Assembly (NCBI RefSeq): GCF_018918325.1
Contig: NZ_JAHLQH010000045.1
Span: 16,225 to 80,224, forward strand
Source of the DNA: Clostridium sp. MSJ-8
Lineage (GTDB): Bacteria > Bacillota > Clostridia > Clostridiales > Clostridiaceae
DNA: 64,000 bases
Direction of reading: 5' to 3'
Position numbers and translations under genes: made by a program. Shown here piece by piece: positions 1 to 64,000 of this stretch (positions within the stretch are counted from its first letter, which is position 1; each line of letters starts with the position of its first letter). The notes under the pieces were generated by a model. That model ran no database searches and was not told the origin of the DNA. It saw nothing but the letters and a program-made list of their open reading frames with translations.

Positions 1-603
1 GAGTATCAGAATATTATGGATGAATTAATACATAAATATAGAGCTACAGAACATGAATATAAAAATCATCTAAATACATTAGCTGCAATGGTTAATTTAG
101 ACGGAGATGAAGCGTTAAGTAATGATATTAATAAATATGTAAAAGAGATAGCTGTGTCTAATGCATATTCTAATCTGAAATATATTGATAATGTAATAAT
201 TAAAGCAGTTCTTTATAATAAAATAAAAGAATGCCAAGAGAAAAATATAAAATTTAATTATAGTGTAAAGAGTAATATGACTGATTGCTCAATCCAAGAT
301 ACAGAATTATCTATAGTTATTAATAATTTGATTAATAATGCTATAGAAGCAGTGGCATTGTTAGAAAATAGAAGAATAAATATAGAAATATATTATGATG
401 TTAGATATATAATTCAAGTGAGTAATACTTATGATACAACTAAATCAATTGATCTTTCAGAAATATTTAAAAAAGGAAAATCCTCTAAAGGAAATAATAG
501 AGGATATGGATTATATACAGTAAAGAGAGTCGTTGAAAAAAATAATGGGAGTATAGATGTTGATACGAAGGATGAATATTTTATATTAACAATAACTATT
601 TAG
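1..603 (+). CDS. AgrC-like sensor histidine kinase, C-terminal part (cut by window edge)
   Basis: The reading frame is open from base 1, so this is the 3' part of a longer gene. What remains is the dimerisation and GHKL ATP-binding region of an AgrC/ComD-type kinase. Seen: the histidine box (EYKNHLNTL), an N box (NNLINNAIEA) and a glycine-rich lid (GNNRGYGLYTVKRVV) followed by the usual KNNGSI strand. In this family the missing N-terminal half has about six membrane helices and binds a secreted cyclic peptide; the histidine then passes phosphate to a LytTR response regulator. No such regulator lies in the window, so it may be upstream. A paralog with broken kinase motifs follows after about 40 bases. 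Inference: this kinase controls the peptide cluster at 4983-12046 through the repeat operator at 4708-4737. Confidence 0.85.
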   Translation, partial: EYQNIMDELIHKYRATEHEYKNHLNTLAAMVNLDGDEALSNDINKYVKEIAVSNAYSNLKYIDNVIIKAVLYNKIKECQEKNIKFNYSVKSNMTDCSIQDTELSIVINNLINNAIEAVALLENRRINIEIYYDVRYIIQVSNTYDTTKSIDLSEIFKKGKSSKGNNRGYGLYTVKRVVEKNNGSIDVDTKDEYFILTITI

Positions 604-642
604 TTTACAAGAGTAGTTATTTTATCAGGAGAGATTTTTTTT

Positions 643-1854
643 ATGATGTTTATTTTAGGATGTATAGAAACTTTTTTTATGTTTATTTTTTATAATATTC
701 TTTTTAATAGGGATTGGAAAAAAAATATTATATTACATACAATAATTAGTATATGCTATACTTGCCTTTCGCTTAAGATATTAAATATTACAAATGATTA
801 TTACTCGTTAGTATGTATTTTTATTGTAGCAATTATAGAAAGTAAGATATTGAATAAAGAAGTGATTTTATCATTTATGGAAATGATAATGGCTAACATT
901 ATACTTATGGTATTAATTTTGGTAATTGCTGGGTTAAAATATACTTCAGTAGGGCAAAATATAGAAAATAAGTATTATATATTAATAATAGTTATATGTA
1001 ATAGCATGTGTAGTGTTTTCATGAATTGGATAATGAAAAAAACGAATAAAGATTTAGAGATATATCTAATAAAAAGCAAGAATGCTTGGTACATAATTAT
1101 TAATATTCTTTGTATATTTTTCTTAAATAATTTTATAATTGATACATTAGGTACTAGTAAGCCTATTTTTGTGTTTATTGAAGGGAGTTTTATAATATTT
1201 ATTGTAATAAATATATATTTATATATATCTATTTACAAGATGTTAGAACAAAAGGAAAAATTAAAAATTAAGTTAGAATATACAAAGGTAATTGACGAAT
1301 TAATTAATAAATTTAAGGATAATGAACAAGAATATATGAATTCTATTAATAAGTTAGTATCTATAGTGGATTCTCAAGGTAGTGATAGATTGAAATGTAA
1401 GGTTCATAATTATACAGATGCTATAATAATAGAAGATAAATATTCAAAACTTAAGTATATAAATGATACACTTATAAAAGCAATTATATATAATAAGCTT
1501 CAAGAATGTGATATAAATGATATAAGTTTCGAGTATAATAATTTAAATATGGATGTGAGACAGTCGAAATTAACAGATTCAGAATTATCTTATGTTCTCA
1601 ATAGTTTGTTAAATGAGGCAATTAAGTTATCAATGAATTCTGAGAAGAGATATATAGAATTAAAGTCAAAAGATAATGATAAAAATTCATTAAGCTTAAA
1701 ATTTAGTGTGAATCAATACGTTAATTTAGAATATATTCAAAAAAATGATAAAGATAATCTAATATCTTTATCCAAGAAGATTATAGAAAAAAGAAAAGGA
1801 AAGATAAACTTCTATATAAAAAATCAATATATGATTATGGATATAAATATATAG
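643..1854 (+). CDS. AgrC-like membrane protein with degenerate kinase domain
   Basis: 403 residues. The first ~200 residues form about six hydrophobic helices, as in AgrC peptide receptors. The rest aligns with the neighbouring kinase but has lost its key residues: the histidine box reads EYMNSINKL (His replaced), the N box reads LNSLLNEAI (second Asn to Glu), and the glycine-rich lid is replaced by KNDKDNLISL. The frame is intact over the full length, so this is a conserved pseudokinase rather than a recent frameshift. An AGGAG site lies upstream; two adjacent ATGs (643 and 646) are possible starts. It may be a decoy receptor, a heterodimer partner or an immunity/sensing protein. Function is inferred only. 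Confidence 0.8.
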   Translation: MMFILGCIETFFMFIFYNILFNRDWKKNIILHTIISICYTCLSLKILNITNDYYSLVCIFIVAIIESKILNKEVILSFMEMIMANIILMVLILVIAGLKYTSVGQNIENKYYILIIVICNSMCSVFMNWIMKKTNKDLEIYLIKSKNAWYIIINILCIFFLNNFIIDTLGTSKPIFVFIEGSFIIFIVINIYLYISIYKMLEQKEKLKIKLEYTKVIDELINKFKDNEQEYMNSINKLVSIVDSQGSDRLKCKVHNYTDAIIIEDKYSKLKYINDTLIKAIIYNKLQECDINDISFEYNNLNMDVRQSKLTDSELSYVLNSLLNEAIKLSMNSEKRYIELKSKDNDKNSLSLKFSVNQYVNLEYIQKNDKDNLISLSKKIIEKRKGKINFYIKNQYMIMDINI

Positions 1855-1861
1855 AAAAATT

Positions 1862-1926
1862 AAGTTAGTTAAATGTTGTAAACTCATAAGAGTTCAAACA
1901 ATACAACATTTAGCTAACTTATTTTT
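1862..1926 (+). terminator. Intrinsic terminator in a dispersed palindromic repeat
   Basis: Arms AAGTTAGTTAAATGTTGTA (1862-1880) and TACAACATTTAGCTAACTT (1902-1920) pair with one G-T change, with an inner AACTC/GAGTT stem, followed by ATTTTTG. The core belongs to the repeat family also present near 18231, 22720, 56921 and 62045. It ends the two-kinase transcript. Confidence 0.75.
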
Positions 1927-2054
1927 GTTTCACTATTAATCACAATTCTTGTATGGAATTATAAGTATATATTTTTCTGTTTTATGCATAATAAAACATT
2001 TTAAGTACTGAATATAATAATATAAGTACATAGATAAATACAGGAGGAGTTAAT

Positions 2055-2945
2055 ATGAAACTTGAGATAAAGAATTTAAGAAAGACTTTTAACAATGAGA
2101 AGATTGTCGCACTAGATAATTTGAGTTTAAGCATACCTATAGGTACAAGTTTTGGAGTGCTAGGTAGAAATGGTGCGGGAAAGACTACAATAATAAGAAT
2201 ATTATTGCAGATATATGGTAAGGATTCTGGATCAATATTATATGATGGAAGAGATATATTTAAAGAAAAAATAAGAATAGGATATCTTCCAGAGGAAAGA
2301 GGAATATATTTAAAAATTACTGTTAAGGAACAACTTAAATACTTTGGTAAGTTAAAGGGACTATCAGGTAAACAAGCAGAAATAAATGCAAAAAAGTGGC
2401 TTGAGAGACTTGGAATATCTGAGTATTATAATAGAAAAGTTGAGGAGTTATCTAAGGGAAATAAACAAAAGGTACAATTAATAACAGCGTTAATTGATAA
2501 TCCAGAAATTATTATTTTGGATGAACCTTTTAGTGGATTAGATCCTGTTAATGTGGAATTGTTTAAATCGGTGTTTAAAGAACTGCTAGAACAAAAGAAA
2601 ACTATTATTTTTTCAAGTCATAGAATTGATGATGTAGAAGAATTTTGTGACAATGTTGTACTGTTGAATAAAGGAAAGATAGTTGATTATGGGACTGTTT
2701 CAGAAATAAAAAATAAATTCGGGAAAAAAATATTAACATTAGAAACAGATAAAGAGATATGTGGAATATTAAATGACTTAGAATTAGAACATGAAAAAGT
2801 AAATTCGTCATATAAGATTACATTAGATAATGCTTATAACATAGGTCATTTGATTGAAAATATTGTAAGAGAAAAAATACTTATAAATAATATAAGTGTT
2901 GATCAAGTGTCATTAAATAAAATATTTATAGAAAAATTATCATAA
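2055..2945 (+). CDS. ABC transporter ATP-binding protein, NatA type
   Basis: 296 residues. Walker A (GRNGAGKTT), a Q-loop region, a signature motif (LSKGNKQKVQ), Walker B (IIILDEPFSGLD) and the switch histidine (SSHRIDD) are all visible. The C-terminal ~80 residues match the accessory domain of NatA/YhaQ-type ATPases. RBS AGGAGG; ATG start. The permease begins 17 bases downstream, so they form one exporter. NatAB-type exporters expel ions, drugs or peptides. Its place between peptide-sensing kinases and a RiPP operon suggests peptide export or self-immunity, but that is inference. Confidence 0.9.
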   Translation: MKLEIKNLRKTFNNEKIVALDNLSLSIPIGTSFGVLGRNGAGKTTIIRILLQIYGKDSGSILYDGRDIFKEKIRIGYLPEERGIYLKITVKEQLKYFGKLKGLSGKQAEINAKKWLERLGISEYYNRKVEELSKGNKQKVQLITALIDNPEIIILDEPFSGLDPVNVELFKSVFKELLEQKKTIIFSSHRIDDVEEFCDNVVLLNKGKIVDYGTVSEIKNKFGKKILTLETDKEICGILNDLELEHEKVNSSYKITLDNAYNIGHLIENIVREKILINNISVDQVSLNKIFIEKLS

Positions 2946-2962
2946 GGTATGGAGGAAGAAAA

Positions 2963-4177
2963 ATGAATAATTTTTTAAATACTGTGTGGTTTACATTTAA
3001 AAATAAGGTTAAGAGTAAGTTCTTTTTAATATCAACAATAATATTTGGAGTTTTGATTATAGGTGGAATGAATTTTACAGCTTTAAAGAATATATTTACA
3101 GATGATTCTACTGCTTCTAAATCAGCAACTATAATTATAAATAATATGAGTGAGACATTTATAGTTGATAAAGAAGAAATGGAGAAATTGTTTCCAGATG
3201 ACAATATTGCGTTTGTAGATAACTCAAGAGAAGCAAAAAAAATATTAAATAAAAATCTAGAAAATATGATGTTAAGTATAGAGGATAATGCGGAAAAAAT
3301 ATATGATATTAAAATATATAAGGGTAGACATGCAGATGCAAGTAAAATAAGCACTTTAGCAGAAGCTACAAAACAATTATCTAGATATAGTATAATGCAG
3401 CAATTAGAAGTTGATAGTACTATACAAACTGCATTAATGGCAGAACCTCAAATAGAATATTGCACTAGTAGTGAAACATCAGATGGCCGAATGGCTATAG
3501 CTTATATTTTAACATTAGCATTTATGATATTACTTAATTTTTATGTTCAAGGAGTAGCAGGAACAATAGTATCTGAAAAAAATAATAGAGTAATAGAGGT
3601 ATTGTTAACATCAGCAAAGTCTACTCAATTATTCTTTGGCAAAATAGTAGGAAATTGTATGGCTTCTATAGCACAAATAGTGTTGTTAGGTATAGTAGGA
3701 GTAGGGACATATATGATCAGTGGAGTTGAACCATTTGAATTTCAAGGTATTTCAATAGACTTATCAATATTAACAAAAGGACAATTAGCATTAGTAGTAG
3801 TATTCTTCATACTAGGTTATTTAATGTATTCGTTAGCAGCTGGAGCATTAGCTTCTTTTGCAAATAATAATGATGATTTAAATCAAGCTATATTACCAGT
3901 TACAATATGTTTTATGGTTAGTGTTGTCTTAGCTATGGCATATTTAATATATCCTAATATAAGTGTGTTAAATACTTTATCGTGTATACCGTTATTCTCG
4001 CCTATGGTTATGATAATAAGAGTTGTAATGGCAGATATAAGTAATACAGCCATTATTGTAAATGCAGTACTTTTAGTAATGACAATAGTAGCATTCTCAT
4101 TAATAGGTAGTTTTATATATAGTAAAGGAACATTAAATGATAGTAAAAAATTATCATTTTTATCGATATTTAAATAG
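2963..4177 (+). CDS. ABC-2 type permease, NatB type
   Basis: 404 residues. One N-terminal membrane helix (about residues 20-40) is followed by a soluble extracytoplasmic region (about 50-160) and then five hydrophobic segments to the C terminus, the usual NatB/ABC-2 layout. The motif VSEKNNRVIEVLLTSA just after the second membrane helix is typical of these permeases (EKE...ietLL). RBS GGAGG. It follows the ATPase gene in one operon and is followed by a 28-residue membrane peptide. Substrate unknown; the RiPP made next door is the obvious candidate. Confidence 0.88.
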   Translation: MNNFLNTVWFTFKNKVKSKFFLISTIIFGVLIIGGMNFTALKNIFTDDSTASKSATIIINNMSETFIVDKEEMEKLFPDDNIAFVDNSREAKKILNKNLENMMLSIEDNAEKIYDIKIYKGRHADASKISTLAEATKQLSRYSIMQQLEVDSTIQTALMAEPQIEYCTSSETSDGRMAIAYILTLAFMILLNFYVQGVAGTIVSEKNNRVIEVLLTSAKSTQLFFGKIVGNCMASIAQIVLLGIVGVGTYMISGVEPFEFQGISIDLSILTKGQLALVVVFFILGYLMYSLAAGALASFANNNDDLNQAILPVTICFMVSVVLAMAYLIYPNISVLNTLSCIPLFSPMVMIIRVVMADISNTAIIVNAVLLVMTIVAFSLIGSFIYSKGTLNDSKKLSFLSIFK

Positions 4178-4192
4178 AGAGGGGAATATTTT

Positions 4193-4279
4193 ATGAATCA
4201 TATTATATTATTGTTAGCAGGAATAGGTGTATCAATGTTAATAGCTTATGCTGTTAAACCAAAGAAAATGAAAAAATAA
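4193..4279 (+). CDS. 28-residue single-helix membrane peptide
   Basis: The ATG follows GAGAGGGG by 7 bases and lies 15 bases after the permease stop. The product starts MNHIILLLAGIGVSML and ends VKPKKMKK: one membrane helix with a basic cytoplasmic tail, which predicts N-out topology. A strong terminator follows directly, so it is the last gene of the ABC operon. Not recognised; a transporter accessory peptide or a small immunity peptide is possible. Confidence 0.6.
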   Translation: MNHIILLLAGIGVSMLIAYAVKPKKMKK

Positions 4280-4295
4280 AATTGATATAAAGTAG

Positions 4296-4339
4296 CTGTC
4301 GTATTAAAAGTTAAAAACTTTTAATGCGACAGTTTTTTT
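4296..4339 (+). terminator. Intrinsic terminator of the ABC operon
   Basis: Stem CTGTCGTATTAAAAGTT / AACTTTTAATGCGACAG (one G-T pair) with a three-base loop, then seven T. It separates the exporter operon from the biosynthetic operon. Confidence 0.9.
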
Positions 4340-4480
4340 ACAATAAAATATTTTAGTCCTGTGTATTCCATTCGTGTTTATGATGTGCAAAAATATTAGA
4401 TTAATTATATCAAATTATTTGCAAGACTAACTTCCGTTTCGTTTATGAAGCGTAAATTATTTTTTCAATTTACAGGCATA

Positions 4481-4533
4481 AAAAAAGTATCTTCTATTAG
4501 TAGTTTTTAACTACTAATAGAAGATACTTTTTC
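4481..4533. terminator. Perfect 24-bp inverted repeat, bidirectional terminator-like
   Basis: AAAAAGTATCTTCTATTAGT pairs with ACTAATAGAAGATACTTTTT around AGTTTTTAACT, with A and T runs on both sides. No gene ends here on either strand. It lies in the 700-base gap 4280-4982, which otherwise holds the terminator at 4296, a short hairpin at 4452-4473 (GTAAATT/AATTTAC) and the operator at 4708. It may shield the downstream promoter from read-through or end a small RNA. Confidence 0.7.
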
Positions 4534-4707
4534 TAATTAAGTTATTTTAACAAAAAAAATATTTAAATAAATAAAACATATTAAATACACCTCAAAATCA
4601 TTATTTAGTATGTACTAAGTATATATTGGAAAAGGTTTTCAAAACGGTTTTATGTAAATAAAGCCTAAAAATATGAATGAAGTATTTAATAAAATTAAAA
4701 TAATTAC

Positions 4708-4737
4708 TTTCGTGTACTGTATAGTGATTTTCGTGTA
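4708..4737 (+). promoter_or_regulatory. LytTR-type operator: two 9-bp direct repeats 21 bp apart
   Basis: TTTCGTGTA at 4708-4716 is repeated exactly at 4729-4737 with a 12-base spacer. Two 9-bp direct repeats with 12-13 bp between them is the established layout for AgrA/ComE/PlnC-type LytTR regulators, which bind as dimers on one DNA face. It lies 246 bases before the SDR gene. A possible -10 (TATCAT) is at 4761-4766; no -35 is obvious, as expected for an activated promoter. The link to the AgrC-like kinases is inference. Confidence 0.6.
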
Positions 4738-4982
4738 GATGATTATAGAAATTTAGGCGTTATCATTAATAAACTACATATTTTCATGCCAATATTGATG
4801 AAAAACATAAGAAGAAAAAGAATAAAAGTAATTATGAATAATATGTAAAGCACAAAATTAAGTTTGACTTATTTTTGTGTATTATAAAATAACCTTTTAG
4901 GTAATAGATGAAATATATAGAGAAAGATAAGGTAAGATAAAGATGTTCCAAGGGAACAACAAAATAACAAAGGAGGCTTGAA

Positions 4983-5750
4983 ATGAATTTTAAGTTAAAA
5001 GATAAGGTTGTACTAATAACTGGATGTAGCAGAGGAATAGGATTAGGAATAGCAACTGAATTTGCAAGTTTAGGAGCAACATTAGTATTAACGGAAATTA
5101 AAGAAAGATTTGAAGAATTAACAAAAGTAAAGAAACAGCTAGAAGAGAAGTTTCAAGTTGACATTGAAATTTTGTGCTTGGATATAAAAGATATAAAAGA
5201 TATTAGAAAAAAATTAGGTGAATTAAAAGAACCTTTTAATAAGATAGATATTTTAGTTAATAATGCTGGAATAAATATTATTAAAGATTCTCTAGAACTT
5301 TTAGAAGATGAATGGGATCAAGTATTAGATGTGAATTTAAAAGGAACGTTTTTTATGACACAGCATGTCGTAAAAAGTATGATAGTAAATAATATTAATG
5401 GTTCAATAATAAATATTGCATCTCAACATGGAGTGATAGGTAATTTGAATAGAGCAGCATATTGTTCTAGTAAAGCAGGAATAATTAATTTGACTAGAGC
5501 ATTGTCGTATGAATGGGCGAAGTATGGTGTAAGAATTAATTGCATAAGTCCAACATATGTTGAAACAGACAATAATAGAGAATATTTAAATTCAAGTAAA
5601 GGTAAAAGAGAATATTTAAATAAAATACCAATAAAAAAATATGCAAAACCCGAACATATTGCAAAAGCGTGTGTATTCTTAAGTGATACTGATTCGGAAC
5701 TAATCACAGGACAAAATATAATAATAGATGGTGGTTACACTAGTATATAG
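4983..5750 (+). CDS. Short-chain dehydrogenase of the daptide-like cluster
   Basis: 255 residues, a complete classical SDR: cofactor loop T13-G-C-S-R-G-I-G20, LVNNAGI, catalytic Ser147, Tyr160 and Lys164 (YCSSK), and the C-terminal GQNIIIDGG. RBS AAGGAGG. First gene of the operon SDR / SPASM-RRE / methyltransferase / aminotransferase / precursors / M50. In daptide biosynthesis a dehydrogenase oxidises the side-chain hydroxyl of the precursor's C-terminal Thr; the beta-keto acid then loses CO2 to leave an aminoketone. The SDR is the only oxidoreductase in this operon, so I assign it that step by inference. An ordinary FabG-like metabolic role is the alternative, but the neighbours argue against it. 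Confidence 0.85.
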   Translation: MNFKLKDKVVLITGCSRGIGLGIATEFASLGATLVLTEIKERFEELTKVKKQLEEKFQVDIEILCLDIKDIKDIRKKLGELKEPFNKIDILVNNAGINIIKDSLELLEDEWDQVLDVNLKGTFFMTQHVVKSMIVNNINGSIINIASQHGVIGNLNRAAYCSSKAGIINLTRALSYEWAKYGVRINCISPTYVETDNNREYLNSSKGKREYLNKIPIKKYAKPEHIAKACVFLSDTDSELITGQNIIIDGGYTSI

Positions 5751-5763
5751 GGGGATAAAAAGT

Positions 5764-7824
5764 ATGAAGGAAGTTGTATTAGTAGATATTAAATTAAATT
5801 TAGATTGTATATATTCGATAGGACAAAGCAATAAAACAATTTTGTTAAAAAATATTTTAGAGAAAAATAATGTTACTACTTTTCAGTATATTGAATCAAG
5901 TTTACCTAATGTTATAGATATTGTTGACGAGATACTATCATTTACTGAAGAAAATATAATATTTAGAGTAACAGATATGAATTATAAGTTGGTTTGCAAA
6001 TTGATAGAGTTATTAAAAGAAGAATGTGATGATGCAAATATTATATTGTTTGGAGATGTAGAGGGAGAAATAGAAGGCATAAAGATACATAATGAAAATC
6101 AGGATTATATAACTGGCATTTTAGAAAATTTAGAAATTGATAATTATGATCTTTCCAATATGGATATATATGAATTTGATAACGTAGATGGAATAAAAGA
6201 GTGTGAGAATTTCCTTGTAGATTTAACAGATTATAATTCAGAGGTAATTGATTTAGAGATTATAAAGAAGAATATAGAACATATTTTAAACAAAAATGAA
6301 GATTTAAAAATATTTTTTAAATCTAAAGAATTAATTAATATAGGTCAAGAAAACTTGAAGAAAATTATAAATATTACTCAGGAAAATAACGGACAATACG
6401 GAATAATGGTGGAAGCAATTAATGATCTTAATCAGCTAGAGGAGTTTAATTATTCAAGTATAATATTTAGAACTAAAATGTTAGAGGATATTTATTCTGA
6501 AGAGGTTTCTAATAAAGTAAAAGACAATTGTGAAGTGGCAATTATAGTTTCAGATTATGATGCCAATAAACATAATTCAATGATAGAAGAGTTAATGATG
6601 AAGGTAAGTGCAACAAGAATAAGAGTGTTTGTTTCAAATGAAGAAAAGAATTTTAGTTGTGTTTATGTAAATAGTATTACTGGTATAAAGAATATGGCTA
6701 TAGAAAATGGGCTTATGATGTGGTACCAAGGCACATATCCTCCAACAGCACTAAATAATACTGTAAAACATATATATTTAAGTGAACATATAGAAGAATC
6801 AAAACTTAAGGAATTAGATAAAATAGCGTCTGTAAATCATGCAATTATATCAAATTCAAATGATAAAAATAGTGGAATATCGTATAGCAAACATGAACAT
6901 GTAATAAAAAAAGGTGTTAAATCAAATATTCAAATAGGATTAGACAAAGGTTCCTTTGGAAAAAGATATATAGAGGTTCAATATAAAGAAGTAAGAAATA
7001 TATCAGACTTTTCAGGTAATAATTATATGTTAAAGATATTAGATGATGAAGATCTAGAAGTATTTAGAAATGACATAGAGATATTTAACAAGGTTGGAAA
7101 GCTTCCTATATATATGGTTAATGGAATATTAAAGAACTCATGTAGATTTTTACCGAAGGGAAGATGCCAAGTCAATTCAATACCAAGAATCGATATAGAT
7201 GGACAAGGCAAAATTAGTAGTTGTGATAGTGAATATAAAATAGGTGAATTAGGAGACGACTACTTTGACTTAATGAATAATATATATAAAAAGTCTAGTG
7301 AAGAAACAATTAATAGAAATTGTTCAGAATGTAGCGCTATAGATAAGTGTGGAGCTTGTAAGATGCTACCAGGGGTGGTGAGTAGAGAAAAGTATTGCTC
7401 ATTGATGATGGAAGTTGATAATATTGATAAATTTATAATTAGTTCTTTGGTAATTAAGATGCTTATGGATTCTTCTAAATATTTTAGTGATATAGATGTA
7501 GAAGAAATAAGGATAATTAATAGAAATGTTAATAATCTATTTAATAAAAGTGTTAAGAAAGATTCAAATAGTATAGTAAAAGAGAGCGTAGTAATGATAA
7601 AAGTTAGAGATGAAGTTATGTTATTTGACCTTATTACTAATAATGTTATTGCAATATCATCATTAGTTTCATATACCTTAGAAGGTTATATGAAAGGATA
7701 TCACTTAGAGGAAATAAAGCAAATATCGAAGTCTGAATTTGAAGACAATAATGATATTGAAAAATGTATAGAAGAAGCTACAGCACAATTAGAATATTCA
7801 GAAATTATAGAAAGGATTGCATAG
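5764..7824 (+). CDS. SPASM-domain peptide maturation protein with PqqD-like RRE, no radical-SAM triad
   Basis: 686 residues from the ATG at 5764, just after AGGGGGA; an in-frame start further upstream would overlap the SDR gene. The middle (about 270-455) resembles the barrel of radical-SAM/SPASM RiPP maturases, yet I find no CxxxCxxC motif anywhere. The SPASM cysteines are present: C460, C468, C487, then C520-x2-C523-x5-C529-x2-C532 and C545. The last ~80 residues (about 605-686) read as a PqqD-like RiPP recognition element. So it can bind leaders and perhaps an auxiliary Fe-S cluster, but probably does no radical chemistry. In daptide systems a RRE protein partners the dehydrogenase; this is the likely counterpart, with a far larger architecture. 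Confidence 0.75.
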   Translation: MKEVVLVDIKLNLDCIYSIGQSNKTILLKNILEKNNVTTFQYIESSLPNVIDIVDEILSFTEENIIFRVTDMNYKLVCKLIELLKEECDDANIILFGDVEGEIEGIKIHNENQDYITGILENLEIDNYDLSNMDIYEFDNVDGIKECENFLVDLTDYNSEVIDLEIIKKNIEHILNKNEDLKIFFKSKELINIGQENLKKIINITQENNGQYGIMVEAINDLNQLEEFNYSSIIFRTKMLEDIYSEEVSNKVKDNCEVAIIVSDYDANKHNSMIEELMMKVSATRIRVFVSNEEKNFSCVYVNSITGIKNMAIENGLMMWYQGTYPPTALNNTVKHIYLSEHIEESKLKELDKIASVNHAIISNSNDKNSGISYSKHEHVIKKGVKSNIQIGLDKGSFGKRYIEVQYKEVRNISDFSGNNYMLKILDDEDLEVFRNDIEIFNKVGKLPIYMVNGILKNSCRFLPKGRCQVNSIPRIDIDGQGKISSCDSEYKIGELGDDYFDLMNNIYKKSSEETINRNCSECSAIDKCGACKMLPGVVSREKYCSLMMEVDNIDKFIISSLVIKMLMDSSKYFSDIDVEEIRIINRNVNNLFNKSVKKDSNSIVKESVVMIKVRDEVMLFDLITNNVIAISSLVSYTLEGYMKGYHLEEIKQISKSEFEDNNDIEKCIEEATAQLEYSEIIERIA

Positions 7825-7826
7825 AT

Positions 7827-8606
7827 ATGAGATATTATGGAATGTTTCAAGATATAAAGGATACTGATTTAGATGTAATAGAAAGTGAAATATATGATGA
7901 TTACTTTGCAGAATTCTATCATAAATTTTGTGGAATAACTACATATGATTTGGATTTCTATTTACAAGAAGCGTTTTCATTCAATAGAAGAGATATAAAG
8001 ATATTAGAACTTGCATGTGGAACTGGAAGAATAACAATACCATTATTAGAAAGAGGTTTTACAGTTGAAGCTATAGATTTGTCAGAATCTATGTTGGGAG
8101 TATTAAGAAGAAACCTAGAAGGTTTGCCAAGAAAGTTAAGGAAAAATGTTAACATCAAAAATATGAATATTCTTGACTTAGACTATGAAGAAGAATTTGA
8201 TATGGTAATATTTCCAGCAACTACAATATGTTTATTAAATGAAGAGGAGATAAGTATATTATTCAACAAAGTATATAAAGCAATAAAAAAGGGTGGAAAG
8301 TTTATATTTGATTATAAAAATGAAGATGAAAGCAAATCTGGCTTCATTAATGGAAATAGGAATTTTATTGTAGTTGATAAGAATGAAGATTGCATATATC
8401 AAGAATTTATAGATTATGATAATCATGAAACAATAGTGAATTTTTATGTAGAAAAGGATAATAAAAAATATTTATCATCTACTACAAAAAATATGATGAT
8501 GAAAAGGAATATAGAAAATCATATTATTAATTCTTATTTTGATGAAGATAATTGTTTAGATGAACATTTAAATGGTGACGTAAGAATGAATGTATTAATG
8601 AAGTGA
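7827..8606 (+). CDS. SAM-dependent methyltransferase of the daptide-like cluster
   Basis: 259 residues from the ATG at 7827, two bases after the previous stop; the RBS (AAAGGA) lies inside the upstream gene. Class I Rossmann fold: motif I LELACGTGRITIPL at about 54-67, acidic residue in VEAIDLSESM, motif II region EEFDMVIFPATTIC. In the daptide pathway a methyltransferase adds two methyls to the new C-terminal amine, giving N,N-dimethyl-1,2-propanediamine. Placement between the RRE protein and the aminotransferase fits. A different peptide position could be methylated; the sequence cannot decide this. Confidence 0.8.
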   Translation: MRYYGMFQDIKDTDLDVIESEIYDDYFAEFYHKFCGITTYDLDFYLQEAFSFNRRDIKILELACGTGRITIPLLERGFTVEAIDLSESMLGVLRRNLEGLPRKLRKNVNIKNMNILDLDYEEEFDMVIFPATTICLLNEEEISILFNKVYKAIKKGGKFIFDYKNEDESKSGFINGNRNFIVVDKNEDCIYQEFIDYDNHETIVNFYVEKDNKKYLSSTTKNMMMKRNIENHIINSYFDEDNCLDEHLNGDVRMNVLMK

Positions 8607-8616
8607 GGTGAATAGA

Positions 8617-9933
8617 ATGTATAATTTATATCATCCTTTAAGATCTTTTGAAGAGGGAGAAGATTATGTAGAAGTAGTTGAATCAGAAGGAATTATATTA
8701 AAGGATTCAAGAGGAAAAGAATATAAAGATTTTATTAGTGGCTTATGGAATATGCCATTAGGTTATTCAAATGAAAAAGTTAAAAATTCAATAAAGGATC
8801 AATTAGATAGATTACCATATGTTAATTTATTTAACTTGTCTAATGATATAGATAAAAAGTTAGCAGAAAAGCTTTATCTAATGACAGATAAGGAATTTGT
8901 TAAGACAATATATACATGTACAGGTTCAGAATCAATAGAAGTTGCAATTAAGTTAGCTCATAAATATCAGTATATATTGGGAAATAAGGACAAAAAAAAT
9001 ATTGCGGTATTAGACATGTCTTATCACGGCACTTATTATGGGTCAATGTCTGTAAGTGGAATGGATTATCCTTTTGTTAAGGAAGGCTATGGTCAAATTT
9101 TAAACAATATAAAATATTTAAAAACTCCAATGTGTAGGTGTTGTAAAACTGAAGATATAAAGGATTCATGCATGAAAGAATTCATGTCAGATTTAGAGCT
9201 ATTTATAGAGGAAAATGGTGATGAATTAGCTGCATTTCTATTAGAACCTATTTTAGGATCAGCAGGGGTGATTCCTATTCCAAAACAGTATATGAATAGA
9301 ATAAAACAGGTGTGTGAAGAAAAAGACATATTATTGATATTTGATGAAGTAGCAACTGGATTTGCTAGAACAGGTAGTATGTTTGCATATGAATTATATG
9401 GAGTTAAGCCAGATATAATGCTTCTATCTAAAGGAATAAATAATGGATACATTCCAATGGGAGCAGCACTTATTAATGATAAAGTGAATAAAGTTATGAG
9501 TAGTGTAGAAGAACCTTTCTTTCATTTATCTACTCAAAATGGTAATCCATTAGGTTGTGCATCTGCATTAGCATCTATAGAGATATATGAAGAAGAGAAT
9601 TACTGTGAGATAGTTAGAGAAAAAGGTGAAAAATTTAAAGAAATGTTAATTAACAAATTAGGAAAATATCCTAGTGTTTTTGAAATAAGGCAAGTTGGAT
9701 TTATGTTTGCCATAGAATTAAGTAAGAGCAAGACTGAACGTCTTAAAATAGACGATTTTAGAATAGAAGAATTAATCAAAAAATTAGTTTATAAAGGAAC
9801 TCTTATTTATGGATATTATACAAGTATTAGTTCTGGATTAACATTAATGCCTTCCTTCATTACAACAGAGGAAGAATGGCTAGCAGGAATAAAAGATATT
9901 GAGAATGCTATAAAAAGAGTAGCAATTTCTTAA
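8617..9933 (+). CDS. Class III PLP aminotransferase of the daptide-like cluster
   Basis: 438 residues from the ATG at 8617, six bases after GAGGTG; a GTG at 8608 is in frame but overlaps that RBS. The fold is of the ornithine/DAPA aminotransferase type: CTGSESIEVAIKLA for phosphate binding, FDEVATGFARTG, and the Schiff-base lysine K272 in LLSKGINNGYIPMGA. An odd cysteine cluster (CRCCKTEDIKDSC, about 173-185) might bind metal. In daptides the aminotransferase converts the C-terminal aminoketone, left after Thr decarboxylation, into a 1,2-diamine, giving a peptide with two amino ends. The gene directly precedes the small-peptide genes. Confidence 0.85.
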   Translation: MYNLYHPLRSFEEGEDYVEVVESEGIILKDSRGKEYKDFISGLWNMPLGYSNEKVKNSIKDQLDRLPYVNLFNLSNDIDKKLAEKLYLMTDKEFVKTIYTCTGSESIEVAIKLAHKYQYILGNKDKKNIAVLDMSYHGTYYGSMSVSGMDYPFVKEGYGQILNNIKYLKTPMCRCCKTEDIKDSCMKEFMSDLELFIEENGDELAAFLLEPILGSAGVIPIPKQYMNRIKQVCEEKDILLIFDEVATGFARTGSMFAYELYGVKPDIMLLSKGINNGYIPMGAALINDKVNKVMSSVEEPFFHLSTQNGNPLGCASALASIEIYEEENYCEIVREKGEKFKEMLINKLGKYPSVFEIRQVGFMFAIELSKSKTERLKIDDFRIEELIKKLVYKGTLIYGYYTSISSGLTLMPSFITTEEEWLAGIKDIENAIKRVAIS

Positions 9934-9961
9934 GAAAGTTTTATGAAAGGATCTAGTAAAT

Positions 9962-10048
9962 ATGGTTGAGTTCATAAATAATATATTGATTCTTTTGTCA
10001 AAAGAGCCAGTGCCAAATGACGAGAGTGAGAATCAAATAATAATTTAA
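9962..10048 (+). CDS. 28-residue peptide, amphipathic helix plus acidic tail
   Basis: ATG 28 bases after the aminotransferase stop, with GAAAGGA nine bases upstream. The product begins MVEFINNILILLSK and continues EPVPNDESENQ. A hydrophobic amphipathic start followed by a Pro-rich acidic tail recalls AgrD autoinducer precursors, but the Cys/Ser-ring core between them is missing and no AgrB is in the window. It could instead be a spurious short frame. Listed because of its RBS and its place in the operon. Confidence 0.35.
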   Translation: MVEFINNILILLSKEPVPNDESENQIII

Positions 10049-10079
10049 TTCAGATATTTTAAAGATAGTATGAAAATTG

Positions 10080-10102
10080 AATTATCATTATTATTGATAA
10101 TT
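10080..10102 (+). terminator. Hairpin between enzyme genes and precursor genes
   Basis: AATTATCA / TGATAATT with a seven-base loop, followed by TTAATATAAAA. It is a weak, all-AT stem that probably lets part of transcription through or protects an RNA end. Such an element would help set a different level for precursors than for enzymes. Confidence 0.45.
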
Positions 10103-10142
10103 TTAATATAAAAAAATAATAAATTAGGAGGTGAAAGATATT

Positions 10143-10205
10143 ATGATTATAGGACCAATGATACCAATAATACCAATATTTATAGCAAAAATATTATTTA
10201 AATAA
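10143..10205 (+). CDS. 20-residue hydrophobic Ile/Pro peptide
   Basis: It has one of the best ribosome binding sites in the cluster (AGGAGGTGA, eight bases before ATG). The product starts MIIGPMIPIIPIF and ends AKILFK: almost wholly hydrophobic, prolines every three to four residues, two lysines near the end. No leader and no similarity to the precursors that follow. It lies between the enzymes and the precursor array, so it may be an accessory or leaderless active peptide. Not recognised. Confidence 0.5.
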   Translation: MIIGPMIPIIPIFIAKILFK

Positions 10206-10253
10206 AAATAATCTAATATAAAAAATATTAAAATTAATTAGGAGGAAAATGAA

Positions 10254-10364
10254 ATGAAAAATAATGAAGTAAGAGTAGAAAAACTAGAAAAGGTACAAGC
10301 TCCATGTGAATGGTGTTTTGCAGCAGGAGTAGGCGTAGGAATAGCAATAATAGCATTAACATAA
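10254..10364 (+). CDS. Daptide-like precursor peptide 1 (CEWC type)
   Basis: 36 residues, RBS GGAGG. Leader-like half MKNNEVRVEKLEKVQAP, then CEWCFAAGVGVGIAIIALT. The charged first half with VEKLEKVQAP is nearly invariant in all five copies, as expected for the RRE-bound leader. The second half is a hydrophobic helix rich in Gly/Ala/Val/Ile with C18-x2-C21 and a C-terminal Thr. C-terminal Thr is the diagnostic residue of daptide precursors, where it becomes the diamine. The protein is identical to precursor 2. Confidence 0.85.
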   Translation: MKNNEVRVEKLEKVQAPCEWCFAAGVGVGIAIIALT

Positions 10365-10415
10365 TAGGTAAATAATAAATCAAAAAATATATAGATTAAT
10401 TAGGAGGAAAATAAA

Positions 10416-10526
10416 ATGAAAAATAATGAAGTAAGAGTAGAAAAATTAGAAAAGGTACAAGCTCCATGTGAATGGTGTTTTGCAGCAGGAGTAGGTGTAG
10501 GAATAGCAATAATAGCATTAACTTAA
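10416..10526 (+). CDS. Daptide-like precursor peptide 2 (CEWC type, identical to 1)
   Basis: 36 residues, the same protein as precursor 1 from a slightly different DNA sequence (for example ACT rather than ACA for the last Thr). RBS GGAGG. The surrounding non-coding sequence is also nearly the same (ATTAATTAGGAGGAAAA), so 1 and 2 come from a recent tandem duplication. Silent differences with no amino-acid change suggest the peptide is kept by selection or gene conversion. Confidence 0.85.
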   Translation: MKNNEVRVEKLEKVQAPCEWCFAAGVGVGIAIIALT

Positions 10527-10576
10527 TAAGTAAATAATGAATAAAAAATATATAGATCAATTAAGAGGGAAATAAA

Positions 10577-10690
10577 ATGAAAAATAATGAAATAAGAGTA
10601 GAAAAACTAGAAAAAGTACAAGCACCATGTCATGGATGTTGCTTCGCTGTAGGTATAGGTTTAGTTGCAACAGTAGTTGCATTAACATAA
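10577..10690 (+). CDS. Daptide-like precursor peptide 3 (CHGCC type)
   Basis: 37 residues. Leader MKNNEIRVEKLEKVQAP as in copies 1-2, but the core is CHGCCFAVGIGLVATVVALT, with C18, C21, C22 and a His instead of Glu-Trp. It is a hybrid: leader like copies 1-2, core like copies 4-5. The RBS is weaker here (AAGAGGGA). The C-terminal Leu-Thr is kept. Confidence 0.85.
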   Translation: MKNNEIRVEKLEKVQAPCHGCCFAVGIGLVATVVALT

Positions 10691-10741
10691 TAAAAAATAT
10701 AAATCATAAAAATAAAATGTAGTGGAAAAGGAGAAAAAAAT

Positions 10742-10852
10742 ATGAATACAGAAATAAAAGTAGAAAAATTAGAAAAGGTACAAGCACCATGTCATGGATG
10801 TTGTTTTGCAGCAGGAGTAGGAGTAGTAGTAGCAGTAGTTGCATTAACATAA
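10742..10852 (+). CDS. Daptide-like precursor peptide 4 (CHGCC type)
   Basis: 36 residues. Leader MNTEIKVEKLEKVQAP, core CHGCCFAAGVGVVVAVVALT. RBS AAAAGGAG. Differs from precursor 5 at only two residues (AVVALT here, AIVTLT there). Cysteines at 17, 20 and 21; C-terminal Thr. Confidence 0.85.
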   Translation: MNTEIKVEKLEKVQAPCHGCCFAAGVGVVVAVVALT

Positions 10853-10903
10853 TATAAAATATAAATTATAAAAATAAAATGTAATGGAAAAGGAGAAAAA
10901 AAT

Positions 10904-11014
10904 ATGAATACAGAAATAAAAGTAGAAAAATTAGAAAAGGTACAAGCACCATGTCATGGATGTTGTTTCGCAGCAGGAGTAGGAGTAGTAGTAGCAATAG
11001 TTACATTAACATAA
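10904..11014 (+). CDS. Daptide-like precursor peptide 5 (CHGCC type)
   Basis: 36 residues. Leader identical to precursor 4; core CHGCCFAAGVGVVVAIVTLT. Gene and upstream spacer (AAAATGTAATGGAAAAGGAG) nearly repeat those of precursor 4, a second tandem duplication. It lies 36 bases before the M50 protease gene. The first four-fifths of the core and the final Leu-Thr are conserved even though the penultimate segment varies, which marks the C terminus as important. Confidence 0.85.
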   Translation: MNTEIKVEKLEKVQAPCHGCCFAAGVGVVVAIVTLT

Positions 11015-11050
11015 TATAAATGTAGCTAAGGAAAGAATGAGGTGAGAATA

Positions 11051-12046
11051 ATGCAATATATAGTAAATAGTAATTTTGATATATATAAAAAAGAGGATTA
11101 TTATCTACTTAGAAATAAAGTTGATAATTCATTTATTAGATTTACTGATAATGAATATAGAGTATATCTAATGTTTTTAGATTACAAAGATGCAGAAATT
11201 TTAAATAAAGAGGATAGGGATATTTTTAACGCTCTTCTTGATGTAAATATAATAGTTGGTGAGAATCAAGAAATAAAAAACAATAAAGAAAAATTTAATA
11301 TTTTTAATTTTAAAGTAAAAGAAATAAACCCAGATAAGTTATTAAATAAAATATCTGCTGTTAATAAGATAATATTCACAAAACAATTTAAGTGTATATA
11401 TATATTTACTATTTTAATTGCATTATTTTCATTACATTTTATAAAAAATGAAGGAATAGATATTTTTTCATTAGGTTTTTATACTAAGCAAGATTTAAGT
11501 AAAATGTTTTTCGTATACTTGGGAGTAATAATTACTATAGGAATTCATGAATTGGCACATGCACTTACTCTTGTGCATTATAATATGAAGGTAAGCAAAA
11601 TAGGACTGAAGTTCTATTTCTTGCAATTAATAGCTTACTGTGATTTAAGTGAATTATATCTAATAGATGATAAAAAGAAAAAAATAGCTACATATTCAGC
11701 AGGAATACTTTCTCAGATTTTTTGTTCATCAGTAGCAATTATTCTTTATAATATTTTATTAATAGGATTTAATAATAGAATTGATGTTTTAATTGTATAT
11801 GCAATAATTAATTTAGGAATAGCTATTTTTAATACAATACCATTTGTAAAATTCGATGGATATTGGATATTATCCACAATATTTAATTCATATAATTTAG
11901 ATGCAAAAGCACAAGCAGAAGTAAAGAGATTCTTTAAGAGAGAAGATGGAATTAAGAGTAGTTTAGTGCTATTTGGAATGATAAGTATACTTGTAAAAGG
12001 AATATTATTGTTAGAAACATTTAATGTAGTAATATCATACATATAG
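11051..12046 (+). CDS. M50 (site-2-protease type) membrane metalloprotease with PqqD-like N terminus
   Basis: 331 residues from the ATG at 11051, after GAGGTGA; a GTG at 11042 lies within that RBS. Residues 1-80 look like a PqqD-like winged helix (LLRNKVDNSFIRFTDNEYRVYLMF). Membrane helices follow, with the zinc motif H166-E-L-A-H170 in one and D269 in VKFDGYW as the third ligand, the SpoIVFB/M50 arrangement. Daptide clusters carry an intramembrane metalloprotease thought to remove the leader. Here it directly follows the precursors, whose hydrophobic cores could sit in the membrane. The RRE-like front end would bring the protease to the leader. Confidence 0.85.
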   Translation: MQYIVNSNFDIYKKEDYYLLRNKVDNSFIRFTDNEYRVYLMFLDYKDAEILNKEDRDIFNALLDVNIIVGENQEIKNNKEKFNIFNFKVKEINPDKLLNKISAVNKIIFTKQFKCIYIFTILIALFSLHFIKNEGIDIFSLGFYTKQDLSKMFFVYLGVIITIGIHELAHALTLVHYNMKVSKIGLKFYFLQLIAYCDLSELYLIDDKKKKIATYSAGILSQIFCSSVAIILYNILLIGFNNRIDVLIVYAIINLGIAIFNTIPFVKFDGYWILSTIFNSYNLDAKAQAEVKRFFKREDGIKSSLVLFGMISILVKGILLLETFNVVISYI

Positions 12047-12076
12047 CTAAAAGGGGCTGTTATGAAGTCCTAAAAT

Positions 12077-12129
12077 AAAATCCAATGTTATTTGATAATA
12101 GAAATATTATTAAATAACATTGGATTTTT
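12077..12129 (+). terminator. Terminator of the daptide-like operon
   Basis: AAAATCCAATGTTATTT / AAATAACATTGGATTTT form a 17-bp stem, then TTTTTC. The right flank to about 12200 (AAGAAATACTATTATAAATA, then ATTGATATTAATCAA) matches the right half of the palindromic repeat family, so this is probably a partial or diverged copy. A similar AAAATCCAATGTTATTT arm also occurs at about 22706. Confidence 0.85.
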
Positions 12130-12224
12130 CATTATAAGAAATACTATTATAAATAATTTACTTAAATCAGTAATAATTGATATTAATCAAATGAAAAAAT
12201 AAGTGCTCAACCTTAAATTATATT

Positions 12225-13403
12225 TTAATTGTTGTCTTTATCATATCTTGCATGAGTATATTTTTTTGTTAATTCATTTATGTCATTTTTATATTGTTTA
12301 GTTATTATGTTGTTTATTTCATTGGGGGTTAAGTTATTTAACTTAGATATTTTCTTTTTGTATTTTCTGACTTTTTTGTAATATTCTAATCTTATTTTTC
12401 CGTTTTCAGTGTCAGGAAAGTTAGTATTTTTTTTCTTTAGATAATTGAATAAATTATCATTTCCGTTTAATTTTATTGTAGTACTATCTTCATTTACAAC
12501 TTGAACTTTATTCTTAATAAAGTTATTTATAAACATAAAAACTGTATATATTATATATGCCATTATCATAACAAATGCTATAAATTTTAATATTATCATA
12601 GCTATTTGGAGTACATTATTTCCAGAAGTTACATCTTGCATATTTAATAATTCTAAAGAATTATCTTGTTCTTGCATAGTTATATGTTTTCGGTTTATAT
12701 TTAAGCTTTTTTGCAAGAAACCATAGCCACTATCTAAAAGTAACCAAAATAGATTTTTTATAGGTGAAAATAATACATTAAATAGTTTGTCTATATCAAA
12801 AGCTTTTATCATTATAAGACATATAATTAGTAATAGTAAGAATCCTACTATATAGATGTTATTTATTTTAAGCATTTTATGAGGGTCTAAGAATTCACCA
12901 TCTCCATACAAATGTAGATATTCTCTAACGTTAAATACATATTTAGCAATAAAAAATAATATTATATATATTCCAGTAAGAATACTAAGTAGAGAAGAAA
13001 TGCTCTTGTTATTGATGCTTAAAATTAATATACCGAAGATTGCTACTAGATATATGCTAGGAATAGATATATTTATATGGTCAATTTTTTTACTGTAATA
13101 GAAGCTTGATAGTTTAAATAATATAAGGTATGTTGCAGTCATAACAAGTAGTAAGACTATATTGGTTTTCATTATTATTATTGGAATAAACATAAGTGTA
13201 TGAAAAATAATAAACTGATAGTATTTTTTAGATAGCTTTCTTGCGAAGTATGATAAGAAGACAATTATACATGGATATAGTGCTGCAATATAATTTATTT
13301 CTTTAGTTGTTATATATATTAAGCTTAATGTTATTATGTAAAATGCTATTGAATGCATAACAAGATCAATATAATCACTTATAATAATTATTCTTTTATT
13401 CAT
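12225..13403 (-). CDS. Membrane protein with C-terminal DUF4129-like domain
   Basis: 392 residues. About seven membrane segments lie in the first ~230 residues, a further one at about 265-290, and a cytoplasmic C-terminal domain (about 295-385) with the DUF4129-like pattern (RLEYYKKVRKYKKKI...NELTKKYTHARYD). RBS GGAGGTG; the start overlaps the DUF58 stop by eight bases. In many bacteria MoxR-DUF58 operons end with a transglutaminase bearing this domain (TgpA). This protein has the membrane and DUF4129 parts but no transglutaminase Cys/His/Asp core. Compare the complete version at 43190-45904. Confidence 0.7.
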   Translation of the reverse strand: MNKRIIIISDYIDLVMHSIAFYIITLSLIYITTKEINYIAALYPCIIVFLSYFARKLSKKYYQFIIFHTLMFIPIIIMKTNIVLLLVMTATYLILFKLSSFYYSKKIDHINISIPSIYLVAIFGILILSINNKSISSLLSILTGIYIILFFIAKYVFNVREYLHLYGDGEFLDPHKMLKINNIYIVGFLLLLIICLIMIKAFDIDKLFNVLFSPIKNLFWLLLDSGYGFLQKSLNINRKHITMQEQDNSLELLNMQDVTSGNNVLQIAMIILKFIAFVMIMAYIIYTVFMFINNFIKNKVQVVNEDSTTIKLNGNDNLFNYLKKKNTNFPDTENGKIRLEYYKKVRKYKKKISKLNNLTPNEINNIITKQYKNDINELTKKYTHARYDKDNN

Positions 13404-14505
13404 CTCTTTTCACCTCCATAACAAATATATTCTTGCCACTATTTATACTAATATCGTCTTTTGAATAAGTAGGGATTACAAGCATAGTTTTTATATTTCG
13501 GGTATTTAATTCATTGTAAGCATCAGTAATATTATTATTTATATTGCTACTAATAATAATATTTATAGAATCCTCTTTATAGTTTTGTTTTATTATATTT
13601 TCAAAAGCAATACTAGGTTTATCAATTTTTACTTTAGCTAGTATTTCATTTATTTTAATGTATTGAGCATTAGATGTGCCGGCATCTATAATTATTTTAT
13701 TTTGATCTTCTCGGAATGAATAGTTACAAGTAAAAGCTATAGGAATAGATTTATTACAGAATTCTCTTACATATGTTGAAGCTATTCTTATGGAATATTC
13801 CACAAGGGATTCACCACCTATGTTAGGTTTATCCACATTTAATAGTATATTTACTTTAAACATGTGGATATTTTCGTATTGATTAACCATAAGTGTGGAT
13901 TTTTTTGCAGATACTTTCCAATTAATTTTTTTAAAACCATCATAAGGTTGATATTCGCGAAGTCCCTTGAAAATATATGAATTTTCAAATATATTATCAT
14001 TAAATACTCCTTCATTAACCATAGATTGTATAGGATATAAGACTTCTGGTGTATTGCAAATGTTAGGAAATACATATAAGTAACAATTACTGTGTAGGTT
14101 CTTAGTATCAGTCATATTAAAGAAAATATTATGACCTATTATATCAATGTTACTAATTGTATAGTATCCTCTTTTGTGAGGGATTATATCCATGCTTTTT
14201 ATTAATTTGCTATTAGATTGTATTTGAAATATATCGTTTCTATAGTATTTATCTGTTATAATTGCATTTTTATTTTTAGTAAATTCTATATTTTTAGATA
14301 TTCTGAATTTTATGTTTAAGTTAGAAAGAGGAAACGGTTTTTTATTTTCAATAGTTTCTATTAATTTTAATTTATCCCCAACATATACCCTAGTTTCAGA
14401 AAAGTTAAGTGAAATAAATAAATCTTTAGTCCAAATTTTTTCATAAAATTTATTAAGCAATCCATATAAACAAAATGCAAATACAAATAATAAGAATATT
14501 ATCAT
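13396..14505 (-). CDS. DUF58 family protein
   Basis: 369 residues from the ATG at 14505, eight bases after GGGAG. A membrane hairpin lies at the N terminus, then a beta-rich region, then the family signature GLREYQPYDGFKKINWKVSAKK with ..VNQYE. DUF58 proteins carry a von Willebrand-like fold and are partners of MoxR ATPases. The start is two bases from the MoxR stop, showing translational coupling. Function is not known precisely; envelope or protein-complex assembly is the general view. Confidence 0.85.
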   Translation of the reverse strand: MIIFLLFVFAFCLYGLLNKFYEKIWTKDLFISLNFSETRVYVGDKLKLIETIENKKPFPLSNLNIKFRISKNIEFTKNKNAIITDKYYRNDIFQIQSNSKLIKSMDIIPHKRGYYTISNIDIIGHNIFFNMTDTKNLHSNCYLYVFPNICNTPEVLYPIQSMVNEGVFNDNIFENSYIFKGLREYQPYDGFKKINWKVSAKKSTLMVNQYENIHMFKVNILLNVDKPNIGGESLVEYSIRIASTYVREFCNKSIPIAFTCNYSFREDQNKIIIDAGTSNAQYIKINEILAKVKIDKPSIAFENIIKQNYKEDSINIIISSNINNNITDAYNELNTRNIKTMLVIPTYSKDDISINSGKNIFVMEVKRDE

Positions 14506-14507
14506 GA

Positions 14508-15461
14508 TTAATTCTCCCAATCTTCGGTAGGAACATCTATGCTATCGAGTATTTTAATAAGTATATCTTCATTTATTTTAGAAGTAAGGTATGTATTTTG
14601 TACTATTATTCTATGAGATAGTACTGGGATTGCAAGGTCTTTTACATCATCAGGGGTAACAAAATTTCTTCCATTAATTGCAGCATAACTTTGACAAGCA
14701 CGCAAGAAGGCTAAGGTTCCTCTAGGGCTAACTCCTAAATTGATTTCACTATTGTTTCTAGTGGCTTTAACAATTTCATAAATGTACTTTTGGATATCTT
14801 TGTGAACATATACTTTCTTTATTGTATCTTGCATTTCTATTATTGTATCTTTATTACATACTGATTCTATAGTGTTTAGTCTTATATTATTAATAAACCT
14901 ATTCATTAATAATAATTCTTCATCATCCTCTGGATATCCCATTGATAATTTAATCATAAATCTATCTAATTGAGCTTCTGGAAGATTAAAGGTTCCGGCA
15001 TTTTCTATAGGATTTTCTGTTGCTATAACTATAAAAGGTTTATCTAATATTCTAGTTTCACCATCTACAGTTATTTGTCTTTCTTCCATTACTTCAAGAA
15101 GACTTGATTGAGTCCTTGGGGTAGCTCTATTAATTTCATCGGCTAATAATATATTTGTAAATGCTGGTCCACATATAAAGTTAAATTCATTAGTTTTTTG
15201 ATTGAAGACATTTATTCCAGTTAAATCTGAAGGAAGTAAATCGGGAGTAAATTGTATACGTTTAAAATTAGCATCAATTGATTTTGAAAAAGTTTTTGCA
15301 AGCATAGTTTTACCTGTGCCTGGAACATCTTCAAGTAAAATATGTCCTTCAGCAAGGACTGCAGTAAGTAATAATTTGATTTGCTTTTCTTTTCCAACTA
15401 TAACGGTATTTATGTTAGAAATAATAGTGTCTATTGTTTCTTTTAGTTCTTTTATTTCCAT
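14508..15461 (-). CDS. MoxR-type AAA+ ATPase
   Basis: 317 residues. The ATG at 15461 has a well-spaced AAAGG; an ATG at 15473 would touch it. Walker A (EDVPGTGKTMLAK), Walker B (ILLADEINRATPR), sensor 1 (IVIATENPIENAGTFNLPEAQLDRF) and the C-terminal lid (GVSPRGTLAFLRACQ) are all canonical. First gene of the minus-strand MoxR-DUF58-DUF4129 operon. MoxR ATPases act as chaperones for partner protein or cofactor assembly. A paralog lies at 41071-42018. Confidence 0.92.
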   Translation of the reverse strand: MEIKELKETIDTIISNINTVIVGKEKQIKLLLTAVLAEGHILLEDVPGTGKTMLAKTFSKSIDANFKRIQFTPDLLPSDLTGINVFNQKTNEFNFICGPAFTNILLADEINRATPRTQSSLLEVMEERQITVDGETRILDKPFIVIATENPIENAGTFNLPEAQLDRFMIKLSMGYPEDDEELLLMNRFINNIRLNTIESVCNKDTIIEMQDTIKKVYVHKDIQKYIYEIVKATRNNSEINLGVSPRGTLAFLRACQSYAAINGRNFVTPDDVKDLAIPVLSHRIIVQNTYLTSKINEDILIKILDSIDVPTEDWEN

Positions 15462-15714
15462 AAGTATTATCATCCTTTCTATGTATAGAGAAGTAAGTGG
15501 TGTAAATTACTTCTACATAATTATACTACTATTATGTAATGTAGGCTTCAAGACAATTGTTATATATAAATGGAATTTTATATAATATATAATGGAAGTG
15601 TGATTAAAATATGTTATTATAGTACTATAATAAATAAGATATATTTTTTGTCTAAAAAGTATACAAGTGTTAGATGTATACATGCTTATTAATATATAAA
15701 AGGAGGAAGACTTC

Positions 15715-16869
15715 ATGGCTGTTAATGTGGCAAAGCTATTTAAAAATGCTACTATGTTGTATAATATGAAACTTGTGGCAGGAAGAAATGGATTAGATAA
15801 CTTGGTTACTTGGGTTCATATTATAGAAGATGATGACGTAAGTAAATTTTTACATGGAGAAGAGCTTGTTTTTACAGCAGGAATTAAGAATAATGGTGGT
15901 AAATGGCTGATGAATTTTGCTAAGAGGCTATATGAAGTTGGAGCAAGTGCATTTGTAGTTAATTTAGGACCATATGTTAAAGAAATTCCTAGTGAAGTTA
16001 TAGAATATTGTAATAATGTAGGAATGCCTCTATTTACAATTCCATGGGAAACTCGTATGGTAGATATGACTAGAGATTTTTGTCATAGGATAATGCGTAA
16101 TGAAAATGTTGAGATGAGCATGGCAACAACTATAAAGAATATAATATTTAAAATAGGAGATTTAGACACTCAAATACTTCAGATGGAACGATATGGGTAT
16201 ATGAGGGATGCTAGATTTTGTGTAGTTGCAATATCATTTGATAATAATTCTGAAATAAATAGTACTATGGATAGGATGAAGGGGATTGCAGAAAGAGTTG
16301 CTAGGAGTATTCATGAATTATATATATCATTTGTACATAATAATTGTTTAATAGTTGTTTTAGTGGATTATGGAGAATATGAAGTGAAACAGTTTATAGA
16401 AAAGTTTATTAAACAAACTGAAAGAGCGCATAATAAGATAGATGCATATTTAGGTGTAAGTCCTAATATAGAAGGAATAGATAAATTAGGAGACAGCTTT
16501 GACAAAGCTATTAGTTCTCTTACTCTAGCATTAAAAAAAGAAGAACATATAAAATATTATGATGAATTAGATATATATAAGATATTATTAGCAAGTAAAG
16601 ATAAGAGAATACTTATTGATTATTATAATGATACATTAGGAAAGCTTGCACAATATGATGAAGATAATAATATAGATTTAGAGGAATTTTTGAAGGTATA
16701 TCTTGATAATAATGGTAGCCAACAAATAGTTGCAGAAAAATTATTTATACATAGAAATACTGTTAATAATCAATTGAAAAAGATAGAGAAGATTACAGGT
16801 TATAATCCTTTAGAGCTAAATAATAAGTTTAAGTTTATTATGGCATTTTTAATAAAGGATATAATATAA
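15715..16869 (+). CDS. PucR family transcriptional regulator
   Basis: 384 residues, ATG after AAAGGAGG. The N-terminal ~120 residues match the PucR domain (AGRNGLDNLVTWVHIIEDDD, then GEELVFTAG); the C-terminal ~60 residues are the PucR-type helix-turn-helix (NNGSQQIVAEKLFIHRNTVNNQLKKIE). PucR proteins often activate catabolic genes in response to purines or amino-acid-like ligands. The iron alcohol dehydrogenase gene follows by ~180 bases and may be its target. Confidence 0.9.
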   Translation: MAVNVAKLFKNATMLYNMKLVAGRNGLDNLVTWVHIIEDDDVSKFLHGEELVFTAGIKNNGGKWLMNFAKRLYEVGASAFVVNLGPYVKEIPSEVIEYCNNVGMPLFTIPWETRMVDMTRDFCHRIMRNENVEMSMATTIKNIIFKIGDLDTQILQMERYGYMRDARFCVVAISFDNNSEINSTMDRMKGIAERVARSIHELYISFVHNNCLIVVLVDYGEYEVKQFIEKFIKQTERAHNKIDAYLGVSPNIEGIDKLGDSFDKAISSLTLALKKEEHIKYYDELDIYKILLASKDKRILIDYYNDTLGKLAQYDEDNNIDLEEFLKVYLDNNGSQQIVAEKLFIHRNTVNNQLKKIEKITGYNPLELNNKFKFIMAFLIKDII

Positions 16870-17046
16870 CAAAGACTTGTAATTGTATGCAGATGCACAA
16901 TGAATTGTAGTCATATGTGAATTGAAAGTGCTTTTTCAACATAATATAATTACAATATAATAGAATATAATTTAGGCAATGGGGCTTTCTTATAAGAGAG
17001 GGCTCTTTTTTTGTACTTTTATACGAGTATTGGCGAGGTGAGGAAC

Positions 17047-18198
17047 ATGGCATATGAATTTATATTACCAAACAAAACTATTATCGGTGAGAATGCATTG
17101 ATAGAAAGTATGAATATAATTAAGGGTTTAGGGAAAAAGGCATTAATTGTATGTGGCAAGGTTATGATGAAAAATGGAACGGTAGAATATTTAGTTAGTT
17201 TATTAGAAGAAAAGGGGATAAAATACAAGATATATAATAAAATAATCGGAGAACCTACAGATAAGATGATACATGATGGGGTAAAGGTATATGTAGATAA
17301 TAAGTGTGATTTTTGTATTGGAATAGGTGGAGGTAGTACCTTAGATAGTGCGAAAGCTATAGGGGCTATGACGTTTCTAGATGGTGATATATCAGATTAT
17401 ATGGGGGAAGATATTGTAGGGGATTTTCCACCGCTTGTTCTTATACCGACAACAGCTGGAACGGGATCGGAGGCAACTAAATTCACTATAATTACAGATA
17501 CTAAAAATGATATAAAGATGTTATTAAAAGGTGAAGATTTATTACCAGATTTAGCTGTTATTGATTATAGATTTTCGGTGACAGCACCTAAGAATATTAC
17601 AGCAGAAACAGCATTAGATGCTCTTACTCATGCAATTGAGAGTTTTACATCTAGAAGAGGAAATACATTAACAGATATGTATGCATTACGTGCAATACAG
17701 AGAATATTTGAATACTTACCTATAGCTTATAAAGATGGAAGTGATAAGAGGGCACGACAGGAATTGGCTATAGCTGCATTTGAAGCAGGAGTTTGTATAA
17801 ATAATTCTTCTGTAACATTAGTTCATGGAATGAGTAGACCTATAGGAGCAATTTTTCATATTCCACATGGACTGTCAAATGCTATGCTTCTAAAGGAATG
17901 TTTAAGTTATGCATTAGATGGGTGCTATGAGAAATTCAGTGAACTTGCTAAGTGCATTAATGTATCTCATGACTTTATGACTTGTGAAGAGGCTTCATGG
18001 GAATTTATAAAAGCTCTTGATAATTTATGTTCAATATGTGAAATACCAACATTAAAAGAATACGGAATAGATAAAGCTGATTTTGATAAAGTTATAGACA
18101 AGATGGCACAAGATGCAATAGATAGTGGTAGCCCTAGTAACACAATAAAAGATGTTTCTAAGGAGGATTTGATTGATATATATAAAAGGTTATGGTAA
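17047..18198 (+). CDS. Iron-containing alcohol dehydrogenase
   Basis: 383 residues from the ATG at 17047 (RBS GAGGTGAGG); an in-frame start 36 bases earlier lacks an RBS. NAD-binding GIGGGSTLDSAKAIG, PTTAGTGSEAT, and the metal ligands Asp and His in the ALDALTHAIE and HGMSRPIGAIFHIPHGLSNA regions. Full length for the type III (Fe-ADH) family. Likely an NAD(P)H-linked alcohol or aldehyde interconversion, under the adjacent PucR regulator. It lies about 5 kb from the RiPP operon with an opposing operon between, so I do not assign it a RiPP role. Confidence 0.9.
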   Translation: MAYEFILPNKTIIGENALIESMNIIKGLGKKALIVCGKVMMKNGTVEYLVSLLEEKGIKYKIYNKIIGEPTDKMIHDGVKVYVDNKCDFCIGIGGGSTLDSAKAIGAMTFLDGDISDYMGEDIVGDFPPLVLIPTTAGTGSEATKFTIITDTKNDIKMLLKGEDLLPDLAVIDYRFSVTAPKNITAETALDALTHAIESFTSRRGNTLTDMYALRAIQRIFEYLPIAYKDGSDKRARQELAIAAFEAGVCINNSSVTLVHGMSRPIGAIFHIPHGLSNAMLLKECLSYALDGCYEKFSELAKCINVSHDFMTCEEASWEFIKALDNLCSICEIPTLKEYGIDKADFDKVIDKMAQDAIDSGSPSNTIKDVSKEDLIDIYKRLW

Positions 18199-18230
18199 TA
18201 AATTACATAGTTGCTTATAGAGTAAAAAAA

Positions 18231-18306
18231 AATTAAGTTAGCTAAATGTTGAAAATTAATTAAAGTTAAAATAATACAACATTTTAAATGCTACCTTAAT
18301 TTTTTT
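18231..18306 (+). repeat. Dispersed palindrome copy / terminator after the alcohol dehydrogenase
   Basis: AATTAAGTTAGCTAAATGTT and ACAACATTTTAAATGCTACC then TTAATTTTTTT form an imperfect stem ending in a T run. The inside has decayed more than in other copies. Right flank to ~18360 (GAGAAATATTAAAATTTATT) is also family sequence. Confidence 0.7.
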
Positions 18307-18396
18307 ACAATGAGAAATATTAAAATTTATTATGAATATTTAGTTAAAGTAATAATTTGAATAGACGTTAGTGAATTAGTTAGGAGTGAAGCAAAT

Positions 18397-19305
18397 ATGA
18401 AGTCAAAAGAAAGATTAGGAATAATAATAGTTATAATTTGTGGAATGCTATGGGGATTAAGTGGAGTATTAGGTCAGCTCTTATTTGAAAATAGTGATAT
18501 AAGTGTAGGATGGTTAGTATCATTAAGAATGTTTGCTTCAGGAGTTATTATCTTAATATATTCTATAATTAAACAAGGGAAAAAAACTTTTTCAATATGG
18601 AAGGAAAAAAAACAAATACTATCATTTTTTATATTCACAGTTGTAGGGCTTATGGCAGTTCAGTATACTTATTTTGCGGCAGTAGAAGCATCTAATGCTG
18701 CAACAGCAACAGTAATACAATATACTTATCCTATATTAGTATTATTATATACATCAATTAGTATGAAAAAGTTACCTAAATTATATGAGACATGCGGAAT
18801 CATAATAGCATTTGTTGGAGTTGTATTAATAGCAACTCATGGGCATATTTCATCTTTAAGTATTTCAACAGAAGCTTTAATTATTGGATTATTGTCGGCA
18901 CTTTCTTTTATGTTTTATACAGTGTATCCAAAGAAATTATACAAACAGTTTGGATTACTTACAATTATGTCGTGGGCATTTATAATAGGTGGAGCATTGT
19001 TATTTGTTTTAACAGGATGTTATAAAACACCAGTTACTTTCGACAACTATACAATCGTATTAACAGTTATTATAACTCTATTTGGAACTATGATTCCTTT
19101 TGTTATATATGGCAAAGGAGTAGAATGGTTAGGTAATGTAAAGGCTAGTTTGTTTGTAACAGTAGAGCCTATATTTAGTGCTTTGTTAGCAATGATTATA
19201 GTAAAGACTACTTTTAAAATAATAGACATAGTTGGCTTTATATGTATAATAGGTGCAGTTGAGGTAGTGGCAATTAAATCAGCGAAACAAAAGAAGATTG
19301 AGTAG
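18397..19305 (+). CDS. EamA/DMT family transporter
   Basis: 302 residues with ten hydrophobic segments and the two EamA repeats (about 8-145 and 160-295). Typical motifs: GMLWGLSGVLGQ at the first helix and an EAS/VEPIFSALLAMII motif in the second half. RBS TTAGGAG. Drug/metabolite exporters of this group move amino acids, nucleosides or similar small molecules; no substrate can be read from the sequence. It lies alone between the alcohol dehydrogenase and the amino acid ABC operon. Confidence 0.85.
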   Translation: MKSKERLGIIIVIICGMLWGLSGVLGQLLFENSDISVGWLVSLRMFASGVIILIYSIIKQGKKTFSIWKEKKQILSFFIFTVVGLMAVQYTYFAAVEASNAATATVIQYTYPILVLLYTSISMKKLPKLYETCGIIIAFVGVVLIATHGHISSLSISTEALIIGLLSALSFMFYTVYPKKLYKQFGLLTIMSWAFIIGGALLFVLTGCYKTPVTFDNYTIVLTVIITLFGTMIPFVIYGKGVEWLGNVKASLFVTVEPIFSALLAMIIVKTTFKIIDIVGFICIIGAVEVVAIKSAKQKKIE

Positions 19306-19434
19306 AATTGTACAAAATGTGCACTTGCACAAAAAAAGCTATAAAAATGTGGTGGATTAAACATTGAACAAGGTATACTAATTTGTTATTATGTAATCAG
19401 ATAATAAATAAAGCAAATAAATTTTAGTTGCAAA

Positions 19435-19482
19435 GGAGCACATCCATTTAGTTGGTAAATGGAATGTGCTCCTGTTTTTTTT
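19435..19482 (+). terminator. Terminator or attenuator just before the amino acid ABC operon
   Basis: GGAGCACATCCATTTA / TAAATGGAATGTGCTCC (one bulged mismatch), five-base loop, then TGTTTTTTTT. It is 130 bases after the EamA stop but only 55 bases before the binding-protein start, so it may be a 5'-leader attenuator. I could not recognise a riboswitch class in front of it. Confidence 0.75.
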
Positions 19483-19536
19483 AAAGCTAGCATTAAAAAA
19501 CTTATCAAGCATTTTTCAATAGGGGAGGAACTAATT

Positions 19537-20442
19537 ATGAAAAAGATGTTAAAAAGATTAGCAATAATGTTATTAGTGGTAATGTCAATTGGAATTATGG
19601 GATGTGGAAAAGGTGATTCAGGAAGTGATGGGGGAAGTTCTTCAGATGGTGAACAAGTAAGTGATACATTAAAAAGATTAAGAAAAGAAGGTACTTTGGT
19701 AGTTGGATCTTCTGGTGATGCACCATTTGCATATATTGATCAAGATACAAAAGAATTTAAAGGTGTTGATGCTGAAATAATTAAAGAAGTTGCAAAAAGA
19801 CTTGGAATTAAAAATGTAGAAATGCAATTAATACCTTTCTCAGAATTAATATTGAATTTAAATTCAGGAAATATTGATATCATAGCAGATTGTATGTATA
19901 TAAAGAAGGAAAGAGCAAAACAAATTTATTATGGTGAAGTATGGTATACACAAGGTGGAGGACTATTAGTACCTGAAGACAGTGATATAAAATCTGTAGA
20001 TGATTTTGATCCAAAATCAACAAAAGTAGGATATACACCAGGAACTATATGGCAAGGAATAGTTGAAGGATGGAAAGAAGATGGATTAATCAAAGAAGCT
20101 GTAGCAACAGGAGATCAATCTGAATCAGTAGTAGCATTACAATATGGAAAGATAGATGCATATATAACAGACTCAACAGTTGTTGAAAATTGGTTTGCTA
20201 ATTCACCTGATACAGTAAAAGGATTAAAGATGGCAGAGAACTATAAAGACGAAAAATCAGCAATAGGTCATATTGCACCAGCAGTAGCATTTGGCGATGA
20301 AGATTTCATGAAAGAGATAAATGATGTTGTTGTACAATTGAGAGATGAAGGATTTATAGATAAAGTATTTGAAGATTATGGATTAGATCCAAAGCTTCAT
20401 ATGATTACTAATGATGAACGTGTATATGAGCCAGAAAGCTAA
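19537..20442 (+). CDS. Polar amino acid ABC transporter substrate-binding lipoprotein
   Basis: 301 residues from the ATG at 19537 (RBS GGGGAGGA). Lipoprotein signal: KK, hydrophobic core, lipobox IGIMGC, then a Gly/Ser linker. The mature part is a family 3 periplasmic-type binding protein (LRKEGTLVVGSSGDAPFAY, GVDAEIIKEVAKRLG). With the following ATPase and permease it makes a PAAT-type importer. Ligand unknown. Confidence 0.9.
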   Translation: MKKMLKRLAIMLLVVMSIGIMGCGKGDSGSDGGSSSDGEQVSDTLKRLRKEGTLVVGSSGDAPFAYIDQDTKEFKGVDAEIIKEVAKRLGIKNVEMQLIPFSELILNLNSGNIDIIADCMYIKKERAKQIYYGEVWYTQGGGLLVPEDSDIKSVDDFDPKSTKVGYTPGTIWQGIVEGWKEDGLIKEAVATGDQSESVVALQYGKIDAYITDSTVVENWFANSPDTVKGLKMAENYKDEKSAIGHIAPAVAFGDEDFMKEINDVVVQLRDEGFIDKVFEDYGLDPKLHMITNDERVYEPES

Positions 20443-20455
20443 AATAATAAATATT

Positions 20456-20484
20456 AACGTGTAGGCGATTTAAGCCTACACGTT
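20456..20484 (+). other. Intra-operon hairpin
   Basis: AACGTGTAGGC / GCCTACACGTT with a seven-base loop and no T run, between the binding-protein and ATPase genes. Such hairpins protect the upstream message end, so that the binding protein is made in excess over the other parts; that role is inferred. Confidence 0.65.
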
Positions 20485-20536
20485 ATAAGTTAAAAGAGTG
20501 TTACAGAGATGTATAGCAAAAAAGGAGGTCTTTTTT

Positions 20537-21271
20537 ATGGCTTTATTAGAAGTTAAGGGATTACAAAAAAGTTTTGGAGATTTAAAAGTTTTAAGAGACG
20601 TAAATATAAAAGTAGAAGAAGGAGAAGTTCTTGTATTAATAGGACCTTCTGGATCAGGAAAAAGTACACTTCTTAGGTGTTTGAATCTCCTAGAGACACC
20701 TACATCAGGTGAGATTATATATGATAAACAGAATATATTAGAGAAAAAATTTGATGTAAAAAAATATAGACAATCAGTAGGAATGTGTTTTCAAAGGTAT
20801 AATTTATTTCCATTTATGACTGTATTAGAAAATGTAACTTTTGCACCATGTTTAATATTAAAGAAAGACAAGGAAGAAGCTAAAAGAGTTGCACTTGAAT
20901 TATTAGACAAGGTTGGACTTAAAGATAAGGCTGATGTTTATCCAACTACATTATCAGGTGGACAACAACAACGTGTAGCTATAGCAAGAGCCTTAGCTAT
21001 GGAGCCTAGAATAATGTTGTTTGATGAACCAACATCAGCATTAGATCCAGAATTAGTTGGAGAAGTATTAAATGTTATGAGAGATTTAGCTAAAGATGGA
21101 ATGACAATGGTTGTTGTTACTCATGAAATGGGATTTGCAAGAGATGTTGCTGATAGAGCAATATTTATGGATGGCGGATATGTTGTTGAAGAGAGCAGTC
21201 CAAAAGAAATGTTCTCTAATCCAAAGAATGAACGTACAAAAGCATTCTTATCAAGAGTATTAAATAATTAG
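20537..21271 (+). CDS. Polar amino acid ABC transporter ATP-binding protein
   Basis: 244 residues from the ATG at 20537 (RBS AAAGGAGG). Walker A ([15 protein letters not shown]), signature ([15 protein letters not shown]), Walker B ([14 protein letters not shown]) and switch His ([13 protein letters not shown]). The EMGFA stretch and overall length mark the GlnQ/PAAT subgroup. Couples to the permease 18 bases downstream. Confidence 0.93.
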
Positions 21272-21289
21272 AGGCAGGAGGAATCAGAC

Positions 21290-22006
21290 ATGAGAGTTAT
21301 ACAAAACTTAGATTTTCTAAGAGCATTTAAAGAGCTACTTCCTAAGTTGTTAGGAAGTGCGTTGGGAATAGTTGTCACAGTAACAATAATTGGTTTTATT
21401 TTAGCACTAGTGTTAGGATTTCTTCTTGCACTTGCAAGAGTATCTAAGCATAAGGTTCTAAATAGAATAGTAATTGTATTTCAAGAAATTATTCGTGGTA
21501 CTCCATTACTAGTTCAATTAGTATATATCTACTATGTTGTACCGTTATTAATAGAAGTAATAGTATATTTGATTACAGGTAATGATAATAAGGTTGAATT
21601 AACACCAGTAGTTGCAGGTATCATTGGTATGGGAATTAATTATGGTACATATATATCAGAAGTAATTCGTTCAGCAATCATATCAATAGATAAAGGACAA
21701 ACAGAAGCAGCTTTAGCATTAGGTTTATCACCTAGACAAGCTATGTTTAGAATAGTATTACCACAAGCATTTAAAATGTCTGTTCCTGTATTCGGAAATT
21801 ATCTTGTAATGTTAGTAAAAGATACTTCATTAATGGCTTACATTACAGCTCAAGAGTTCCTTATGACTACTAAGGCATATACTGCTCAAACATTCTTAAC
21901 TATTGAATCATATACAATATTAGCACTTGTATATTTATGTATATGTATTCCATTGTCATTATTAGTTAAGTTAGTAGAAAGAAAGGTAAGTAAGAGTTCA
22001 AGATAA
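21290..22006 (+). CDS. Polar amino acid ABC transporter permease
   Basis: 238 residues with five to six membrane helices. The cytoplasmic coupling loop EAALALGLSPRQAMFRIVLPQA is the standard EAA motif of HisM/GlnP permeases, and the N-terminal part has FQEIIRGTPLLVQL. RBS GGCAGGAGG. Only one permease gene is present, so the transporter is probably a homodimer. Confidence 0.93.
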   Translation: MRVIQNLDFLRAFKELLPKLLGSALGIVVTVTIIGFILALVLGFLLALARVSKHKVLNRIVIVFQEIIRGTPLLVQLVYIYYVVPLLIEVIVYLITGNDNKVELTPVVAGIIGMGINYGTYISEVIRSAIISIDKGQTEAALALGLSPRQAMFRIVLPQAFKMSVPVFGNYLVMLVKDTSLMAYITAQEFLMTTKAYTAQTFLTIESYTILALVYLCICIPLSLLVKLVERKVSKSSR

Positions 22007-22024
22007 GTCAAGGGGGTTTTAGAT

Positions 22025-22615
22025 ATGAAATATGTAATAACAATTAGTAGAGAATTCGGATGTGCTGCAAGAGATATAGGACATGGAATATCATCACAAT
22101 TAGGACTTAAATTTTATGATAAGGATATGATAGATCTAGTTGCACAAAAAGCAGGAATCCATGTAGATATAATAAAAGAAAATGATGAGAAAGTTACAAG
22201 AACATTAAAAGAATTTTTATATGGATCTTCAACTAATTTCTATTCAGAAAAGGCTATACAAGCACAAGCTGAAGTCGTTAGAGAAATTGCAGATAAAGAA
22301 ACTTGCGTTATATTTGGAAGATGTTCTGATTATTTCTTGAGGGAATATTCTAATTGCTTTAATATATTCTTATATGCACCTTTAGAGTATCGTATCAAAC
22401 ATATTGCAGAAGCGTATGGATTAGATGAAAAGGCGGCTGAAAAGATGGTTAAGAAAGTTGATAAGCAGAGACATAATTACTATAAATATGTTACAGGAAA
22501 AAACCGTGGTGATAGAGATGGAAAAAACATTATGGTAGATGTTAGTTATTTCGGAGTAGATGGAACTGTAGATTTAATATGTAAAGCAATAAAACAGAAG
22601 TTTAATATAGAATAA
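22025..22615 (+). CDS. Cytidylate kinase-like family protein
   Basis: 196 residues. Starts MKYVITISREFGCAARDIGH, the typical start of the 'cytidylate kinase-like' P-loop group, in which the phosphate-binding loop is altered. Further motifs: FYDKDMIDLVAQKAG and VIFGRCSDYFLREY. Probably a nucleotide or small-molecule kinase; the substrate is unknown. It follows the permease by 18 bases and may be cotranscribed with the amino acid transporter. Confidence 0.8.
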   Translation: MKYVITISREFGCAARDIGHGISSQLGLKFYDKDMIDLVAQKAGIHVDIIKENDEKVTRTLKEFLYGSSTNFYSEKAIQAQAEVVREIADKETCVIFGRCSDYFLREYSNCFNIFLYAPLEYRIKHIAEAYGLDEKAAEKMVKKVDKQRHNYYKYVTGKNRGDRDGKNIMVDVSYFGVDGTVDLICKAIKQKFNIE

Positions 22616-22719
22616 AAAATTATTGCAATATTTATTAGATAAATTATATTTTACAATTAATTAATATCAAAATTATATGTTTAAGTAAATAATATAATAT
22701 GTATAAAATCCAATGTTAT

Positions 22720-22960
22720 TTGGTTTGATTAATATTCTGTTTGTTATTAGTATCAATATCATGTGTTTTCATAAATAGCATAATTTCATTAAGTATTTCT
22801 AAATATAAAAAAATTAAGTTAGCTAAATGTTGTAAACTCACTAAAGTTCAAACAGTACAACATTTTAAACGCTACCTTAATTTTTTTATAATAAGAAATA
22901 CTAAAATTCATTATAATAATATTATTTTACTTAAATCAATAATTTGATATTAATTAACTA
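22720..22960. repeat. Long imperfect palindrome, full copy
   Basis: The left flank (ATTAGTATCAATATCATGTG and on) is a rough reverse complement of the right flank (TAAGAAATACTAAAATTCAT to TTGATATTAATTAAC). The centre is a stem AAATTAAGTTAGCTAAATGT / ACATTTTAAACGCTACCTTAA, with inner AACTC/AAGTT, then T7. It lies within the ~700-base non-coding gap after the kinase-like gene and probably acts as its terminator. Confidence 0.7.
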
Positions 22961-23045
22961 ATTTTTTATACAGAAGTGCATAATACATAAGATACTTGTT
23001 GATAATAGAGATATGCTAAAAAAACACCATAACGCTTGAATATTT

Positions 23046-23190
23046 AAAATAGAAGTAATTTGATGGAACAAAGCATTTTTGCTAGGGAAGAATTAATAAT
23101 GTTTATAATAAATAAAATACTGTAAGAAATTAAAGGTAAGTATGAATAAAATTGAGCAAACGCTTTGTAAAATCAAATCACTTCTATTTT
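23046..23190 (+). other. 145-base inverted-repeat element upstream of the P-type ATPase
   Basis: Outer arms AAAATAGAAGTAATTTGAT (23046-23064) and ATCAAATCACTTCTATTTT (23172-23190) pair with one G-U-type mismatch. A second stem ACAAAGC (23068-23074) / GCTTTGT (23162-23168) continues inward. The middle ~85 bases carry a poor short frame only. It ends ~130 bases before the ATPase start. It may be a structured leader, a small RNA or a small non-autonomous element; it matches no riboswitch class I know. Confidence 0.55.
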
Positions 23191-23318
23191 AATTAATTAC
23201 TTTTTCATTTTTAAAGCGGATTTTACTTATTTTTAACATAGATTTTACATAAAGAAGATATACTAAACAAGTAAATGTAAAAAATTAACTAAAAATGTGA
23301 AGTGGAGTATATTGATCT

Positions 23319-25634
23319 ATGAATAACAGTGATAGAATTAGAGGATTAACTACTGAAGAAGTTTCGGAGAGAATAACACAAGGAAAAGTAAATATTATAG
23401 AGGATAAAAATACAAAGAGTAATTGGCAGATAATTTCTGAAAATGTATTTACATTGTTTAACTTATTTAACTTTATAATTGCAGTGGCATTAACAGCTGT
23501 TGGAGCTTATTCTAATTTGGCTTTTATGCTTATAATTGGAATTAATGTATGTATTGGAATTGTTCAAGAAATACATGCTAAGAATATGGTTGAGAAACTA
23601 TCAGTATTAAATGTGTCTAAGATTAATGTTATTAGAGATGGGGAAAGCTGTGAGATAGAGGTTAGTGATATAGTAATTGATGATACAATAATACTTAGTA
23701 TGGGGGATCAGATTCCTTCAGATTCGGTAGTCACAGATGGAAGAATAGAAGTTAATGAGTCATTATTGACAGGTGAATCAGATGTTATAGTTAAGAATCC
23801 TGGAGATAAACTTTTTTCGGGAAGTTATGTAGTAAGTGGTAAATGTAGTGCTATAGTAGAGAAGGTAGGTAAAGATAATTTTGCAACTCAGATAGCTATG
23901 AAATCTAAAAAGCACAAGAAATTACATTCAGAGTTATTAGATTCTATGAGGAAAGTAACTAAATTAACTAGTTTTATTATAATTCCAGTAGGTGCAATAT
24001 TATTTATTGAAGCATATGTTTTTAGAGGTGATCTACTAAAAGAATCAGTAATTGCAACATCAGCAGCACTATTAGGTATGTTGCCTAAAGGATTGGTTTT
24101 GTTAATAAGTATATCACTTGCAACTGGAGTTATGAAACTTGCCAAGAAAAAAGTATTAGTTCAAGATCTATATAGTGTAGAAACATTAGCTCATGTAGAT
24201 GTGTTGTGCTTGGATAAGACAGGAACAATAACAGAAGGAAAAATGAAAGTTGTTAATGTGGATATATTTGATAAGGATGTTATTCCTATAGATGTTAACA
24301 AAGCGATGGGGGCATTTGTTAATAATATGGAGGATAATAATGCTACCTTTGAAGCTCTTAAGAATTATTTTACAGAAGATGATCATCAATTTGAAGTAAT
24401 AGATAAAGTGAACTTTTCATCAGAAAGAAAATGGAGTTCGGTAACAATTAAAGATATTGGAACAATAGTTATTGGAGCACCAGAGAGACTTATGAAGAAA
24501 AGTAGTTTTGTAATGCCTAAAGAAAAGATTAAGCTTCAAGAAAGTGGTATGAGAATATTGTTAATTGCATTTACCAATGAAGATATAATAGAAGGGGAAT
24601 TACCAGAACTTAATATTGTAGCAACTATAGAATTAACAGATCCACTTCGTAAGAATGCTAAAAAAATGCTAGGTTTCTTTAAAGAAGAAGGAGTGAAAGT
24701 AAAGATAATATCAGGAGATAATCCTATAACTGTTTCAAGTATAGCGAAACAAGCAGGACTTGAAGAATATAATTCTTATATAGATTTATCAGATATAGAA
24801 TCAAATGATATAATACCAGAATTAGTAGATAAATACTCTATATTTGCAAGAGTATCGCCAGATCAGAAGTATTTGCTTGTTAAAGCTCTACAAGAAAAAG
24901 GTCATACAGTAGCTATGACTGGAGATGGAGTTAATGATGTCATAGCGTTGAGGCAAGCTGATTGTAGTATAACTATGCCTGAAGCAAGTGATGTTGCTAA
25001 ACAAGTATCTCAAGTAGTATTATTAGAATCAGATTTTGGCGTGTTAAAAGATGTATTAATGGAAGGAAGAAGAGTTGTAAATAATATAACTAATGTTGCT
25101 AGAATATTCTTTATTAAAACTTTCTATTCAGTTTTATTATCTATATTAAATATAGTAACATGTACTCAATTCCCGTTCATTCCTATACAGATAACTTTGA
25201 TAGATTTAGCTATAGAGGGATATACATCATTTTTCCTTTCATTTGAAGAAAATCAAAAGAGAATTAAAGATACATTCCTTAGAAGTGTTATAAGAAATGT
25301 GTGGATATATTCTGTAACAATAATAATTAATATAATAATTATGTATTTATTATATAAACCATTAGGTATTAAATATGATGAAGCTACTACTGTTATGTAT
25401 TACATAGTAGGATTTGTTAGTATATTAGCAGTTATTAAAGCTTGTAGACCATTTAATAAGTTAAGAGCATTTTTAGCTAGTACAACAGCAGTAGGTTTTT
25501 TTGTGGCCACAATTCTCTTTAAGAATTTATTACAACTATCTTCAATTGGAAGTACAGCAATGATTGTACTAGGTATATTATTTATATTTAGTACAATTAT
25601 TATAACCACTAAAAATAAAATAACTTGTAATTAA
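23319..25634 (+). CDS. P-type cation-transporting ATPase (CtpE-like)
   Basis: 771 residues, complete: actuator motif LTGESD, phosphorylation site DKTGTITEG, hinge TGDGVNDVIALRQADCS, and about eight to ten membrane helices (four before the phosphorylation domain, the remainder in the last ~190 residues). The length and the short N terminus fit the HAD-IC ATPases of the CtpE type, which move Ca2+ or Mg2+; the ion is not certain. ATG start at 23319 with a GTGGAG RBS. It stands alone, behind a long leader with an inverted-repeat element. Confidence 0.88.
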   Translation: MNNSDRIRGLTTEEVSERITQGKVNIIEDKNTKSNWQIISENVFTLFNLFNFIIAVALTAVGAYSNLAFMLIIGINVCIGIVQEIHAKNMVEKLSVLNVSKINVIRDGESCEIEVSDIVIDDTIILSMGDQIPSDSVVTDGRIEVNESLLTGESDVIVKNPGDKLFSGSYVVSGKCSAIVEKVGKDNFATQIAMKSKKHKKLHSELLDSMRKVTKLTSFIIIPVGAILFIEAYVFRGDLLKESVIATSAALLGMLPKGLVLLISISLATGVMKLAKKKVLVQDLYSVETLAHVDVLCLDKTGTITEGKMKVVNVDIFDKDVIPIDVNKAMGAFVNNMEDNNATFEALKNYFTEDDHQFEVIDKVNFSSERKWSSVTIKDIGTIVIGAPERLMKKSSFVMPKEKIKLQESGMRILLIAFTNEDIIEGELPELNIVATIELTDPLRKNAKKMLGFFKEEGVKVKIISGDNPITVSSIAKQAGLEEYNSYIDLSDIESNDIIPELVDKYSIFARVSPDQKYLLVKALQEKGHTVAMTGDGVNDVIALRQADCSITMPEASDVAKQVSQVVLLESDFGVLKDVLMEGRRVVNNITNVARIFFIKTFYSVLLSILNIVTCTQFPFIPIQITLIDLAIEGYTSFFLSFEENQKRIKDTFLRSVIRNVWIYSVTIIINIIIMYLLYKPLGIKYDEATTVMYYIVGFVSILAVIKACRPFNKLRAFLASTTAVGFFVATILFKNLLQLSSIGSTAMIVLGILFIFSTIIITTKNKITCN

Positions 25635-25662
25635 ATTTTAATTAGAAATATTTTTGTTTTCT

Positions 25663-25696
25663 GCTAGTTGTTTTTGTGACAAACTAGCTTTTTTTT
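25663..25696 (+). terminator. Terminator of the P-type ATPase gene
   Basis: GCTAGTTG...CAAACTAGC stem followed by eight T. Confidence 0.85.
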
Positions 25697-26045
25697 ATAA
25701 TCTTTAAATTTTTATACTAAACTCATATTTTATTTCTTCTTTGTATTTTACTTATAACTTTATAATATTAACAGAGACCTTTTTGTATACAATAAATCAT
25801 AGTTTACATTGCTGTTACTTATCACAACAATATAATAATGCATTATATAAATATAGCCCCAAAGGAAAAAATTATATTGTATAATATGTGATAAAATAGC
25901 AGACCAACTTGTTATAAATAAAAATTATAACAAGTTAGAACTTTTATATATTTTACAAAGAAGACTTAACTTGGTAAGATAAATACATAGTAATTCCTAG
26001 CAAACATATATGAAATGTAAAAAAGAAAAAAGGAGCTGATCGAAA
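25697..26045. other. Non-coding gap before metY
   Basis: Very AT-rich, no gene seen. It holds a hairpin at 25906-25936 (AACTTGTTATAA / TTATAACAAGTT) and several TATAAT-like boxes. I looked for an S-box (SAM) or T-box leader and found neither. Confidence 0.5.
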
Positions 26046-26105
26046 ATGAAAATTGTTGATAGTTACTTTAAAAATGAATTGATGGTAGAACGAATGTGTA
26101 TATAA
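26046..26105 (+). CDS. Possible 19-residue leader peptide before metY
   Basis: ATG six to eight bases after AAGGAGC. The product is MKIVDSYFKNELMVERMCI, with two Met and one Cys in its last seven residues, 77 bases before a methionine/cysteine biosynthesis gene. That composition is suggestive of translation-coupled control, but no competing terminator hairpin is visible between it and metY. May be a chance frame. Confidence 0.35.
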   Translation: MKIVDSYFKNELMVERMCI

Positions 26106-26182
26106 GTATTAGGTTATATAAGAAAAAAACGAAGAATTAAAAGATAAAGAAATAATAAATGGAAATTTTGGAGGAGATAATT

Positions 26183-27487
26183 ATGACAAAGAAAAGAGAA
26201 GATAGAAATTTTAAATTTGAAACATTACAATTACATGTAGGACAAGAACAACCAGATCCAGTTACAGATGCAAGAGCAGTACCAATATATCAAACATCAT
26301 CATATGTATTTAGAAACAGTGATCATGCAGCAGCAAGATTTGGATTAACAGATGCAGGTAACATATATGGAAGACTTACTAATCCAACAGAAGATATATT
26401 TGAAAAGAGAATAGCTGCTCTAGAAGGTGGAGTTGCAGCATTAGCAGTAGCATCAGGTGCAGCAGCAATAACTTATACTATAGAAAATTTAGCACAAAAT
26501 GGAGATCATATAGTAGCAGCAGAAAATATATATGGAGGAACTTATAATTTACTTGCTCATACTTTACCAAAGTATGGAGTAACTACAACTTTTGTAGATC
26601 CAAGTGATTTTGCAGCAATAGAAAATGCTATTCAAGATAATACAAAAGCAGTATATATAGAAACTTTAGGTAATCCAAATTCAGATATCGTTGATATTGC
26701 TAAGGTTGCAGAAATTGCCCATAAACACAAAATCCCACTAGTTGTAGATAACACATTTGCAACACCTTATTTAGTAAGACCAATAGAATATGGTGCTGAT
26801 ATAGTTGTTCATTCAGCAACTAAATTCATAGGAGGTCATGGAACAACTATAGGTGGTGTAATAATAGATAGTGGTAAATTTGACTGGGAAGCAAGTGGAA
26901 AATTTGAATCATTAACAGCACCAGATCCAAGTTATCATGGAATAAGTTTTACAAAGGCAGTTGGACCAGCAGCTTTTGTTACTAAGATAAGAGCAATATT
27001 ATTACGTGATACAGGAGCTACATTATCACCAATTCATGCATTTATATTCTTACAAGGATTAGAAACATTATCTTTAAGAGTTGAACGTCACGTAGAAAAT
27101 GCATTAAAAGTAGTTCAATACTTAAATAATCATCCTCAAGTTGAAAAAGTACATCATCCATCAGTTTCAGAAGATGCAGTTCAACAAGAATTATATAAGA
27201 AATATTTCCCAAACGGTGGTGGATCAATATTTACATTTGAAATAAAGGGAGATGCTCAAAAAGCTAAAGACTTCATAGATAATCTAGAATTATTCTCACT
27301 TCTTGCAAATGTTGCAGATGTTAAGTCACTTGTAATACATCCAGCATCAACAACACACTCACAACTTAATGAAGAAGAATTATTAGAACAAGGAATTAAG
27401 CCTAATACAATAAGATTATCAATAGGTACTGAAAATATTGATGATATAATTGAAGACTTAGATGAAGCATTTAAAGCAGTAAAATAG
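26183..27487 (+). CDS. metY: O-acetylhomoserine sulfhydrylase (MetY type) 1
   Basis: 434 residues from the ATG at 26183 (RBS GGAGGAG); an in-frame ATG 24 bases earlier overlaps that RBS. Cys/Met-metabolism PLP enzyme: [27 protein letters not shown] lysine in [13 protein letters not shown], and the ALHP-type end [14 protein letters not shown]. The length and the GYHGI/YTKAVG-like insert ([15 protein letters not shown]) fit O-acetylhomoserine aminocarboxypropyltransferase, making homocysteine from sulfide. A LysR gene follows. A second paralog is at 51665-52930. Confidence 0.9.
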
Positions 27488-27552
27488 GTATATTTGAACT
27501 GAAAAAAAAGTTATGATATATTAAAGATAAGTTATTAGGGGAGGGATATTAA

Positions 27553-28491
27553 ATGACTTTACAACAGATAAGATATGTAATTGCAGTTGCTAGTACAGGT
27601 TCTATTAATGAAGCTGCCAAGAGATTATTTGTATCCCAACCTAACTTGTCGAGTGCTATAAAAGACTTAGAAGAAGAATTAAGGATAACCATATTTGCAA
27701 GAACTAATAAGGGTGTAATTATAACTCAAGATGGAGAAGAATTTTTAGTTTATGCTAAACAAATTATGGAACAGATGGATCTCTTAGAAGAGAAGTATAT
27801 GGATCATAAGATTAAGAAAAAGTTTGGAATATCTACTCAACATTATTCTTTTGCAGTAAAGGCATTTGTTGAGATGGTTAAAGGCTTTGATATGAATCAA
27901 TATGAATTTGCTATTAGAGAAACTAGAACTAATGATATATTAGAGGACGTTAAACTTGGCAAAAGTGAAATAGGTATATTATATATTAATGATTTCAATG
28001 AAAAAGTTTTAACTAAGCTAATAAAATCTTCTGAACTTAAGTTTCAAGAGTTATTTAAGTGTAAAGGATATGTATATTTGTGGAAGGATCATCCTTTAGC
28101 TAAAAATGATATTATTACAATGAAGGATTTAGAGGCTTATCCTTGCTTAGCTTTTGAACAAGGAGAAAATAATTCATTTTATTTTGCTGAAGAAATTTTG
28201 AGTACATATAATTATCCCAAGATAATAAAAGCATGTGATAGAGCAACTATGTTAAATCTTATGATAGGATTAAATGGATATACTCTATGTTCTGGTATTA
28301 TATGTGAAGAACTAAATGGTAGTGACTATGTTGCTGTTCCACTTGAGACAGAAGAAGTTATGAAAATAGGTTATATAACTAGAAAGAATTCAGTAATAAG
28401 TGATATAGGCAAGAAATATATTGAAGAAGTAAAAAAATACATTGGAATCTTGGTAGATGAAGATGATATAGAAACAGAAAAAAAGATTTAG
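27553..28491 (+). CDS. LysR family transcriptional regulator
   Basis: 312 residues. N-terminal winged helix-turn-helix (LQQIRYVIAVASTGSINEAAKRLFVSQPNLSSAIKDLEEEL), then an effector-binding domain. RBS GGGGAGG. It lies 65 bases after metY on the same strand, so it may be cotranscribed with it and control sulfur assimilation; that is inference from position. Confidence 0.9.
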   Translation: MTLQQIRYVIAVASTGSINEAAKRLFVSQPNLSSAIKDLEEELRITIFARTNKGVIITQDGEEFLVYAKQIMEQMDLLEEKYMDHKIKKKFGISTQHYSFAVKAFVEMVKGFDMNQYEFAIRETRTNDILEDVKLGKSEIGILYINDFNEKVLTKLIKSSELKFQELFKCKGYVYLWKDHPLAKNDIITMKDLEAYPCLAFEQGENNSFYFAEEILSTYNYPKIIKACDRATMLNLMIGLNGYTLCSGIICEELNGSDYVAVPLETEEVMKIGYITRKNSVISDIGKKYIEEVKKYIGILVDEDDIETEKKI

Positions 28492-28517
28492 TTAAATATA
28501 AAAAATGAATTTAAAAA

Positions 28518-28610
28518 CTCGGCTAATGTGTACCGAACTCCAATTGTTAGATTTTTTCAATCTAATTTTTTTGGGAAGACGATTTGGTACAATTAAGCCG
28601 ATTTTTTTTA
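28518..28610 (+). terminator. Long two-part terminator hairpin
   Basis: Outer stem CTCGGCTAATGTGTACC / GGTACAATTAAGCCGA, inner hairpin TTAGATT/AATCTAA, then T9. At ~93 bases it is longer than a usual terminator and could also form the end of a small RNA. Confidence 0.75.
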
Positions 28611-28645
28611 CTCTATAGTGAACATAAGATTTACAAGTTAGGGGG

Positions 28646-28676
28646 TTGACCTTTACGTTACGTGAAGGTGTAAACT
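28646..28676 (+). promoter_or_regulatory. MerR-type promoter with overlong spacer and operator
   Basis: -35 TTGACC (28646-28651), -10 TAAACT (28671-28676), spacer 19 bases. The near-perfect palindrome ACCTTTACGT-T-ACGTGAAGGT (28649-28669, one mismatch) fills the spacer. A 19-20 base spacer with a centred dyad is the hallmark of MerR-activated promoters. It lies 60 bases upstream of the merR-type gene, so autoregulation is expected. Confidence 0.85.
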
Positions 28677-28736
28677 TAATTTACGCCATAGTTACCTTGG
28701 CGATTTTGATAATGAGAAGAGAAAGGAGTTTGTGTT

Positions 28737-29918
28737 ATGCAGTATACAGCAGGAGAATTAGCAAAGTTATTAGGAGTTTCATCAAGAACAATACGATTTT
28801 ATGATGAGAAAAAACTTTTAATACCATGTGGATATTCAGATTCAGGATATCGTTTATATGATGAGCAGAGTGTTCAACGTTTACAAAAAATAATGATGTT
28901 GAAGTTTATGAATTTTTCTCTAGAACAGATTGCAGGAATTATACAAAATGATGGCGGAGATATTCGGGAATCTTTACGAGAACAGGAATTGATGCTAATT
29001 GAGAAGAAAGAGCATATTTTAAGAATAATTGATGCTGTTAGAAAAACTGAAAATTCTTCGGATGAAGAATTTTGGGATAACATGCTTCGTACCATTAAGA
29101 TTACTAGAGAAAGAGAAGAGGTGGTTGCACAGTATGCAACTGATGAGAACTTAATTAACAGAATATCCATTCATAACTTTAGTACTTCTAAACAAAGCTT
29201 TTACAGTTGGTTGTTAGAAAGGATAGAACTAAAGGAAAATATGAAGATTTTAGACATAGGATGTGGAAATGCATATTTTTGGAAGAGAGTAGCAAAGGAT
29301 CTTCCAAAAAATCTTGAGATTCATTTAGTTGATTATTCTGAAGGCATGATTAAAAGTGCTAAAAAAAGTGTAAATGATATTTTGAAAGAATATCCTGAGA
29401 AATGTCTTAAGTTTGTGGTGGACAAAAGGGATGCAACCGATTTTTCTTATCCTGTCTCAGGTTTTAATAGAATTATGGCAAATCATGTATTATTTCACAT
29501 GAGTAAGGACAGTAGAATTCAGTTATATCATAAGATTCAAGCTTTACTTACAAAGGGAGGACGTTTTTCATGTAGCTTAATTGGGAAAAATCATATGAAA
29601 GAGATTAATGATTTTATTGAGGAATATTATCCAAGTATTGGAGTCGCTTCAGAAAAGTTTGATATTTTATTAGAAAACGCTGAAGAAGAATTGCAGAAGT
29701 ATTTCAAAGTGCTTAAGGTTGAAGAACAAGACAATGATTTGCTTGTACCAGATGAAGAAACTATTTTTAACTATGTTACATCTTATTCACAGACTGCAAA
29801 AGAAATAATAAGTAAAGAAAAAGAACTATTTTTAGAACGTGTTTGCTTGAAGAAGAATATGGACGGGTGTATGTATATTCATAAATCAACAGGAAATGTT
29901 GTATGTGAGCTTCTTTAA
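28737..29918 (+). CDS. MerR regulator fused to a SAM methyltransferase
   Basis: 393 residues. Residues 1-~110 are a MerR helix-turn-helix and dimer helix (YTAGELAKLLGVSSRTIRFYDEKKLL). Residues ~160-300 are a class I methyltransferase: motif I KILDIGCGNAYFWKRVA, acidic LVDYSEGM, then ANHVLFHMS. RBS GAAAGGAG. The C-terminal domain may act as the ligand sensor or modify the ligand, such as a drug. No second target gene is adjacent. Confidence 0.88.
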   Translation: MQYTAGELAKLLGVSSRTIRFYDEKKLLIPCGYSDSGYRLYDEQSVQRLQKIMMLKFMNFSLEQIAGIIQNDGGDIRESLREQELMLIEKKEHILRIIDAVRKTENSSDEEFWDNMLRTIKITREREEVVAQYATDENLINRISIHNFSTSKQSFYSWLLERIELKENMKILDIGCGNAYFWKRVAKDLPKNLEIHLVDYSEGMIKSAKKSVNDILKEYPEKCLKFVVDKRDATDFSYPVSGFNRIMANHVLFHMSKDSRIQLYHKIQALLTKGGRFSCSLIGKNHMKEINDFIEEYYPSIGVASEKFDILLENAEEELQKYFKVLKVEEQDNDLLVPDEETIFNYVTSYSQTAKEIISKEKELFLERVCLKKNMDGCMYIHKSTGNVVCELL

Positions 29919-30041
29919 ATTTAAAGAAAATGATCGAAGAAATTAAGTTGAAATTACAGAAGTAATTAGAAATAAATATATTAAATAGATAAACTTGCAA
30001 AGTTTTTGTCTGTAATAAGTATTTATGGATATATATAATAA

Positions 30042-30222
30042 TCACTGTAAGATAAACGCATGGCAGTGAATATTTGAGTTACTTCGATTAATGAGTGGAT
30101 TATTACTCAAATAGATTTTCTCCATGAATAAAATAGGTAGTGTAGAAAAGTGTTACTTCGGATTTTATGTTAGCTCTTAAGTAGGAAATGAGCAAAACAC
30201 TTTTTGATTTTCTCCTATTTTT
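30042..30222 (+). ncRNA. Structured RNA region before Ro60: candidate Y RNA(s)
   Basis: Three hairpins in a row upstream of the Ro60 gene: TCACTG/CAGTGA (30042-30069); ATTTGAGT/ACTCAAAT (30072-30112); and a ~93-base unit 30130-30222 closed by AAAATAGG/CCTATTTT with an inner AAAAGTGTT/AACACTTTT stem and a T-rich end. Hairpins two and three share GTTACTTCG(G)ATT. Bacterial Y RNAs are often encoded next to the Ro gene and have a long closing stem with an internal loop. No known Y RNA consensus was matched, so this is a candidate only. Confidence 0.4.
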
Positions 30223-30259
30223 ATAAAATAATCTTTTTATTATGAAAGGGTGAAATAGA

Positions 30260-31741
30260 ATGAGTAAATTTAATAATATAATTGTAAGAAAAAATAAATT
30301 AACAATTAACAATGAAGGCCATATTGCTTATAAGATGAAACTTAAAGAATTAGTAGTAGTAGAAGCCCTATCTAGTTTTTTTGGAGAATTAAAATTTTAT
30401 AATGACAATACTAATGACATAATACAAAATGTTAGAAAGATGATTGAAATAGAACCTGATTTTATTGCTAATTTGGCTATATATTCTAGGTGTGTTATGA
30501 ATTTAAGAAGTATATCTCATATGCTTGTAGCTGAACTTGCTCATTCTAATAATGGTAAAAAATATGTTAGAGAAGTTACAAAAGAGATTGTAACAAGACC
30601 AGATGATATGACTGAGATTCTTTCATATTATATAAATACTTTTGGAAAACCAATACCTAATTCTCTTAAGAAAGGAATAGCAGATAGTTTCATTAGATTT
30701 GATGAATATAGTTTAGCAAAGTATAACAGTGCTTATAGCCAGTTAAAACTAAAAGATATATTATGCCTTGTTCATCCAAAGGCAAAGGATGAAAAGCAAA
30801 ATGATATGTTTAAGAGGCTTATAGAAGGAAAATTAGAAAAAACATTAACATGGCAGACAAAGCTTTCTACTATAGGCAATACAAAGGAAGCTTGGGAAGA
30901 GCTTATAGCAAGTGATAAGTTAGGCTATATGGCTATACTTAGAAATTTGAGAAATATATTAAAATGCAATCCTAGTAATATTGATAAGGTTTACGAAATA
31001 TTAAGTAATGAAGATAGAGTATTAAAGAGTAAACAATTACCTTTTAGATTTTATTCTGCTTATAATACATTATGTAGAGAAGGTATGGGAACTTCTAAGA
31101 TATATAGTGTATTAGAAGATGCAATAAAATATTCAACTAGTAATATTGACAAAATATCTGGAAGAACTTTTATAGCTGCAGATGTTTCAGGCTCTATGAC
31201 TATGCCTATAAGTAGTAGAAGTGAAGTTACATCAGCAGATATTGCAGTAGTAATGATGGCTATTGCAAATTATATATGCGAAGAAGCTATAACAGGTACT
31301 TTCAGCGATACATTTGAACTATATCCTATGAGTAGTAGTGGAGGAATAATAGCTAATGCAAAAAGTGTACCTATAACAGGTTTGGGTACCAACATGATTG
31401 CACCACTTAGATATTTAATTGACAACTATATATATGTAGATAGAATAATTATTTTATCTGATAATGAAGCAGGATATTCATATAAAGGAATATGCCAACA
31501 ATATGTTGATGAATATAGATGTAAAGTTAATCCAGATGTATGGGTACATGCAATAGATATGAATGGATATGGAACTCAACAATTTTGGGGAGGTAATGTA
31601 AATATAATTTCGGGTTGGAGTGAAAATATATTTAAATTTATATCTTCAGTTGAGGATTCTGGAAAGAAAAAAATGTTAAATGAAATTGAAAATTACTATT
31701 TTAAGAAAGGAAATATAAGTTATGAAGGTTATACAGGGTAA
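30260..31741 (+). CDS. rsr: Ro60/TROVE domain protein (Rsr type)
   Basis: 493 residues. A TROVE HEAT-repeat ring (about 20-300: KMLIEIEP-like DFIANLAIYSR, RSISHMLVAELAH) is followed by a von Willebrand A domain with an intact metal site DVSGSM and later TGLGTNM and LSDNEAG. Ro proteins bind Y RNAs and the ends of misfolded RNAs. The RtcB gene overlaps its end by 20 bases, which fits a bacterial RNA-repair operon. RBS AAAGGGTG. The Y-RNA-like region lies directly upstream. Confidence 0.9.
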   Translation: MSKFNNIIVRKNKLTINNEGHIAYKMKLKELVVVEALSSFFGELKFYNDNTNDIIQNVRKMIEIEPDFIANLAIYSRCVMNLRSISHMLVAELAHSNNGKKYVREVTKEIVTRPDDMTEILSYYINTFGKPIPNSLKKGIADSFIRFDEYSLAKYNSAYSQLKLKDILCLVHPKAKDEKQNDMFKRLIEGKLEKTLTWQTKLSTIGNTKEAWEELIASDKLGYMAILRNLRNILKCNPSNIDKVYEILSNEDRVLKSKQLPFRFYSAYNTLCREGMGTSKIYSVLEDAIKYSTSNIDKISGRTFIAADVSGSMTMPISSRSEVTSADIAVVMMAIANYICEEAITGTFSDTFELYPMSSSGGIIANAKSVPITGLGTNMIAPLRYLIDNYIYVDRIIILSDNEAGYSYKGICQQYVDEYRCKVNPDVWVHAIDMNGYGTQQFWGGNVNIISGWSENIFKFISSVEDSGKKKMLNEIENYYFKKGNISYEGYTG

Positions 31742-32945
31742 ATATACTATGGCTAAAGTTTTTACAGATAATATAGAAGAAGAAGCTATAGATCAATTAA
31801 CGGAATTATGTAATCAACCTTTTGTAGAAGGGTGTAAGGTAAGAATAATGCCTGATACACACAAAGGATCAGGCTGTGTTATAGGATTTACGGCAGATCT
31901 TGGAGATAAAGTTATTCCTAATATAGTAGGTGTAGATATAGGATGTGGAATGTTAACTATAAAGCTTGGCAAGGTAGATATAGATTTAGAGAGGTTAGAT
32001 GAGATAATAAATAAGTTTATTCCATCAGGACAAAATGTACATGAAGGAAGAATGATAAAATATCCTAAATTACAAGAGCTAAAATGTTATAGATCTCTTA
32101 AAAATACCAAGAGAATCGAAAGAAGTATAGGTTCATTAGGTGGTGGAAACCATTTTATAGAAGTAGATATTTCAGATGATGAAGAATTATATTTAGTTAT
32201 CCATTCAGGTAGTAGAAACTTGGGTAATCAAGTCGCTATAATATATCAAAAGTTAGCCATAGACTTATGTTCAGGTAGAGGAGATTATTATACCAAGAGA
32301 GATGAGATAATAGAAACTTTCAAAAAAGAAGGAAGAAGAAAAGAAATACAGAAAGAATTAAAAAAATTAGAAGCATTATATGAAGAACTAAAACCTATAT
32401 ATCCTAAAGATTTATGTTTCTTAACAGGAAGGTATAGGGAGGATTATCTTAATGATATGAATATATGTCAAGAATATGCAACACTAAATAGAGAAACTAT
32501 GGCAAATATTATATTAAATCATCTTATGAATAAGAGTTTACAAGACTTCGAACATTATGAAACTATACACAATTATATTAATTTTAAAGATAATATAATA
32601 AGAAAAGGTAGTGTATCATCTTATAAAGGAGAAAAGTTGATTATTCCTATAAATATGAGAGATGGCAGTCTTCTATGCATAGGGAAAGGTAATGATGACT
32701 GGAATTATTCTGCACCTCATGGGGCTGGTAGAGTAATGAGTAGAACTAAGGCAAAAGAACAAATAAGTTATGAAGAATTCAAGAATTCCATGAAAGGAAT
32801 ATATACAACATCAGTTTGTGAATCAACAATAGATGAAGCCCCTATGGTATATAAGCCTATGGAGGAAATTATCAAAAATATATGTGATACAGTTGATATT
32901 ATTGATATAATAAAACCAATATATAACTTCAAAGCAAAAGAATAA
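31722..32945 (+). CDS. rtcB: RNA-splicing ligase RtcB
   Basis: 407 residues. Motifs: PDTHKGSGCVIG, VGVDIGCGM (metal Cys), GSLGGGNHFIEV, HSGSRNLGNQVA, and SAPHGAGRVMSR (guanylated His). RBS AAAGGAA lies inside the Ro gene, and the start MKVIQGKYTMAKVF aligns with RtcB proteins, so the overlap is real. RtcB joins 2',3'-cyclic phosphate RNA ends to 5'-OH ends with GTP and Mn2+. Somewhat shorter than the longest family members, but all motifs are present. Confidence 0.93.
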   Translation: MKVIQGKYTMAKVFTDNIEEEAIDQLTELCNQPFVEGCKVRIMPDTHKGSGCVIGFTADLGDKVIPNIVGVDIGCGMLTIKLGKVDIDLERLDEIINKFIPSGQNVHEGRMIKYPKLQELKCYRSLKNTKRIERSIGSLGGGNHFIEVDISDDEELYLVIHSGSRNLGNQVAIIYQKLAIDLCSGRGDYYTKRDEIIETFKKEGRRKEIQKELKKLEALYEELKPIYPKDLCFLTGRYREDYLNDMNICQEYATLNRETMANIILNHLMNKSLQDFEHYETIHNYINFKDNIIRKGSVSSYKGEKLIIPINMRDGSLLCIGKGNDDWNYSAPHGAGRVMSRTKAKEQISYEEFKNSMKGIYTTSVCESTIDEAPMVYKPMEEIIKNICDTVDIIDIIKPIYNFKAKE

Positions 32946-32972
32946 ACTGTATGAGGTAAGGGGGAGAATAAT

Positions 32973-34262
32973 TTGTTTGCTGATTTTATAAAACATTATG
33001 ATAACATTCGCTCTATACTTAGAGAGATGTTTTTATATGGTTGCTTTTCTAGAGAGGATTATGAGAATAAGAAGATAGGGAGTTCTAGAAAGGTTAGTTA
33101 TGAGATAAGGAGAATTCAGCAATATATAGAAAAAGAATTTATTAGAATAGATAGGGATGGAAAAGTGAAACTTCTTAGTTTGAGCTATGATGCTATAACT
33201 AATACTAAAAACTTTTTGGTAAGCACATATCTTAATAAAAGTTTCACTAAAACTGATATAGTACTTCATTATAATATACTTCTTATATTAAATAGGAGTG
33301 ATAAGCCCCTTACAATGAATGAAATTGAAGATGAATTAGTGAAAAATAATCTGATTGATTATGAAATTATAAGTAGCAAGACAATAGAGAGAAAAGTGAA
33401 AAAATTAAGTGATTCCATGGGCATTATTCAATCTAAGAAAGTAGGACGTAGTAAAGTATATAGTATAGCAGATGATATATTTTTAGATCTTACTTCAGAA
33501 GAACTTGATAAGCTCATGGATATAGTTTCTTTATGCAAAAATATTATTTTCCCTAATATATCCGGATATTATCTAGAAGATACATTGAAGCAATATATGA
33601 AGTTTGAGAGAAAGATAGATTATTGTTTCGATGATATATTTCAATATCAGAAGTTACATTTTCATCCAATAATTGAAGAAGAGGTTTTATGGAAATTATT
33701 AAATGCTATTAAGGATAAGAAGAGGGTTGCATTAGAATATAATAAAAATATTAATAGCAGAAGTAGATATAATTCAGAGGAGATAATTCCATACAAGATA
33801 CGTTATGATGTTGAATGTGGAAGATGGTATTTAATAAGCTTTAAAGGAGATAAGTGTTTTATATCTAGATTAGATAGGATAGCGGATGTAAGGATACTTA
33901 ATATAAATTATAATGAAGATTGTCTTGAAGATAAATATAAAAAGGCAATGATGTATAGTTGGTCAGCAGTACAGATAAATGGTAATACAGAACCTGAAGT
34001 ATTTAAATTTAAAGTGAGTATATCAGATAGTAGTGAAAATTATATTATTGATAAAATAAAGGCAGAACTAGAAACATATGAGGTAGAGAAAATAGATGAA
34101 TATACATATCTATTCACCAAAATAGTTAATGATTGTAATGAACTGACACCATGGATAAGAGGATATGCAGGAAGGATTGAAGTAATAGAACCTGCATACA
34201 TAAGAAAGAAGATAAATAGGGATTGGAAGGAGATGCTTAAAAACTATGGAGTTATTTCATGA
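32973..34262 (+). CDS. WYL-domain transcriptional regulator 1
   Basis: 429 residues with a TTG start after GGGGGAG. An N-terminal winged-helix part is followed by a WYL domain (about 245-320: ALEYNKNINSR, IIPYKIRYDVECGRWYLISFKGDKCFISRLDRIADV) and a C-terminal extension (WCX). WYL proteins bind nucleic acids or nucleotide ligands and often guard RNA-damage or defence operons. It follows rtcB by 27 bases and overlaps the next WYL-like gene, so all four genes form an operon. Confidence 0.85.
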   Translation: MFADFIKHYDNIRSILREMFLYGCFSREDYENKKIGSSRKVSYEIRRIQQYIEKEFIRIDRDGKVKLLSLSYDAITNTKNFLVSTYLNKSFTKTDIVLHYNILLILNRSDKPLTMNEIEDELVKNNLIDYEIISSKTIERKVKKLSDSMGIIQSKKVGRSKVYSIADDIFLDLTSEELDKLMDIVSLCKNIIFPNISGYYLEDTLKQYMKFERKIDYCFDDIFQYQKLHFHPIIEEEVLWKLLNAIKDKKRVALEYNKNINSRSRYNSEEIIPYKIRYDVECGRWYLISFKGDKCFISRLDRIADVRILNINYNEDCLEDKYKKAMMYSWSAVQINGNTEPEVFKFKVSISDSSENYIIDKIKAELETYEVEKIDEYTYLFTKIVNDCNELTPWIRGYAGRIEVIEPAYIRKKINRDWKEMLKNYGVIS

Positions 34263-35256
34263 ATATAAAAATAGATATTTTAACTTAGTTTTTAAGTTGC
34301 TCAATTTATCTCAAAGAGGATTGAGTAGGGAAGAGATTATATCATTAATAGATCAAGAGGAATATGATGAAAAATTAATATCTAAAAATTTAGTAACCTT
34401 TGAGGGAATGTTATTAAATGAATGTGATGAAGAAGATAGATTGAATTTATTAACAGAAGAAAATGATAAATTTTATCCTATTATAAAGAATAATAAAAGT
34501 CTAGCACTTAGTGTCAGATTATCAACTATAGAGAAACAGTGGTTAAAATCTATGATAAGTGACGATATGGTAAGAGAATTGCTAGGAGAAGAAATAATAA
34601 ATAAACTAGAAAATAAACTTGCAAATGTAGAGAGTATATCCAAAGATGTAATAGAAAAGACTAATAAAATTACATATGATAAGAAAAATTATAGTGTTCT
34701 AAAGGATAAATTTTTTCTATTAATAGATTCAATAAAGAGAAATAAAATAATAAAATACACTAGTGTAGATAAGATGGGAAATGAATATAAAGACATATTA
34801 GCATTACCTATAAGAATAGATTATTCATTAAAAGATGAGAATATTAGGGTTTCTGTGTATTCGTTAGTAGAAAAGAGAAGCATAATGTTATTATTAAGCA
34901 ACGTTAAAGAAATTGAAATTCTAGAAGATATGCAAGTCGATATTAAGAGATCAGATATAATAGATAATCTTAAACAGAAGAAATATTGCAAAGAGCCAAT
35001 AGTATTAGAGGTGACTGATATAAAGGGTGCAATGGCTAGATGTTTTATGGGATTTTCTTCTTATGAGAGAAGTACAAGGAGTTTAGGGGATAATAAATAT
35101 GAGGTTAAGATATTTTATTATACATTTAATAAAGATGAAATGATAAGAAAGATATTGACTCTTGGGCCTTATGTAGTAGTAAAATCACCAGAAAATATAC
35201 GAAATGATATTATAGATATACTTAAAAAGAGAGTTTTATATTTAAATGATGAATAA
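34246..35256 (+). CDS. WYL-like regulator 2
   Basis: 336 residues starting inside the previous gene (17-base overlap). The same overall plan as its neighbour but more diverged: ligand-domain strands YTSVDKMGNEYKDILALPIRIDYSLKDENIRVSVYSL, followed by ISRLDR-equivalent MLLLSNVKEIEI and a C-terminal domain ending with a KSPENIRNDIIDILKKR tail. No clear DNA-binding motif at the N terminus. Probably pairs with WYL regulator 1 as a heteromer. Confidence 0.7.
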   Translation: MELFHEYKNRYFNLVFKLLNLSQRGLSREEIISLIDQEEYDEKLISKNLVTFEGMLLNECDEEDRLNLLTEENDKFYPIIKNNKSLALSVRLSTIEKQWLKSMISDDMVRELLGEEIINKLENKLANVESISKDVIEKTNKITYDKKNYSVLKDKFFLLIDSIKRNKIIKYTSVDKMGNEYKDILALPIRIDYSLKDENIRVSVYSLVEKRSIMLLLSNVKEIEILEDMQVDIKRSDIIDNLKQKKYCKEPIVLEVTDIKGAMARCFMGFSSYERSTRSLGDNKYEVKIFYYTFNKDEMIRKILTLGPYVVVKSPENIRNDIIDILKKRVLYLNDE

Positions 35257-35312
35257 GTAAATTGTTATTATGGTATTTTAAGGTTGTTAAATTAAATAAG
35301 AATATTAAGTTT

Positions 35313-35371
35313 AGACAATAAATGTCGCTTATCTTATGTCGGACGGATAAGCAATGTTTATTGTCTTTTTT
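35313..35371 (+). terminator. Terminator of the RNA-repair operon
   Basis: AGACAATAAA / TTTATTGTCT outer stem and GCTTATC / GGATAAGC inner stem with a small internal loop, then T6. An internal loop in a long stem makes this a second, weaker Y-RNA-like candidate. Confidence 0.8.
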
Positions 35372-35470
35372 AACGTCTTAGAAAGTATAAAAGTTTCATG
35401 GATTTAAGAGACGCTTAGCAAGTCGTTAGAAATATAATTTAACAAATTAAATAATTAGGAGGGGAATAAC

Positions 35471-35629
35471 ATGCCAAAAACAAAAGGAGAATCAATAATA
35501 CAGTTTATACCTAATTATATAGTTACATATTGCAGAAACTTTTTATTTGCACTTCCATTACAGTTAATTTTGGTAGGACCATTAGCTAGATTTATATTTA
35601 GATCTATTTTTCGTAATAAAGAAAGATAA
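35471..35629 (+). CDS. Small DUF2798-like membrane protein
   Basis: 52 residues, RBS GGAGGGG. A single hydrophobic segment with the motif FALPLQLILVGPLARFIFR, which resembles the second half of DUF2798 proteins (..P..L..VGP..R..F). Only one of the two usual membrane helices is clear, so it is short for the family. Function unknown. A strong terminator follows five bases after the stop. Confidence 0.65.
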   Translation: MPKTKGESIIQFIPNYIVTYCRNFLFALPLQLILVGPLARFIFRSIFRNKER

Positions 35630-35633
35630 TACC

Positions 35634-35670
35634 ATGACAGGTTCTAAAAACAAGTTTTAGAACCTGTCAT
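35634..35670 (+). terminator. Terminator, copy of a dispersed palindrome (family 2)
   Basis: ATGACAGGTTCTAAAA / TTTTAGAACCTGTCAT around ACAAG. Related sequence recurs at 38700-38765 and, inverted, at 55318-55372. Confidence 0.8.
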
Positions 35671-35678
35671 AATGGCTA

Positions 35679-35719
35679 AACAAAATCTAAGGGTATATAG
35701 TATAGCTTTAGATTTTGTT
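35679..35719 (-). terminator. Terminator of the YhaM-like gene
   Basis: AACAAAATCTAA / TTTAGATTTTGTT stem; read on the minus strand it ends the gene at 35723. Confidence 0.75.
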
Positions 35720-35722
35720 CCA

Positions 35723-36694
35723 TTAAAGTCTATATAGTCTAGTTTGGAATTGGAAGTTTCTCTTTGTTTCAAAGCCATCTTCTGATTCAATATTCTTTAT
35801 ATTTTCAGACATAGATACTAAACTAGCACTCATATTGTCTGCTCTAGCAATTATAAGCGCTTCTTCAAAAGAAGGTTTAACAGGAGAACCCCATTCAAGG
35901 TTTTCATGGTGACTAGCTACAATATGAATAAGTAGTTTAAACCAATTAGGTTTTTGAGGTAGATTCTTTTTGGTGCAAAAATTATTTATAGCTTCGTATA
36001 ATAATCCTATACCTTCAACAATGTGATCATTTAACTTGCCTACTTCTGTCATTTGCGGTTCGAATATTTTCATTGTATAGCAATTTAGTTTGCCTATGTC
36101 ATGCAATAAAGAACCCATCTTTATAAGATCTAAATTAATAGCTCTATCTCCAGTTGTCTTATTCTTAATAGTTGCCATAGATAATGCATATTCTAGAACT
36201 TCTGTGCTATGTTGAGCATTTCCACCAATGAAGTTGTGGTGAATTCCTACTGCAGAAGGTGCATTGAAATAATCTTCTTGAGTATGTATTAATTCTCCAC
36301 TTATAACACCTTCAGTAAATTCTCTTATTTCTTCATTTTCTATTGAATCAACTGCAGAACGTATTATTTTTTTTAAGCTTTCTTTTGGAATATATGAGGT
36401 TTTTGTAACATATTTTATTGCATCTGGTTCAGTATTTAATTCTATATTAGATATATCTATATATTTACCTCTGAAGTCCTTCATTTCTCCTGAAACATTA
36501 TAAACCTTACCTATTTCAGGAATTAAATCATCTTCAGTATGATTCCATTTTTTTGCGACTCCGATGCTAGCACCATCATTAAATTTTATTAATAAATATT
36601 TTCCTCTTGAATAGGGTAATATATCTGCACTTATAATTCCTATATAACTATTAGTAATTTTTTCTCCTACTTGATATTCACTTGCTCTCTTCAT
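35723..36694 (-). CDS. YhaM-like 3'-5' exoribonuclease (OB fold + HD domain)
   Basis: 323 residues. An N-terminal OB-fold nucleic-acid-binding part (YIGIISADILPYSRGKYLLIKFNDG) is followed by an HD phosphohydrolase domain (HHNFIGGNAQHSTEVLEYA, GSLLHDIGKLN, HIVASHHENLEWGSPVKP). This order and length match YhaM family nucleases. It is convergent with the RNA-repair operon, so a role in RNA turnover fits its location. Confidence 0.85.
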   Translation of the reverse strand: MKRASEYQVGEKITNSYIGIISADILPYSRGKYLLIKFNDGASIGVAKKWNHTEDDLIPEIGKVYNVSGEMKDFRGKYIDISNIELNTEPDAIKYVTKTSYIPKESLKKIIRSAVDSIENEEIREFTEGVISGELIHTQEDYFNAPSAVGIHHNFIGGNAQHSTEVLEYALSMATIKNKTTGDRAINLDLIKMGSLLHDIGKLNCYTMKIFEPQMTEVGKLNDHIVEGIGLLYEAINNFCTKKNLPQKPNWFKLLIHIVASHHENLEWGSPVKPSFEEALIIARADNMSASLVSMSENIKNIESEDGFETKRNFQFQTRLYRL

Positions 36695-36975
36695 AAAAAA
36701 TAAGCCTCCATTAACTTTTGTATAAAGTATAACTTATATACAATATTTAATTATTTGTGTTTACAAATAATATTATACATAAAAAAATTATTAATAAGGA
36801 ATTATTTTATAAGAAAATAGTATCTATTCAAACTAAAATTATAAAATAAGGACTAAATTGTATTATGTAATTGTTACATCATTAATGTAATAAAATTATA
36901 TATATAGACATAGTAAGCAAATGTTATTTATCAATAACATTAATGTATAAAAATGAAAAAATGTGAATAAAATAG

Positions 36976-37004
36976 TTGACAAAGGCAACAAAAAGGAATA
37001 TATT
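36976..37004 (+). promoter_or_regulatory. Sigma-A promoter with MarR-like operator
   Basis: TTGACA (36976-36981), 17-base spacer, TATATT (36999-37004). GTTG-ACAAAGG-CAAC over the -35 is a dyad and likely the MarR repressor site. A palindrome AATGTTATT/AATAACATT lies upstream at 36920-36941. The rest of the gap 36695-36975 holds nothing else I can identify. Confidence 0.7.
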
Positions 37005-37042
37005 AGTTTATAGAAAGTGGCAACAATTTTGAGGTGAATATA

Positions 37043-37510
37043 ATGGATGAAAAGAAGGACATTATTTCAGACATTCGTAAGTTCAATCTATTTTATACAA
37101 ATTATTTTGGCTACTTAAACCAACATTTGTTGGAAACTAAATATTCAGTAACAGATATACGTGTATTGATAGAGATTGATAGAATACCTGAATGCACTGC
37201 TAATAAAATGGTGAAGATATTGAAGTTCGATAGGAGCTATATGAGTAGAATCTTAAAGAGATTCGAGAAGAATGGCTTGATAGAGAGAAAGATATCAGAA
37301 ACAGATAAGAGAGTACATTATGTTTCTCTTACAGAGGAAGGCAAGAAGGAATTAGCAGAGATTAACTATAGAGCAGATAAGCAGGTGGCTGGAGTTATTC
37401 AGTATTTGAATGATGAAGAGAAAGAAAGACTTCGAAATGCTGCAAAAGAATTAATGGATTTATTCTCTAGAAATGAAGAATTAAAACATTATCATTATAA
37501 ATCAAGATAG
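37043..37510 (+). CDS. MarR family transcriptional regulator
   Basis: 155 residues from the ATG at 37043, six bases after GAGGTG. Winged helix: YSVTDIRVLIEIDRIPECTANKMVKILKFDRSYMSRILKRFEKNGLIERKISETDKRVHYVSLTEEGK. The recognition helix and the D-x-R wing are intact. Upstream of ilvC by 85 bases on the same strand; a strong promoter with a dyad precedes it, suggesting autorepression. Confidence 0.9.
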   Translation: MDEKKDIISDIRKFNLFYTNYFGYLNQHLLETKYSVTDIRVLIEIDRIPECTANKMVKILKFDRSYMSRILKRFEKNGLIERKISETDKRVHYVSLTEEGKKELAEINYRADKQVAGVIQYLNDEEKERLRNAAKELMDLFSRNEELKHYHYKSR

Positions 37511-37579
37511 AGTAATAATTAAGTGCTCAGTGATGAACTCTTAAATTACATATACACAATATTTTATATTTTAATTTAA

Positions 37580-38611
<1,032 letters not shown>

Positions 38612-38654
38612 TTTGAGCTTAATGAAAATGAGATAATTCATTGCATAATTATAC

Positions 38655-38692
38655 AAAAAGGATCTATTCTTAATAGGAATAGGTCCTTTTTT
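38655..38692 (+). terminator. Terminator of ilvC
   Basis: AAAAAGGATCTATTC / GAATAGGTCCTTTTTT with a short loop. Confidence 0.88.
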
Positions 38693-38892
38693 ACGCTTTA
38701 GGAAATTACATAGAATTTCAAAACAAGTTTTGAAACTTATCATGAAGGATAAACAAAATTTTAGGTACTATAGGTGGACAGATAATTTTAAGAAAAATAT
38801 GTTAAATATGCATTAGTATTGGTATAATGTAATTAATTGTGGGGATATTAAAAGAAGTATCAAGTTAAAATTTAGGAAGTAGGTTTATTGTC

Positions 38893-39900
38893 TTGAAAAA
38901 TAAAAAGAAAAAATTAAAGATATCAATATTTTTTTTAGTAGTATTTGTGGTAGTATCTACCATTACCTTTCCTTTGTATGTTTTCTATGGACCGTTTAAA
39001 GATGTTAGAGATATGGTAGTGGGGTTATCTATGTCTACGACACATTATCAGTTTGTTGCTAAGATGTTTTTTAGTGATAAGGAAATAGAGAATATACTTA
39101 ATAAGGCTAATAAACAAAATAATATAGAAAAAGATGCAAATATAAGTAAAACTGCTGTAGAAGCAATAGCACCGATAGATATTGATGAAACAAATTCAGA
39201 TATAGAGACTATAGAAATCAATACTAATAAATTTAATGGAATGGCAATTATCATAAAAGATTCTACTAGAGTTAAGATAGGTTATTCTAAAAAATTAGGA
39301 GAAGTAGGGGAAACAGTATCAGCTATGGCTGATAGATATGGAGCAATAGCGGCAATAAATGGTGGTGGTTATAAGGATATATCTAATGTAGGGTATTCTG
39401 GGGGAAATGGAGGGCTTCCAATAGGAATACTTATATCAGAAGGAAAAATATTATCACCTAATAAGAGTACAGATTACTCTAAAGTTGAATCAGCTGTATT
39501 TGCTATAGATAATTCTGGAAAGGTGTTTGTAGGAGAAGCTTCAGCACAAGATTTAATAGATAAGGGATATATGGAAGCTATATCATTTTCACCTACATTA
39601 GTTGTTAATGGTAAACCTTATATATCAGAAACAACTTTACATGGAATAAATCCTAGAACTGCAATAGGACAGAGAGAAGACGGAAGTATAATAATGCTAG
39701 TTATAGATGGTAGACGTGGACTAAAATTTGGTGCTACATTAGAGCAAGTACAAGAAGTTATGTTAAGTCTAGGTGCAGTTAATGCTATGTGTTTAGATGG
39801 AGGTGGGTCTTCGGTTATGTATTATGATGGAGAAGTTATAAACACTCCTTCTAATTTAACAGGAGAGAGATGTGTTCCAGATATAATTTATGTGAAATAG
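38893..39900 (+). CDS. Phosphodiester glycosidase family protein (NAGPA domain)
   Basis: 335 residues with a TTG start after AGGAAGTAGG. One N-terminal membrane anchor (about 10-30), a linker, then the NAGPA/DUF2233 fold: GAIAAINGGGYKD, LPIGILISEGKIL, and the signature MCLDGGGSSVMYYDG. This family removes sugars from phosphodiester-linked glycans on the outer face of the cell. It leads a group with the next gene and the second MoxR operon. Confidence 0.85.
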   Translation: MKNKKKKLKISIFFLVVFVVVSTITFPLYVFYGPFKDVRDMVVGLSMSTTHYQFVAKMFFSDKEIENILNKANKQNNIEKDANISKTAVEAIAPIDIDETNSDIETIEINTNKFNGMAIIIKDSTRVKIGYSKKLGEVGETVSAMADRYGAIAAINGGGYKDISNVGYSGGNGGLPIGILISEGKILSPNKSTDYSKVESAVFAIDNSGKVFVGEASAQDLIDKGYMEAISFSPTLVVNGKPYISETTLHGINPRTAIGQREDGSIIMLVIDGRRGLKFGATLEQVQEVMLSLGAVNAMCLDGGGSSVMYYDGEVINTPSNLTGERCVPDIIYVK

Positions 39901-39910
39901 CGGTGAAGAT

Positions 39911-40981
39911 ATGAAGAGAAGAAGTAAGATAATAATAGGAGTTATAGTTACTGTAATTGTATCTATAGCAGTACAAACACTAGCATTAATATTTATTCAG
40001 AAATATTATATAGATAGTGATTTGGCAATAACATTTAATAATGTTACGGAAAAACCTAAAACGGAATCTAAGTATGAAGAAGATAAAGGTGTAGATATAC
40101 CAGAGGAAGCTCAGAATGTAATGATATCTAATGATGGGAAATATATTTTATATGTATACAATGATCAAGCACATGTGGTTAATTATGATACTAGAGAAGA
40201 TTCAATAATAGATTTTCAGTTAAGAGGTGAGAATACACTACTTACTTGGCATGATACTGAATCCAAGATAATAATAGCATCTACGGGGGAAGATAACATA
40301 GTGGGATTTAAGATGTATATATATGATCCTAAGAGTAAAGAAGTGAATGCTGCTTTAGATTATAATAATCAGCAGAGAACATATTATTTAAATAATATAT
40401 ATGAGAAAATAACGGATATTGCAATTAATAATTATAATACTATATTATATCTTAAAGTTCAGAATAAGCTTGCAGATTGGATAAATAGATTAGATATATC
40501 AGGAGATACTTATGCATTATCACTAGGATGCAATAATATAGGTAATTATGTGATTATGAAGGAAAAAGATGAAGTGTGTTATGAAAATCTTGATGATAAT
40601 TCTATATATTATACAGATTCAGGTGTGACTAAAAAGATATCAATAGATAGTGGATTAAAGATACTTGGAATGAAGAATAATATCTTATATATAGCAAAAG
40701 AAGAGAATAATAAAATTTCTAAGATATATTATAAGAATTTAGACAATGAAGATATTGAGAATGACAATTGGAACAAAATGGATATTAATAGTTATACTGA
40801 TAGAAATAATATTATGTTAAGTGAAGATGGAAATATATATTTAATAATAGATAATAAATTAAAGAATCTTATGGATAATTCTGAAATAAACTATGAGAAT
40901 GGAAAGATTATTAAGATATTAGACAATGAATTTTTTATAAGGATAGGAAATAAGATTAAGAAAATGAGTTTAACTAAATAA
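39911..40981 (+). CDS. Membrane-anchored beta-propeller-like protein
   Basis: 356 residues. N-terminal anchor (about 7-28), then a soluble extracytoplasmic part with repeating beta-strand pattern (MISNDGKYILYVYND, DTRED, LSEDGNIYLIID). This looks like a WD40/TolB-type propeller. Start eleven bases after the glycosidase stop; RBS GGTGAAGAT is modest. I do not recognise a family. Probably an envelope protein working with its neighbours. Confidence 0.6.
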   Translation: MKRRSKIIIGVIVTVIVSIAVQTLALIFIQKYYIDSDLAITFNNVTEKPKTESKYEEDKGVDIPEEAQNVMISNDGKYILYVYNDQAHVVNYDTREDSIIDFQLRGENTLLTWHDTESKIIIASTGEDNIVGFKMYIYDPKSKEVNAALDYNNQQRTYYLNNIYEKITDIAINNYNTILYLKVQNKLADWINRLDISGDTYALSLGCNNIGNYVIMKEKDEVCYENLDDNSIYYTDSGVTKKISIDSGLKILGMKNNILYIAKEENNKISKIYYKNLDNEDIENDNWNKMDINSYTDRNNIMLSEDGNIYLIIDNKLKNLMDNSEINYENGKIIKILDNEFFIRIGNKIKKMSLTK

Positions 40982-41070
40982 TTATCTTGCATTTATGAAG
41001 GTATGAAAAATTAAAAGAATTATATAAATCAATTATATATATAATTAATAATAAAATAGTGGAGGGGACT

Positions 41071-42018
41071 ATGGGAGAATATAACCAAAAAGTAAATAAC
41101 ATAATTGTTGAAGTGAAGAAAGTTATAAAGGGGAAGGATATAGTAATAAGGAAGGTACTAACTAGTATACTAGCACAAGGGAATATACTTATAGAAGATG
41201 TTCCAGGTGTGGGTAAGACAACATTGGCATTAGCTTTTTCAAGAGCTATGGCATTAGAATGCAGAAGAATGCAATTTACACCAGATGTTATGCCATCGGA
41301 TATTACAGGATTTAGTATATACAATAAGAATATTCAGGATTTTGAATATAAGCAAGGAGCGATAATGACTAATCTATTTCTTGCAGATGAAGTTAATAGA
41401 ACATCTTCTAAAACTCAATCGGCATTATTAGAAGTTATGGAGGAAGGGAAAGTAACAGTAGATGGAATAACTAGATGCGTACCTAAACCTTTTATAGTTA
41501 TAGCTACGCAGAATCCAATAGGATCTGTAGGTACTCATATGTTACCAGAATCTCAACTAGATAGATTCATGATAAAGATAACTATAGGTTATCCTAATAT
41601 TGAGAGTGAGATAAATATGTTAAAAGGTAAACAGAATAATGTTCCATTAGATAGTGTGCAAGAAGTTGTCAATAAAGAAGAAGTGTTAATTATGCAAGAA
41701 CAAGTGGAAAATGTATTTGTTCATGACGACATATTTGACTACATAGCTAGACTTGTGTATGAAACTAGAAACAATCCTTTAATTGAACTGGGAATAAGCC
41801 CTAGAGGAACTGTAGCATTAACACAAATGGCAAAAGCATCTGCATTTATTGATGGTAGGGATTATGTAATACCTGAAGATATAATAGGATGCTTTGAAGA
41901 TGTAGTGTCTCATAGAATAATATTAAGTTCAAATGCTAGGTTGAATAATTACACTATATCTGATGTTATATCAGAAGTAAGAAGTAAAGTAGCACAAGGC
42001 AAAAGGGTGAAGAGATGA
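41071..42018 (+). CDS. MoxR-type AAA+ ATPase 2
   Basis: 315 residues from the ATG at 41071 (RBS GGAGGGG); a GTG at 41059 lies upstream of that RBS. Walker A IEDVPGVGKTTLAL, Walker B LFLADEVNRTSSK, sensor IVIATQNPIGSVGTHMLPESQLDRF and lid GISPRGTVALTQMA. Head of MoxR-DUF58-transglutaminase; the DUF58 start overlaps its stop by four bases. Paralog of 14508-15461. Confidence 0.92.
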   Translation: MGEYNQKVNNIIVEVKKVIKGKDIVIRKVLTSILAQGNILIEDVPGVGKTTLALAFSRAMALECRRMQFTPDVMPSDITGFSIYNKNIQDFEYKQGAIMTNLFLADEVNRTSSKTQSALLEVMEEGKVTVDGITRCVPKPFIVIATQNPIGSVGTHMLPESQLDRFMIKITIGYPNIESEINMLKGKQNNVPLDSVQEVVNKEEVLIMQEQVENVFVHDDIFDYIARLVYETRNNPLIELGISPRGTVALTQMAKASAFIDGRDYVIPEDIIGCFEDVVSHRIILSSNARLNNYTISDVISEVRSKVAQGKRVKR

Positions 42019-43175
42019 TAATAAGTATAATATTATATTTATGTTTAGTGGTGGGAACTATAATATTTGCAGCTTTATATAGATTTTATTTTCCAATAGT
42101 AATAATTTTATTAGAAATAATTCTGCCTATTGTACTATTTATAATTACAATGATATCTAGATTATTATTGGAAATAAGAATAAATAGTAAATTTAATACA
42201 TTTAATAAAGGTTCAGAAGTTCCGATAGATATAGCTATAGATAATAAATCAATATTTCCTATATCTAAGATTAGGTTTAATGTTATTTGTAAGGATAGAT
42301 ATGGAAAACAGTCTGTAGTTAAGATAAAGACTTTGGCTAATAGTAGATCAATAACTAATATTACTTATAATATAGATGTAAAGTATTGTGGAATTATAGA
42401 TATAGCAATTGAAAAGGTTTATATATATGATTATTTATCCTTATTTAAAATTAGGAAAAAGATAAATAAAAGAGCTAGCATAATTATATTACCTAATGTT
42501 TACAATGTAGATAATGATATAGCTATATCTGAAGTAGAATGCGATGAAGGTACAAGATATTCAGAATATATTAGTGGAGAAGATAATTCAGAGATATTTG
42601 ACATAAGAGATTATGTTCAAGGAGATAAGCTTAATAGAGTTCATTGGAAGCTTAGTAGTAAATATGACAATATGGTTGTAAAGGAATTTGGATATCCTTT
42701 ATCAACAAGAATTGAATTATTACTAGAATTATATGTGGATAAGTCTAAAGAGTGGGAGAAGATAGTGGATGGGTTAATAGAAACAGTAGCATCAGTATCA
42801 AGTTCTTTAATTCAAAAAGGTCATGAACATAATATAGTATGGTATCGAGAAGATATTAAAGAATTAGTTAGTGAAAGAATAACTTCATTTGAAGATTTTC
42901 ATAGGACAATTAAAGATATATTAAATTGTAATTTATATTTAGATGCTCTTAAGGCATTATCGCTATATTCAGAGGGAACTATGCAACCAGAAGCAAGTGG
43001 AGGAATATATTTTACATCAGTATATAATGATGTTGATAGCAAAATAGGACTAAACACAATAGTTGTAACAGATATGGAATGTGATGAAATCAATGTTTCC
43101 TCTGCGAACGTTACTAGATGTAGCATTGTTAATGTAAATAATATTGAAGATGACATTAAAAAATTGATTATATAA
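42015..43175 (+). CDS. DUF58 family protein 2
   Basis: 386 residues. Two membrane segments at the start, a beta domain, then the signature FDIRDYVQGDKLNRVHWKLSSKYDNMVVKEF. It overlaps MoxR 2 by four bases (ATGA), showing translational coupling. Same family as 13396-14505 but clearly diverged from it. Confidence 0.87.
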   Translation: MIISIILYLCLVVGTIIFAALYRFYFPIVIILLEIILPIVLFIITMISRLLLEIRINSKFNTFNKGSEVPIDIAIDNKSIFPISKIRFNVICKDRYGKQSVVKIKTLANSRSITNITYNIDVKYCGIIDIAIEKVYIYDYLSLFKIRKKINKRASIIILPNVYNVDNDIAISEVECDEGTRYSEYISGEDNSEIFDIRDYVQGDKLNRVHWKLSSKYDNMVVKEFGYPLSTRIELLLELYVDKSKEWEKIVDGLIETVASVSSSLIQKGHEHNIVWYREDIKELVSERITSFEDFHRTIKDILNCNLYLDALKALSLYSEGTMQPEASGGIYFTSVYNDVDSKIGLNTIVVTDMECDEINVSSANVTRCSIVNVNNIEDDIKKLII

Positions 43176-43189
43176 AAAGGTATTGAATT

Positions 43190-45904
43190 ATGAAAATGAG
43201 AAAAAATAAAAATAATATGTATAATTACAAAATAAAAACAACTATATATAGTGAGGGAAAAGATAAAACTAATATATTTGAGTATTTTATAATTCTTATA
43301 GGCGTTATGGCTACCATGTTAATTATAACTACCGCATTTAATTGGAACCATGTATATGAGAAATTAATAATAATAGAATCAATAATAGTTACATTAGTGA
43401 TGTGTATATTGTTTAAACAGAAAAAGAAAGTAAATATAATAATAGCAATTGTAATATTTATTGTTGGAGTTATTAATATACACAATATAGTCTATTCCTT
43501 TGTAAAAGTTTTTAATAATTATAAAAAGTATTGTGTAACAGAAGGAGTAATAGTTGTTGGAATATGCTCAATATTATTAGCATTTTTTATTACCCTTATT
43601 GTTAAGAAGAAACCTAGCATAATATTAGCAATTATAGTTACATTACCATTTTTATTAATTGTAACTCTAAGTGGTAAACTTCCTTCTAATGTATCATTTG
43701 CTATGTTAATAGCTTTTTTATTATCTATATTGTTTATGAATGTCAAGAAGAAAAAGATGAATATTGACAGAGAAACAGTTGAAAAGAGTAATGCAATTAT
43801 AGGGATAACAGCTATTATGATAGCTTTCGCTATTATAATGGGAATATGTCATGTATTCACTAAAGAAGATTATGATAGCCTTTGTAGAGATTTATTACCG
43901 GTTTATAACAATATAGATTGTTTTATGGAAGATATGTCTTTAGAGAATTTTAAGAATATATTTAAAAATAATATTGTAGCTACAGGAGGTGTAAGTGGAG
44001 GTGAATTGGGAAATGTATCAAAGTTAGAATATGATAATAGTACTGATCTTATAGTTAACTTACCTGTAGAAGAAAATTTAAATAGAAATATATATTTAAA
44101 AGGATATGTAGGTGGAGAATATAATAGCAACTGTTGGAAGCAAGTTAATGATAATGACTATAAAGATCTTCAAAAAAAGTTAGATAATAAAGATATTAGT
44201 GGTATGGTACAGAATATTAGTTCAAGTGAGATAGCAGAAGTTAATGGTTCATTAAAAGGCACAAGTGAGAAGTTTATTAACTATAAAGGAAAGATGCAAA
44301 TAGAGAATATAGATGCAAACAAAGAATATGCATATCTTCCTTATGCTTCTATATATACTGATGATTTTATATATTCAAAAGATTTAGGGTGTAGTGCGAA
44401 AAATCAAGATAAATATTCAGTAGAATATTATAATTATGAAGAGGATATAGATACTATAGAGAATATTTTCTCAAGTAAGAGAGATAATGATATAAATAAG
44501 TTAGAAGCTATATATAGGAATTATGTATATGAAGTATATACTAAGTTACCAAGCAATAGTTTAAAAGATATAAAACAAAAATATAAAGGATTATCAGAAA
44601 GGAATTCTTTAATCTCTTGTATAAATATTGCCAAAAAAGCTGTTTTAGAAGGAACAAAATATGACTTACAACCTGGAACATTACCTTGGGGAAAAGACTT
44701 TGTTGAGTATTTCTTGAATGAAAATAGAAAGGGATATTGCGTTCATTTTGCTAGTGCAGGAGCAGTGATACTAAGAGCTATGGGAGTACCTGCTAGATAT
44801 GTAGAGGGATATGTTATATATCCTGAGGATTTTGAACTTGCATCATTTTATCTAAGTGCAGATCCTATAGAATATAATATTTCTGATATATCTATATTAA
44901 ATACTATGTCATTAGAAAAGCTTGATGAGGCATTTGTTGAAGACATTGATGAAAGAACTATAAATGAAACATATAGTACTATGTATAATATAAATGGTGA
45001 GATATATCAATTAATTATTGATCAAGTAGTGGGCATTTATGATGTGGATGATCAATACAAAAAAACTGGAGATAATACCTTTAGATTTATGAATGTTGAT
45101 TATAAAATTGAAGATAACAAGGTAAAGAGAGTAGATGAAGTGGATTATGATTCTATATTTTCAGCAGGTAGTTCAACAGCAGTTCAATCACAAGGTGCAA
45201 AAGTAAAATTAACAGATGCAAGAGCGCATGCTTGGGTAGAAGTGTATATAGATGGATATGGTTGGTATCCTGTAGAATTTACGCCAAGTAATATGAACAG
45301 CGATTATGATGATTATGAATCTATGGAAGAAGAATTAAATATTGAAAGTGCAAGCAATTCAGGTGAAGAAAATTCTGTTAATCAAAATGAACCAAGCCAA
45401 TCTAATACTACAGAAAGCACAAACCCAAAAGATATTAAGGTAGATGCTAATCAAGATAGTAGCATATTGACTACAACTTTAAATATTTTAGTTATAATTG
45501 TTGCAACAATAATAGCTGTATTTATCTTAACTATAGTTATTAGTAGATGTATATTTAGTTATAAGAATAAAGTTATGGAGAAGAGTTCTGACAGAAACAA
45601 ATCTGCCATTTATTTTTACAACAAACTAATAAAATCAATAGAATTCTATTTAGGGGAGAGTATAGTTATAGAGTCATACAAAGAATTTGCAGAAACAATA
45701 AATAATGAAATTAAATTTATTGATATAAAATGGTTTAATAGATTAACAGAATTATTCTTAAAGGCAAAATATAGTAATAAACAAATATCTAAAGATGAAT
45801 TAGAAGATTTAATAAAAGGAAGTTATAAAATAAGACAAATAATATATAATAACTTATCAAGGGTGAAATGCTTTAATTACAAATATGTGAAAAAATGCAT
45901 ATAA
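43190..45904 (+). CDS. Transglutaminase-like membrane protein (TgpA type)
   Basis: 904 residues. Six or so membrane helices in the first ~230 residues, an external domain, a transglutaminase core with Cys517 (RKGYCVHFASAGAV) and His680 (ARAHAWVEVYIDGYGWYPVEFTPS), a helix near 765-790 and a DUF4129-like C-terminal domain. The spacing between Cys and His is 163 residues, roughly a hundred more than usual, because of an acidic insert (about 540-665). It completes the MoxR-DUF58-transglutaminase trio and probably modifies or cleaves envelope proteins. Confidence 0.88.
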   Translation: MKMRKNKNNMYNYKIKTTIYSEGKDKTNIFEYFIILIGVMATMLIITTAFNWNHVYEKLIIIESIIVTLVMCILFKQKKKVNIIIAIVIFIVGVINIHNIVYSFVKVFNNYKKYCVTEGVIVVGICSILLAFFITLIVKKKPSIILAIIVTLPFLLIVTLSGKLPSNVSFAMLIAFLLSILFMNVKKKKMNIDRETVEKSNAIIGITAIMIAFAIIMGICHVFTKEDYDSLCRDLLPVYNNIDCFMEDMSLENFKNIFKNNIVATGGVSGGELGNVSKLEYDNSTDLIVNLPVEENLNRNIYLKGYVGGEYNSNCWKQVNDNDYKDLQKKLDNKDISGMVQNISSSEIAEVNGSLKGTSEKFINYKGKMQIENIDANKEYAYLPYASIYTDDFIYSKDLGCSAKNQDKYSVEYYNYEEDIDTIENIFSSKRDNDINKLEAIYRNYVYEVYTKLPSNSLKDIKQKYKGLSERNSLISCINIAKKAVLEGTKYDLQPGTLPWGKDFVEYFLNENRKGYCVHFASAGAVILRAMGVPARYVEGYVIYPEDFELASFYLSADPIEYNISDISILNTMSLEKLDEAFVEDIDERTINETYSTMYNINGEIYQLIIDQVVGIYDVDDQYKKTGDNTFRFMNVDYKIEDNKVKRVDEVDYDSIFSAGSSTAVQSQGAKVKLTDARAHAWVEVYIDGYGWYPVEFTPSNMNSDYDDYESMEEELNIESASNSGEENSVNQNEPSQSNTTESTNPKDIKVDANQDSSILTTTLNILVIIVATIIAVFILTIVISRCIFSYKNKVMEKSSDRNKSAIYFYNKLIKSIEFYLGESIVIESYKEFAETINNEIKFIDIKWFNRLTELFLKAKYSNKQISKDELEDLIKGSYKIRQIIYNNLSRVKCFNYKYVKKCI

Positions 45905-45972
45905 ATCTCCTTTTTGGACTATTTTAAGATAAACATTTGTAGTATAATTTATAATAAGAAGGGGGAGTTTTG

Positions 45973-46416
45973 GTGTTCTATTTGACTAGTTTCTTTACTT
46001 TAAATATGATTAATGACGTAGATGATATACAATATTTAAAAATGACTAAAATATCTAAACATGATGTAAAAAAACTAATAGATTCTAGAGAAATAGTATC
46101 GCTTTGTGAAGATACTGAACGTATTGAAGCTGAAAAGAAATCTTTAGGTATAGAAGAAATAAAATATCAAGAAAATCTTATAAAAATAAAACCAGAAGAT
46201 TTACTAATTGTTCTACATCTTATGGAAGATAATGATATAGAATATATTAAGATAGAATTAAGTGCAGATTGGAAAGTGGATTATTATACTAGAAAAGGCT
46301 TATTATTAAAACACATAGATTTAGGAAACACTATATATGAAGAGGCGAAGAGAAAAGCGTTTTTAGCTGGTGTTGGAGTAGAGTATGACGTGTATGATAT
46401 ATATTATCAAAAATAA
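45973..46416 (+). CDS. Hypothetical 147-residue protein
   Basis: GTG start at 45973, six bases after GGGGGAG (a TTG at 45970 is the other option). Soluble, charged, no membrane segment or cysteine cluster. Features: SREIVSLCEDTERIEAEKKSLG near the middle and a KPEDLLIVLHLMEDNDIEYIKIEL strand-helix pattern. No family recognised. It lies between the transglutaminase and the signal-peptidase-like gene. Confidence 0.65.
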   Translation: MFYLTSFFTLNMINDVDDIQYLKMTKISKHDVKKLIDSREIVSLCEDTERIEAEKKSLGIEEIKYQENLIKIKPEDLLIVLHLMEDNDIEYIKIELSADWKVDYYTRKGLLLKHIDLGNTIYEEAKRKAFLAGVGVEYDVYDIYYQK

Positions 46417-46539
46417 ATATTAATAATGGATTACAAATATAAACATTTGGTAAAAAAGTAGAAGTATATATTGAAAATGTCTTCCCAAAATATTACAATA
46501 ACCTAAAGAGATAAAATAGGGTATAAGGGAGAGGCTAAT

Positions 46540-47136
46540 ATGGTATATGAGAGTGTTGAAAAGAGTCCACAAACAATAGAATATTTAAGAAAGATAAAGA
46601 GAGAAAACAGACGAAAATTTTTATTGAAAAATAGAAATAAATTCATTATAGTAGGTATAGTCATACTGTTATTTGTTTTATTTAATGTTATAAGAAGTAT
46701 TTTTTTCTTCACTATAGACACTGTTAATTTAAGTGATATGAATGGAACATTTCAAATGGGTGATAGAATAAAAGTAGAGAAGAATTTTGGAGATATTGAA
46801 AGAGGAAAAGTATATAAGATAAATAAAGATGGTCAGATTATGTATCTTCGTTGCATAGGTGTAGGTGGAGATAATATAATTGTTGAAAATGACAATGTAT
46901 ATGTAAATGGTATGTTGTTTAATGAAAAATATGTTTCATCAGAGATGACTTCAAAGGTAAATTTGAAAGTGGATATACCAGAAGGTGAATATTTCTTTAT
47001 GGGTGATAATAGAAATAGTTCTTATGATAGTAGATATTGGGCAAGTAAGTCTATATCAGCAAATAACATAATAGGTGAAGTTACAGAGAAGGTTTCTCTT
47101 TTTGGACAAAATAAAAAGATAACATATTATAATTAA
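46540..47136 (+). CDS. Signal peptidase I homolog lacking the catalytic Ser and Lys
   Basis: 198 residues; one membrane anchor (about 38-60) and an S26 fold. Box B reads SDMNGTFQMGDRIKVEK: the residue before the conserved Met, normally the Ser nucleophile, is Asp66. Box D reads MYLRCIGVGGD: the general-base Lys before the Arg is Leu103. Box E (GDNRNSSYDSRYW) and the RGKVY and VYVNG strands are intact. So the fold is kept but the Ser/Lys dyad is gone. It may be a regulator or pseudoenzyme. RBS GGGAGAGG. Confidence 0.8.
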   Translation: MVYESVEKSPQTIEYLRKIKRENRRKFLLKNRNKFIIVGIVILLFVLFNVIRSIFFFTIDTVNLSDMNGTFQMGDRIKVEKNFGDIERGKVYKINKDGQIMYLRCIGVGGDNIIVENDNVYVNGMLFNEKYVSSEMTSKVNLKVDIPEGEYFFMGDNRNSSYDSRYWASKSISANNIIGEVTEKVSLFGQNKKITYYN

Positions 47137-47155
47137 AATATATTAGACTTATTGC

Positions 47156-47198
47156 AAAGGAGCCAAAATTACTAAAATAGTAGTTTTAGCTCCTTTTT
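47156..47198 (+). terminator. Terminator after the signal-peptidase-like gene
   Basis: AAAGGAGC(C)AAAATTACTA / TAGTAGTTTTAGCTCCTTTTT. Confidence 0.85.
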
Positions 47199-47237
47199 AC
47201 TTTATAAAAAACTATATAAAATAAGGAGGCTTTTTTT

Positions 47238-48545
47238 ATGAAGATATACAATACTGAAAAATCAAAAAAAATATATAATGAAATGAAGGGATATTTAGTT
47301 GATGGAGTTGGTAGCTTTTTTCATATAAGTTCATATAGAGATTATCCTATTGTTATGACCCATGGAAAAGGTTCTAAGTTATATGATGTAGATGGAAATG
47401 AGTACATTGATTATATCCTTGGATTTGGGCCTATGTTACTTGGACATTGTAATTCAGCAATTAATTTAGCAGTAGAAAATCAATTGCATAAAGGAAGCCA
47501 CTTTTCAGCACCTAATATTGAATTGGGAGAATTAGCAAAGAAGTTAACAGAAATTATACCATCTGCAGAAGCAGTTAGTTTTCAGAATTCTGGAACAGAA
47601 GTAGTTATGTATGCGTTACGTTTGGCAAGGGCATATACTGGTAAATATAAGATAATCAAATTTGAAGGTCAATATCATGGATGGTCTGATGAAGAAAAGA
47701 TAAGTATAGATGCAAAAAATATTGAGGAAATGGGACCAAGAGAGCATCCTAACAAAATTATTCATACAAAGGGTCAACGATTAAGTTCAGCAGATGATCT
47801 AATAGTTTTACCATGGAATGATGCAGATATTTTAGAGAAAACATTAAAAGAAAATGATGATATAGCTGCTATAATTATGGAACCAATTATGTGTGATTCA
47901 GGACCTATTTTACCGAAAGAAGGATATTTACAAAAGGTACGTGAAATAGCAACTAAGTATAAAGTTGTATTAATATTTGATGAAGTTATTACAGGGTTTA
48001 GAGTATCTATAGGAGGAGCACAAAAATATTATGGCGTTATACCAGATATATCAACATTTGCAAAAGCTATTGCATCAGGTTATCCATTTGGAGCTGTAGT
48101 AGGTAAGAAAGAAATAATGGAGTGTGGCATACATGCTTCAGGAACATTTAATGGAAATCCTATAGGAACTGCAGCAGCATTAGCAACTATACAAGAATTA
48201 TCTAAACCTAGTGTATATGAAAGAATAGAAGAATTAGCAATATTATTAGAAGATGGGTTTGAGAAATTAGCAGATAAATATAATATTAAAATATATGCAA
48301 GGCATGTAGGCAGTATATTTATACTATTCTTTGGCTTTGAAGATGACCCAGAGGATTTTAGAGATTGGATGAATAAAGCTGATACTGATATGTATAGAAA
48401 ATTTGTATCGAGATGTGAGCAATATGGAGTTAGGTTTACTGATCGTAGAGGTAGAGAATATTTATCTACAGCTCATACTAGAGAAGATATTGAGAAAACT
48501 CTTCAAATTGCAGATTTGGTATTAAGCGAAATAGTAGGAAAGTAA
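47238..48545 (+). CDS. Glutamate-1-semialdehyde aminomutase-like class III aminotransferase
   Basis: 435 residues, RBS ATAAGGAGG. SFQNSGTEVVMYALRLAR phosphate-binding loop, EGQYHGWSD, LIFDEVITGFRVSIGGAQ, PLP lysine in STFAKAIASGYPFGAVVG, SGTFNGNPIGTAAALA. This is the HemL-like pattern, but the lysine region differs from the usual LGKIIGGG of HemL and no other haem genes are near, so another amino acid substrate is possible. Its stop codon lies in the first unit of the tandem terminator array. Confidence 0.8.
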   Translation: MKIYNTEKSKKIYNEMKGYLVDGVGSFFHISSYRDYPIVMTHGKGSKLYDVDGNEYIDYILGFGPMLLGHCNSAINLAVENQLHKGSHFSAPNIELGELAKKLTEIIPSAEAVSFQNSGTEVVMYALRLARAYTGKYKIIKFEGQYHGWSDEEKISIDAKNIEEMGPREHPNKIIHTKGQRLSSADDLIVLPWNDADILEKTLKENDDIAAIIMEPIMCDSGPILPKEGYLQKVREIATKYKVVLIFDEVITGFRVSIGGAQKYYGVIPDISTFAKAIASGYPFGAVVGKKEIMECGIHASGTFNGNPIGTAAALATIQELSKPSVYERIEELAILLEDGFEKLADKYNIKIYARHVGSIFILFFGFEDDPEDFRDWMNKADTDMYRKFVSRCEQYGVRFTDRRGREYLSTAHTREDIEKTLQIADLVLSEIVGK

Positions 48546-48866
48546 AAAAAGACCATTTAGGTCTTAAATAAAGAAAAAGGAATAGGAAAGTAAAAAAAGA
48601 CCATTTAGGTCTTAAATAAAGAAAAAGGAATAGGAAAGTAAAAAAAGACCATTTAGGTCTTAAATAAAGAAAAAGGAATAGGAAAGTAAAAAAAGACCAT
48701 TTAGGTCTTAAATAAAGAAAAAGGAATAGGAAAGTAAAAAAAGACCATTTAGGTCTTAAATAAAGAAAAAGGAATAGGAAAGTAAAAAAAGACCATTTAG
48801 GTCTTAAATAAAGAAAAAGGAATAGGAAAGTAAAAAAAGACCATTTAGGTCTTTTTTTACTTTCCA
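48537..48866. repeat. Seven tandem 48-bp units, each with a terminator-like hairpin
   Basis: The unit begins GGAAAGTAAAAAAAGACC, continues ATTTAGGTCTTAAATAAAG and ends AAAAAGGAATA. The GACC boxes are at 48551, 48599, 48647, 48695, 48743, 48791 and 48839, exactly 48 apart. Units 1-6 carry AAGACC/GGTCTT; unit 7 is a 39-base bidirectional terminator (17-bp arms GAAAGTAAAAAAAGACC). The outer ends contain the final GGA AAG TAA codons of both converging genes. Units are identical, so the array is recent. Confidence 0.95.
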
Positions 48867-50443
48867 GAATCCCCATAGTTAGATAAGACTCTTGCACTTG
48901 GGTCATTAACGTTACAACCTTCCCAAGATTTATTTGGCATCCAGAAGTCTTTTATCCATTTTGATTGGTTTGGATAGAATTCTTCGAATATTTCTCTGTA
49001 TAATAAAGATTCCTTTGTGAAAGGTGTACCATATGGATATTTTTCTTTTGCATTTTCTACATCAGCATCTGTATATTTTTCTTCTGCATATTCCTTTAAG
49101 TAATCTACCATAGAATGTCCAACAGCATCACTAAATGCAGCTTTTTCTCTGAATAATATATCATGTGGTAAATAATCATATCCATCAAATGCTTTTCTTA
49201 ATAGGTATTTACCTTTATTATATGTGTTCATTTTCTTAGCTGGATTTATACTCATTACATAGTTAACAAAATCTATATCAGCAAAAGGAACACGACCTTC
49301 TAATGCATGTGCAGATATACAACGATCAGCTCTTAATACATCATACATATATAATTCTTTTATTCTTTTTTCAGATTCTTTTTGGAATTCTTCAGCGTTT
49401 GGAGCAAAGTCTGTGTATTTATATCCGAATAATTCATCACTAACTTCACCTGTTAAGATAACTTTTAGATCTGTATTTTCATGAATGTATTTACATAATA
49501 AGTACATTCCTATACTAGCACGGATAGTTGTTATATCCCATGTTTCAAGATGATAGATAACTTCTCTTAATGAATTAAGAACATCTTCTTTAGTCATTAT
49601 AACTTCTGTATGATCTGTTCCTAAGAAATCAGCAACTTGCTTGGCATATTTTAAGTCGATAGGATCTGTTTCCATACCTACAGCAAATGTTCTTATTGGT
49701 TTATCATGCATTTTTTGAGCTATTGCACATACTAATGATGAATCAAGACCACCACTTAATAAGTATCCAACTGGAGCATCTGATTGAAGTCTTTTTTCAA
49801 CAGCAGCTTCTAATTTTGTTTTTATGTTAGCACATATTGTTTCTATAGGCTCATCTTTAATCATCTTAGGATTTGATAAGTCATTGTAGCATACAAACTC
49901 ACCATCTTTATAATAATGTCCTGGTGGGAATGGCATTATATCATCACAATAATCTATTAATCCTTTAGCTTCACTAGCAAAAGATATTTGATGAGTATCT
50001 TTTGTATATCCATAGAACATTGGACGTATTCCCATTGGATCTCTAGCAGCCATAATAGTATCAGTGTTTCCATCATACATTACTAAGGCAAATTCTGCAT
50101 CTAGGAACTTACATAATGTTTCTATACCAAACTTTTCATATAGAGGTATTAAAACTTCACAATCACTAGATGATTTGAATTCATATTCATCTTTAAGCAT
50201 TTCTTTTAGAGCAGGATAATTGTAAATTTCACCATTACAAACAGCTTCGTAATTTTTGTAAATAAAAGGTTGGTTACCTTTTGCAGATAAGTCCATAATT
50301 GATAATCTGTTGAATCCCCATGCAATATCATAGTTTATAGTTGCACTATTATTATCTGGACCACGATGATAAACTTTTTTTAACGCGCCTTCAAAATCTT
50401 GAATAGCAATTTCACCTGAATTTAATACTACAAAACCACACAT
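48857..50443 (-). CDS. asnB: Asparagine synthase (glutamine-hydrolysing)
   Basis: 528 residues. N-terminal glutaminase with catalytic Cys2 (MCGFVVLNSG) and YHRGPDNNS; synthase domain with the PP-loop GYLLSGGLDSSLVCAIA and GEVSDELFGYKY. RBS TAGGAGG. The leader to ~50800 is T-box-like with an Asn specifier. The last two codons and stop lie in the palindromic terminator shared with the hemL-like gene. Confidence 0.94.
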   Translation of the reverse strand: MCGFVVLNSGEIAIQDFEGALKKVYHRGPDNNSATINYDIAWGFNRLSIMDLSAKGNQPFIYKNYEAVCNGEIYNYPALKEMLKDEYEFKSSSDCEVLIPLYEKFGIETLCKFLDAEFALVMYDGNTDTIMAARDPMGIRPMFYGYTKDTHQISFASEAKGLIDYCDDIMPFPPGHYYKDGEFVCYNDLSNPKMIKDEPIETICANIKTKLEAAVEKRLQSDAPVGYLLSGGLDSSLVCAIAQKMHDKPIRTFAVGMETDPIDLKYAKQVADFLGTDHTEVIMTKEDVLNSLREVIYHLETWDITTIRASIGMYLLCKYIHENTDLKVILTGEVSDELFGYKYTDFAPNAEEFQKESEKRIKELYMYDVLRADRCISAHALEGRVPFADIDFVNYVMSINPAKKMNTYNKGKYLLRKAFDGYDYLPHDILFREKAAFSDAVGHSMVDYLKEYAEEKYTDADVENAKEKYPYGTPFTKESLLYREIFEEFYPNQSKWIKDFWMPNKSWEGCNVNDPSARVLSNYGDSGK

Positions 50444-50469
50444 TATTAAAACCTCCTAAATATTTAAGC

Positions 50470-50800
50470 AAAATAAAAGACTCGCATTAGCGAGTCATCG
50501 AGTTTACCTTATAACTAAAAAAATAAATCAAAATTAAGATGAATAATTTATCAGTTACATGGTACGGAAAATACTTATTTTAGTACTCGATACCCGCCAA
50601 TAGTTACGTTATTGGTTACGTTCTAGCCTACTAATAATAAAAGTTCTAAGTTATATATTGCTTCTATTACGTTTGGTAGACAGCTCGAAGGTGTTCTTCC
50701 TCTAAAACTCCACTACTAGGCTTGCACCATACCCTAGTTCGCTTAAGCTTCTGTTATAGATTACTCTCCTTGTCATTGCCTTTCATTGTTTAGCTTAATT
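50470..50800 (-). promoter_or_regulatory. T-box leader of asnB (asparagine specifier)
   Basis: Minus strand: GACAAGGAGAGTA near the 5' end, AAGCGAACTAGGGTATGGTG with CAAGCCTAG (distal stem I), then GAAGAACACCTT with specifier AAC (50695-50693) beside the CCT arm that pairs with AGG. TAGTAGGCTAGAACG is the usual linker, followed by TTGGCGGGTATCGAGT and a terminator GACTCGC/GCGAGTC (50479-50496) with T run. ATCGAGT can pair with ACTCGAT to form the competing antiterminator. The T-box core is not the usual UGGNACC form, but UGGC would pair with the GCCA end of tRNA-Asn. Confidence 0.65.
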
Positions 50801-50994
50801 TATAAAATTTTTCTTGATAGGTAGATTATAGTATGTTTTTTAGCAAATTACAACAGTAATTTTAAAAAAAATATTATTTAAGGGAAGTGTGCAAAATGGC
50901 ATCAAATGCTGTATACGTTTAAATATAGTGATGTTAATAAATTGACAAAAATGTTATAAGAAATATAATTAAATTATTATTTGTTATTAATGAG

Positions 50995-51582
50995 GTGAGA
51001 AAGACGAATAAAAAAGAATTAAGAAGTAAAATACTAACTATTAGAAATAATTTAGACAAAGATATAAAACAAAAATATGACAAAATAATATTTAAAAAAT
51101 TAAGAGAACGAAGTGAATACATTAATAGTAAAAATATATTTATATATCTAGGTTATGGTAGTGAGATAGATACAATTAGCCTTGTAAAAGATATGTTTTT
51201 AGATGGCAAGAATGTATGTATTCCCAAAACCAATATAGAAGATAGAACTATGGAAGCTGTTATAATAAGAGGTTTAGATAACCTAGAAGAAGATAAGTAT
51301 GGAATATTAGAACCTAAGTCAAACTATGAGGTTATTGATAAACAAGATATAGACTTAGTTGTTATGCCAGGAGTTGCTTTTGATAATGATGGTGGAAGAT
51401 TAGGATATGGTGGGGGATATTATGATAAGTTTCTTATGGATTGTTCAGAAGATAAGTATAAGATAGCACTAGCATATGATTTCCAAGTAATAGAATCTGT
51501 TCCGAAGGAAGAGCATGATATATTAGTTAATTGTATAATAACTGAAAAAAGTGAAAAAAATGTAGATAAGTCGTGTGAATAG
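50995..51582 (+). CDS. 5-formyltetrahydrofolate cyclo-ligase
   Basis: 195 residues. ELRSKILTIRNNL at the start, PKTNIEDRTMEAVII and the ATP/substrate loop VMPGVAFDNDGGRLGYGGGYYDKFL. Makes 5,10-methenyl-THF from 5-formyl-THF with ATP. Start problem: GTG at 50995 lies inside the only good RBS (GAGGTGA). Seven bases after that RBS is ACG at 51004, followed by AAT AAA AAA GAA, exactly where ATG would be expected. The native start may have mutated from ATG to ACG, or GTG is used weakly. Confidence 0.88.
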   Translation: MRKTNKKELRSKILTIRNNLDKDIKQKYDKIIFKKLRERSEYINSKNIFIYLGYGSEIDTISLVKDMFLDGKNVCIPKTNIEDRTMEAVIIRGLDNLEEDKYGILEPKSNYEVIDKQDIDLVVMPGVAFDNDGGRLGYGGGYYDKFLMDCSEDKYKIALAYDFQVIESVPKEEHDILVNCIITEKSEKNVDKSCE

Positions 51583-51664
51583 AATTATAATAATTGTTGT
51601 AATAAAAAATAATTATAGGAAGGATTAATGCAATAAAAATAAACTATAGGAAGGAAATAAAAAT

Positions 51665-52930
51665 ATGAATATTGAAACTCAGTGTTTACATGAAGGCTAT
51701 AAACCTAAAAATGGTGAGCCACAGGCATTACCAATATATCAAACAACAACTTATAGATATGAATCTACTAAACAAGTAGGAGATTTATTTGACTTATCAG
51801 CAGAAGGATTTTTCTATACAAGACTTGCTAATCCAACTGTAGATGCAGTTGAGAAAAAAATAGCAGCTTTAGAAGGTGGAGTAGGAGCATTATGTACTTC
51901 TGCAGGACAAGCTGCAACATTAATAAGTGTTATGAATATTGCAAGTGCAGGAGACCATATATTGTGTTCTATTAACACATACGGTGGAACAATAAATCTA
52001 TTAGGAGTAACATTACAGAAATTTGGGGTTGAATGTACATTTATTAATCCAGATGCATCAGAAGAAGAAATCCAATCTAATATTAAGGAAAATACTAAAT
52101 TAATATTTGGTGAAACTATTGCAAATCCATCAATAGCAATATTTGATATAGAGAAATTTGCAAAGATTGCTCATAAGAATAATATACCTCTTATAGTAGA
52201 TAATACTTTTGCTACACCATATTTATGTAGACCAATAGAACATGGTGCTGATATTGTAGTTCATTCAACTAGTAAGTATTTAGATGGACATGCAATACAA
52301 TTAGGTGGAGTTATAGTAGATAGTGGTAATTTTAATTGGGCAAATGGAAAATTTAAAGAATTTACAGAACCTGATGAAACATATCATGGAGTAGTATATA
52401 CTGAACACTTTGGAAAAGCTGCATATATTGCAAAGGCAAGAACTCAACTTATGAGAGATTTAGGAGCAGCAATGACACCTCAAGCAGCATTTTATCTTAA
52501 TTTAGGTATAGAAACATTACCTGTTAGAATGGATAAACACTGTGAAAATGCTCAAAAGGTAGCTGAATTCTTAAGTAAAAGTGATAAATTAGAATTTGTT
52601 AATTATCCAACATTACCAGGAAATAAATATCAAGAACTATCTAAGAAATATTGTCCAAAAGGACCTAGTGGAGTTATTTCTTTTTCAGTGAAAGGTGGAA
52701 GAGATGCTGCTATAAAATTTATGGATAGTTTAAAGTTATGTTCTAACGTTGTTCATGTTGCAGATATTCGTACATGTGTATTACATCCAGCAAGTTCTAC
52801 TCATAGACAATTAACAGATGAACAATTAATAGCTGGAGGAATTACTCCAGGTTTAATAAGATTATCTGTTGGGTTAGAAAATATAGATGATATTTTAGCA
52901 GATTTACAATTAGGATTAAGCAATATTTAA
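51665..52930 (+). CDS. O-acetylhomoserine sulfhydrylase (MetY type) 2
   Basis: 421 residues; [56 protein letters not shown] (PLP Lys in TSK) and CVLHPASSTHRQL. Similar to the protein at 26183-27487 but clearly divergent, without the LysR neighbour. It may act on O-acetylhomoserine with sulfide or methanethiol. The mini-spacer before it contains two ATAGGAAGGA RBS-like sequences. Confidence 0.88.
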   Translation: MNIETQCLHEGYKPKNGEPQALPIYQTTTYRYESTKQVGDLFDLSAEGFFYTRLANPTVDAVEKKIAALEGGVGALCTSAGQAATLISVMNIASAGDHILCSINTYGGTINLLGVTLQKFGVECTFINPDASEEEIQSNIKENTKLIFGETIANPSIAIFDIEKFAKIAHKNNIPLIVDNTFATPYLCRPIEHGADIVVHSTSKYLDGHAIQLGGVIVDSGNFNWANGKFKEFTEPDETYHGVVYTEHFGKAAYIAKARTQLMRDLGAAMTPQAAFYLNLGIETLPVRMDKHCENAQKVAEFLSKSDKLEFVNYPTLPGNKYQELSKKYCPKGPSGVISFSVKGGRDAAIKFMDSLKLCSNVVHVADIRTCVLHPASSTHRQLTDEQLIAGGITPGLIRLSVGLENIDDILADLQLGLSNI

Positions 52931-53095
52931 TGGAAAAAATGAGGGGAACAAATTATTACGAAAAAATGACAGAATTGTTATAGAATTTGATGTAATTATA
53001 TAAGAAGTATAGGTTTACATGTGCTATAATACTAGTATAGTACATAGAGACAATAAAGTTGCCTTCATAACTACAAATTTATTTATAAATATATC

Positions 53096-53140
53096 AAAAG
53101 AGCAGTCATGTTTTTATTTTAAAATATGACTGCTCTTTTG
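53096..53140. terminator. Bidirectional terminator between metY2 and thrS
   Basis: AAAAGAGCAGTCATGTTTTT / AAAATATGACTGCTCTTTTG. Confidence 0.85.
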
Positions 53141-53199
53141 TTTATGAATATATACAACACATATATTATAGAAACTAAAATATTATCATAATGTAAAAA

Positions 53200-53272
53200 A
53201 ATTTGGTTTACCGTTTAAAATACTATATTGTTTGAATGTAAATGAGTTTATAGTATTTAGGCAAACCAAATT
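53200..53272. repeat. 73-base hairpin in the convergent gap
   Basis: Outer arms AATTTGGTTT / AAACCAAATT and inner arms AAATACTATA / TATAGTATTT with a ~20-base loop. It lies 70 bases from the end of thrS. The gap 52931-53341 holds this and the terminator at 53096 only. Confidence 0.7.
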
Positions 53273-53341
53273 CTTGGTGTTAGAAACACTTGATAATATT
53301 AAATAAAACTATTGTTAAAAATATTTTTTTATTGAATTTCT

Positions 53342-55288
53342 TTATTTTTCTTCAAGGTAATTTTCTTTTGTTTCTATTTCATTAAGAAGTCTTGCTTTAA
53401 ATTGTTCAAAGTCTAAGCTTCCTTCATCTCCAATTTTTCGACTTCTAACTGATACAGTATTGTTAGCTGCTTCTTGTTCACCAACAACAAGTATATAAGG
53501 AACTCTTTCAAGTCTAGCTTCTCTTATTTTATATCCTATCTTTTCAGCTCTATAATCAGTTTCAACTCTCACACCATTAGCTTTTAATGAGTTAGATACT
53601 TTTTCGGCATAATCATTGTATTTATCTGATATAGGTAATAATTTAACTTGAACTGGAGCCATCCAAGTAGGGAAAGCACCTGCATATTTTTCTATAAGCA
53701 TTGCAATTGTTCTCTCATAGCAACCAAGAGATGATCTATGAATTATAAGAGGATGTTTCTTTTCTCCATCTTTATCTACATAAGTCATGTTAAATCTTTC
53801 AGCTAGAGCAAAGTCTATTTGAACAGTGAATAAAGTATCTTCTTTTCCGTGTACGTTCTTGAATTGTATATCAAGTTTTGGACCATAGAATGCAGCTTCA
53901 CCATCTGCTTCAACATAATTTAATCCGATATGATCTAGTATAGTTTTCATAGTTGCTTGAGTACGATCCCAAGCTTCTGGGTTGTTGATATACTTTTCTG
54001 TATTGTTTGGATCCCATTTAGAGAATCTATAAGAGATATCTTTATCTATTCCTAGAGTTTTCATAACATATTGAATTAAATCTAGTACTCCTCTGAATTC
54101 ATCTTCTAATTGTTCTGGTGTAACTACTAAATGTCCTTCAGCTAAAGTGAATTGTCTAACTCTTATTAATCCATGCATTTCACCTGAGTTTTCTTTTCTA
54201 AATAGAGTAGAAGTTTCATTGTATCTTATAGGTAAGTCTCTATAACTATGTTGTTCTGCATTATATATTGTAAATTGGAATGGACAAGTCATAGGTCTTA
54301 GTGCAAGAACTTCATCACCATTTTCTTCGTCACCTAAAACAAACATTCCGTCTTTGTAATGATCCCAGTGTCCAGACACCTTGTATAAATCACTTTTAGC
54401 CATATATGGAGTTTTAGTTAGAAGATATCCACGTTTTGCTTCTTCATCTTCAATCCATCTTTGAAGTACTTGCATTAGTTTAGCACCTTTTGGCATTAAT
54501 AGAGGAAGACCTTGACCTACATTTTCATCAGTCATAAATATTCCAAGTTCTCTTCCAAGTTTATTATGATCTCTTTTTTTAGCGTCTTCAACTGCTTCTA
54601 AATAAGCATCAAGTTCTGATTTCTTAAGGAAAGCAGTACCGTAGATTCTGCTAAGCATTTTATTGTTTTCATTACCTTTCCAATATGCCCCAGCACTTCT
54701 AGTTAATTTTATAGCTTTTACATTCTTAACAGAAATTAAATGAGGACCTGCACATAAGTCTGTAAAGTCACCTATTTTATAGAATGAAATAACTGCATCT
54801 TCAGCAAGGTCATTAATTAATTCTACCTTGTATGGCTCATCAGCCATTAGCTTTAATGCTTCATCTCTTGGTAATTCAAATCTTTCGATAGTTGGATTTT
54901 CTTTTATTATTTTTTTCATCTCATCTTCAATCTTAGGTAAATCTTCAGATGTGAATGGAGTTTCTACATCAAAATCATAATAGAAACCATTTTCTATAGA
55001 AGGTCCTATAGCTAGTTTAGCAGTAGGGTATAATCTTTTTATAGCATAAGCTAGTATGTGTGATATACTGTGACGAGTTGCATCCTTTCCTTCTTGTGAA
55101 TCAAATGTACAAATGCTAAGTTCACAATCTTTATCTACAATATGTCTAAGGTCTTCAACCTTTCCATCAACAAGAGCACAACAAGCATTTCTTGCTAATC
55201 CTTCGCTGATAGATTTTGCTATATCTAGTACTGATAGACTAGATTCGAATTCTTTTACTGATCCATCTTTTAATGTTACTTTAATCAT
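53342..55288 (-). CDS. thrS: Threonyl-tRNA synthetase
   Basis: 648 residues, complete. TGS domain (MIKVTLKDGSVKEF), editing domain with RHSISHILAYA, class II core with MTCPFQFTIYN, RVRQFTLAEGH and HRSSLGCYERTIAMLIE, and anticodon-binding C terminus. RBS GGAGA. Controlled by a clear T-box leader at 55373-55625. In daptide producers Thr is the modified residue, but no special link is implied. Confidence 0.96.
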   Translation of the reverse strand: MIKVTLKDGSVKEFESSLSVLDIAKSISEGLARNACCALVDGKVEDLRHIVDKDCELSICTFDSQEGKDATRHSISHILAYAIKRLYPTAKLAIGPSIENGFYYDFDVETPFTSEDLPKIEDEMKKIIKENPTIERFELPRDEALKLMADEPYKVELINDLAEDAVISFYKIGDFTDLCAGPHLISVKNVKAIKLTRSAGAYWKGNENNKMLSRIYGTAFLKKSELDAYLEAVEDAKKRDHNKLGRELGIFMTDENVGQGLPLLMPKGAKLMQVLQRWIEDEEAKRGYLLTKTPYMAKSDLYKVSGHWDHYKDGMFVLGDEENGDEVLALRPMTCPFQFTIYNAEQHSYRDLPIRYNETSTLFRKENSGEMHGLIRVRQFTLAEGHLVVTPEQLEDEFRGVLDLIQYVMKTLGIDKDISYRFSKWDPNNTEKYINNPEAWDRTQATMKTILDHIGLNYVEADGEAAFYGPKLDIQFKNVHGKEDTLFTVQIDFALAERFNMTYVDKDGEKKHPLIIHRSSLGCYERTIAMLIEKYAGAFPTWMAPVQVKLLPISDKYNDYAEKVSNSLKANGVRVETDYRAEKIGYKIREARLERVPYILVVGEQEAANNTVSVRSRKIGDEGSLDFEQFKARLLNEIETKENYLEEK

Positions 55289-55372
55289 TAATCTGTTTCT
55301 CCTCTCAATAAATAAAATGTTTAGCTATTATGATAGGTTCCAAAACTTTTTTTGGATTCTATATAATTTCAT

Positions 55373-55625
55373 ATAAAAAAAACTTCGTCTATATAAAAAT
55401 ATAGAGACGAAGTATAATTCCGTGGTTCCACTCTAATTATTCATAGAAAAATATTCTATGAATCACTTATGTATATCGTAACGTGATATAATGCGGACTG
55501 TATTAAAGTCACTCAGAGGTGGTTTTCAGTTAAAATCAAATAAGAGTAATTCCAGCTACATACTCTCTCTCTGAAGATGAAAAAATAACCTACTGTCCTC
55601 ATCAATGTTTTTCATAATTTGATTA
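55373..55625 (-). promoter_or_regulatory. T-box riboswitch of thrS (threonine specifier)
   Basis: Minus strand: GATGAGGACAGTAGG at the 5' end, specifier ACC (55523-55521) in GAAAACCACCTC next to the CCTC arm that pairs with GAGG, the T-box AGAGTGGAACCACGG (55434-55420), then terminator ACTTCGTCTCTATA / TATAGACGAAGT with T8. The specifier layout matches that of the asnB leader. tRNA-Thr without its amino acid would pair with UGGA and prevent termination. Confidence 0.93.
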
Positions 55626-55669
55626 TATTAATTATAGAATTAAGAAAAATAATTGTCAATATATATAGA

Positions 55670-56062
55670 TTAAAATAATTTCTCTAGTCGAACTGCTTCT
55701 AATGTTTCTTGTGTGTATGATTTACCACCCATAAGAAATAATATTACTTCTGTTTTATCATAACCTTCCTTATGTAATTTCATGTTTTTAGTTATTTTTT
55801 TTGCAGTATTAATTGATATATTAAGAATTTTACATAGCTCTTTAAAAGTATAATAAGGTTTTGGAAGCAATTTGTTTAGCTTATTTTGAAGTCTTATTTT
55901 ATATTCTATATCTACTTCAATATTCTTATGGGGACCATTTTTCCCTCTATGATGTTCTTGACATAAATACATATAATTTATCTGAATATCTAATCCGCCT
56001 TCGTGTCTATGAACAATATGATGTATATCAGCTTCTCTGTTACAAATTTCACAAAAGTGCAA
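55670..56062 (-). CDS. HNH-type zinc-finger protein with helix-turn-helix tail
   Basis: 130 residues with a TTG start at 56062, six bases after GGGGGAAG. CEICNREADIHHIVHRHEGG and LCQEHHRGKNGPH form a small HNH/zinc fold with paired cysteines. Residues ~70-130 look like a helix-turn-helix (TFKELCKILNISINTAKKITK). HNH nucleases of phages and genomic islands have this size; it stands alone here. It could be a domesticated mobile-element gene. Confidence 0.7.
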   Translation of the reverse strand: MHFCEICNREADIHHIVHRHEGGLDIQINYMYLCQEHHRGKNGPHKNIEVDIEYKIRLQNKLNKLLPKPYYTFKELCKILNISINTAKKITKNMKLHKEGYDKTEVILFLMGGKSYTQETLEAVRLEKLF

Positions 56063-56238
56063 AAAACTTCCCCCTTTACTTATAAAATAATTATATATTA
56101 ATATTTAATTAAATTCAACGTATTAAGACGTGTAAATGTATACAATTGTATTGAAAAAATGAATAAAATGTTATATAATATAAACAAATAAATGGTATTT
56201 AATACTACTTATTTTGAGAGAGAAAGAGGGTGCCAATT

Positions 56239-56913
56239 TTGAGAGAACATTATAATTCCTTTAGTTATTGGGAAGATAAAATTAACAAGAACAAAACTAT
56301 AAGAGGACATATGTTTATGAAAAATCCTCCAGATGATAAGTCTATTTATGTTCATACTTTGATTTTTACCAAGAAGAATGGAATTGAAAATATTTTTGCA
56401 TATTTTCCAAGTGTAAAGGCATTACTAGGGTATATTCAATATTCTTTTTTGCAAGAAGCATTTTATACATGGATTAATGGAAGAGAAGAAGCTATAGTGA
56501 ATGTTCCATCTATGACTGTAGAAAAGATAGTTAAGGATGGTATAAAAAAGGGTGACATTAAGAAGAGCGTAGGAAAATTAATGCAAGAACAATATGATAA
56601 AATAAATAGTTTATGGTCATTATCAGATAGTAAGATTGTTCAAGAACTTAAAAAGTTTGCTAGAAACTTTAACAAAACATGGTTTGGAGATAACAGAGAA
56701 TTCTTGTACATTAAGATATTAAAAGATGTTAATGAATTACAGAAGTTTGTAATGAATTCTGCATTAATGATAGGTGGAGAAGATGAATTTAAAGAAAAAG
56801 TAGGATTAGATCTAGAATCATGGAAGAATGTATGTGAAGAAGCGATTACTAACAAGGATATGGGAGAAAGATTCAGAGATATACTACAAAACAATTTAAC
56901 AGAGATAATATAA
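56239..56913 (+). CDS. Hypothetical 224-residue protein
   Basis: TTG start at 56239 about seven bases after AAAGAGGG; GTG at 56230 is the alternative. Soluble and charged, no signal or membrane segment. Contains FTKKNGIENIFAYFPSVKALLGYIQYSFLQEAFYTW and a helical C-terminal half (EDEFKEKVGLDLESWKNVCEE). Not recognised. A long palindromic repeat follows as its terminator. Confidence 0.65.
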   Translation: MREHYNSFSYWEDKINKNKTIRGHMFMKNPPDDKSIYVHTLIFTKKNGIENIFAYFPSVKALLGYIQYSFLQEAFYTWINGREEAIVNVPSMTVEKIVKDGIKKGDIKKSVGKLMQEQYDKINSLWSLSDSKIVQELKKFARNFNKTWFGDNREFLYIKILKDVNELQKFVMNSALMIGGEDEFKEKVGLDLESWKNVCEEAITNKDMGERFRDILQNNLTEII

Positions 56914-56920
56914 TTATGTT

Positions 56921-57137
56921 ATCTGATTATTAGTATCAATATTATAAGTTTTCATAAATAGTATAATTTCATTAAGATTAAGTATTTCTATGAATAATAA
57001 AAATAAATAAAGATGCCTAAATGTTATAAACTTACTAAAGTTCAGATAGTATAGCATTTTCAGGGCATCTTTACTTTTTTATTATAAGGAATACTAAATA
57101 ATAACAATTTACTTAAATCGTTAATAATAGATATTAA
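56921..57137. repeat. Long imperfect palindrome, full copy
   Basis: Central stem AAAGATGCCTAAATGTTATA / TATAGCATTTTCAGGGCATCTTT (57010-57072), outer flanks ATTAGTATCAATATT and TAATAGATATTAAT. Relative to the copy at 22720 the central arms have changed on both sides so that pairing is kept. Its right end reaches the ispF stop codon. Confidence 0.75.
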
Positions 57138-57610
57138 TTTTGTTCTGCAATTAGGCAAATTGATTGAGATGAAATTCCTTCAAGTTTACCAGTAAACCCT
57201 AATCCTTCTTCAGTAGTTGCTTTTATGTTTATTTGATTCAACTCTATATTTAATGCTTTAGCAACATTTTCTCTCATTTTATCTATATGTGGTAACATTT
57301 TAGGTTTTTGAGCTATTATAGTTGCATCTATATTAATTATTTTATATCCATGATCTTTTAAGAGGTTACCTACATTCTCTAGAAGTAATATACTAGAAAT
57401 TCCTTTAAATCTATCATCTGTATCAGGGAAATGTTTTCCGATATCTCCAAGTGTTGCAGCACCTAATATTGAATCCATTATAGCATGTAGTAATACATCA
57501 GCATCTGAATGTCCTAATAATCCAAGCTCAAAAGGAATATTAACTCCCCCTATTATCAAGTCTCTATTTGGAACTAGTTTATGAACATCATATCCCATTC
57601 CTATTCTCAT
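57134..57610 (-). CDS. ispF: 2-C-methyl-D-erythritol 2,4-cyclodiphosphate synthase
   Basis: 158 residues, normal for the family. [12 protein letters not shown] (zinc Asp/His), [35 protein letters not shown] and the C-terminal [25 protein letters not shown]. Fifth step of the MEP isoprenoid pathway. No other isp gene is adjacent. The stop codon coincides with the edge of a palindromic repeat copy. Confidence 0.95.
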
Positions 57611-57733
57611 AATCTCACATCCTTTATAAAAATAAATTTAAATTTATTTTAACATAATTGTAGTCCACAATAAACATTTCAGTGCATATTATGTGATATA
57701 ATTAAGTATGTTTATAGTATGGAGGGTATAATA

Positions 57734-58744
57734 ATGGAGGCATTTAGAAAAAATAAATATATTTTTTCGAACATACGAACAATACAGGAAAAAAATGAAG
57801 AAATCATTAATGAAAGAAAAAATCAAATATCTTTATTACTTAAGGAACTTTTCTTGTATAAAGTTATAACTAAGGACTTGATTCTAAAAAAACCAAAGGA
57901 ACATGAAAAAAATATAATATTAAATATAGCCTATTATATAGTTGAGAATGAGGAATTACTAGAAGAATTCAATAGTAAGAGAAGATTACAGATTAATAAG
58001 TTATCTCGATTGATGCACATGCCATCTAGTTTTTTTGAATTATGGCAAGACTACATAATAGCATATATTATTATTTTACATAATCCCAATTATAAATTAC
58101 TTCAAGATTATTTAAAGATTGAATATGCAGAGAAAAATTCTAATCCAATTGCAAGTATTAGTAAGGAACATTATTTGGGAATGGTATTAGAAGTTAAAAA
58201 GAAACATATGATAATTATGACTAGTAATGGAGAATTTATAAAGCTTAAGAAGGACGATACAGCTAGAATTGGAGAGGAAGTATCTGGAGAAGAAAAGACG
58301 GGAATAAAACATATAAAACTTAAGATAGCAATTGGAGTTTTGGTTATTCTATTTATAGTTATAGGTGCATATAGAGACTATAATAATCCAGTTAGTACTA
58401 TTGTATTAAAAACAACATCAGATATTAAGTTTCAAATAAATAGATATAATAATGTGGTTTACACTTATGCTGAATCAGAAAAAGGCAAGGATATGTTAAA
58501 AAAAGTATCTGTGGATGATAATATTGATAATGTTCTGAAACAATGTGTCAAATATGCATATGAGAATGATATGATTCCAAAGGAAGGATTAAATGTTACT
58601 GTTGTGGGTAGAAGGCTTGATTATGGTCTATTAGAACAAACGGGAAATTATATTGTAGATAATAATATAAAGTTACTAATAAATAATGCAGGAGTACAAC
58701 ATAAATTATCTGAGAGTATAATGAATGAGAGAGATGAAGAGTAA
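57734..58744 (+). CDS. SigI C-terminal domain fused to RsgI-type anti-sigma factor
   Basis: 336 residues from the ATG at 57734 (RBS GGAGGG). Residues ~20-135 follow the C-terminal domain of sigma factor SigI (ELFLYKVITKDLILKKPKEH, VENEELLEEFNSKRRLQINKL, DYIIAYIIILHNPNYKLLQDYL). Residues ~144-185 match the RsgI N-terminal anti-sigma domain (HYLGMVLEVKKKHMIIMTSNGEFIKLKK). A membrane helix (~198-217) and an external domain follow. The sigma-2 region is absent, so it cannot be a whole sigma factor. Family assignments are from memory of those motifs. Confidence 0.7.
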   Translation: MEAFRKNKYIFSNIRTIQEKNEEIINERKNQISLLLKELFLYKVITKDLILKKPKEHEKNIILNIAYYIVENEELLEEFNSKRRLQINKLSRLMHMPSSFFELWQDYIIAYIIILHNPNYKLLQDYLKIEYAEKNSNPIASISKEHYLGMVLEVKKKHMIIMTSNGEFIKLKKDDTARIGEEVSGEEKTGIKHIKLKIAIGVLVILFIVIGAYRDYNNPVSTIVLKTTSDIKFQINRYNNVVYTYAESEKGKDMLKKVSVDDNIDNVLKQCVKYAYENDMIPKEGLNVTVVGRRLDYGLLEQTGNYIVDNNIKLLINNAGVQHKLSESIMNERDEE

Positions 58745-58746
58745 TA

Positions 58747-58790
58747 AAAAGAAGTTGTAATAGTGTATTTATATTACAACTTCTTTTACT
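58747..58790 (+). terminator. Terminator of the SigI-C/RsgI gene
   Basis: AAAAGAAGTTGTAATA / TATTACAACTTCTTTT; near-symmetrical, so it may also serve the deacetylase gene on the other strand. Confidence 0.85.
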
Positions 58791-58848
58791 CTATAGGAAA
58801 TTATATTAAGGCGCTATTAGTTGCATGGGCGATTTTAGCACTCTATTT

Positions 58849-59727
58849 TTAAGGATTAAGTCTAGTTGCAAAATAGTCTAAATTATAATTAGAACTAACA
58901 TAAATTCTTTCTAATTGAAAGTAATCTGATTCACTAGAAGCTAATCCGTTATTAGTAGTAAAACATAAAGTGTATCCAGCTTCTTTTGCAGCACGAATAG
59001 AATCATCATTGTAATCTCCATAAGGGTAAGCAAGGGCTATTACTTCTCTATGTGTTATATTTTCTATGAATTCTTTTGAATTCTTTAGTTCAGCTAATTG
59101 TTCGTCATAAGATAGTTCATTTAAGTGAAGATGATTAACTGTATGACTTTGTATGTCTATTCCATAATCAATCATTTCTTTGATTTGATCAGAAGATAAA
59201 TAATATCCTTCGTCAACGCCAACGGTCATCAAAAATATAGTAGCTTTTATTCCTAGTTCCTTTAATATAGGAAATGCATTTGTATAATTATCCATATAAC
59301 CATCATCAAAGGTTATCATAATACTTTTTTCTGGAATAGGCTCATTGTTAACTAGATAGTTATTGAATTCAGTTAAAGTTATAGGGGTATATCCTTGTGC
59401 TAAAACATATTGTAATTCTTCTTTTAGTTTCTGTGGCGAAATGATTACCTCGTTTGCTTCTGATTCGTCTACAGAGTGATAATATAATATAGGAACCTTT
59501 ACATTTTCTGTAGATACAGTAACACCATTAAAATTATTAGTTTTATTTAGAGGTTTAACTGTTTCTTCTAGTGGAGTTTCTTTTAAATTAGTTTTGTCAG
59601 AGGATGTGGTTTCTATATTTGTTTTGTTATTGGAGTTCTTCTTGTTAGAACTAGTATTACATGAAACAATAGTTGAAGATAATATAAATGTTATCGCTAA
59701 TATAGGAAATATAAGTTGTTTCTTCAT
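58849..59727 (-). CDS. Polysaccharide deacetylase lipoprotein
   Basis: 292 residues. Lipoprotein signal with lipobox STIVSC, a low-complexity Asn/Thr/Ser linker, then the NodB fold: VPILYYHSVDE, metal/catalytic Asp in SIMITFDDGYMDNYTNAFP, H-x3-H in SHTVNHLHL, and YPYGDYNDDSIRAA. A membrane-attached peptidoglycan or polysaccharide deacetylase. Confidence 0.9.
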   Translation of the reverse strand: MKKQLIFPILAITFILSSTIVSCNTSSNKKNSNNKTNIETTSSDKTNLKETPLEETVKPLNKTNNFNGVTVSTENVKVPILYYHSVDESEANEVIISPQKLKEELQYVLAQGYTPITLTEFNNYLVNNEPIPEKSIMITFDDGYMDNYTNAFPILKELGIKATIFLMTVGVDEGYYLSSDQIKEMIDYGIDIQSHTVNHLHLNELSYDEQLAELKNSKEFIENITHREVIALAYPYGDYNDDSIRAAKEAGYTLCFTTNNGLASSESDYFQLERIYVSSNYNLDYFATRLNP

Positions 59728-59969
59728 AAAAAATTTTCTCCTTAATTAAAATAATTATTTTGAATATTTTAACATAAAGGGAATGTAAAAGCAAATAAAT
59801 GGTAAAAAATTGAAGTTATCCACATTGTCCACATTTACCTGTGGATAACTTGTTAAGATGTTGTGAATTATACTGTGTATAAAATATGTAAAGTATAGTA
59901 AACACTGATATATACGTCATTTTAGGTATATGTATATGTGAATAAAAATAGAAATGAGGTTGTTGATAA

Positions 59970-61346
59970 ATGAAAGATATAAATAAAATTTTTGCTATGC
60001 AGAAAAGCTTTTTTGCATCTAAAAAAACACTTGATGTTGAATATAGGATAAGCATGTTAAAAAAACTTAAAAAGGTTTTAAAAGATAATGAAGAAAAAAT
60101 TATTGATGCTATGCATAAAGATTTGGGAAAATCATCGTTTGAAGGTTATGCTACAGAAATAGGATTAGTATATGAAGAAATTAATTATGCTATTAAGAAA
60201 ACAAAGAAATGGTGTAAGAGAGAAAAAGCTAGGAGTTCATTAATATATTTTCCTAGTAAAAGCTATATATATAAAGAACCTTATGGAGTATGTTTAATAA
60301 TAGGACCTTTTAACTATCCATTTCAATTGATTATGAATCCATTAGTAGGAGCTATTTCAGCAGGAAATTGTAGCATAATAAAACCATCAGAGCATTCAGT
60401 AAATGTATCTAAGCTTATTGAAAAAATAATAAATGATAACTTTGATGAAAAATATATAGCAGTAGTAGATCCGTTAGGAGGTAAAGAGGTCGTAAGTACA
60501 TTATTAGATATGAAATTTGATAAGATATTCTTTACTGGTAGTGTTAGGGTTGGGAAGATTGTTATGGAGAAGGCTTCAAGAAATTTAATACCTGTAACTC
60601 TAGAATTAGGTGGAAAGAGTCCATGTATAGTGGATAAGGATGCTAATATAAAAATGGCAGCAAAAAGAATTGTGTGGGGAAAATATTTAAATGCTGGACA
60701 AACATGTGTTGCACCTGATTATTTATTAGTTCATAGAGATATAAAAGAAGATTTATTGAAAGAGATGGTCATAGAAATCGAGAGACAATATGGTACCAAC
60801 ATTAAGGAGAGTATAGATTATCCTAGGATAATAAATGAAAAAGAAGTTAATAGATTAAGTAAATATATAGATGAAGGAAAAATTTATTATGGTGGAGAAG
60901 TGGATGTAAATAAGAAATATATATCTCCGACAATATTAGTAGATGTAGATGAGGAAGCAAGTATATCTAGAGAAGAAATATTTGGACCTATATTTCCTGT
61001 ATACGAATTTGAGGACATTTACAAAGTTATAAGTGATTTAAGTAATAAGGAAAAACCATTAGCTCTTTATTATTTTTCAGAAAATAAAAATAAAATAAAA
61101 ATGATACTTAATAATACTAGTTCTGGAGGAGTAACAATAAATGATACTGTTATTCATGTATCTATGCCTAACCTTCCTTTTGGTGGAGTTGGAAATAGTG
61201 GGATGGGATCTTATCATGGAAGAGCTTCATTTGATGAATTTACTCACAATAAATCTGTAGTAAATAGAGGAAGTAAAATTGAATTCTCCTTTAGATTTCC
61301 GCCTTATGAGGAAAAAATAAAATTAATAAAAAAGATTATGAAGTAA
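59970..61346 (+). CDS. NAD(P)-dependent aldehyde dehydrogenase, class 3 type
   Basis: 458 residues. Starts MKDINKIFAMQKSFF. Key residues: GPFNYPFQLIMNPLVGAISAGN, catalytic Glu in VTLELGGKSPC, catalytic Cys in NAGQTCVAPDYLL, and EEIFGPIFPVYEF. The short length and C-terminal hydrophobic-basic tail (KLIKKIMK) fit class 3 fatty aldehyde-type enzymes. RBS GAGGTTG. No obvious partner gene. Confidence 0.9.
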   Translation: MKDINKIFAMQKSFFASKKTLDVEYRISMLKKLKKVLKDNEEKIIDAMHKDLGKSSFEGYATEIGLVYEEINYAIKKTKKWCKREKARSSLIYFPSKSYIYKEPYGVCLIIGPFNYPFQLIMNPLVGAISAGNCSIIKPSEHSVNVSKLIEKIINDNFDEKYIAVVDPLGGKEVVSTLLDMKFDKIFFTGSVRVGKIVMEKASRNLIPVTLELGGKSPCIVDKDANIKMAAKRIVWGKYLNAGQTCVAPDYLLVHRDIKEDLLKEMVIEIERQYGTNIKESIDYPRIINEKEVNRLSKYIDEGKIYYGGEVDVNKKYISPTILVDVDEEASISREEIFGPIFPVYEFEDIYKVISDLSNKEKPLALYYFSENKNKIKMILNNTSSGGVTINDTVIHVSMPNLPFGGVGNSGMGSYHGRASFDEFTHNKSVVNRGSKIEFSFRFPPYEEKIKLIKKIMK

Positions 61347-61476
61347 ATAATAATTATTTATAAAAAATACTTTACAACTAATAATTATTATTATATAATA
61401 AAAACATCAACAGGAAACAAACAACAAAAAACATGATAAATAGAGAAATTTTCAAGTGATTTAGGAGGAAGAGAAT

Positions 61477-62022
61477 ATGAAGAAATTTGTATGTTCAGTA
61501 TGTGGATATGTTTATGAAGGAGAAAAGGCACCAGAAAAATGTCCAGTATGTGGAGTAGGTGCAGATAAGTTTATAGAACAAACAGAAGGAGAATTAGCAT
61601 GGGCAGCAGAACATGTTGTTGGAGTTGCTCAAGGAGCACCAGAAGATATAATAGCAGACTTAAGAGCTAACTTTGAAGGAGAATGTTCAGAAGTAGGAAT
61701 GTATCTTGCAATGGCTAGAGTTGCATATAGAGAAGGATATCCAGAAGTAGGTTCTTACTATGAAAAAGCTGCTTTTGAAGAAGCAGAACATGCAGCAAAA
61801 TTTGCAGAATTATTAGGAGAGGTTGTTACAGATTCAACTAAGAAGAATTTACAATTAAGAGTTGAAGCTGAAAATGGAGCTACAGCTGGAAAAACTGATT
61901 TAGCTAAGAGAGCAAAAGCTGCTAATTTAGATGCAATACATGATACTGTACATGAAATGGCTAGAGATGAGGCTAGACATGGAAAGGCATTTGAAGGATT
62001 ATTAAAGAGATACTTCAATTAA
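61477..62022 (+). CDS. Reverse rubrerythrin (rubredoxin domain first)
   Basis: 181 residues. Residues 1-~35 are a rubredoxin-like domain with two Cys-x2-Cys pairs ([10 protein letters not shown] and CPVCGVG); the rest is a ferritin-like diiron domain ([46 protein letters not shown]). The order is opposite to classical rubrerythrin. Reduces hydrogen peroxide in anaerobes. Strong RBS (TTTAGGAGGA) and optimal-looking codons suggest high expression. Confidence 0.95.
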
Positions 62023-62044
62023 TAAGAAAAATCTGATGTTAATT

Positions 62045-62265
62045 TAATATTAGGTTTTCTGATGATTAGCATCAATTTTATATGTTCTAAGTAAATAATA
62101 TAATATCATTAAGAATTTATAAGATAATAAAAATAGGTAAAGATCCCTAAATGCTATAAACTCACTAAAGTTCAAATAATATAGCATTTTTAATGGGATC
62201 TTTACTATTTTTATTATAAGAAACACTAAAATCTATTATAAATAATTGATATTGATCAACTGAAA
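62045..62265. repeat. Long imperfect palindrome, full copy
   Basis: Central stem GTAAAGATCCCTAAATGCTATA / TATAGCATTTTTAATGGGATCTTTAC; flanks TGATTAGCATCAATT and AATTGATATTGATCAA. It ends the rubrerythrin gene and reaches the 3' end of the CPBP gene on the other strand. Pairing is kept by changes on both arms. Confidence 0.75.
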
Positions 62266-62279
62266 AAAGTAATCAAATT

Positions 62280-63065
62280 TTATTTTTGACGACTATTCTT
62301 GGGTTTACAATATACTAAGATTATAAATACTAACATACATACTATAAGTTTAATTATAGCTTCATACCATGATACATTGACTATAAATACAGTTGTAACT
62401 GAGTTTATTATACAATGGGATAATATACATACTATAGTGCTATGACTACGTATATATATAGCTCCTAATATAAAAGATGTTGCAATAGTCCATAAAGTAT
62501 GAATACCAAAACTAAGATATTGTTCTTGATAAGTTCCTACCATAAAGAATAATGGAAGGTGCCATAATTCCCAGATACAACCTATTGTTAAAACTGATAA
62601 AAATTTTGAATTTTTAGTATTAGATAAGATGTTTTCTAATAAAAAGCCTCTCCACCCCACTTCTTCTAAACCACCTATAATGAAGAACATTGGGATTGAT
62701 ATAAATATATTTATAATTGAACCTAATTTTTCTCCACCCATAAAAATATAAGGAAGAAAAGAAAATAAGAATGATAGTAATAAGCATATAAACCAATCAA
62801 TTTTATTATTAGGTTTTTTAAATATATAAGATATATTTTGCTTTAATGTATAGTGATTTAACTTGCATTGAATTATTGTGGCAGATATAGCAGGAGATAG
62901 TACCCCAATAATGTATAGAACATACATCCAAGCATATTCAGTAAAATTTACATTATATAATTGAGAATACACTGCAATTGATCCCCAAGTGATATATGTA
63001 ATTAAGAAACATAAGGCTAAGTAAGCAGTTATGTTTTTTTTAGTTGTAGATATTTTGTTTTTCAT
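62280..63065 (-). CDS. CPBP family intramembrane metalloprotease
   Basis: 261 residues with about eight membrane helices. Glu-Glu motif GGLEEVGWRGFLLE and later CIWELWHLPLFF and CILSHCIINSV supply the Glu and His residues of the CAAX/Abi (CPBP) family. Such proteins process membrane proteins or confer bacteriocin self-protection. It is 50 kb from the RiPP operon, so immunity to that peptide is only a remote possibility. Confidence 0.88.
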   Translation of the reverse strand: MKNKISTTKKNITAYLALCFLITYITWGSIAVYSQLYNVNFTEYAWMYVLYIIGVLSPAISATIIQCKLNHYTLKQNISYIFKKPNNKIDWFICLLLSFLFSFLPYIFMGGEKLGSIINIFISIPMFFIIGGLEEVGWRGFLLENILSNTKNSKFLSVLTIGCIWELWHLPLFFMVGTYQEQYLSFGIHTLWTIATSFILGAIYIRSHSTIVCILSHCIINSVTTVFIVNVSWYEAIIKLIVCMLVFIILVYCKPKNSRQK

Positions 63066-63145
63066 AAAAATAAACCCCTTTTTTGGAATAAAATATAATT
63101 TTATAAATATTATAACATAGGTTGAAATTTAATTATCTATTACTT

Positions 63146-63180
63146 AAAAATCGCTGTAAAGCATAATGCCTACAGCGACT
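63146..63180 (-). terminator. Terminator of the isochorismatase-like gene
   Basis: TCGCTGTA / TACAGCGA with a 12-base loop; on the minus strand it is followed by TTTTTAAG. Confidence 0.75.
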
Positions 63181-63222
63181 TTCTGTTTTGAAGTTTTTTT
63201 ACAGATTCTTTTTGCATATAAT

Positions 63223-63723
63223 TTATATGAATTCTGCACCTAGATTTTTTAATTTTTTAAATAATTTTAATTCATTTTTTATAAGCATTGTTCCAATTGC
63301 AGATGTGTTCATTATTACTTTAAAACCATTTTTTATAGCACCAAGAGCAGTTAATGAAACACAACCTCCACCGTCAATTCCTATTATTTCTACAGTATCA
63401 ACATTGTGTGAAGTTAAAAAATCTTTAAAATCTTCATTAGAAAAAGCATCTCCTTCATATTTATCAAATTTGTAATCTGATACTATATTTAAGCCTTGAA
63501 CTAAATCAGCTCTTTTAGTGTTAGAGTAAGCTCTAAAAGGCATAAAGATACTTGCAATGTTTTTTTTGGTTAAATTTCTTATATAGATTGTTAAGTTTTC
63601 AGAGTTATCATCAATAACTTTGTTAGCAGAAGTTAATAACTCATTGTCCTTATACTTAAAGTATGGAGAATGTCCTTTACCTAGGAATACATTCTGCATA
63701 TCTACAACTAATAACGCTTTCAT
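63223..63723 (-). CDS. Isochorismatase-family cysteine hydrolase
   Basis: 166 residues. N-terminal Asp in MKALLVVDMQNVFLG and the nucleophile Cys in EIIGIDGGGCVSLTALGAIKNGF. Short and without the usual central loop, so the substrate (nicotinamide, isochorismate or another amide/ester) is unclear. RBS GGGGGA. Alone on its strand at the end of the window. Confidence 0.85.
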   Translation of the reverse strand: MKALLVVDMQNVFLGKGHSPYFKYKDNELLTSANKVIDDNSENLTIYIRNLTKKNIASIFMPFRAYSNTKRADLVQGLNIVSDYKFDKYEGDAFSNEDFKDFLTSHNVDTVEIIGIDGGGCVSLTALGAIKNGFKVIMNTSAIGTMLIKNELKLFKKLKNLGAEFI

Positions 63724-63918
63724 AAAATTCCCCCATATATCTCAAATAATAAACATTATATCATTATTTTACATAAAAAGTAAGTTAATGCTATATGTGT
63801 TAACAAATAATTAATTTTATTACTATAAATATCATTATATAATGCATGTAGGGATAGTATTTATTTTTTAAAAATTAAATACGGAAGTTTGACACTTTCT
63901 TAAAACAAAAATGCCCGC

Positions 63919-63994
63919 AAGCCTTGATATAGGCTTATTTTTTTGTCAATTTTCAAAATTTAATATTGCGTGATATTGCGTGGCGTGGTATAAT
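63919..63994 (+). promoter_or_regulatory. Terminator plus strong promoter at the right edge
   Basis: AAGCCTTGATATAGGCTTATTTTTTT (63919-63944) is a short terminator. It is followed by TTGCGT (63966-63971), 17 bases, and TATAAT (63989-63994); ATATTGCGTG occurs twice in tandem. Base composition is richer in G than the rest. The gap 63724-63918 holds nothing else visible. The gene served lies beyond the window. Confidence 0.6.
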
Positions 63995-64000
63995 ATAAGG

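What the first reader, a model, noticed from the sequence alone, without database searches (positions are those of the whole stretch)
4708..12129. Daptide-like RiPP cluster in a Clostridia genome with unusual enzymes
Seen: SDR, SPASM/RRE protein, methyltransferase, class III aminotransferase, five small peptides ending in Thr and an M50 protease, all on one strand in compact order. Established: in daptides the precursor's C-terminal Thr is oxidatively decarboxylated by a dehydrogenase with a RRE protein, transaminated, and dimethylated; a membrane metalloprotease removes the leader. Inference: the same chemistry occurs here, giving peptides with a second, C-terminal amine. Differences worth attention: a short-chain dehydrogenase as oxidase, a 686-residue SPASM protein as RRE partner, and cysteine motifs in the core. 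Daptides are best known from Actinobacteria.
Basis: partly seen in the sequence, partly recalled or inferred. Interest (0 to 1): 0.93.

Follow-up and report, generated by a model that had tools for sequence, protein, structure and literature searches.

The report
Daptide cluster with retired radical-SAM adaptor
This gene cluster from an unnamed, likely Clostridium-type bacterium encodes five short cysteine-headed peptides that all end in threonine, next to enzymes predicted to turn that acidic end into an amine; its peptide-carrying helper protein keeps eight cysteines in the pattern of iron-sulfur domains and is likely a worn-out radical enzyme reused as a scaffold.

Summary
Window 4983-12046 is a compact one-strand cluster: SDR (DapC), a 686-residue SPASM/RRE protein (DapB), methyltransferase (DapM), class III aminotransferase (DapD), five precursors ending in Thr, and an M50 protease (DapP). 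It fits the Bacillota daptide layout of Ren et al. 2023, who already report 180 Bacillota clusters with a PF13561 oxidoreductase; so the SDR and the phylum are known. Chemistry is untested, and the window's proteins score below NCBI's daptide cut-offs.

All five cores begin Cys-x-x-Cys; a PCxxCF head recurs in three Lachnospiraceae-type clusters.

The parts
2055..2945 (+). ABC transporter ATPase (DapT1-like)
   Evidence: PF00005 5.6e-29
2963..4177 (+). ABC transporter permease (DapT2-like)
   Evidence: PF12698 2.4e-32
4983..5750 (+). DapC-like short-chain dehydrogenase, predicted oxidative decarboxylase
   Evidence: PF13561 1e-60; TGCSRGIG and YCSSK motifs; same Pfam family as the Bacillota daptide oxidoreductase
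5764..7824 (+). DapB-like adaptor: B12/radical-SAM-like fold without CxxxCxxC + SPASM + RRE, 686 aa
5764..6663 (+). DapB residues 1-300: cobalamin-dependent radical-SAM-like predicted fold
6973..7575 (+). DapB residues 404-604: SPASM region with 8 conserved Cys
   Evidence: TIGR04085 E 6e-4, below its cut-off; 8 Cys invariant
7564..7821 (+). DapB residues 601-686: RRE (leader-binding) domain
7827..8606 (+). DapM-like SAM methyltransferase
   Evidence: NF041820 daptide_MTase 9.4e-42, 143 of 175 bits
8608..9933 (+). DapD-like class III aminotransferase
   Evidence: NF041821 daptide_amino 3.1e-106, 355 of 450 bits; motif LSKG
10254..10364 (+). precursor 1: MKNNEVRVEKLEKVQAP|CEWCFAAGVGVGIAIIALT (cleavage point predicted)
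   Evidence: NF041808 daptide_123 1.4e-4, 21.6 of 25 bits; RBS
10416..10526 (+). precursor 2, same peptide as precursor 1
10577..10690 (+). precursor 3: core CHGCCFAVGIGLVATVVALT
   Evidence: no NCBIfam match
10742..10852 (+). precursor 4: core CHGCCFAAGVGVVVAVVALT
   Evidence: NF041808 0.023
10904..11014 (+). precursor 5: core CHGCCFAAGVGVVVAIVTLT
   Evidence: NF041808 0.048
11051..12046 (+). DapP-like M50 intramembrane protease (HELAH), predicted leader peptidase
   Evidence: NF041824 daptide_HExxH 6.4e-40, 137 of 300 bits; PF02163

Best explanation
This is a Bacillota-type daptide gene cluster whose enzymes are predicted to convert the C-terminal threonine of five cysteine-headed peptides into a dimethylated diamine, and whose adaptor DapB is likely a retired B12-type radical-SAM/SPASM protein that keeps eight SPASM-pattern cysteines and a predicted leader-binding RRE. 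Inferred steps: the DapB RRE binds the leader (L-7, V-4, P-1 in VEKLEKVQAP); the SDR oxidises and decarboxylates the terminal Thr to aminoacetone with NAD(P)+; DapD transaminates; DapM dimethylates; DapP cuts after Ala-Pro; the ABC transporter exports. DapB's radical-SAM cluster motif is absent, so it is predicted to do no radical chemistry; the SPASM cysteines would hold Fe-S clusters mainly for structure, because Bacillota clusters that lost some (L081, L083) or the pattern altogether (L024, L027) keep the SDR and Thr-ended peptides. Shown here: gene content, homologies, cysteine conservation, predicted-fold matches and final Thr. Not shown: any reaction, product or bound cluster, and the direction of DapB's change.
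Confidence: 0.78

Rival explanations
1. The Fe-S clusters of DapB take part in catalysis, for example as electron acceptor or relay for the SDR step or for cysteine chemistry on the CxxC head, so DapB is an active redox enzyme rather than a scaffold.
For: All 8 cysteines are invariant in 19 of 19, stronger than expected for a disused site; the window cluster has no other candidate enzyme for its core cysteines among those inventoried.
Against: Clusters whose DapB lacks much of the cysteine set (L081, L083) or the pattern altogether (L024, L027) keep SDR, DapM, DapD, DapP and Thr-ended peptides; Streptomyces clusters with MpaBs lacking the pattern keep the other steps with a PF00465-type dehydrogenase. 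TfDapBC made the ketone with NAD+ independent of metal supplementation (PMC12670281; I did not check TfDapB's cysteines).
Confidence: 0.15
2. DapB never was a radical enzyme: a B12-like N-domain, a barrel-like scaffold, a SPASM-like metal domain and an RRE were joined by fusion, and L089/L085 gained their radical-SAM core separately.
For: The DapD tree leaves the order open; short DapBs (~510 aa) lack much of the barrel region; L089 has no RRE at its C-terminus but a separate PqqD-family protein in its cluster.
Against: Collinear profile match over 574 columns including the barrel part; best fold matches for residues 1-300 are B12/radical-SAM two-domain proteins.
Confidence: 0.15
3. The end product is not a plain Dmp daptide: the CxxC head is further modified (disulfide, thioether or metal binding), possibly by an enzyme encoded elsewhere, and the chain may stop at the ketone or primary amine.
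For: CxxC at the predicted mature N-terminus in 5 of 5 precursors; PCxxCF recurs in L077, L084, L090, whose clusters also carry a B12-rSAM; some daptide clusters encode tailoring enzymes.
Against: B12-rSAM also occurs with precursors lacking the CxxC head (L011, L067, L087, L089) and none was found in the window's cluster; the genome's best match to it is only 25% identical.
Confidence: 0.25

Closest known systems
Bacillota daptide clusters (Ren et al. 2023, PMC10036551; PF13561 oxidoreductase, shorter protease, up to >10 precursors)
   Same: SDR, RRE-fused adaptor, aminotransferase, methyltransferase, M50 protease, several Thr-ended hydrophobic precursors
   Different: CxxC-headed cores in all five precursors; low identity to named relatives (best DapD about 43%); the SPASM/radical-SAM nature of the adaptor is not described in that main text (SPASM 0 times)
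Actinobacterial daptides (mpa, tfDap, saDap; NF041820-NF041824)
   Same: Same step order predicted; DapB homologous over the SPASM-to-RRE part
   Different: SDR instead of PF00465 dehydrogenase; DapB about twice as long with the 8-Cys pattern; scores under NCBI cut-offs
Cobalamin-dependent radical-SAM enzymes (OxsB, CysS, TokK)
   Same: Predicted fold of DapB residues 1-300
   Different: No CxxxCxxC motif; SPASM-type region and RRE follow
SPASM-type RiPP maturases (PapB, TIGR04148) and the grasp-with-spasm SPASM protein (TIGR04193, listed in PMC8939145; that it lacks a radical-SAM domain is recalled)
   Same: SPASM-type sequence region (weak matches), RiPP substrate
   Different: DapB has no radical-SAM cluster motif and pairs with an SDR
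Micrococcin-type C-terminal Thr decarboxylation (enzyme called a Bacillota DapC homolog in PMC10036551)
   Same: SDR-type enzyme acting on a peptide C-terminus; DapB, SDR and DapD also found in loci with thiopeptide-type precursors
   Different: The window has hydrophobic cores and no thiopeptide genes were seen

Membership tests
Daptide class (Ren et al. 2023) | C-terminal Thr converted to Dmp | not testable with these tools
   needs mass spectrometry; predicted masses
Daptide class (Ren et al. 2023) | Several precursors with invariant C-terminal Thr and aliphatic core | tested here: met
   5 of 5
Daptide class (Ren et al. 2023) | Leader motif ELExMEAP | tested here: inconclusive
   KLEKVQAP keeps L-7, E-6, A-2, P-1; V for M at -4
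Daptide class (Ren et al. 2023) | Adaptor with C-terminal RRE | tested here: met
   TbiB1/TfuB1 matches
Daptide class (Ren et al. 2023) | NAD(P) oxidoreductase + aminotransferase + SAM methyltransferase + site-2-type protease together | tested here: met
Bacillota daptide subgroup | PF13561 oxidoreductase instead of PF00465 | tested here: met
   PF13561 1e-60; paper text
NCBIfam daptide models | Scores above curated cut-offs | tested here: not met
   DapM 143/175, DapD 355/450, DapP 137/300, best precursor 21.6/25; NF041823 not hit by the window's DapB
Radical-SAM enzymes | CxxxCxxC cluster motif | tested here: not met
   0 of 19 members of A4, window included
SPASM domain | Eight-cysteine pattern (pattern recalled) | tested here: met
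SPASM domain | TIGR04085 score over 27 bits | tested here: not met
   18.7 and 20.1 bits
SPASM domain | SPASM fold | tested here: inconclusive
   no match among the chains Foldseek offered
B12-dependent radical-SAM fold | Rossmann + TIM-barrel fold like OxsB/CysS/TokK | tested here: met

The most novel reading that the evidence does not exclude
Daptide C-terminal chemistry began with a cobalamin-type radical-SAM/SPASM enzyme. A short-chain dehydrogenase later took over the oxidation, and the old radical enzyme was kept as the RRE-bearing adaptor DapB. Its radical-SAM loop, then barrel, then SPASM cysteines were lost step by step from Clostridium/Paenibacillus through Lachnospiraceae and Pseudobutyrivibrio to Bacilli and actinomycetes. 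Lachnotalea-type clusters, with an intact radical-SAM DapB and no SDR seen in 21 kb, would still run the original route on Thr-ended peptides.
Probability: 0.25. Interest if true: 0.85.

Novelty: new variant of a known kind. Interest (0 to 1): 0.64.

Why it matters
[quoted passage not shown] Recognising it as a radical-SAM/SPASM relative gives that unnamed domain an origin, predicts Fe-S clusters in many Bacillota DapBs, and offers a graded set of natural variants in which to ask what they do. It also links daptides, thiopeptide C-terminal processing and radical-SAM RiPP enzymes. The CxxC-headed cores mark a testable sub-group of daptides in anaerobes.

Tried and rejected
Rejected: 'the SDR makes this a new kind' (already in Ren et al. 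2023). Rejected: 'DapB is a working radical-SAM enzyme' (no CxxxCxxC; Pfam gives no family for the window's DapB). Rejected: 'a B12-rSAM installs the cysteine modification in all CxxC clusters' (none found in the window or Priestia cluster; also present without CxxC heads). Considered: enzymes without Thr-ended peptides. L012 seemed to lack one, but a peptide ending AFT lies upstream; L061, L063, L069, L070, L079, L082 have thiopeptide-type precursors that also end in Thr. These searches looked only for Thr-ended (once also Ser-ended) or Cys-rich ORFs.

Led nowhere: plasmid and viral searches with DapB; genome scan with the closest DapBs; the G246 hit is an ordinary radical-SAM/SPASM enzyme with CxxxCxxC by eye; PADLOC no hits for DapB and DapP; Foldseek and VIA on the SPASM region gave no SPASM structure; the PDB profile search with it gave one unconvincing hit; the aminotransferase tree did not resolve the order.

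Frequency: DapB matches in 4 of 194 genomes of the family sample, 4 of 225 of the order, 3 of 398 of the phylum sample, one of them the G246 enzyme, and 14 of 245 Paenibacillaceae-type genomes at E 1e-5, of which L064 showed no DapB and L062 only broken pieces.

Literature: the 'daptide' search lists 8 of 12 papers; 'daptide'+'SPASM' gave one review with the words in separate passages; SPASM occurs 0 times in the main text of both daptide papers. Supplements could not be read, so a description there is not excluded.

Rows dropped: for the 43-row tree I removed near-duplicate or broken rows (L088, L073, L072, L108, L082) and used the last 455 residues of frames over 470. L082 and L108 DapB frames are interrupted and were left in pieces.

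Full report
What is there. The window lies in an unnamed 2.8-Mb, 99%-complete genome. A same-genus genome (G158) has a contig with the length (5731) and gene coordinates of Clostridium sp. DSM 8431, so the host is likely Clostridium-type. On the + strand, 4983-12046 holds SDR, SPASM/RRE protein, methyltransferase, aminotransferase, five Thr-ended peptides and an M50 protease, with ribosome-binding sites before each peptide. Upstream are an ABC transporter (2055-4177), a GHKL-domain sensor (L065 16003-16827, cut by the window start; PF14501), a second sensor-like protein (643-1854, GHKL-like by eye, no Pfam match) and a LytTR response regulator (L065 15285-16001). The peptide filter gives five ORFs in the window, all in the cluster.

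Is it a daptide cluster? NCBIfam's best family is daptide methyltransferase, daptide aminotransferase and daptide metalloprotease for the three genes. Of four distinct precursors, one hits two daptide precursor models, two hit one, and one (10577) hits none. All scores are under the curated cut-offs. I read the abstract, all Results and the Discussion of Ren et al. 2023 (PMC10036551), and the abstract and two Results sections of Dommaraju et al. 2025 (PMC12670281). They establish DapB+DapC (ketone), DapD (amine), DapM (dimethyl), the proposed DapP leader removal, MpaC's stringent need for C-terminal Thr, leader residues L(-7) and M(-4), and the Bacillota form with PF13561 oxidoreductase and shorter protease. 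The window fits that form. So the SDR, the phylum and the number of precursors are not new.

Relatives. A scan of named genomes with an aminotransferase profile gave 387 relatives, of which 80 loci were kept. Each of the top 25 (L066-L090), and L108, has a DapB-type match; four lower ones I inspected (L094, L095, L113, L116) have none; the other 50 were not inspected. Thr-ended hydrophobic precursor candidates occur in 28 loci, of which I accept 26; six loci have thiopeptide-type Thr-ended precursors instead (L061, L063, L069, L070, L079, L082), and one candidate lies just upstream of L012: 33 of 36. Two of the other three are contigs of 5.7 and 7.2 kb (L088, L085); the third, L052, is an orphan DapB next to a polyprenyl-synthase gene, a histidine kinase and a regulator that look like a ComQXPA set.

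Forms of DapB. L089 (Lachnotalea glycerini, 715 aa) and L085 (Clostridium MAG, 629 aa, cut by the contig end) have Pfam Radical_SAM above cut-off and CxxxCxxC; L089's NCBIfam matches are B12-binding radical-SAM families, below cut-off. Profile comparison with DapB covers 574 columns, from the N-domain to the end of SPASM (prob 99.4); a set of ordinary B12-rSAM enzymes covers only 72 columns (prob 75). L089's locus has DapD, DapM, Thr-ended peptides and a separate PqqD-family protein, but no SDR was found in its 21 kb. Lachnospiraceae DapBs are about 510 aa with much of the barrel region missing; Pseudobutyrivibrio forms (L081, L083) keep the first three cysteines but lose the CX2CX5CX2C array; Priestia/Staphylococcus (about 400 aa) and Streptomyces MpaB (about 345 aa) lack the pattern yet are homologous. 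The series suggests stepwise loss. The aminotransferase tree (43 rows) puts all 30 Bacillota DapDs in one clade (99/96) and L085/L089 together (100/99), but the order inside is unresolved, so direction is inference.

Cores. All five window cores start C-x-x-C (CEWCF twice, CHGCCF three times). PCxxCF also starts one precursor core in L077 and in L090 and two in L084, and CGWC lies at the like place in one of three Priestia L024 precursors. B12-rSAM genes accompany L077, L084 and L090 but also clusters without CxxC heads, and none was found in the window cluster; the genome's nearest relative of that enzyme is 25% identical. The function of the head is open.

Judgement. A daptide-type cluster of the known Bacillota form, with an uncommon core variant, and with a clearer view of what the unnamed DapB domain is. 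Chemistry, Fe-S content and evolutionary direction remain to be tested.

Noticed in passing
window 9962-10048 and 10143-10205: Two small ORFs with ribosome-binding sites between DapD and the precursors (MVEFINNILILLSKEPVPNDESENQIII; MIIGPMIPIIPIFIAKILFK); no NCBIfam match and no final Thr; possible signal or immunity peptides.
   Followed up: partly
window 4193-4279: 28-aa membrane-like small ORF directly after the ABC permease, no NCBIfam match.
   Followed up: partly
L065 15285-16827 and window 16-1854: LytTR response regulator, a GHKL-domain sensor and a second sensor-like protein upstream: an agr-like regulatory set with no AgrB noticed.
   Followed up: partly
L061, L063, L069, L070, L079, L082: SPASM-type or short DapB with SDR and DapD in loci with thiopeptide-type precursors ending in Thr, e.g. 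TALPETAASSGSSSSDTCSTCGSCSCSSCCT.
   Followed up: partly
L052 9232-11685: Orphan 817-aa DapB with intact SPASM cysteines in P. crassostreae beside polyprenyl-synthase, histidine-kinase and regulator genes that look like ComQXPA; no SDR or aminotransferase found.
   Followed up: partly
L010 345-1967: DapM-like methyltransferase in one frame with an N-terminal nucleotidyltransferase domain (PF00483).
   Followed up: partly
L089 8529-9935: Additional radical-SAM/SPASM enzyme (PF04055, PF13186) and very Cys-rich Thr-ended precursors in the Lachnotalea cluster.
   Followed up: partly
L027 6426-13879: Staphylococcus epidermidis plasmid carries a daptide-type cluster whose DapB and DapM are annotated only as hypothetical proteins.
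   Followed up: partly
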